Source of the DNA: a virus
DNA: 20,908 nt
Reading direction: 5' to 3' (one strand)
Virus record (IMG/VR): IMGVR_UViG_3300037585_002800
Coordinates: 1-20,908 of that record
A model generated the notes under the pieces. The model ran no database searches, was not told the origin of the DNA, and worked only from the letters and a program-made list of their open reading frames with translations. Both the position numbers and the translations under genes were made by a program. Positions 1-20,908 of the stretch are shown one piece after another. The number at the start of each line of letters is the position of its first letter. Position 1 is the first letter of the stretch.

Positions 1-1576
1 CTTCTTGGATTTCGGCGGGGTTGCGATCCCCAAAAAGGAACTTCATAACCTCAGCATCACCGGAAGCCACAGCCGCTTTTATTTCAGCCAGCTCCTCTGT
101 AAGAGCTTCAAGTGGAGTAACAGTTCCATCAATAGTGCTTTGAAGTCCTCCAAATTCTGTTTCCATCAAAGCCAGAGCATCTGCTGCTGCTTCTTCAACC
201 AAGGCTAACGCATCTGCCGCTGCCTCCGCTTCATCTTCAAGTATCTCTAACGCCATTTCCTCCTCAATATCTTGAAGGTAATTTCTGATTCTTAACAACT
301 CATCCTCTGGCAACTGCCCTGATGCTGTTATTAAAGCCAGATCAGCAAATTGCGCTGCAAGCTCTTCAGCAGGAGTAACCGTATCTTCAAGTACCTTTTT
401 CAAACGTCCTAAAGCCTCTTGCTGGGCTATTAATACGGCTGGGTCAACAGAAGGTATGGTAGGGTCAAAATCTGTAACAAATTGTGGTCCCTTCTGCAAT
501 TCCGCCTTTCTCGCTATCTCAGCAAGCATCGCATCCGTGCCATGCTGATCCCATGAAGGTCCACTCGCATCTGACATCGCTCTCCTTGCTGCGGCGGCTC
601 TTTGCTCTAAAGTTGGCCCTCCTTCTTGGTTTCCCCAGAATCCTTCTGGGGCAAGCTCAGGAAATTGGGCGTAAAAACTAGCCATTGATCTTGCCGCTGC
701 TCGTTGGCGCTGCTCTTCTTTAAGCTCTCTAGCAGCAATTAGCCCTTCATTAATTCCCGTAATGAACTCGGTCATACTATCGGCTAAGCCTTTTAGCCAT
801 CTTCCTAGACCGCTGTTAAATAAAGTCTCCTTTAGCTCTTTAAAGGCAATTTCCATATTGGAAGTCTTGGTAGAAAGAAGGTCCATTCTTTCCGCCATGA
901 TCCCGCCAAAATCTTCCTTTAAGCCATCCTGCAAGGCGGTCATTATGATGTTTGCGCCTTCGGCTGTTTTGCCAAGCTCTGATAACTCGGTGCGATTTTT
1001 CTGTATCTTCTCCGCAAGGATTGTATAGACGGGAATGCCCTGATTAACTAGCTGCTCTAGCTCTTCAAGGCCAAGGCCACCGCCAGCGGCTCGCTGGGTA
1101 ATACGAATAAGCGTATTAAACGCTTCAAGAGGATTAAGTGCCGCAGAAGCAGCGTCACCAAAGATAGTAAGCATATCTTCGGCTGGCTCTATGCCATTAG
1201 ACTTCAGTTGTATAAAGGCTTCGGTGACAGTTTCAAGCTGGAAGGGTGTTGTTTGTGCAAAGGCTTTTATATCTTCAAAGGCTTTTGCGCCCGCCTCTCT
1301 GGAACCGTAAATCCTATCAAGAGTGATGCCCAGAGCTTGAAATTCATCACCTGTTTTAGCGATGCCTTTAATCGCGGCAATGCCAGCCATCGCAGTACCG
1401 ACAGCAGCCAATGGCCCTAAAAGACCTTTAAGCTGCCCGCCCATGCGGGTGATAGGGGATTTACCCCCTGCTGGGAAAGTTTTATTTACTTTATTTTTAA
1501 CATCAGCCAACCCGCGCTGTAACTGCCGCGTATCAGCCTTTATCTGGATTATTAATTCATCTACTTTAGTAGCCAT
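1..1576 (-). CDS. Tail tape measure protein, N-terminal part (runs off the left edge)
   Basis: This is the first 525 codons of an open frame that starts with ATG at 1576 and continues past base 1. The start begins MATKVDELIIQIKADTRQLQ and overlaps the stop of the preceding chaperone gene by one base (TAATG). Residues about 60 to 260 resemble the N-terminal domain of tape measure proteins (TIGR02675-like): an Ala/Gly-rich stretch, then SREAGAKAFEDIKAFAQTTP, the block AAGGGLGLEELEQLVNQGIP, and the helical segment FKELKETLFN. The rest is helical and rich in Ala, Glu and Leu. Such proteins set tail length and occupy the tail tube before DNA ejection. Position directly after two tail assembly chaperones fits this role. 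Total length and any C-terminal lytic or membrane domains cannot be judged here. Confidence 0.9.
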   Translation of the reverse strand, partial: MATKVDELIIQIKADTRQLQRGLADVKNKVNKTFPAGGKSPITRMGGQLKGLLGPLAAVGTAMAGIAAIKGIAKTGDEFQALGITLDRIYGSREAGAKAFEDIKAFAQTTPFQLETVTEAFIQLKSNGIEPAEDMLTIFGDAASAALNPLEAFNTLIRITQRAAGGGLGLEELEQLVNQGIPVYTILAEKIQKNRTELSELGKTAEGANIIMTALQDGLKEDFGGIMAERMDLLSTKTSNMEIAFKELKETLFNSGLGRWLKGLADSMTEFITGINEGLIAARELKEEQRQRAAARSMASFYAQFPELAPEGFWGNQEGGPTLEQRAAAARRAMSDASGPSWDQHGTDAMLAEIARKAELQKGPQFVTDFDPTIPSVDPAVLIAQQEALGRLKKVLEDTVTPAEELAAQFADLALITASGQLPEDELLRIRNYLQDIEEEMALEILEDEAEAAADALALVEEAAADALALMETEFGGLQSTIDGTVTPLEALTEELAEIKAAVASGDAEVMKFLFGDRNPAEIQE

Positions 1577-1794
1577 TAGTCAGGGTGAAGCTCCATAAGA
1601 GTTTCTAACTCGTCTGTTGTCATAGGGGATTTATCTTGCACCCCGTTAAACTCTTTAAACCCAGCTATAGCCAAATAGATTTCCGGCAAAGACATTTGCC
1701 AGAAATTGTTAGGCTGTATCCCAATCATCCCTACGCAAATTTCGTACAGCCTAGCCCAATCTATTCTGGAGTCACGATCAAGACTCCTGCTCAT
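1576..1794 (-). CDS. Tail assembly chaperone, small (TAC_6 / GTA gp10.1-like)
   Basis: A 72-residue protein with IDWARLYEICVGMIGIQPNNFWQMSLPEI in its first half. This matches the pattern of the small tail chaperones found just before the tape measure gene in gene transfer agents and related siphoviruses: a D-W-x-x-L opening, then a conserved P-x-x-F-W followed by T/S-x-x-E. These proteins are thought to coat the tape measure protein during tail assembly. The ATG overlaps the end of the larger chaperone gene by 17 bases in a different frame. The stop overlaps the tape measure start. Because the gene has its own ATG, I treat it as separate and not as a frameshift extension; no lambda-type slippery heptamer is visible in the overlap. 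It could still be expressed partly by re-initiation. Confidence 0.75.
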   Translation of the reverse strand: MSRSLDRDSRIDWARLYEICVGMIGIQPNNFWQMSLPEIYLAIAGFKEFNGVQDKSPMTTDELETLMELHPD

Positions 1795-2107
1795 CTTCTT
1801 CTTTTGCTACCAAGGTATTAGCCAATAATTCGGCTACCGCCCGACAAGCATTAACAATGCCAGCATCGGCAATGATTTGATTTATATCTTTTTCTTTAAG
1901 ATCATTACCCCCACCGCGAATAGAATGCAGCAAAACAGTTCTTAACTCAGTTACTCTAATATTGGCATCGCCAAGGCGGTGGGTAATTCCAAGGATTCCA
2001 TCGTTTAGCTCGGTTTCTATCTTTATAATAGAATCCACAGTTAAGCGAGTCTTATACTCCTTTTTCCCCAGCGTGATCATCATCTCGCCCTTCAACGGGT
2101 TTGTCAT
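1778..2107 (-). CDS. Tail assembly chaperone (Phage_TAC_11 / GTA gp10-like)
   Basis: A 109-residue protein. Its beginning, MTNPLKGEMMITLGKKEYKT, matches the family's N-terminal pattern (N-x-x-x-GE, then a short beta segment ending KEY). It is followed by an IETELNDGILGI helix and the LRTVLLHSIRGGG segment near residue 65, then an Ala-rich helix near residues 85 to 100. The family is related to gp10 of the Rhodobacter gene transfer agent and acts in tail assembly between tube and tape measure. The ATG at 2107 is preceded by AAGGAG at 8 bases, which supports it over the internal ATG pair at 2080 and 2083. The gene overlaps the previous gene by 56 bases. The acidic C-terminus (KEEDEQES) lies over the next start. 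Confidence 0.75.
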   Translation of the reverse strand: MTNPLKGEMMITLGKKEYKTRLTVDSIIKIETELNDGILGITHRLGDANIRVTELRTVLLHSIRGGGNDLKEKDINQIIADAGIVNACRAVAELLANTLVAKEEDEQES

Positions 2108-2327
2108 CTGACTTACTCCTTTTCACTTTAGCTTCTGCTTGTTTGACCGTTATTGTTACTACGTCATCTCGTTCATCAAGTTGAACAGAATCCACGGGAT
2201 GAGGCGAGCCATCAACCTTGATTGAAATGGCTTCTTTTCCTGTATTTGGCACAGAGATTTCATTACCCCGCATCATTGCGGGATACTCTTGGCCGTCAAT
2301 CTCTAGCGTTATCTCTTTCCACGCCAT
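2052..2327 (-). CDS. Small hypothetical tail-module protein
   Basis: I do not recognise this 91-residue protein. It begins MAWKEITLEIDGQEYPAMMR and appears to be mostly beta strand to residue about 65 (VDSVQLDERDDVVTITV). It ends in a highly charged tail (KRSKSDDKPVEGRDDDHAGEKGV without predicted structure). An upstream in-frame GTG at 2336 exists, but the ATG at 2327 has GGGTGA at a usable spacing, so I prefer it. The gene sits between the major tail protein and the tail chaperone. It could be an accessory tube protein or a small beta-rich tail factor, but nothing in the sequence proves this. The last 56 bases overlap the chaperone gene. Confidence 0.7.
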   Translation of the reverse strand: MAWKEITLEIDGQEYPAMMRGNEISVPNTGKEAISIKVDGSPHPVDSVQLDERDDVVTITVKQAEAKVKRSKSDDKPVEGRDDDHAGEKGV

Positions 2328-2344
2328 ATCAGTCACCCGTTATA

Positions 2345-2749
2345 TTATGCTGCTGCAAAACTAATAGTTCCGCCGCTTTCAAAAGACAGACTATAACTAG
2401 CCTCCCCGTTATATTCTCCAGAATACTCTAAAGAAGTTAGCTGAAAGCTGCCAGAGTATGTTCCGAGATCAGGAATGATAAAAGAACAGGCCAGCAACGC
2501 TGCGCCGCCAAATTGAGTCCTTAGCGCTGCTTCTGCCGCAGTATCAGTGAAAACCCCCGATCCAGAAATAGACATAGACTGAACACCCGCTGCGGGTAAT
2601 AATGCTCTAATTCCTGCACTATCTTTATTTGTTACATCTACCGTTTCTTCATTCAAAGTTATAGATGATGATCTGAGACCACCCACGGTAGTTTGTGTAC
2701 CGCTTACCGCTATCTTAATGAGAACGGCGTTACCTTTTTGAGCCGCCAT
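2345..2749 (-). CDS. Major tail protein (TP901-1 / GTA gp9-like tube protein)
   Basis: A 134-residue protein beginning MAAQKGNAVLIKIAVSGTQT. The block GLRSSSITLNEETVDVTNKD is the typical start of the phage major tail protein 2 family. It is followed by the MSISGSGVF segment and, near the C-terminus, the FQLTSLEYSGEYNGEASYSL block. These proteins form stacked hexameric rings of the tail tube in long non-contractile tails. Gene order agrees: tail terminator upstream, chaperones and tape measure downstream. The ATG is preceded by AGGTGA at a good distance. Length is within the usual range for the smaller members of this family. Confidence 0.88.
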   Translation of the reverse strand: MAAQKGNAVLIKIAVSGTQTTVGGLRSSSITLNEETVDVTNKDSAGIRALLPAAGVQSMSISGSGVFTDTAAEAALRTQFGGAALLACSFIIPDLGTYSGSFQLTSLEYSGEYNGEASYSLSFESGGTISFAAA

Positions 2750-2762
2750 AGTTTCACCTCAA

Positions 2763-3170
2763 TTATGTTGTGCCTAAAACGATTGCGCGAAATCGCATGA
2801 TTCCATGCCTTGTGATCCCATCTGGGTCTCTAATTATATCACTGAATTCCATCCGATTATTTATGAAATTGAACCCAGTAACAGTTAGGTCAACATCATG
2901 CAACAAAGTATGTACCCTGTCCATAATATCCTTAGCCTGTTTGCTGCCGTGGTTCTGGCTCCAAATGTGAAGATTCAGGGTGGTCTCGGAACCTGCAACA
3001 TCTTTAGTTGAGTAATCCATTGTTGAATCATCGCCTAGCTGAACAAACGGATAAGCCGAACCTTGAGGGACATCATCATAAACGCCAGCCCCTAAAGTGC
3101 TAGTCAGATTAGAGTCCGATGATAGCTTTGCGTATACCGCTGTCTGAAGGGCGAACTGACCTGTACTCAC
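2763..3170 (-). CDS. Tail terminator / completion protein (DUF3168-like)
   Basis: A 135-residue protein. The N-terminal LQTAVYAKLSSDSNLTSTLG, then GVYDDVPQGSAYPFVQLGDD and LNLHIWSQNHGSKQAKDIMD, are the recognisable blocks of the DUF3168 family (gp17-like tail completion proteins). Members cap the tail tube and join it to the head connector. The start is GTG at 3170 and forms a GTGA overlap with the stop of the upstream gp10-like gene, suggesting translational coupling. The position between an HK97 gp10-like protein and the major tail protein is the standard one. Confidence 0.87.
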   Translation of the reverse strand: MSTGQFALQTAVYAKLSSDSNLTSTLGAGVYDDVPQGSAYPFVQLGDDSTMDYSTKDVAGSETTLNLHIWSQNHGSKQAKDIMDRVHTLLHDVDLTVTGFNFINNRMEFSDIIRDPDGITRHGIMRFRAIVLGTT

Positions 3171-3592
3171 CGTATAAGTCCTTCCCGTTTAAATATAGAT
3201 TTAACCTTCTCAGCACTTTGATTCAAAGCTGGCTGTAAGAAAGGTCTTGCTTTCATATTCACAGTTCCAAATTCCAAAGCTGCTGCGTACTCAGCAGAAG
3301 CTACAACCTCTCCAACAACGGCGGAGCCGTCTTTTTTAACGCTGTGGCTTATGCTGCCTACTAAAAATCCAGTATCACTGGCAGGGGATTCTCCTGCGGC
3401 AGATTGAATATGTGTTCTCCTTGGGTTGTACTTTTTAACTGTTATTCCAGTTTTTGAGCCTTTCATTATATTTTTTTGTGCAACCCCTTGAACGTATATA
3501 GCTGATTTTGCTATAGCTTTTTTTACATGAGCCTGAGAGTCGTTGATATGCTTGTTAATTTTTTTATCAAACTCAGCTTTGTTTTTAATCAT
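3167..3592 (-). CDS. HK97 gp10-like tail / neck protein
   Basis: A 141-residue protein with a lysine-rich helical N-terminus followed by VQGVAQKNIMKGSKTG, then the loop SAAGESPASDTGFLVGSISH. It continues with AEYAAALEFGTVNMKARPFL and QPALNQSAEKVKSIF. The S-Y-A-x-x-x-E-F-G-T and R-P-F-L-x-P-A blocks are diagnostic of the HK97 gp10-like family. These proteins sit at the head-tail interface or proximal tail. The ATG overlaps the upstream stop (ATGA), and the GTG of the next gene overlaps this stop. Confidence 0.88.
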   Translation of the reverse strand: MIKNKAEFDKKINKHINDSQAHVKKAIAKSAIYVQGVAQKNIMKGSKTGITVKKYNPRRTHIQSAAGESPASDTGFLVGSISHSVKKDGSAVVGEVVASAEYAAALEFGTVNMKARPFLQPALNQSAEKVKSIFKREGLIR

Positions 3593-3924
3593 GTCGCTAC
3601 GCCTTCCTCGGCCTTAATGACGAGATACTTGTTTCGCTCCATATCATTAATGACGCTCCTTACCTGAAACACCCTAGACCCCCATAAAATACGATTCTTT
3701 GGAGTTACGGTTTTATCGCTACGATACCGGATTACAAATTCATATTGCTGGGTATCGGTTAGCTGCCCTCGTTGATACTGTTCATTGCCAGATACAGGCT
3801 TTACTGAAGCATAAACTGTGTAATTAGTAGTAAACGACTGAGCATAACCGCCCCCACCATCGGCGACTCTTGCTTCTGTCTGGAGGGTTATCTTTTCCCT
3901 CATTGCTCCGGTGGATAATTCCAT
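3589..3924 (-). CDS. Head-tail joining (adaptor/stopper) protein
   Basis: A 111-residue protein whose opening GAMREKITLQTEARVADGGG is the standard start of the phage head-tail joining family (PF05521-like, SPP1 gp16 type). It continues with a beta-barrel core: VYASVKPVSGNEQYQRGQLT, YEFVIRYRSDKTVTPKNRIL, and the WGSRVFQVRSVINDMERNKY segment. Such proteins close the connector after packaging and dock the tail. The ATG at 3924 has AGG upstream. An internal ATG before REKITLQ is possible but has a GGAG only two bases away, too close. The gene lies immediately after the gp6-like connector gene, as in other siphoviruses. Confidence 0.88.
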   Translation of the reverse strand: MELSTGAMREKITLQTEARVADGGGGYAQSFTTNYTVYASVKPVSGNEQYQRGQLTDTQQYEFVIRYRSDKTVTPKNRILWGSRVFQVRSVINDMERNKYLVIKAEEGVAT

Positions 3925-3926
3925 AA

Positions 3927-4586
3927 TTAACCTAGCGCCATAAATTTACTGCCCCCAAAACCATCTAGCACCTTATGAGGCTGATACAGCTTTGCAACCA
4001 TAGGGGGTAGTGATGCAGTTTGTTGAGGGTCTTTCATGTCTCCGCGTTGATCGTACATATACGCAATGTGCTGAAGCATTCCCATTTGCAATGAAGTGGG
4101 AATCTGGCCGTTAGCGTATCCAGCCACAAACTCCACCTTAATTGCATTTGCCACTCTCATCGCAGAAGGCCAAGTCTCTCCCGTTCTTAATGTAATCCTT
4201 GCTGGCTGGCGAATGGTATCTACATAATACTTGGATGCAGCCATTACCGTGGCGTTATCACTGTCATCATAAGTGGTAACGCTGCTCACTGATGCAACTG
4301 GCGTAGAAGGTAACGTGATGAAATTCTTGTAATAATTCAAGTAAGGTCCGGTTACGATTCCTTCCCATAAAGGATCATCTATTTCTCCGGTAGCATCCAG
4401 ATGAAGCTCAAGCGTTTGAGATAAAAGAACCCGACCAGTATAGCTTTCACAGAATTCCCTTGCTGACCGCCGCAACAAACGCAAAACGCCCAGCTCGCTA
4501 TCCTGATCCACTCTCAAATAATCCCGTATTTGAATCTCAGTAAGGGCTTCTGCTGTCGCCGCCGTCTTTACACTTAGACCCGCCAT
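3927..4586 (-). CDS. Head-tail connector protein (gp6-like / phiE125 gp8 family)
   Basis: A 219-residue protein. The N-terminal half carries LTEIQIRDYLRVDQDSELGV followed by LLRRSAREFCESYTGRVLL and SQTLELHLD, the helical hallmark of gp6-like connectors. The C-terminal half has IKVEFVAGYANGQIPTSLQM and GMLQHIAYMYDQRGD, also typical of the phiE125 gp8 family. It ends with KLYQPHKVLDGFGGSKFMAL. These proteins form a ring under the portal. It has its own GAGG ribosome-binding site just upstream and is the first gene after a 78-base gap, so it may start a separate transcription unit for the connector and tail module. Confidence 0.88.
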   Translation of the reverse strand: MAGLSVKTAATAEALTEIQIRDYLRVDQDSELGVLRLLRRSAREFCESYTGRVLLSQTLELHLDATGEIDDPLWEGIVTGPYLNYYKNFITLPSTPVASVSSVTTYDDSDNATVMAASKYYVDTIRQPARITLRTGETWPSAMRVANAIKVEFVAGYANGQIPTSLQMGMLQHIAYMYDQRGDMKDPQQTASLPPMVAKLYQPHKVLDGFGGSKFMALG

Positions 4587-4664
4587 TTTCTACCTCACAA
4601 AATAATTTATGCTTTGACAAATAAAATTATGCGAATCATTGCATCAAAGTTGTCTACAATTATA
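4587..4664. other. AT-rich intergenic gap between lipoprotein and connector genes
   Basis: This 78-base AT-rich stretch is by far the largest non-coding gap among the tail-side genes and separates the envelope-directed cassette from the connector and tail module. I see no GC-rich hairpin followed by a T tract on either strand, so no canonical terminator. It includes a weak minus-strand promoter candidate (listed separately) and the GAGG ribosome-binding site for the connector gene. Confidence 0.8.
4626..4656 (-). promoter_or_regulatory. Weak sigma70-like promoter candidate
   Basis: On the minus strand, TAGACA (five of six matches to TTGACA) is followed after 19 bases by CATAAT (five of six matches to TATAAT), upstream of the connector gene. 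The spacer is longer than the usual 17 and there is no TG extension, so this is only a candidate. Location in the one real gap before the connector and tail module is the main reason to list it. Confidence 0.25.
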
Positions 4665-4916
4665 TCAATCACTTTTATCTAGCGCCCCATCGGCACTTTC
4701 CTCCTCTTCGCCCCGCTCTTCTTCTACAATCTCATCAATGGTATCGCATACATCAGGGATGCTAACTCCCGTGGTTACTTCAGTGGCTACGCGACCCACT
4801 GCTCTGATTCCTTGATAAATACCGGAACAATATAGCTCTTTGTTTTCAATCATTTCTTCGGAAACTGAACAGCTAACAAGGAGAGGGAAAAATAACAATG
4901 GCATTAATTTAAGCAT
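4665..4916 (-). CDS. Small lipoprotein, possible outer-membrane spanin subunit
   Basis: An 83-residue protein with a signal sequence MLKLMPLLFFPLLVSC. LVSC is a good lipobox, so Cys16 would be lipidated and the mature chain would be about 68 residues. The mature part has ELYCSGIYQGIRAVGR, two more Cys (33 and 55), then a strongly acidic tail (EEVVEEERGEEEES-like). I choose ATG 4916 because GAGG lies 9 bases upstream; an in-frame TTG at 4925 would add three residues but has no site. The gene overlaps the lipase gene by 8 bases. A short phage lipoprotein near a membrane-anchored coiled-coil protein could be an o-spanin, but typical o-spanins are proline-rich and this one is not. Function remains unproven. 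Confidence 0.75.
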   Translation of the reverse strand: MLKLMPLLFFPLLVSCSVSEEMIENKELYCSGIYQGIRAVGRVATEVTTGVSIPDVCDTIDEIVEEERGEEEESADGALDKSD

Positions 4917-5748
4917 CTTTTTCAACCTCGTTTAGCAGTTTGTTCATTTCTTTTGCTTCCGCTGCGCTAATGGTAAATCCTTCCGTTGTCTCCAAAGGCT
5001 TTTTTGAACTCAGAGAAAGAGTCTTTTTTTTTGGCTTATCCTTTAATCCAAGATCGCTTTTTGCTCTCTCTCTTTCATTAAGGAAACAGTTAAGCCTTTC
5101 CTTGTAGCCCTCCATAAAATGATCGGATATAGCTTCATCTTTCTCTGACATAAAATCATCACGCTTATAATCTTTGCTGGGGTCTATGCAATCCTCGCCA
5201 GCGTTAGAAAAGTATATGACTGTTTGGCTGCTTGAGGGTCCGTAACAGAGCCTTGGGACTCTAGCAACCATATCGCTACCGGATATTAGAGAAAATTGCT
5301 TGTCCAGCCCCATAGGGCGCTTAAAGCCCTTAAAAAAGGTATTCGGCTTCCCAAAGGTTACAAGGTTAAGGTTAGGATGTTTTTTGTGAAGTTTTGCCGC
5401 TGTAAGTTCCGCCAGCGCTCCACCAAGACTATGACCACAGATGAGAGTCCGCTTTTTTGGGTGAATATGCTTTTTGATCTTTCGCCAGATAGAGGCATGA
5501 GCCATAACAAACCCGCTGTGACATAACCGACCCGCATAAGGAACTGGAATTGCCGATAAGTTAAACAACCAATCCCTTAATTGCTGCGTACCCCTAAAGG
5601 CTATTACATCAATAGACTTCCTCTTTGCTATGTAAGCAGTGGTTGAGGTAAGTCGGGATTCTATTTTAATGCAGTTGCTAATTTCATCATCGTAGGCTTT
5701 CATTGCATAGCTACAGCCCATGCGGAGGAGAACGGGGTCTATATTCAT
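4909..5748 (-). CDS. Class 3 lipase-like alpha/beta hydrolase
   Basis: A 279-residue protein with the Lipase_3 pattern. IDVIAFRGTQQLRDWLFNL (residues 46-64) includes the FRGT strand. CHSGFVMAHASIW (76-88) follows, then the nucleophile elbow GHSLGGALAEL (105-115) with candidate Ser107. LVTFGKPN lies near 129-136, SGSDMVARVPR holds candidate Asp159, and AISDHFMEGY holds candidate His210. All three catalytic residues are thus present. No signal peptide or membrane segment is visible, so secretion would need lysis or another route, or the enzyme could be in the virion. The C-terminal 60 residues are charged and look disordered. It lies between a membrane coiled-coil gene and a lipoprotein gene. 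The substrate, perhaps host phospholipid or another ester, cannot be told from the sequence. Confidence 0.88.
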   Translation of the reverse strand: MNIDPVLLRMGCSYAMKAYDDEISNCIKIESRLTSTTAYIAKRKSIDVIAFRGTQQLRDWLFNLSAIPVPYAGRLCHSGFVMAHASIWRKIKKHIHPKKRTLICGHSLGGALAELTAAKLHKKHPNLNLVTFGKPNTFFKGFKRPMGLDKQFSLISGSDMVARVPRLCYGPSSSQTVIYFSNAGEDCIDPSKDYKRDDFMSEKDEAISDHFMEGYKERLNCFLNERERAKSDLGLKDKPKKKTLSLSSKKPLETTEGFTISAAEAKEMNKLLNEVEKDA

Positions 5749-5757
5749 CGTGGCATC

Positions 5758-6303
5758 CTATTGGCTATCATTTAAAGGGTTATCCAGAATTTGTTGAATC
5801 CTATCTTCCAAATCATCACGGACCGCTCTCAATTCTACATCAATTTCTCTCAAACTGTCATTTACACGCTCTTCAAGGGCATACACATCATCGCGCAACT
5901 CTCGTGTAGCGATAGCCACCGTGTCATCTGCGCCCCTTGCAACATCCTCAACAGTGGCAACATCAACTTCCACTCTGTCAATCTGCTGGTTCACGTTGTT
6001 AAGCAGTCTTTGATTTTGACTTGTAAGGTCATCAATATCCTGTCTCAAAGAGGCTTCTACTGTGTCAAGGATGCGCGATTGATCCGAGAGCCGTGTTTCT
6101 AGGACTGCTAATGCCTCATCGTAGCCGCTAAAGTCAGGGCTAACGTACTCAGTTATAGCAGTTTCAGCATCAATCAAGCGCTGGTATACCTCAAATCCGC
6201 CCCACATAGACCCGCCAATAGCCCCCAACAAGGGAACTATAAGAAGTATTTTGCTGCCGCTTATTGTAGCCCCGCCAAACTCCAACTCTGTTTTATCGTT
6301 CAT
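5758..6303 (-). CDS. Membrane-anchored coiled-coil protein, possible inner-membrane spanin
   Basis: A 181-residue protein with a short N-terminal tail and one hydrophobic segment at about residues 19-36 (ILLIVPLLGAIGGSMWGG). From residue 60 to 178 it is a long charged heptad-like region (VLETRLSDQSRILDTVEASL, then ALEERVNDSLREIDVELRAV). This is the topology of an i-spanin or a related periplasmic coiled coil: cytoplasmic N-terminus, one anchor, extended coiled coil outside. No catalytic motif is seen. It overlaps the upstream NIDO gene by 11 bases and precedes the lipase. It could instead be a structural or tail-associated protein. I did not recognise a named family. Confidence 0.8.
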   Translation of the reverse strand: MNDKTELEFGGATISGSKILLIVPLLGAIGGSMWGGFEVYQRLIDAETAITEYVSPDFSGYDEALAVLETRLSDQSRILDTVEASLRQDIDDLTSQNQRLLNNVNQQIDRVEVDVATVEDVARGADDTVAIATRELRDDVYALEERVNDSLREIDVELRAVRDDLEDRIQQILDNPLNDSQ

Positions 6304-8794
6304 ATTGCTGCCCCACTAAATCTTGGAACCTCTGTGCGCCCTGTCCTTGCAAGGCTCTGACGTTACCATCTATAGGCGCATTTCCACCGTATATCTCTCT
6401 GGATTGATACCACTGCTGTTGATCTATAAGGTCTATATTGTACGCTTCTACGCCGTCAACTCTACCCATCAGAAGAATCGTTAAAGATTGATCATCAAAT
6501 CCGCCAGAGTCCTGCATCCCCTCTAGCTGTGAATCTTGTGCTTGTTCAATCTCTGCGCTGGTCATGCTTTGTATAGCGTTCTCCGCTCTACGGACCGTTT
6601 GTTGTTCCTCTACACTAGGAGGAGCAACATCAAATTGCCCAAAGTCTGGAGCTTGCTGGCTTAGGAACTGCCCGACACTCTGACCTGCACCTAACGCATC
6701 ATTAAAATCTTGCTCAAACTGCATTTGCTGAGCTGAATCGCCTAAATCCTGCGTAGCTTCTAGCTCTTCGGACTCCTCGGCTTCCTCAACCTGAATGCTT
6801 GATGTTTGCGTAATAACCTCTTGTTCTGTGGCCTGAACATCAAAAAAGCCCGTACCTGCTTGCTCAAAAACTTGCTGTTGTTGCTGTTGCTGTTGTTCTT
6901 GTTGTTGTTCTTGCTGCGCTTCCTGCTGCTGCACTTCTTCCCGTCTGACTTCCTGCATGGCAAGCTGTACATTACTTGTGTCACCGTAAACCGCATCTAT
7001 TTCAGCAACCGCAGTAGAGGCAGCTTGTTCTGTTACCTGTAGTAGCTCAGATTTAATGTCTAAGGTGTCAACGGTAAAATTGCTTTGAGTGGTGCTTACA
7101 ATGCCTACGCCGCCATAGTTAAAAGACATATCCACCGATTCCGAGCTAGTAAAAGAGCTTTGGGATTCCATTGTACTTTGCGAGCTGAAAGAGCTTTGAG
7201 CGGCAAAAGCGCTAGTCTGAGCTACAATGTTTAAAGCAAGACCAGTAACATCAAGAGGTGAGGCCGTAGGCTCAACTATTGCTGCCACCTCTTCTACTTC
7301 CTCTATAATTTCCTCTTCAATGACCTCTTCTGCTTCAGCAACCTCTACAACTTCTATAATTTCCTCTTCTATAATCTCTTCTTCTACTTCTACAATCTCA
7401 ATAATCTCTTCGGGTTCTTCAAAGATTTCTTCCTCAAAGATTTCTTCCACTTCCTCAATAATCTCTACCACTTCAATCTGCTCTTCAAAGACCTCTTCAA
7501 ACACCTCTTCCTCAAAGACCTCTACAATGACTTCTTCAAACACTTCTTCAAACACTTCCTCAAAGGTTTCTTCAAAGACCTCTTCTATCTCATCAACTTC
7601 AACAACTTCCACAACCTCAATTACAGGTAGATCATCAATTCCATCATCACCATTAAACCCAAAATCATTCCCACTAAAAACATCGTTATCAACCACAACA
7701 ACAATAGTATCTTGCCCAGTATTATCTTCATCATAGCCATCTAGGTCATAACCGTAAAAATCTTCTTCGTCATAACCAAGCGCGTTATCGTCATAACCCA
7801 AGGAAACCATTGTGCTGGCATCTGTTGTATTCGTGTAATCTACTGCGTCATCATCGTCATCAACAAAGTAATAGTCAGTTACATCATCCCCATCCACCAC
7901 ATCTGTGTACTGATCTGTGGCGTTTGAAGTAAGAACAGTGTCCCAGTAACCAGAACAAGAAACATCATAGCTGGCATCTGCCGCACACTGTTGCGCTGTG
8001 TATGCCGCCTCATATCCGGTGCATTCAGAGCTATACAAAGCGTTAGCGTCACACTGCTGGGTTAAATAGGCCGCATCGTAGTTGCTGCAAGAGGTAGAAA
8101 AAAGACCATTAGAATTGCACTGACTAGCAAAAGAAGCTGAATAAACACCGCCCATTTCTATTTGATTTGTAAAAGTGGCATCCCAAGAATCCCACGTTGG
8201 ATAAGCGTTGCTCTTGTCGTAGAAGCGATAGGTGTTGTGGTCTGAGCTAGTGTTCTGCTCTCCGATTAATACATCATGTTGAATAATGTCCAGCTCTCGG
8301 TATCTGTACTCGTAGCTGTCGTTTTCGTACAGGATAGCCTCAAAGCTGTTACTGGAGTTTCGGTAATACTCCCTCATGTGATACCAACCGAAAACCACAT
8401 AGTCATCAAATGCCTTAAACAACATTTTGGAAGCATTCCCCGTAGTTGTTTGGTTGGCATTACCCGCTATTAAATCAGTCCAAAACGGATATAAAGTCTG
8501 ATCTCTATACGGGAGAGGTTGCGGCGTAAAGTCATTACAGTTAAGCCCCGTAAAGTTTATACAACCATTAGTGGACATTTTTGCTCTGGTGTAGGTGTTA
8601 CCCCAAATACTAAAGTCAAAACCAAAGTTAGGACTCCACGCAGACACGCTGTCATCACCAGAAGTCAGGTTAGTTGTTCCTGACATTCCGTAAAGATCAA
8701 TCAAGCCGTTAGAGTGCGCGGTATATACATCGGGATCGCTAGTGCTTGCGCCATAGGCTGTAGAGCAAAACAGCAACGCTACTAACCACCTCAC
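6293..8794 (-). CDS. Secreted NIDO-domain-like protein with Cys repeats and acidic and Gln-rich tracts
   Basis: An 833-residue protein with a signal peptide (MRWLVALLFCSTAYG). Residues about 40-222 resemble a nidogen (NIDO) domain: AKMSTNGCINF (71-81), LYPFWTDLIAG (101-111), FDDYVVFGWYHMREY (129-143) and SFEAILYENDSYEYRYRELD (150-169). Three 22-residue Cys repeats follow (Cys 226/236, 248/258, 270/280). Next come an Asp/Tyr-rich part (296-360), a Glu/Val/Ile-rich tract (391-506), a Ser/Gln-rich part with a glutamine run (about 621-641), and a folded-looking C-terminus ending in GQQYER. The start is GTG 8794, forming GTGA with the upstream stop, with AAGAGG before it. NIDO domains are best known from extracellular matrix proteins, so I infer a surface or adhesion role. 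The exact function is unknown. Confidence 0.8.
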   Translation of the reverse strand: MRWLVALLFCSTAYGASTSDPDVYTAHSNGLIDLYGMSGTTNLTSGDDSVSAWSPNFGFDFSIWGNTYTRAKMSTNGCINFTGLNCNDFTPQPLPYRDQTLYPFWTDLIAGNANQTTTGNASKMLFKAFDDYVVFGWYHMREYYRNSSNSFEAILYENDSYEYRYRELDIIQHDVLIGEQNTSSDHNTYRFYDKSNAYPTWDSWDATFTNQIEMGGVYSASFASQCNSNGLFSTSCSNYDAAYLTQQCDANALYSSECTGYEAAYTAQQCAADASYDVSCSGYWDTVLTSNATDQYTDVVDGDDVTDYYFVDDDDDAVDYTNTTDASTMVSLGYDDNALGYDEEDFYGYDLDGYDEDNTGQDTIVVVVDNDVFSGNDFGFNGDDGIDDLPVIEVVEVVEVDEIEEVFEETFEEVFEEVFEEVIVEVFEEEVFEEVFEEQIEVVEIIEEVEEIFEEEIFEEPEEIIEIVEVEEEIIEEEIIEVVEVAEAEEVIEEEIIEEVEEVAAIVEPTASPLDVTGLALNIVAQTSAFAAQSSFSSQSTMESQSSFTSSESVDMSFNYGGVGIVSTTQSNFTVDTLDIKSELLQVTEQAASTAVAEIDAVYGDTSNVQLAMQEVRREEVQQQEAQQEQQQEQQQQQQQQVFEQAGTGFFDVQATEQEVITQTSSIQVEEAEESEELEATQDLGDSAQQMQFEQDFNDALGAGQSVGQFLSQQAPDFGQFDVAPPSVEEQQTVRRAENAIQSMTSAEIEQAQDSQLEGMQDSGGFDDQSLTILLMGRVDGVEAYNIDLIDQQQWYQSREIYGGNAPIDGNVRALQGQGAQRFQDLVGQQYER
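6872..6934 (-). repeat. Glutamine-rich tract in the NIDO protein
   Basis: Residues about 621-641 of the NIDO-like protein are nearly all Gln with a few Glu, Val and Ala. They are encoded mostly by CAA with some CAG, so the DNA is close to a trinucleotide repeat and prone to slippage. Confidence 0.85.
7277..7624 (-). repeat. Glutamate/valine/isoleucine-rich low-complexity tract
   Basis: Residues about 391-506 of the NIDO-like protein are built from irregular copies of EEVFEEV, EIIEEE and EVVEV. The tract alternates acidic pairs with Val, Ile and Phe and holds almost no other residue type. The plus-strand complement yields a Ser/Thr-rich open frame that is only a shadow. Confidence 0.85.
7922..8119 (-). 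repeat. Three 22-residue cysteine repeats
   Basis: Three copies in the NIDO-like protein fit C-x9-C with exactly 22 residues from one copy to the next (Cys 226/236, 248/258, 270/280). Conserved features are a Tyr or Phe before the second Cys and GY/NY-x-x-AY-x-x-QQ after it. The third copy is shortened at its end. Disulfides inside each unit are likely if the protein is exported. Confidence 0.85.
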
Positions 8795-10092
8795 CTTCTG
8801 TTGCCTCTTCTTCCGTAACGCCTGTACTCATAGTCAGATTCTAGCTCTTCCGGCTCTTCTGCTTCCGCCTCCCAAGCTATCTGAGCTTCTTCGCCTATTA
8901 ACCCTTCGTAGGGGCAGGGCGTTCCTGCCATACGCATAGCGTCAAATACTCGTTCGTCCTGACACATCAGGCTAACCGCAGCCACGCGCATTCCCATGTC
9001 ATAAAGCGTTTTGCCTAACTTAATTCTTTCGCAGTTTTCATCGGTAATAGAGCGACCCCCAGAGAAACCGAATATCTGCGTTTGTATTGCTCCTGAAACA
9101 CCAGTAGTACACAAATCTTGCGAGTAACTGGAGCCGATACTTGGCGCTATTGCGCTGGGCGGCGGTGATTCTATTCGTTGAGTTACCCGCTGGCTGCTCG
9201 TTGATTGGCTTGTGTTGTTGTTTGTATTCGTATTGTTAGCCGTAGAGCTTACTTCGCTGTTTGATTGGCTAAAATCGTTGTTAGTGCTTACGTTATTACT
9301 GCTGGAAGTTTGATTAACGGTTGAAGTGTTAGTGTTCGTATTGGTACTGGTGTTCGTGTTATTAGACGTTGTATCGCCCGTATAGGTAGTATTGTTGGTG
9401 TTGGTGTTATTGCTTACTGACGAACCCGTATAGTTCGTGGTGTTGCTGTTATCCGATGTTGAGTTATTCGTATTGGTATTAGTTGAATTATTCGTTGAAG
9501 TAGAGACGTTGGTGTTGTTATTGCTATTGGTGTTTGTGGCCGCAGATGTTGAACTCGTTGTATTGTTATTCGTGTTCGTGGTGTTACCCGTATACTGAGT
9601 AGTGTTGTTATTAACATTGTTTGAGTTAGTTGTGCCATCGTAAGTCGTTGTGTTCGTATTTGAATTAGTGTTTACGTTAGTGGAATTATTCGTGTTAGTT
9701 GAGTTATTGGTGTTTATCCCAGTGTAATTCGTATTGTTGGTGTTGTTATTAGTATTGGCATTTGTGTTGGTGCTGGTTGACGTATTCGTATTTACGGACG
9801 TATTTGATCCCGTGTAGTTCGTTGTATTGCTGTTCGTATTGGTGTTGTTGCCCGTGTAAGTCGTTGTATTTACGTTAGTATTATCGTTTGAGTTGGTGTT
9901 TGTGTTGACGTTATTGCTGGTAGATGTGTTCGTGTTGACGGATGTATTGGTGTTTACGTTCGTATTATTGTTGTTATTTTCAGACGTATTGCTAGTGCTA
10001 GACGTATTAGTAGTCGTGATATTGGTGTTTGTATCCTGCGCTAACAGGGGGAAGCTCGCTAAAACGCAAGCTACAAAAAGTAATTTTTTCAT
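8791..10092 (-). CDS. Secreted Asn/Thr-rich protein with a conserved Cys-containing C-terminal domain
   Basis: A 433-residue protein starting MKKLLFVACVLASFPLLAQD, a clear signal peptide. Residues about 20-300 are almost only Asn, Thr and Ser. They are broken by a recurring YTG motif (Tyr at 79, 93, 123, 167, 221, 237; YDG at 151). A Pro-rich hinge (SPPPSAIAPS) leads to a compact domain (about 320-410) with four Cys (328, 354, 377, 393), including ITDENCERIKLGKTLYDMG and MAGTPCPYEGLIG. The end is acidic then Arg-rich. The C-terminal domain resembles one I associate with marine phage proteins, but I cannot name a function. GGGGGGAGG lies 12 bases before the ATG and 9 before an in-frame GTG at 10095, so either start is possible. 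Confidence 0.82.
   Translation of the reverse strand: MKKLLFVACVLASFPLLAQDTNTNITTTNTSSTSNTSENNNNNTNVNTNTSVNTNTSTSNNVNTNTNSNDNTNVNTTTYTGNNTNTNSNTTNYTGSNTSVNTNTSTSTNTNANTNNNTNNTNYTGINTNNSTNTNNSTNVNTNSNTNTTTYDGTTNSNNVNNNTTQYTGNTTNTNNNTTSSTSAATNTNSNNNTNVSTSTNNSTNTNTNNSTSDNSNTTNYTGSSVSNNTNTNNTTYTGDTTSNNTNTSTNTNTNTSTVNQTSSSNNVSTNNDFSQSNSEVSSTANNTNTNNNTSQSTSSQRVTQRIESPPPSAIAPSIGSSYSQDLCTTGVSGAIQTQIFGFSGGRSITDENCERIKLGKTLYDMGMRVAAVSLMCQDERVFDAMRMAGTPCPYEGLIGEEAQIAWEAEAEEPEELESDYEYRRYGRRGNRR
9190..10035 (-). repeat. Asn/Thr/Ser low-complexity region with YTG punctuation
   Basis: About 280 residues made of short NT, NTNT, NNT and NTST units with YTG every 14 to 54 residues. Asn uses both AAT and AAC, and Thr uses all four codons. 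The DNA is therefore not a simple tandem repeat, although its plus strand reads as a long series of GTT/GTA/GTG-type triplets. Confidence 0.9.
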
Positions 10093-10118
10093 CACGCACT
10101 ATGACCTCCCCCCGTAAA

Positions 10119-10487
10119 TTACAACGCTTTTATTCTATCTATTTCTGTCTGTATTGCCGTTGTAAAAGTTGAGCTATAAAACGAATCAGCCGCATAGCTG
10201 GCTTTTTCAGATTCTAATTGCGAGGCTCTAGGATCAACCCAGCCACTAACATCGCCCCATGCGCTGCCATTATAAGTATGCTTGCCGCCCTGCCATCCGC
10301 TAGGAGCAGTCACACTTGAATGAACTTCGGCATTACTTGAATCCAAATCTCCAATATTAAAATCAACTGTACCGCCCGTATTTCCTCGCACCGTAGTATT
10401 AGGGCTTGCAGTTAAATCCACCGTTGCATCATCATGTAATATATAAAGAGATACATTATCTGACTTTCTTGTGATCGTCTTGCTCAT
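10119..10487 (-). CDS. Hypothetical fibre-associated small protein
   Basis: A 122-residue protein I cannot assign. The first 60 residues look beta-rich (VSLYILHDDATVDLTASPNT, VDFNIGDLDSSNAEVHSSV). A Gly/Trp-rich middle follows (SGWQGGKHTYNGSAWGDVSG, then WVDPRA) and a helical C-terminus (SQLESEKASYAADSFYSSTF to EIDRIKAL). GGAG lies 9 bases before the ATG. It follows directly after the last propeller gene, in the spot where fibre chaperones or fibre tips often lie, but that is only position. The last helix could mediate assembly with a larger fibre. Confidence 0.7.
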   Translation of the reverse strand: MSKTITRKSDNVSLYILHDDATVDLTASPNTTVRGNTGGTVDFNIGDLDSSNAEVHSSVTAPSGWQGGKHTYNGSAWGDVSGWVDPRASQLESEKASYAADSFYSSTFTTAIQTEIDRIKAL

Positions 10488-10488
10488 T

Positions 10489-12000
10489 TTATGAGTCTCC
10501 GTTTAAAAGTAGTTTTGATGTTGAAATTGCTAACCCTGCGCTTACGCTACTGCTAACAGTAGTTATTGTTCCATCATTTTGTACATAATAGCTAGAGCCT
10601 GTGGTTAAACTGCTTAGTCCTGTAATTGTTCCACCCTGTATTACAACTGTTCCTGTTGCGGAATTAGAAATAGCTGCATCAGCGATGCCTAGAAAGTTTG
10701 TTGAAGTGAGATTCGTAACTGATGCCCCTGCTCCCTGACAGGTAGTAATCTTATTGTCGGCTGTGTCAGTAGGACCATCTTGATAGGAAATTTGAAATAA
10801 CCCAGAATCTCCGCAGTAATCTATACACGAATCTTTATATAAAGGACCAGTTTCTACCTCTACCTGAGTATCAAGGGTGCAAGTCATAGAGCCTGAGCTG
10901 CCGCTAACCTGAAAACATCTAACCATATTACCTCCGCTAGTAATATGGTAAATAACGGCAAATCGGGTTGTGTTATTAGGGTCGCCAGCCACATCTATAC
11001 ATCTTACCCCGACAGCATCAAGTGCGTGGCTGCTCACATCAACCTTCGTGTTTTTTGTTCCGTCTGATTCAATAACCCTTACACAGCCATAGTAAGGACT
11101 GCCCTTATCCCTATAAGCTATAACTAAGTGTCCGGTAGAGGCATCATACGCGCCTCTTGCATCTTTTCCCGAATCATCATTACAATTTGTATATGTCACC
11201 GTACTACTAACCGTTGTACCGCTATAAGTACATTGCAAAACTGTTGGAGTATCTCCTGAACCATTTAAAGAGATTATTGCAAATCTTCCGGCAGTTGCGG
11301 GATCAAAACAACAATCTGTATGCTCTGGACCACTGTAATTGGAAAATGCCTGACCGCCTCCGACTGTAACGTCCGTTCCAGAGACAGTAGCCACTCTTGC
11401 TTCAGCGTAATTAGATGCGTTTTTGTAGCCAACGATGTATTTGTTATCTGTGCTGGGATCACCCGCTAAGAAAAGATAAGGCCGAGAGGCTGACTCAACT
11501 GTTAAAACATCGCCAAAAGAACAGGTCGTTCCGTCTATAGTTCCGACTCTGGCCTTTGGATAACCCCCGTTGCCATCTTGGTAATAGACTAAAAACTGCC
11601 CTGATACCTTTCCGCAAGCCACTGATACATAATTCGCCTTATTAGAGCTTTCAAATTCCGTTTCGTCCCCCACTGAAACAGTGTTTCCTGTTCTGGTTAT
11701 AACGCGAGCATAGCCTTTAGCACTAGAAGAGTAGACGATTATTGATTTTGTTGTGTCTGTTGGATGCGTTGCCAAATCTGAAAAATAAGCCGCTCCAAAG
11801 CTGCTACCAGACCCCCACCAAGCAGCAGCGTTTGCCCCGCTTGCAGGAATCGTTTGGCTTGTTGCGCTAGTTCCTACTTCCGTGATAGTTCCCGCACTAT
11901 TAAGAATAACAGGCTTCTTTGTTGCAATGGCTCCGCTGGCTGTAGCCGTAATACTCTTTGCCGAGGCTCCTGCTGGAAGTAAATCAGAAAGATTGCTCAC
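10489..12000 (-). CDS. Beta-propeller tail fibre / receptor-binding paralog 3 (Cys-rich)
   Basis: A 503-residue paralog of the two upstream proteins. It shares the N-terminal module (MSNLSDLLPAG, then GAIATKKPVILNSAGTIT) and the C-terminal module (TNLTSTNFLGIADAAISNSA, GLSSLTTGSSYYVQNDGTIT). Between them, residues about 70-430 hold seven divergent blade repeats with the pattern D-x-x-x-x-(K/R/Q)-hydrophobic strand, then a Gly turn, then R-V-x-T-x-(S/D)-G-T. Unlike its nearest sister, it has 13 Cys, so disulfides may stabilise it outside the cell. The start is GTG at 12000, overlapping the upstream TGA (GTGA). I infer a host-contact fibre; the fold is inferred from repeat spacing, not shown by a structure. 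Confidence 0.8.
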   Translation of the reverse strand: MSNLSDLLPAGASAKSITATASGAIATKKPVILNSAGTITEVGTSATSQTIPASGANAAAWWGSGSSFGAAYFSDLATHPTDTTKSIIVYSSSAKGYARVITRTGNTVSVGDETEFESSNKANYVSVACGKVSGQFLVYYQDGNGGYPKARVGTIDGTTCSFGDVLTVESASRPYLFLAGDPSTDNKYIVGYKNASNYAEARVATVSGTDVTVGGGQAFSNYSGPEHTDCCFDPATAGRFAIISLNGSGDTPTVLQCTYSGTTVSSTVTYTNCNDDSGKDARGAYDASTGHLVIAYRDKGSPYYGCVRVIESDGTKNTKVDVSSHALDAVGVRCIDVAGDPNNTTRFAVIYHITSGGNMVRCFQVSGSSGSMTCTLDTQVEVETGPLYKDSCIDYCGDSGLFQISYQDGPTDTADNKITTCQGAGASVTNLTSTNFLGIADAAISNSATGTVVIQGGTITGLSSLTTGSSYYVQNDGTITTVSSSVSAGLAISTSKLLLNGDS

Positions 12001-13442
12001 GACTGATACTCCAAGTTAATTGATGTTGCTGACAGGGCTTTGCCTATCTTTTTACCCGCACTTGCCGTGGTTATTGTCCCGTCATTTTGTACATAATAAT
12101 CAGAAGCCGGAGTTAAGCTGCTTAATCCGCTAGAGGCTATTCCGCCTTTAATTGTTACGTTGCCACTAGCATCGTCAGAAATAGCCGCATCGGAAATGCC
12201 TATGAAGTTTGTTGCGGTGAGGTTGGAAGAATCCACAAAATAAACAACTGAACCTGCCCCTCTGTAAGCAGAAACAAATTTATCCGCGTCTGGATCATAA
12301 ATAGTATTCTGCCCAGAAGATGAATAAGTTACATCCCCTGTAAAATTAAGAGCAGTACCAAACGAGATAGAGGTTCCTGAAATAGTTCCCGCAACAGCAA
12401 AACCATCAAACGTGGTTGATGCTTCAGTGTAGGACACCACAGTTTTATTGCCAGTTGAGTTATAAGCACAAGCTAGATTGGAGGTTCCTCCAGAGTAAAA
12501 CTCCGCTTCTGCGCCAAATGTTATTCCGGTTCCTGAAACAGTCCCGACTACAGCTTTACCTGCTCCGCTGATTGAATAGGGAACTACCGCTTTATTAGCA
12601 GTTGTGTCGTAAGCTACCGTTGCGCTGTTGGTATTAGCAGTTTTAAATACAGCCGCAGTGCCGAATGAGATACCTGTTCCGCTTACCGTACCGACACTTG
12701 CCGTTCCATAACTTGAGTTCCCATCGTGCTTGTACACAAGAATCATTTTATTTTCATCAGGATCGTGGACTAAATTGTGCGAACTTGTTTGGTTGGTTTG
12801 AAAAGCGGTTTCTGAACCAAAAGAAATACCTGTGCCGCTTACGGTTCCCACAACAGCAGTCCCGTAATCTGAATTACCATCATCCCTAAACGCTATTACT
12901 GCCTTGTTTGCAGTTGAATCAAAACCAATTCCTATGTTGGTGGTACTGGCAGCATTAAAATTAGCCTCCGTACCAAATGATATGGTATTAGCAGACCCAT
13001 CAACCGTCCCTACAATAGCTTTTCCGTAATTTGAAGCACTACCATCTCTATAGGCAACAACTACTTTATTAGCATTTGAATCAAAGGTGGCGGCAATAGA
13101 AGTTGTTTCCCCGCTATTAAAAACCTGAGGGTCTCCCCAAGAAAGCGATGTCCCAGTTACGGTTCCGACAGCAGCAGTACCATATTGCGAATTTCCATAA
13201 TCCATCCAGACCACTACAACTTTGTTTGTGTTTGTATCATAAACAACATTTACATAGTCGGGAGTACCCACACTCCCAAAAGATACCGGAGTACCTGCGC
13301 TACTATTTGATGATGTTATAGGACTAATTGTCCCTGCACTATTAAGAACAACAGGCTTACCCGCAGCGCTAATTGCACCATCGGCAGTAAAACTGACCTG
13401 TTTCCCTGCTCCAGCAGGAAATAAATCGGAGAGATTCGTCAT
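11997..13442 (-). CDS. Beta-propeller tail fibre / receptor-binding paralog 2
   Basis: A 481-residue protein with the same ends as its paralogs (MTNLSDLFPAGAG at the start; SSLTPASDYYVQNDGTITTA near the end). The middle is seven clear repeats of about 52 residues. The consensus is a hydrophobic-FD-x-x-x-NK-V/A-V strand, then Y-R-D-x-G-N-S-x-Y-G-x-A, V-G-T-V-S-G-T and I-S-F-G. Blade-start aromatic positions are 68, 120, 174, 226, 278, 327 and 382. A lone TPVSFG before the first repeat (51-56) matches the outer strand missing from the seventh, as in Velcro-closed propellers. The ATG overlaps the upstream stop (ATGA), with AAGGAT upstream. Only one Cys is present. Confidence 0.82.
   Translation of the reverse strand: MTNLSDLFPAGAGKQVSFTADGAISAAGKPVVLNSAGTISPITSSNSSAGTPVSFGSVGTPDYVNVVYDTNTNKVVVVWMDYGNSQYGTAAVGTVTGTSLSWGDPQVFNSGETTSIAATFDSNANKVVVAYRDGSASNYGKAIVGTVDGSANTISFGTEANFNAASTTNIGIGFDSTANKAVIAFRDDGNSDYGTAVVGTVSGTGISFGSETAFQTNQTSSHNLVHDPDENKMILVYKHDGNSSYGTASVGTVSGTGISFGTAAVFKTANTNSATVAYDTTANKAVVPYSISGAGKAVVGTVSGTGITFGAEAEFYSGGTSNLACAYNSTGNKTVVSYTEASTTFDGFAVAGTISGTSISFGTALNFTGDVTYSSSGQNTIYDPDADKFVSAYRGAGSVVYFVDSSNLTATNFIGISDAAISDDASGNVTIKGGIASSGLSSLTPASDYYVQNDGTITTASAGKKIGKALSATSINLEYQS
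12219..13298 (-). repeat. Seven-blade propeller repeat region of paralog 2
   Basis: Residues about 49-408 hold seven degenerate repeats, spaced 52, 54, 52, 52, 49 and 55 residues between matching positions. The recurring protein signature is VGTVSGTxISFG followed by a loop and then D-x-x-x-NK. Confidence 0.85.
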
Positions 13443-16150
13443 CCTGTGTAATCCTTAATATTAATCTGGGTTGTACTAATAGCTTTGCCGATGAGCTGTG
13501 CGGGAGAGGTACTGGTGGTGGTCATCGTGCCATTTTCCTGAACGTAGTAATCAGAAGCCGTAGTCAAAAGTGGACCTTTTGGCGAAAAGACAACTCCAGT
13601 ACCATAGCTTGAATTTCCCACATCTTCGTAAGCAATAACCACTTTGTTAGAATTTGAATCAAAAACGGTTGCCGTTTCCTTAATGCTGGAAGTTTCAAAG
13701 ACAACGGCTGTATCAAAAGATATGGACGTATTACTAACAGTCCCTTCTATGACTGTTCCGTAATTAGAATTGCCCCCATCTTTGTACGCTATTACCGCTT
13801 TATTTGTACTGGAGTCAAATGCGGCTGAGAACCAATCGTCCCAACTCTCATCAAAAACAACAGCAGTGCCGAAGGATATATCTGTTCCTGAGACGGTTCC
13901 TACTATTGCCGTACCGTAGTATGAGTTTTGCGCGTCATTGTAAGCTAGAACAACCTTGTTGGAATTTGAATCAAAAGTAGCCGCTGGGTAGTATATATCA
14001 GCGTTTTCAAAAGTAACCTCGTTCCCAAAACTGATGGCCGTTGAACTAACAGTGCCAACTATTGCATGGCCTTTGCTACCATCACCTGAATCCTGCCAAG
14101 CAATAACCACTTTGCCAGCATTTGAATCAAAGGTAGCAGCCGCCGCCTTAGCAGTGCTTCCTGAGTCAAACTGTACCGCAGTTCCAAAGCTGATAGACGT
14201 ATTGCTAACAGTTCCTACGATAGCTTTCATAGTCCCTGTTGAGTAAACAATAACTACCTTGTTATTTGAAGAATCAAAAGTGGCTCCCATGTAATAACTG
14301 TTGGCACTACTAAAAACGACAGGGCTTCCAAAACTAATACTTGTTCCATCAACAGTACCCACGATAGCTGTTCCGTAATTTGAGTTACCCGCATCTCTAA
14401 AGGAAATAACAACCTTGTTAGAATTTGAGTCAAAGGCGATGCCAAAGTGTGCCGCTTCTGCGGCCTCAAAAACCACAGGAGTCCCATAAGAAATTGATGT
14501 TCCGCTTACAGTGCCGACTACTGCTGTGCCATGTTCAGAATTACCCCCGTCTCTATAGACAATAACCACTTTATTAGAATCTGAGTCAAAGACAGCTCTT
14601 GTGTGATCAGCGTTTGCTGATTCATAAACAACAGGAGTGCCTGCCGAGCTACTAGCAGGGTCTCTAGGAAGATCAGAAACAAGGCTTCCCCATGTATTAA
14701 TTGTTCCGCTTGCTGAATTGGATATTGCGGCAGGAGCAACGCCAAGTAAATTAGTAGCCGTGAGGTTTGTTTTTTCGTAAGTTCCTGCTACTTCTGTTAC
14801 AAAAGCCCGTTGTGGCGTAGAGGCATCATTAGCTTCTGCCCATACAGAAATAAAGCGTCCAAAATTATTAGGGTCATTTGCCACGCCAATACCCCCGCCA
14901 CTGGTATTAACCTCGTCGGTATAAGTGTGGTTTGGAGTAGTAAAAGTTACAGCACCCGAACTAATTGTCCCTATAGTTTGCATAACATCCGCGTTGCCGA
15001 TGCTACCAGTGGTAGTTAGATGATTGATTAAAAATTTGCCAGAACCCCCTCCAGCACAAGCTACTCTTGCCGGAGCCATGCCAGTTTGCCCAGTAGAGCC
15101 TATGCCTACCATTGACCCAAAAGTTATAGCTTTTGTTGTAGTATTTACCGTCCCTACATATCCTTGCCATTGTCGGGAAGTGTTACCAGAAGGACCATAA
15201 CCAGCGGTTATTGCTAAAAACTGCCCAGAAACATCAGTATTAAAACAACCCGTATGCCCTATACTTTCTCCGTAGGACATAAATACAGAGGCAGTATTAG
15301 AAGTAATTGTTGTGCCAGACACAGAAAGACACCTAGCCGTTCCATAACCAGAATTATTAGGGTCACGAAAAACTGTAACAAAAATTCCTGAATCTTTTGG
15401 AGAGGCAAATACAACAGGACCGTTGATTTCGGATGATCCTGAGCTGGGAGTATGTACAGTGGCCGCGCTACCAAAGGTCATTGTAGTTCCACTTCCAGAA
15501 GCCAACGTCATCATTATTGCTTTAACATATTTTACGGAAGATGGCTCATTCCATAGAATCATGTATTGATTTTCTACATTGGGGTCTGCTGCGATTTTTC
15601 CGTAAAAACCAGCACCCTCACCAGAAGAAATAGTAGCGTCAAATTGTTGCGGGGTTCCTACAGTTAATCCAGTAGCCCCATTAAAGACAACTGATACAGC
15701 CATCCCTGTAGAGCTTGCGCCCCCATAAACTATTACAAATTTTCCCGCATTATTAGGGTCAGCAGCCATACCCAGCATAGATGTTACGCCAGAAGAAACA
15801 ATAGATACTGGAGTGCCTAAACTAACAGAAGTGCTGCCCCCTGAGTTAGAAACCGTACCTACAATTCCCTTTATATAACCGTTCCTTCCCGTACAAAAAA
15901 GAAATTTATTAGTATCTGCGCTATCCCAAGCACAATCAGATGGCCTGCACCACTTATGGATGTTTGCCGTACCTTGAGACCCCGCCAAAAAATCGTTAGT
16001 AGATATAGTGGTTGTATCAAGTCCTGCCTGACTAACAGTCCCATTGCTATTTAAGATAACGGGCTTTCCAGCAGCTATAGCACCGCTGGCGGTAAACTCA
16101 GTATTATTTTGACCACCGCCCGCAGGGAGTAGATCAGATAAGTTGCTCAC
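13439..16150 (-). CDS. Double beta-propeller tail fibre / receptor-binding paralog 1
   Basis: A 903-residue protein. It starts with the paralog N-terminal module (MSNLSDLLPAGGG, then GAIAAGKPVILNSNGTVS). Residues about 60-465 hold seven divergent blades with six Cys. Then comes the linker NLTATNLLGVAPAAISNSAS, which in the paralogs lies just before the C-terminal module. Here a second, very regular seven-blade propeller (about 502-857, no Cys) is inserted before the C-terminal SDYYVQENGTMTTTST module. Each propeller appears to close with an N-terminal strand (TPVVYES before blade 1 of the second). The GTG start follows the upstream TGA directly, with GGAG 7 bases before it. I infer a receptor-binding fibre with two binding heads per chain; binding partners are unknown. 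Confidence 0.82.
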   Translation of the reverse strand: MSNLSDLLPAGGGQNNTEFTASGAIAAGKPVILNSNGTVSQAGLDTTTISTNDFLAGSQGTANIHKWCRPSDCAWDSADTNKFLFCTGRNGYIKGIVGTVSNSGGSTSVSLGTPVSIVSSGVTSMLGMAADPNNAGKFVIVYGGASSTGMAVSVVFNGATGLTVGTPQQFDATISSGEGAGFYGKIAADPNVENQYMILWNEPSSVKYVKAIMMTLASGSGTTMTFGSAATVHTPSSGSSEINGPVVFASPKDSGIFVTVFRDPNNSGYGTARCLSVSGTTITSNTASVFMSYGESIGHTGCFNTDVSGQFLAITAGYGPSGNTSRQWQGYVGTVNTTTKAITFGSMVGIGSTGQTGMAPARVACAGGGSGKFLINHLTTTGSIGNADVMQTIGTISSGAVTFTTPNHTYTDEVNTSGGGIGVANDPNNFGRFISVWAEANDASTPQRAFVTEVAGTYEKTNLTATNLLGVAPAAISNSASGTINTWGSLVSDLPRDPASSSAGTPVVYESANADHTRAVFDSDSNKVVIVYRDGGNSEHGTAVVGTVSGTSISYGTPVVFEAAEAAHFGIAFDSNSNKVVISFRDAGNSNYGTAIVGTVDGTSISFGSPVVFSSANSYYMGATFDSSNNKVVIVYSTGTMKAIVGTVSNTSISFGTAVQFDSGSTAKAAAATFDSNAGKVVIAWQDSGDGSKGHAIVGTVSSTAISFGNEVTFENADIYYPAATFDSNSNKVVLAYNDAQNSYYGTAIVGTVSGTDISFGTAVVFDESWDDWFSAAFDSSTNKAVIAYKDGGNSNYGTVIEGTVSNTSISFDTAVVFETSSIKETATVFDSNSNKVVIAYEDVGNSSYGTGVVFSPKGPLLTTASDYYVQENGTMTTTSTSPAQLIGKAISTTQINIKDYTG
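13580..14647 (-). repeat. Second, regular seven-blade propeller of paralog 1
   Basis: Seven repeats with matching Phe at residues 521, 573, 625, 674, 726, 778 and 830, that is spacings of 52, 52, 49, 52, 52 and 52. The units read FDSNSNKVVI, a Y-x-D turn, GTAIVGTVSGTSISFG and AVVF. The near-exact period points to recent amplification or homogenisation. Confidence 0.88.
14756..15973 (-). repeat. First, divergent seven-blade propeller of paralog 1
   Basis: Residues about 60-465 contain seven weaker repeats. Each has a DPN/DS turn, a G-K-F or N-K-F strand, a Gly/Ser-rich turn and a V-G-T-V-like strand. Unit lengths vary from about 50 to 62. This half is closer in character to paralog 3 than to the second half of the same protein. 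Confidence 0.65.
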
Positions 16151-17284
16151 TCAAACGCTCCACCCTATTGTTGAGTTGATGTAAGTCATTACAATCTCAG
16201 CAAAATTCTTATCAAACGTAAGGTCAGAAGCACTTGAAGCTATCTTTGATGAGTTTCTGCCAACGGTAAAAGAGGTTGTGGCAGCAGCGCCAGTTCCATC
16301 CTTGATCGTTACTGTATCCCCAGCACTAGGAGACGCGGGAAGAGTAATCGTGATAGACCCTGCGCTTACAATAACGTAATCCCTGTTTACGGCTGTGTAG
16401 TTACCGCTTTTGACTAAAGGCGTTATAGCCCCAGACCCACCGTTAGCAAAAGGAAGAGTACCAGTAACACCCGTGGCTAAAGGAAGTCCTGTTGCATTAG
16501 TCATTACCCCTGACGCTGGCGTCCCCAGAGCTGGTGTAACGAGCGTTGGACTAGTACCGAATACTGCCGCACCTGATCCAGTTTCATCGGATACAGCCGC
16601 TGCCAGTTGCGCTGAAGAGAAAGAACCTAGTACGGCTGCATTGCCCGTAGATGTAATATGCCCTGTTAAATTTGCGTTAGTAGTAACACTCCCCGCAGTT
16701 AAGCTCGCGGCAGTTCCGGTTAGATTGGTAGCTACACCGGATGCAGGTGTTCCCAGAGCGGGAGTTACTAGAGTTGGAGATGTAGCGAATACTGATGCCC
16801 CAGAACCCGTCTCATCAGATAAAGCTGCCTTTAATTGAGCAGAGCTAAATGATCCTAAAACAGCCGCATTTCCTGAAGAGGTTATATGCCCCGTCAGATT
16901 TGCATTAGTAGTCACGGTTCCCGCAGTTAAACTTGCCGCTGTTCCGGTTAGATTAGTTGCTACGCCTGACGCTGGAGTACCTAGCGCGGGAGTAACAAGA
17001 GTCGGGCTTGTAGCAAAAACAGCGCTGCCCGTACCTGTTTCGTCAGACAGCACCCCCAGCAATTGCGCGGAAGTTGTAGCCGCAAACTGCGAGAGGTTCC
17101 CCGCTGTGACAGCGTAACCGCCTGTATCTATAAGATAACCAAGGCTAGTCCATGCTGTTGATCCAGTACCGACTTTTACCTTTGAAGTATTAGTTTCAAC
17201 TCCCAGCTCTCCTTGAGCCAGAGTTGGATTTGCGCTTGTCCAGTTTGACGAGGTATCCCGTCTAATTTGAATAATATCAGCCAC
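16151..17284 (-). CDS. Tail fibre protein with triplicated repeat
   Basis: A 377-residue protein. The N-terminus [20 protein letters not shown] then [20 protein letters not shown] is the widespread fibre-attachment motif (IQIRRDT..W...NP.L..GE.G). The middle holds three copies of a 76-residue unit containing [20 protein letters not shown] and ALGTPASGV. It then has [15 protein letters not shown] and a beta-rich C-terminus ([20 protein letters not shown]). I choose the GTG at 17284 because GGAGGG lies 7 bases upstream of it; that site is inside an in-frame extension starting with ATG 17299, which has no site of its own. The GTG overlaps the upstream stop by 8 bases. It probably forms part of a side or tip fibre. 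Confidence 0.85.
16388..17071 (-). repeat. Three 228-bp direct repeats in a tail fibre gene
   Basis: Unit starts are at 17071, 16843 and 16615, exactly 228 bp apart, encoding 76-residue units that begin SAQL. The first two are nearly identical in protein; the third diverges after ALGTPASGV. Codon use differs between copies, so the DNA has drifted while the protein stayed similar. Confidence 0.9.
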
Positions 17285-18368
17285 TTGCAGACCCTCCATC
17301 TATACTTTGCAGGGCTAAGTAAGTTGAATTAGAAAACCCTCCATCGGCGTGATTGCCAACTGCTCCCCAACTTGCAGCGGAGCCATTTGTTGTCAAGAAT
17401 TTACCGCTGTTTCCCGATTGGCTAGGCAGTGAATCCACCTCTGCCCAGCTCGCAACAGTCCCGTTTGTAGTTAAAAACTCGCCAGAATTACCTGATTGGC
17501 TAGGGAGTGCGTCTACATCACTGAACGCTAGGGTTGCAGAACCGTTTGTAGTCAACGCTTGGCCTGAACTGCCATCTGAGGTTGGCAGCGTAAACGCCGT
17601 TACGAATGACTGTAAATTAGAATCATAGGCTAGAACATTAGTGCCTATGGCTAAACCTAAGCTAGTCCTTGCGGTAGCTCCAGATTCGGCAACAAAGTTG
17701 CTACCATCTCCTACAATAAAATTACTATTTGTAGGGGTTAATCCTGCGATGTCTGCTAACTGAGCATCATAAGCCTGAACATTAGTGCCAATAGTCAGCC
17801 CTAAACTGGCCCTTACGGTTGCTCCGCTTTCAGCAACAAAATTGCTGCCATTCCCTACAATAAAGTTTCCGTCTGTAACTGCAAGACCAGCAACATCAGC
17901 AAGTTGCGCGTCATAGGCTTGCACATTCGTGCCAATCGCAAGCCCTAAGTTAGTTCTAGCTGTACCAGCATTGGCTAAATCAGATAGGTTATTTGCGACT
18001 GCCGCATAGGAACCTGTTGCGGCGACAGCCATAGTTCCAAGACCAAGGCTAGTTCTAACGGTAGCGCCAGACTCCAGCACAAAGTTAGAGCCATCTCCTA
18101 CTATAAAACCACTGTTTGTAACGGCCAAAGCGCTTATATCAGTGAGCTTTGCACTTGCAGCTTGCTTTCCCGTTAAATCAGGCGGCGTATAAGTAAAAAC
18201 GCCCGACCCATTGGCATAAGAAAGACTGCCGCCGCCACTAGCGGACGCAGAGCTTACTGATAGATTAGTAAGCTCTACTTTGTCCGTATTAAGGTTGGTG
18301 AAGTTGGCATCAACCTCAGTATTGGTAAGCGGACTCCCCTTTCCTGAACGGGTAACAATAGTTGCCAT
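17277..18368 (-). CDS. Repeat-rich tail fibre protein
   Basis: A 363-residue protein. The start [20 protein letters not shown] followed by [13 protein letters not shown] is the common fibre N-terminal attachment motif. Residues 75-250 hold three copies of a unit such as [20 protein letters not shown] followed by [16 protein letters not shown]. Residues 261-339 hold three copies of [20 protein letters not shown]-like units, about 26 residues each. The C-terminus ([20 protein letters not shown]) is short, without a collar or chaperone domain. It precedes another fibre gene, and the two could form one fibre in series. The ATG has GGTGA upstream, a weak site. Confidence 0.85.
17352..17588 (-). 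repeat. Three 26-residue fibre repeats
   Basis: Units at residues 261, 288 and 314 share LP(S/T)(Q/S)xGxSGxxLTTNG followed by an aliphatic-S/A-W or F segment. They probably form successive turns of a fibre shaft. Confidence 0.8.
17619..18146 (-). repeat. Three fibre repeats of about 48 residues
   Basis: Units start at residues 75, 156 and 204. Each reads L(T/A)D(I/V)(S/A)(A/G)L, then FIVG(D/N)GSNFV, ESGAT(V/A)R and SLGL. The last two are exactly 48 residues apart; the first and second are separated by an insert of about 33 residues. Confidence 0.82.
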
Positions 18369-18383
18369 AACTAATCACCCAGA

Positions 18384-18833
18384 TTATGAGGCGGATAAAG
18401 TAAGCGTCCATGTAATAGTCATCGTATCATCAGCGCCTTTGTTTACCGCGCTGAATACAGACCTACATAGCATTGTTCCGCTTGAAGAAGCGTTGAATAC
18501 ACCCGCCTCAGTGACCGCACCAGTTCCGTCTCCGGCTTCAAATGAGGACACATACACAATGGTACTGGTTGAAGCAGTCGTGCTATCAAGCGCCTCTCTG
18601 GAGCCTAGAATAGATACTAAATCAGTTTGTCCAGCCGCCGCTGCCGTGGTTCCGCTGCCTATTCCCATATGGGTCATGGCTGTTGCCGTTGCATCTTTCA
18701 TTCGGCTGCATATATAGGTTAGACCAACAGTAACCACAAGATTTTTTACTTTCTTTTTTTCCTTAATTTTGCCGTCTTTGCCTCTGACAACAATATCAAG
18801 TTCACCGCTCATTTTTAATTTATCTTTTAACAT
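18384..18833 (-). CDS. Conserved phage tail-fibre-associated structural protein
   Basis: A 149-residue protein. NLVVTVGLTYICSRMKDATA (about 30-49) is followed by MTHMGIGSGTTAAAAGQTDL, then VSSFEAGDGTGAVTEAGVFN and NKGADDTMTITWTLTLS at the end. This series of blocks is familiar from phage structural genes near tail fibres: G-I-G-S-G-T-T-x-x-A, T-E-A-G-(V/I)-F-N, and K-x-x-x-D-x-(M/L)-x-I-x-W. They often carry generic fibre or virion names. The lysine-rich start (MLKDKLKMSGELDIVVRGKD) may bind neighbours. GAGGAA lies 7 bases before the ATG. A precise role is not known to me; a fibre or baseplate component is likely. Confidence 0.8.
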   Translation of the reverse strand: MLKDKLKMSGELDIVVRGKDGKIKEKKKVKNLVVTVGLTYICSRMKDATATAMTHMGIGSGTTAAAAGQTDLVSILGSREALDSTTASTSTIVYVSSFEAGDGTGAVTEAGVFNASSSGTMLCRSVFSAVNKGADDTMTITWTLTLSAS

Positions 18834-18844
18834 ATCTCATTTCC

Positions 18845-19750
18845 TCAGAATGTTGCAGATGCTCCGACATAGTCTCCTGCAAAATACGAAAAATCACAAT
18901 AGCCTTGAGAACGTAAACTTCCGCTATCAGCTATAGATAGACTCTCCGCTAAGTTCTTGCCCGTTGATTTTACAGCACTATCCGTTAAGGACATACTATT
19001 ACTTAATGGTTTTGCGACTGCAAGAGATAGGGCATCTGCGATCCCTAAACCATCGCTTAGAGCCTTTGAAAAGGCTATTACGCGGCTTTCAGTTAAAGCC
19101 ACCGTGTCGTTTATCAGTGTTCCTATAGAAATAACAACCGAAATTAAATCTGATACTGAGAATCCGTCAGATAGAGGTCTGCTAACCGCTATCTCCCTAG
19201 TTTCGGCTATGGTTACTGCATCTGAGCCGCATTCTCCTACTTCTAATCCCATTTGGAATGCCAGTGAGTCCTGCATTGAAACGGTGTCACTTATTCCCGT
19301 CCCATGAGCCATAACCAGCGCATCGGTTATAGCTACCGTATCTCCAATAGGCACACCAAGAATACGGAGTACATCGCAAACATCCGAGAAAGAAACCCCA
19401 TCCGATAACACCTTGCCAGCTTCAATAGTCTGAGAATCAGCCACAGCAAAGGCATTGGATAACGGCTTTCCTACGGCTTTAGATGCTGAATCGCTTACAG
19501 AAAACCCTTCACTAAGGTTTTTACCAATAGCAAAGGTTTCTAAATCTTGTATGGAAATTGATTCTGATAGAACCTTGTTGATGCTTTTTGCAAGAGTGTC
19601 AGCGGTAGTAACCCCATCAGTAAGGGCTTTATAAAGGATTTCGTATAGCTCACCCTGCACCACGGTAGCCAGCAATCTTTTACTTGCTATTGCTGCCGTA
19701 ATTCTTTTGCTAAGAACAGAGGCGCTTAACGGTCCTAGCTTATCAGCCAC
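18845..19750 (-). CDS. Repeat protein with 13 LSDxxSxxDS-type units
   Basis: A 301-residue protein. After a 40-residue helical N-terminus, residues 42-283 are thirteen tandem units of 18-20 residues. Each has (L/I)-S-(D/E/N)-x-hydrophobic-x-hydrophobic-x-D-(S/A) and ends near GK or a similar turn; examples are LSDGFSVSDL and ISDTVSMQDSLAFQMG. The last 18 residues (YCDFSYFAGDYVGASATF) are aromatic and unlike the repeats, and could be an assembly tip. The repeat geometry suggests a beta-solenoid or fibre shaft. The start is GTG at 19750, overlapping the upstream TAG by one base, with GAGGAT upstream. The link to fibres is by context and repeat type. Confidence 0.78.
   Translation of the reverse strand: MADKLGPLSASVLSKRITAAIASKRLLATVVQGELYEILYKALTDGVTTADTLAKSINKVLSESISIQDLETFAIGKNLSEGFSVSDSASKAVGKPLSNAFAVADSQTIEAGKVLSDGVSFSDVCDVLRILGVPIGDTVAITDALVMAHGTGISDTVSMQDSLAFQMGLEVGECGSDAVTIAETREIAVSRPLSDGFSVSDLISVVISIGTLINDTVALTESRVIAFSKALSDGLGIADALSLAVAKPLSNSMSLTDSAVKSTGKNLAESLSIADSGSLRSQGYCDFSYFAGDYVGASATF
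18902..19627 (-). repeat. Thirteen tandem 18-20-residue repeats
   Basis: Thirteen units run from ALTDGVTTAD to LAESLSIADS. The position after the hydrophobic triplet is nearly always Asp or Glu. The DNA copies have diverged, so the repeat is best seen in protein. Confidence 0.85.
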
Positions 19751-20085
19751 TAGCCAAAATCCTCACGAACGATGAAATTAATAAGCTCAAAGACGGTTTC
19801 TTTGGTGGAATCAGCGTAGGTTATTTCAATCTCGCCTTCGTATTCACCAGCATCTAAGTCCAGATCGGTTGTACCAAAGGTAAAAGTCGCTATGCCATTG
19901 GCGTAATCACCAGATTCAGCCTGTATAGCAGTAAGGGTAAACAAAACGGCAGTAGAATAAAGCGCTCTGAATCTGAGCTTTGTGGTATCTCCGGTTAGAT
20001 TAACCGCCTCACCAGAATCTTCTCTCGTTATAGTGGCTCTTATCTGGGCAAAAGTATCATTCTTTACTAGCAAAAATGTTGCCAT
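19750..20085 (-). CDS. BppU-like Ig-fold baseplate / fibre protein
   Basis: A 111-residue all-beta protein. FLLVKNDTFAQIRATITRED, GEAVNLTGDTTKLRFRALYS, YANGIATFTFGTTDLDLDAG and EYEGEIEITYADSTKETVFE give the strand pattern of the N-terminal domain of phage upper baseplate proteins (BppU_N type): an opening strand pair, a V-(N/D)-L-T-G-x motif, then a D-L-x-x-G-x-Y-x-x-x-(I/V) closing hairpin. In lactococcal phages this domain anchors receptor-binding proteins; many marine phages have it as a single small protein. AAGGGA lies 6 bases before the ATG. Its stop overlaps the GTG of the repeat protein, so the two are probably co-translated and may interact. Confidence 0.72.
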   Translation of the reverse strand: MATFLLVKNDTFAQIRATITREDSGEAVNLTGDTTKLRFRALYSTAVLFTLTAIQAESGDYANGIATFTFGTTDLDLDAGEYEGEIEITYADSTKETVFELINFIVREDFG

Positions 20086-20113
20086 AGCGTATCCCTTGGA
20101 TAGCAGCTTGGCC

Positions 20114-20302
20114 TTACTTTATGATTAGGGGCAAGATGCTAGATGTAATTAAGATCAGGTATAACCCCCAAACCATGTTTTCTAAACGGGCAAATCTTTT
20201 TTCCCCCATAGAAAGCTGTTGCTCCAGATTCTTGTATCTTTGGGCGCACTCTCGCTGATGGGCAATTAACTCACCCCTTGTAGATGACCCAGCGGTTGCC
20301 AT
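20114..20302 (-). CDS. Small single-span membrane protein (XhlA / holin-like)
   Basis: A 62-residue protein. The N-terminal two thirds are an amphipathic helix (ELIAHQRECAQRYKNLEQQL, GEKRFARLENMVW). The last 18 residues are hydrophobic (GLYLILITSSILPLIIK) and would span a membrane. This layout (H-x-x-E-C/R, helix, R-(L/I)-(D/E), C-terminal membrane span) resembles small phage XhlA-type or holin-accessory proteins. The position among structural genes, far from any recognisable endolysin in the window, leaves the role open; it may be a holin, a regulator of one, or a virion membrane-contact protein. AAAGGA lies 5 bases before the ATG. Confidence 0.72.
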   Translation of the reverse strand: MATAGSSTRGELIAHQRECAQRYKNLEQQLSMGEKRFARLENMVWGLYLILITSSILPLIIK

Positions 20303-20325
20303 ATTAGTCCTTTAATAATGACCCA

Positions 20326-20604
20326 TTAGCTTTTGCTTGCCGCTTTCTTTTTAGCTGCGGCCTTCTTCTTGGCGGGGGCTTTCTTAGCGGTAATAGTGAC
20401 TTTTGCCTCACTCATATCCGCTGTTTCTTCCGGTTTTACCGTTTTTATTTCTATTGCCCAACCATTAGCTTGGAAAGTTTGCATAAGCTCCTCATCCCAG
20501 CTTTCTTTGGTGTCTACAACCTCGTCGGCTTGATAAAGCCTTGATGTAGAGCCATTTTCATCGGCAGCGCCAGCTTTAGGTACAACTATTTTATATGTAC
20601 TCAT
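20326..20604 (-). CDS. Small protein with lysine/alanine-rich tail, head module
   Basis: A 92-residue protein beginning MSTYKIVVPKAGAADENGST. A short folded part follows, with TKESWDEELMQTFQANGWAI then EIKTVKPEE. It ends in a basic tail rich in Lys and Ala (KKAPAKKKAAAKKKAASKS). I start at ATG 20604, which has AGAGGA upstream. An in-frame ATG at 20649 would translate through the hairpin at 20624-20643 and has no ribosome-binding site. The tail resembles histone H1-like C-termini and could bind packaged DNA or the acidic interior of the capsid. The gene sits just after the capsid-side protein, which fits a minor head role. Not recognised as a named family. Confidence 0.75.
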   Translation of the reverse strand: MSTYKIVVPKAGAADENGSTSRLYQADEVVDTKESWDEELMQTFQANGWAIEIKTVKPEETADMSEAKVTITAKKAPAKKKAAAKKKAASKS

Positions 20605-20623
20605 AAAAGTCCTCTGATAAGCA

Positions 20624-20643
20624 GCGGGGGCTTTCACCCCCGC
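20624..20643 (-). terminator. Strong GC hairpin between head genes (no T tract)
   Basis: A perfect 7-bp stem (GCGGGGG with CCCCCGC) around a 6-base loop lies 14 bases after the stop of the capsid-side protein gene. No run of T follows on either strand, so it is not a textbook terminator. It may trim or stabilise mRNA or cause partial termination after a highly expressed head gene. Confidence 0.5.
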
Positions 20644-20657
20644 GCTCAATCAATCAA

Positions 20658-20908
20658 CTATGCAGTTGATATGCTATCAGCATCAGTGCTGTGATGCGGA
20701 TGTCCCTTCACTACCGAAGCAGCCATAGGCGTTCCATTTGAGTGAGTGCCTGTAAAATCAGCCACTACCCGAATGTATCGCTCCCCACCGACATAACCAA
20801 TGGTTGTTATCTGCGGAGTTTCAGTATTTGCATCAAGAGTGAGGAAAATACCACTGCTATCAACTGTTCCATCAGTTACAGATGTGGCGGCAGTTACGGC
20901 GCTAAAAG
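20658..20908 (-). CDS. Capsid-adjacent head protein, C-terminal part (runs off the right edge)
   Basis: An open frame entering from the right edge and ending with TAG at 20658-20660; 82 residues are visible and no start is in the window. The sequence includes GTVDSSGIFLTLDANTETPQ, TTIGYVGGERYIRVVADFTG and MAASVVKGHPHHSTDADSI. The G-Y-x-G-x-x-R-Y-(I/V)-R-V block followed by (A/S)-V-V-(K/R)-G-H is common in a phage protein that usually follows the major capsid gene and precedes connector genes. I infer a head accessory or decoration protein; its exact function is not established to my knowledge. A strong hairpin follows the stop. Confidence 0.75.
   Translation of the reverse strand, partial: FSAVTAATSVTDGTVDSSGIFLTLDANTETPQITTIGYVGGERYIRVVADFTGTHSNGTPMAASVVKGHPHHSTDADSISTA

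What the first reader, a model, noticed from the sequence alone, without database searches (positions are those of the whole stretch)
6293..8794. Phage-encoded secreted NIDO-like protein with Cys repeats and extreme acidic tract
A nidogen-like domain, typical of extracellular matrix proteins, is joined to three 22-residue Cys repeats, an Asp/Tyr-rich part, about 115 residues of Glu with Val/Ile/Phe, and a glutamine run, all behind a signal peptide. The acidic tract could bind calcium in seawater and extend the adhesive head. Phage-encoded export of such a large protein suggests remodelling of the infected cell surface or an adhesive on the virion.
Basis: partly seen in the sequence, partly recalled or inferred. 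Interest (0 to 1): 0.7.

Follow-up and report, generated by a model that had tools for sequence, protein, structure and literature searches.

The report
Marine phage exported adhesin cassette
The odd acidic protein is one part of a widespread three-gene cassette with which marine phages send a sticky protein with an exchangeable tip out of the infected bacterium's cytoplasm, next to the genes that burst the cell; neither this cassette nor a NIDO domain in a phage protein turned up in the papers I could search.

Summary
In detail: an 833-residue ORF with a signal-like start, a NIDO-like head, three 22-residue Cys repeats, a D/Y part, a K/R-free Glu tract and a Q run. The gene (B) is the middle of a conserved cassette, A-B-C. 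A is exported, with an N/T-rich tract and a 4-Cys domain; C is a single-TM coiled coil usually ending in NPL. A is in at least 600 IMG/VR stretches but only 11 of 50,697 phage records. B has a constant C-terminus, an often acidic stalk, and a head that is NIDO-like (51 of 80) or another type, CBM-like in some pelagiphages. The NIDO assignment holds at family level (Pfam NIDO in 19 of 59 members; RemA adhesin profile hit E=1.4e-13), though the window's own match is below threshold and no solved structure matched. Breakpoints fall at the head's boundaries, so the head is exchanged by recombination. The cassette moves between sipho-, podo- and myophages and often sits beside endolysin/spanin genes; CsgG was absent from all 58 records tested. 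Most likely an exported envelope adhesin acting outside the virion around lysis. Its target and benefit (receptor masking, cell adhesion or lysis aid) are inferred, not shown. The virion-adhesive reading is disfavoured.

The parts
6293..8794 (-). Gene B: exported modular adhesin-like protein (the finding), 833 aa, GTG start
   Evidence: relatives in 42 IMG/VR loci
8747..8794 (-). B signal-like peptide (residues 1-16)
   Evidence: heuristic; such a start in 107 of 118 B genes against 177 of 1002 control genes
8129..8746 (-). B NIDO-like head (residues 17-222), the exchanged part
   Evidence: breakpoints
7925..8122 (-). Three 22-aa Cys repeats (residues 225-290), modelled as short helices
7619..7924 (-). 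Asp/Tyr-rich part (residues 291-392)
7250..7618 (-). Glu/Val/Ile/Phe acidic stalk (residues 393-515), no K/R in 400-515
6872..6937 (-). Gln run (residues 620-641)
6293..6487 (-). Constant C-terminal domain of B (about residues 770-833), shared by NIDO and non-NIDO B proteins
8791..10095 (-). Gene A: exported N/T-rich protein with 4-Cys C-terminal domain; overlaps B by 4 nt
9196..10038 (-). Asn/Thr-rich tract of A (residues 20-300)
8872..9195 (-). 4-Cys domain of A (residues 301-408), PHROG 20531 relative
5758..6303 (-). Gene C: N-terminal transmembrane segment plus coiled coil, C-terminal NPL motif; overlaps B by 11 nt
4909..5748 (-). Class 3 lipase gene, linked to the cassette in the nearest relatives (association, not shown to be part of it)
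   Evidence: Pfam Lipase_3 1.7e-18
4665..4925 (-). Small lipoprotein-like ORF (lipobox LVSC), linked to the cassette in the nearest relatives

Best explanation
B is the adhesin of a three-protein export cassette carried by marine phages. SHOWN BY SEQUENCE: A and B start with signal-like peptides; C starts with a membrane anchor followed by a coiled coil; the three genes are adjacent or overlapping in most loci. B is built of an exchangeable head (NIDO-like here), a variable and often acidic stalk, and a constant C-terminal domain. The cassette often sits next to endolysin and spanin genes and moves between unrelated virion types. INFERRED: B is exported by Sec and held by its constant C-terminus to A and/or C in the host envelope. 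The Cys-repeat and acidic stalk acts as a charged spacer. The cassette brings no recognised outer-membrane exporter, so the head is either exposed at the surface by an unknown route or stockpiled in the periplasm and freed at lysis. There it binds host-surface glycans or proteins. The likeliest benefit is occupying or masking receptors on the infected cell and its debris, so that superinfecting phage and progeny do not adsorb to a dead end. The head is exchanged because receptors differ between hosts.
For: Conserved cassette: A in at least 600 IMG/VR stretches; a C relative 2-8 genes after A in 97 of 104 loci; A/B ORFs overlap in 74 of 80; A-B order also in cultured pelagiphages. Export: signal-like start in 108 of 118 A and 107 of 118 B against 177 of 1002 controls; TM in 126 of 132 C, NPL end in 114 of 132. 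Adhesin-like head: Pfam NIDO in 19 of 59 members, best 1.9e-5; profile hit to the RemA gliding adhesin, E=1.4e-13; CBM_4_9 below threshold in two phage B proteins. Constant C-terminus. Head exchange: window against L009/L007 has A about 0.9, head 0.67-0.76, stalk mostly 0.85-0.93; against L004 the head is 0.85-0.91 and the stalk mostly 0.55-0.8. Lysis linkage: 14 of 15 endolysins found lie within 4 kb on the same strand; lysozyme, GH19, Rz-like spanin downstream.
Against: No experiment, no expression timing, no localisation. Late expression is only inferred from gene neighbourhood, and an endolysin was recognised near the cassette in only 14 of 31 loci. Receptor masking itself has no direct evidence: no ligand is known. 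In the window the genes upstream of A belong to a tail-fibre-like region, which fits an adhesive virion part equally well. The signal-peptide test was a home-made heuristic. No A-B-C contact was modelled.
Confidence: 0.4

Rival explanations
1. Infected-cell adhesion ('sibling capture'): the exported A/B material makes the infected cell or its debris stick to neighbours or particles, so progeny meet hosts sooner. Same anatomy, different benefit.
For: Adhesin-like exchangeable head; low-complexity N/T-rich tract in A; the same benefit was proposed for the curli genes of pelagiphages (PMC7029224, PMC9599517).
Against: No CsgG in any of 58 records tested, so no curli-type secretion. Curli-bearing phage Melnitz showed no clumping under culture conditions (PMC9004378), though that is another system.
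Confidence: 0.25
2. Lysis accessory: A-B-C forms an envelope-spanning complex (C in the inner membrane, B reaching the outer membrane through its stalk) that helps disrupt or time the breaking of the outer membrane.
For: Close linkage to endolysin, Rz-like spanin and lipase genes; C has an N-in single-TM coiled-coil layout like i-spanins (layout described in PMC6139136).
Against: In L027 (and for the i-spanin and lysozyme also L103) C lies beside separate spanin-like and lysozyme genes, so it does not replace them. Head exchange and lectin-like heads are not expected of a lysis part.
Confidence: 0.2
3. Virion adhesin: B coats or decorates the particle and helps it bind hosts or particles.
For: The window's cassette follows a run of tail-fibre-like genes; exchangeable heads resemble tail-fibre tips.
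Against: Signal-like start in 107 of 118 B; partners are exported or membrane proteins; the cassette is shared by sipho-, podo- and myophages; no NIDO head outside B or B-like genes in 157 loci.
Confidence: 0.1

Closest known systems
RemA gliding-motility adhesin of Flavobacterium johnsoniae (PDB 8gl6 chain D)
   Same: N-terminal ~220 residues match the head profile (E=1.4e-13); exported surface adhesin (function from general knowledge and the papers listed)
   Different: RemA is a 1436-residue chain exported by the type IX system (general knowledge); B is phage-encoded, ends in its own constant domain, and no T9SS sorting-domain family was reported in the Pfam scans
Pfam NIDO (PF06119)
   Same: 19 of 59 heads match, best E=1.9e-5; window head E=0.0051 over 115 residues
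   Different: Window match is below the curated cut-off (17.3 against 25 bits); no solved structure was matched by Foldseek
Phage-borne curli/T8SS cluster of pelagiphages (PMC7029224, PMC9599517)
   Same: Phage-encoded multi-gene export module of marine phages, proposed to alter the infected cell surface
   Different: CsgG (PF03783) absent from all 58 carrier records tested; different proteins
Rz/Rz1 two-component spanins
   Same: C shares the N-in single-TM plus coiled-coil layout and often lies near lysis genes
   Different: A separate i-spanin-like gene and lipoprotein gene follow C in L027, and a separate i-spanin-like gene follows it in L103
PHROG 20531 (unknown function)
   Same: Window A matches it, E=1.3e-16
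   Different: Has no assigned function; B and C have no convincing PHROG

Membership tests
NIDO domain (PF06119) | Sequence profile match | tested here: inconclusive
   Window E=0.0051, 17.3 bits, below the 25-bit cut-off; 19 of 59 family members match, best 1.9e-5
NIDO domain (PF06119) | Same fold as a solved NIDO structure | tested here: inconclusive
   AF2 model pLDDT 82; Foldseek PDB best E=1.2, nothing significant; whether a NIDO structure is present there is not known
RemA-type adhesin head | Profile homology to the RemA N-terminal region | tested here: met
   E=1.4e-13 over RemA residues 13-254
RemA-type / T9SS-exported adhesin | T9SS C-terminal sorting domain | tested here: not met
   No such Pfam family reported for the whole protein at E<=1; B has its own C-terminal domain
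Curli / type VIII secretion | CsgG outer-membrane pore in the same genome | tested here: not met
   0 of 27 and 0 of 31 records, controls positive; many records are fragments
Curli / type VIII secretion | CsgF and curlin repeats | not tested
   No search for PF10614 or curlin repeats was made
Two-component spanin | C is the only i-spanin-like gene of the lysis cassette | tested here: not met
   L027 has C plus a separate i-spanin-like gene, lipoprotein and T4-type lysozyme; L103 also has a separate i-spanin-like gene and lysozyme
Virion receptor-binding protein | Present in virions | not testable with these tools
   No proteome of a carrier phage found
Virion receptor-binding protein | Lacks an export signal (assembled in the cytoplasm) | tested here: not met
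   Signal-like start in 107 of 118 B genes (heuristic)
Superinfection-exclusion / receptor-masking protein | Blocks adsorption of the same phage | not testable with these tools
   Needs experiment

The most novel reading that the evidence does not exclude
A-B-C is a previously undescribed, ocean-wide phage system: a membrane-anchored export complex that displays, or stockpiles until lysis, a modular adhesin with heads exchanged like tail-fibre tips. It would be a phage-made 'second receptor-binding protein' that works outside the virion and decides what happens around the bursting cell.
Probability: 0.35. Interest if true: 0.85.

Novelty: new variant of a known kind. Interest (0 to 1): 0.62.

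Why it matters
The cassette is common in uncultured aquatic phages (at least 600 hits in IMG/VR) yet nearly absent from the annotated phage collection (11 of 50,697 records), so it has escaped notice although several pelagiphage isolates carry it as hypothetical proteins. If the model is right, many marine phages invest up to several kilobases in changing what the infected or lysing cell sticks to. That bears on superinfection, loss of progeny on debris, and aggregation in the dilute ocean. It also gives a function to test for three large families of unknown proteins, with cultured carriers (HTVC023P, HTVC115P, HTVC202P, CRP-207) at hand.

Tried and rejected
Direct Pfam, PHROG, NCBIfam and PDB searches with the window protein gave nothing convincing. 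tblastn of B against phage records: no match; the pelagiphage B genes were found only through A. Curli/T8SS link: rejected for CsgG. C as the i-spanin: rejected, because separate spanin-like genes occur beside it. Acidic tract as a nucleotide-repeat artefact: rejected on mixed codons and recurrence in relatives. NIDO by solved structure: Foldseek PDB uninformative. BFVD gave only uncharacterised viral proteins, best A0A6J5P7T5 at 4.3e-11. A domain model: moderate quality (pLDDT 70), BFVD hits only uncharacterised phage proteins. First alignment A4 held seven wrongly cut sequences and was replaced by A5. The MAG contigs that carry A look like phage contigs in the three I read (L055, L060, L064), so they do not give hosts. 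The window's tape measure and connector gave no clear host. Literature searches found no description of this cassette or of a NIDO domain in phage.

Full report
CHECK OF THE OBSERVATION. The ORF at 6293-8794 (-) encodes 833 aa. Its anatomy is as described: a signal-like start, a globular part to about residue 222, three 22-residue Cys repeats (225-290), a D/Y-rich part, and a Glu tract in which residues 400-515 hold 53 E and no K/R. A Q run follows, and then a C-terminal region. Glu codons in the tract are mixed (34 GAA, 22 GAG), so it is not one expanded triplet. Searches of Pfam, PHROGs and PDB with the window protein gave nothing convincing, and tblastn against 50,697 phage records gave no match. 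IMG/VR holds 42 loci encoding relatives.

THE FINDING IS ONE GENE OF THREE. The upstream gene A (8791-10095) has a signal-like start, a long Asn/Thr-rich tract and a C-terminal domain with four conserved Cys. That domain occurs in cultured pelagiphages and a roseophage as hypothetical proteins, each followed by a second gene, in most of them a larger one with a signal-like start, a different head, a Glu-rich stalk and a C-terminal part. In the loci fetched, A is nearly always followed directly by B, the ORFs overlapping in 74 of 80 non-redundant cases. Gene C (5758-6303), with an N-terminal membrane segment, a coiled coil and a C-terminal NPL motif, has a relative 2 to 8 genes after A in 97 of 104 loci. 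Because C is a coiled coil, some jackhmmer hits could be drift, but 126 of 132 hits carry the TM segment and 114 of 132 the NPL end. Signal-like starts were scored in 108 of 118 A and 107 of 118 B genes against 177 of 1002 other genes (a home-made rule, not SignalP).

ARCHITECTURE OF B. A profile built only from the C-termini of NIDO-type B proteins finds 17 B proteins without a NIDO head, 14 of them at E of 0.0004 or better, so the C-terminus is the constant part. Heads vary: 51 of 80 are NIDO-like, and two phage heads resemble CBM_4_9 below threshold (E=0.009 and 0.02), which agrees with the depositors' label 'putative carbohydrate binding domain' on two such genes. Stalks vary: 58 of 80 have a strongly acidic window (against 25 of 829 other genes), while some are S/T/P-rich instead. 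The acidic tract is therefore a common but not universal feature.

IS THE HEAD NIDO? The window head alone scores E=0.0051 for Pfam NIDO, below the curated cut-off. Nineteen of 59 family members match NIDO, best 1.9e-5, far more than any other family. A profile of the family finds one PDB sequence, the RemA adhesin, at E=1.4e-13. The AlphaFold model of residues 17-290 is good (pLDDT 82; beta-rich head, helical Cys repeats), but Foldseek found no significant PDB match and only uncharacterised viral proteins in BFVD. I therefore call it NIDO-like, with RemA-type homology shown and NIDO membership not proven for this sequence.

THE HEAD IS EXCHANGED. Nucleotide identity of the window to L009 and L007 is about 0.9 over A, falls to 0.67-0.76 over the head, and returns mostly to 0.85-0.93 over Cys repeats, stalk and C-terminus. 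To L004 it is the reverse: head 0.85-0.91, the rest mostly 0.55-0.80 (protein values). Upstream of A the similarity to L009 and L007 falls to the level of unrelated sequence. Among 74 B proteins there are pairs with near-identical C-termini and divergent heads, and pairs the other way round. The second kind alone could reflect a slowly evolving head; both together point to recombination at the head boundaries. This is inference from sequence, but it is the strongest sign that the head is a specificity module.

CONTEXT. The window is a siphophage fragment (tape measure, Ad1/Hc1 connectors). L159, from the record of L011, carries A-B-C, lipase, lipoprotein and endolysin with a different, podovirus-like set of virion genes, and Mosig (Kyanoviridae) and L064 are myophage-type carriers (L064 typed by eye). 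So the cassette is not tied to one virion design. Among genes within three places downstream of C in 53 loci there are 13 T4-type lysozymes, 5 GH19 enzymes, 2 M15 peptidases, 7 Rz-like spanin matches and 6 class 3 lipases. In 31 loci with at least 4 kb on both sides, 14 have a recognised endolysin within 4 kb; 14 of the 15 endolysins seen there are that close and all are on the same strand. Upstream genes include nucleases and further endolysins. In L027 the order is A-B-methyltransferase-C-(i-spanin-like)-(lipoprotein)-lysozyme-terminase, so C is not simply the spanin.

WHAT IT IS NOT. Pelagiphages are known to carry curli-type export genes, for which sibling capture, uptake and lysis timing were proposed (PMC7029224, PMC9599517, PMC9004378). 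CsgG was absent from all 58 carrier records tested, with positive controls, though many records are incomplete and CsgF was not searched. I found no paper describing this cassette or a NIDO domain in phage proteins; the library is open-access only.

MECHANISM. Shown by sequence: conserved order, export or membrane features, constant end with exchanged head, frequent proximity to lysis genes, spread across virion types. Inferred: an envelope complex; a head binding surface glycans or proteins; no dedicated outer-membrane exporter, hence exposure by an unknown route or at lysis; benefit by masking receptors on the infected cell and debris. Adhesion of cells, help with lysis and a virion adhesive are rivals, in that order of likelihood; the tools here cannot decide between the first three readings.

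Noticed in passing
window 10489-16150 (-): Three consecutive large genes (10489-12000, 11997-13442, 13439-16150) begin with nearly the same MSNLSDLLPAG / MTNLSDLFPAG and share repeats such as GTAVVGTVSGTSISFGT: tandem paralogues, probably tail-fibre or propeller-like.
   Followed up: no
window 4665-5748 (-): A class 3 lipase and a small lipoprotein-like gene stay linked to the cassette in a podovirus-like relative (L159) although the virion genes differ.
   Followed up: partly
L116 9250-9747, L149 9232-9729, L154 9272-9775: In some loci small exported proteins reminiscent of SCPU/pilin-like domains lie between B and C (resemblance from memory, not tested).
   Followed up: no
L044 13243-13692: HTVC115P carries a gene annotated toxin-activating lysine-acyltransferase about 3.4 kb downstream of its B gene, beside large hypothetical genes.
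   Followed up: no
L055, L060, L064 (MAG contigs): Contigs binned as Euryarchaeota, Neomarinimicrobiota and Alteromonadales carry phage-type gene sets around the cassette, so the bins' names are not evidence of host.
   Followed up: partly
L027 3203-3781: A methyltransferase-like gene is inserted between B and C.
   Followed up: no
L116, L118, L122, L126, L149 (A genes): Some A proteins end in a hydrophobic tail that could anchor them in a membrane, unlike the window's A.
   Followed up: no
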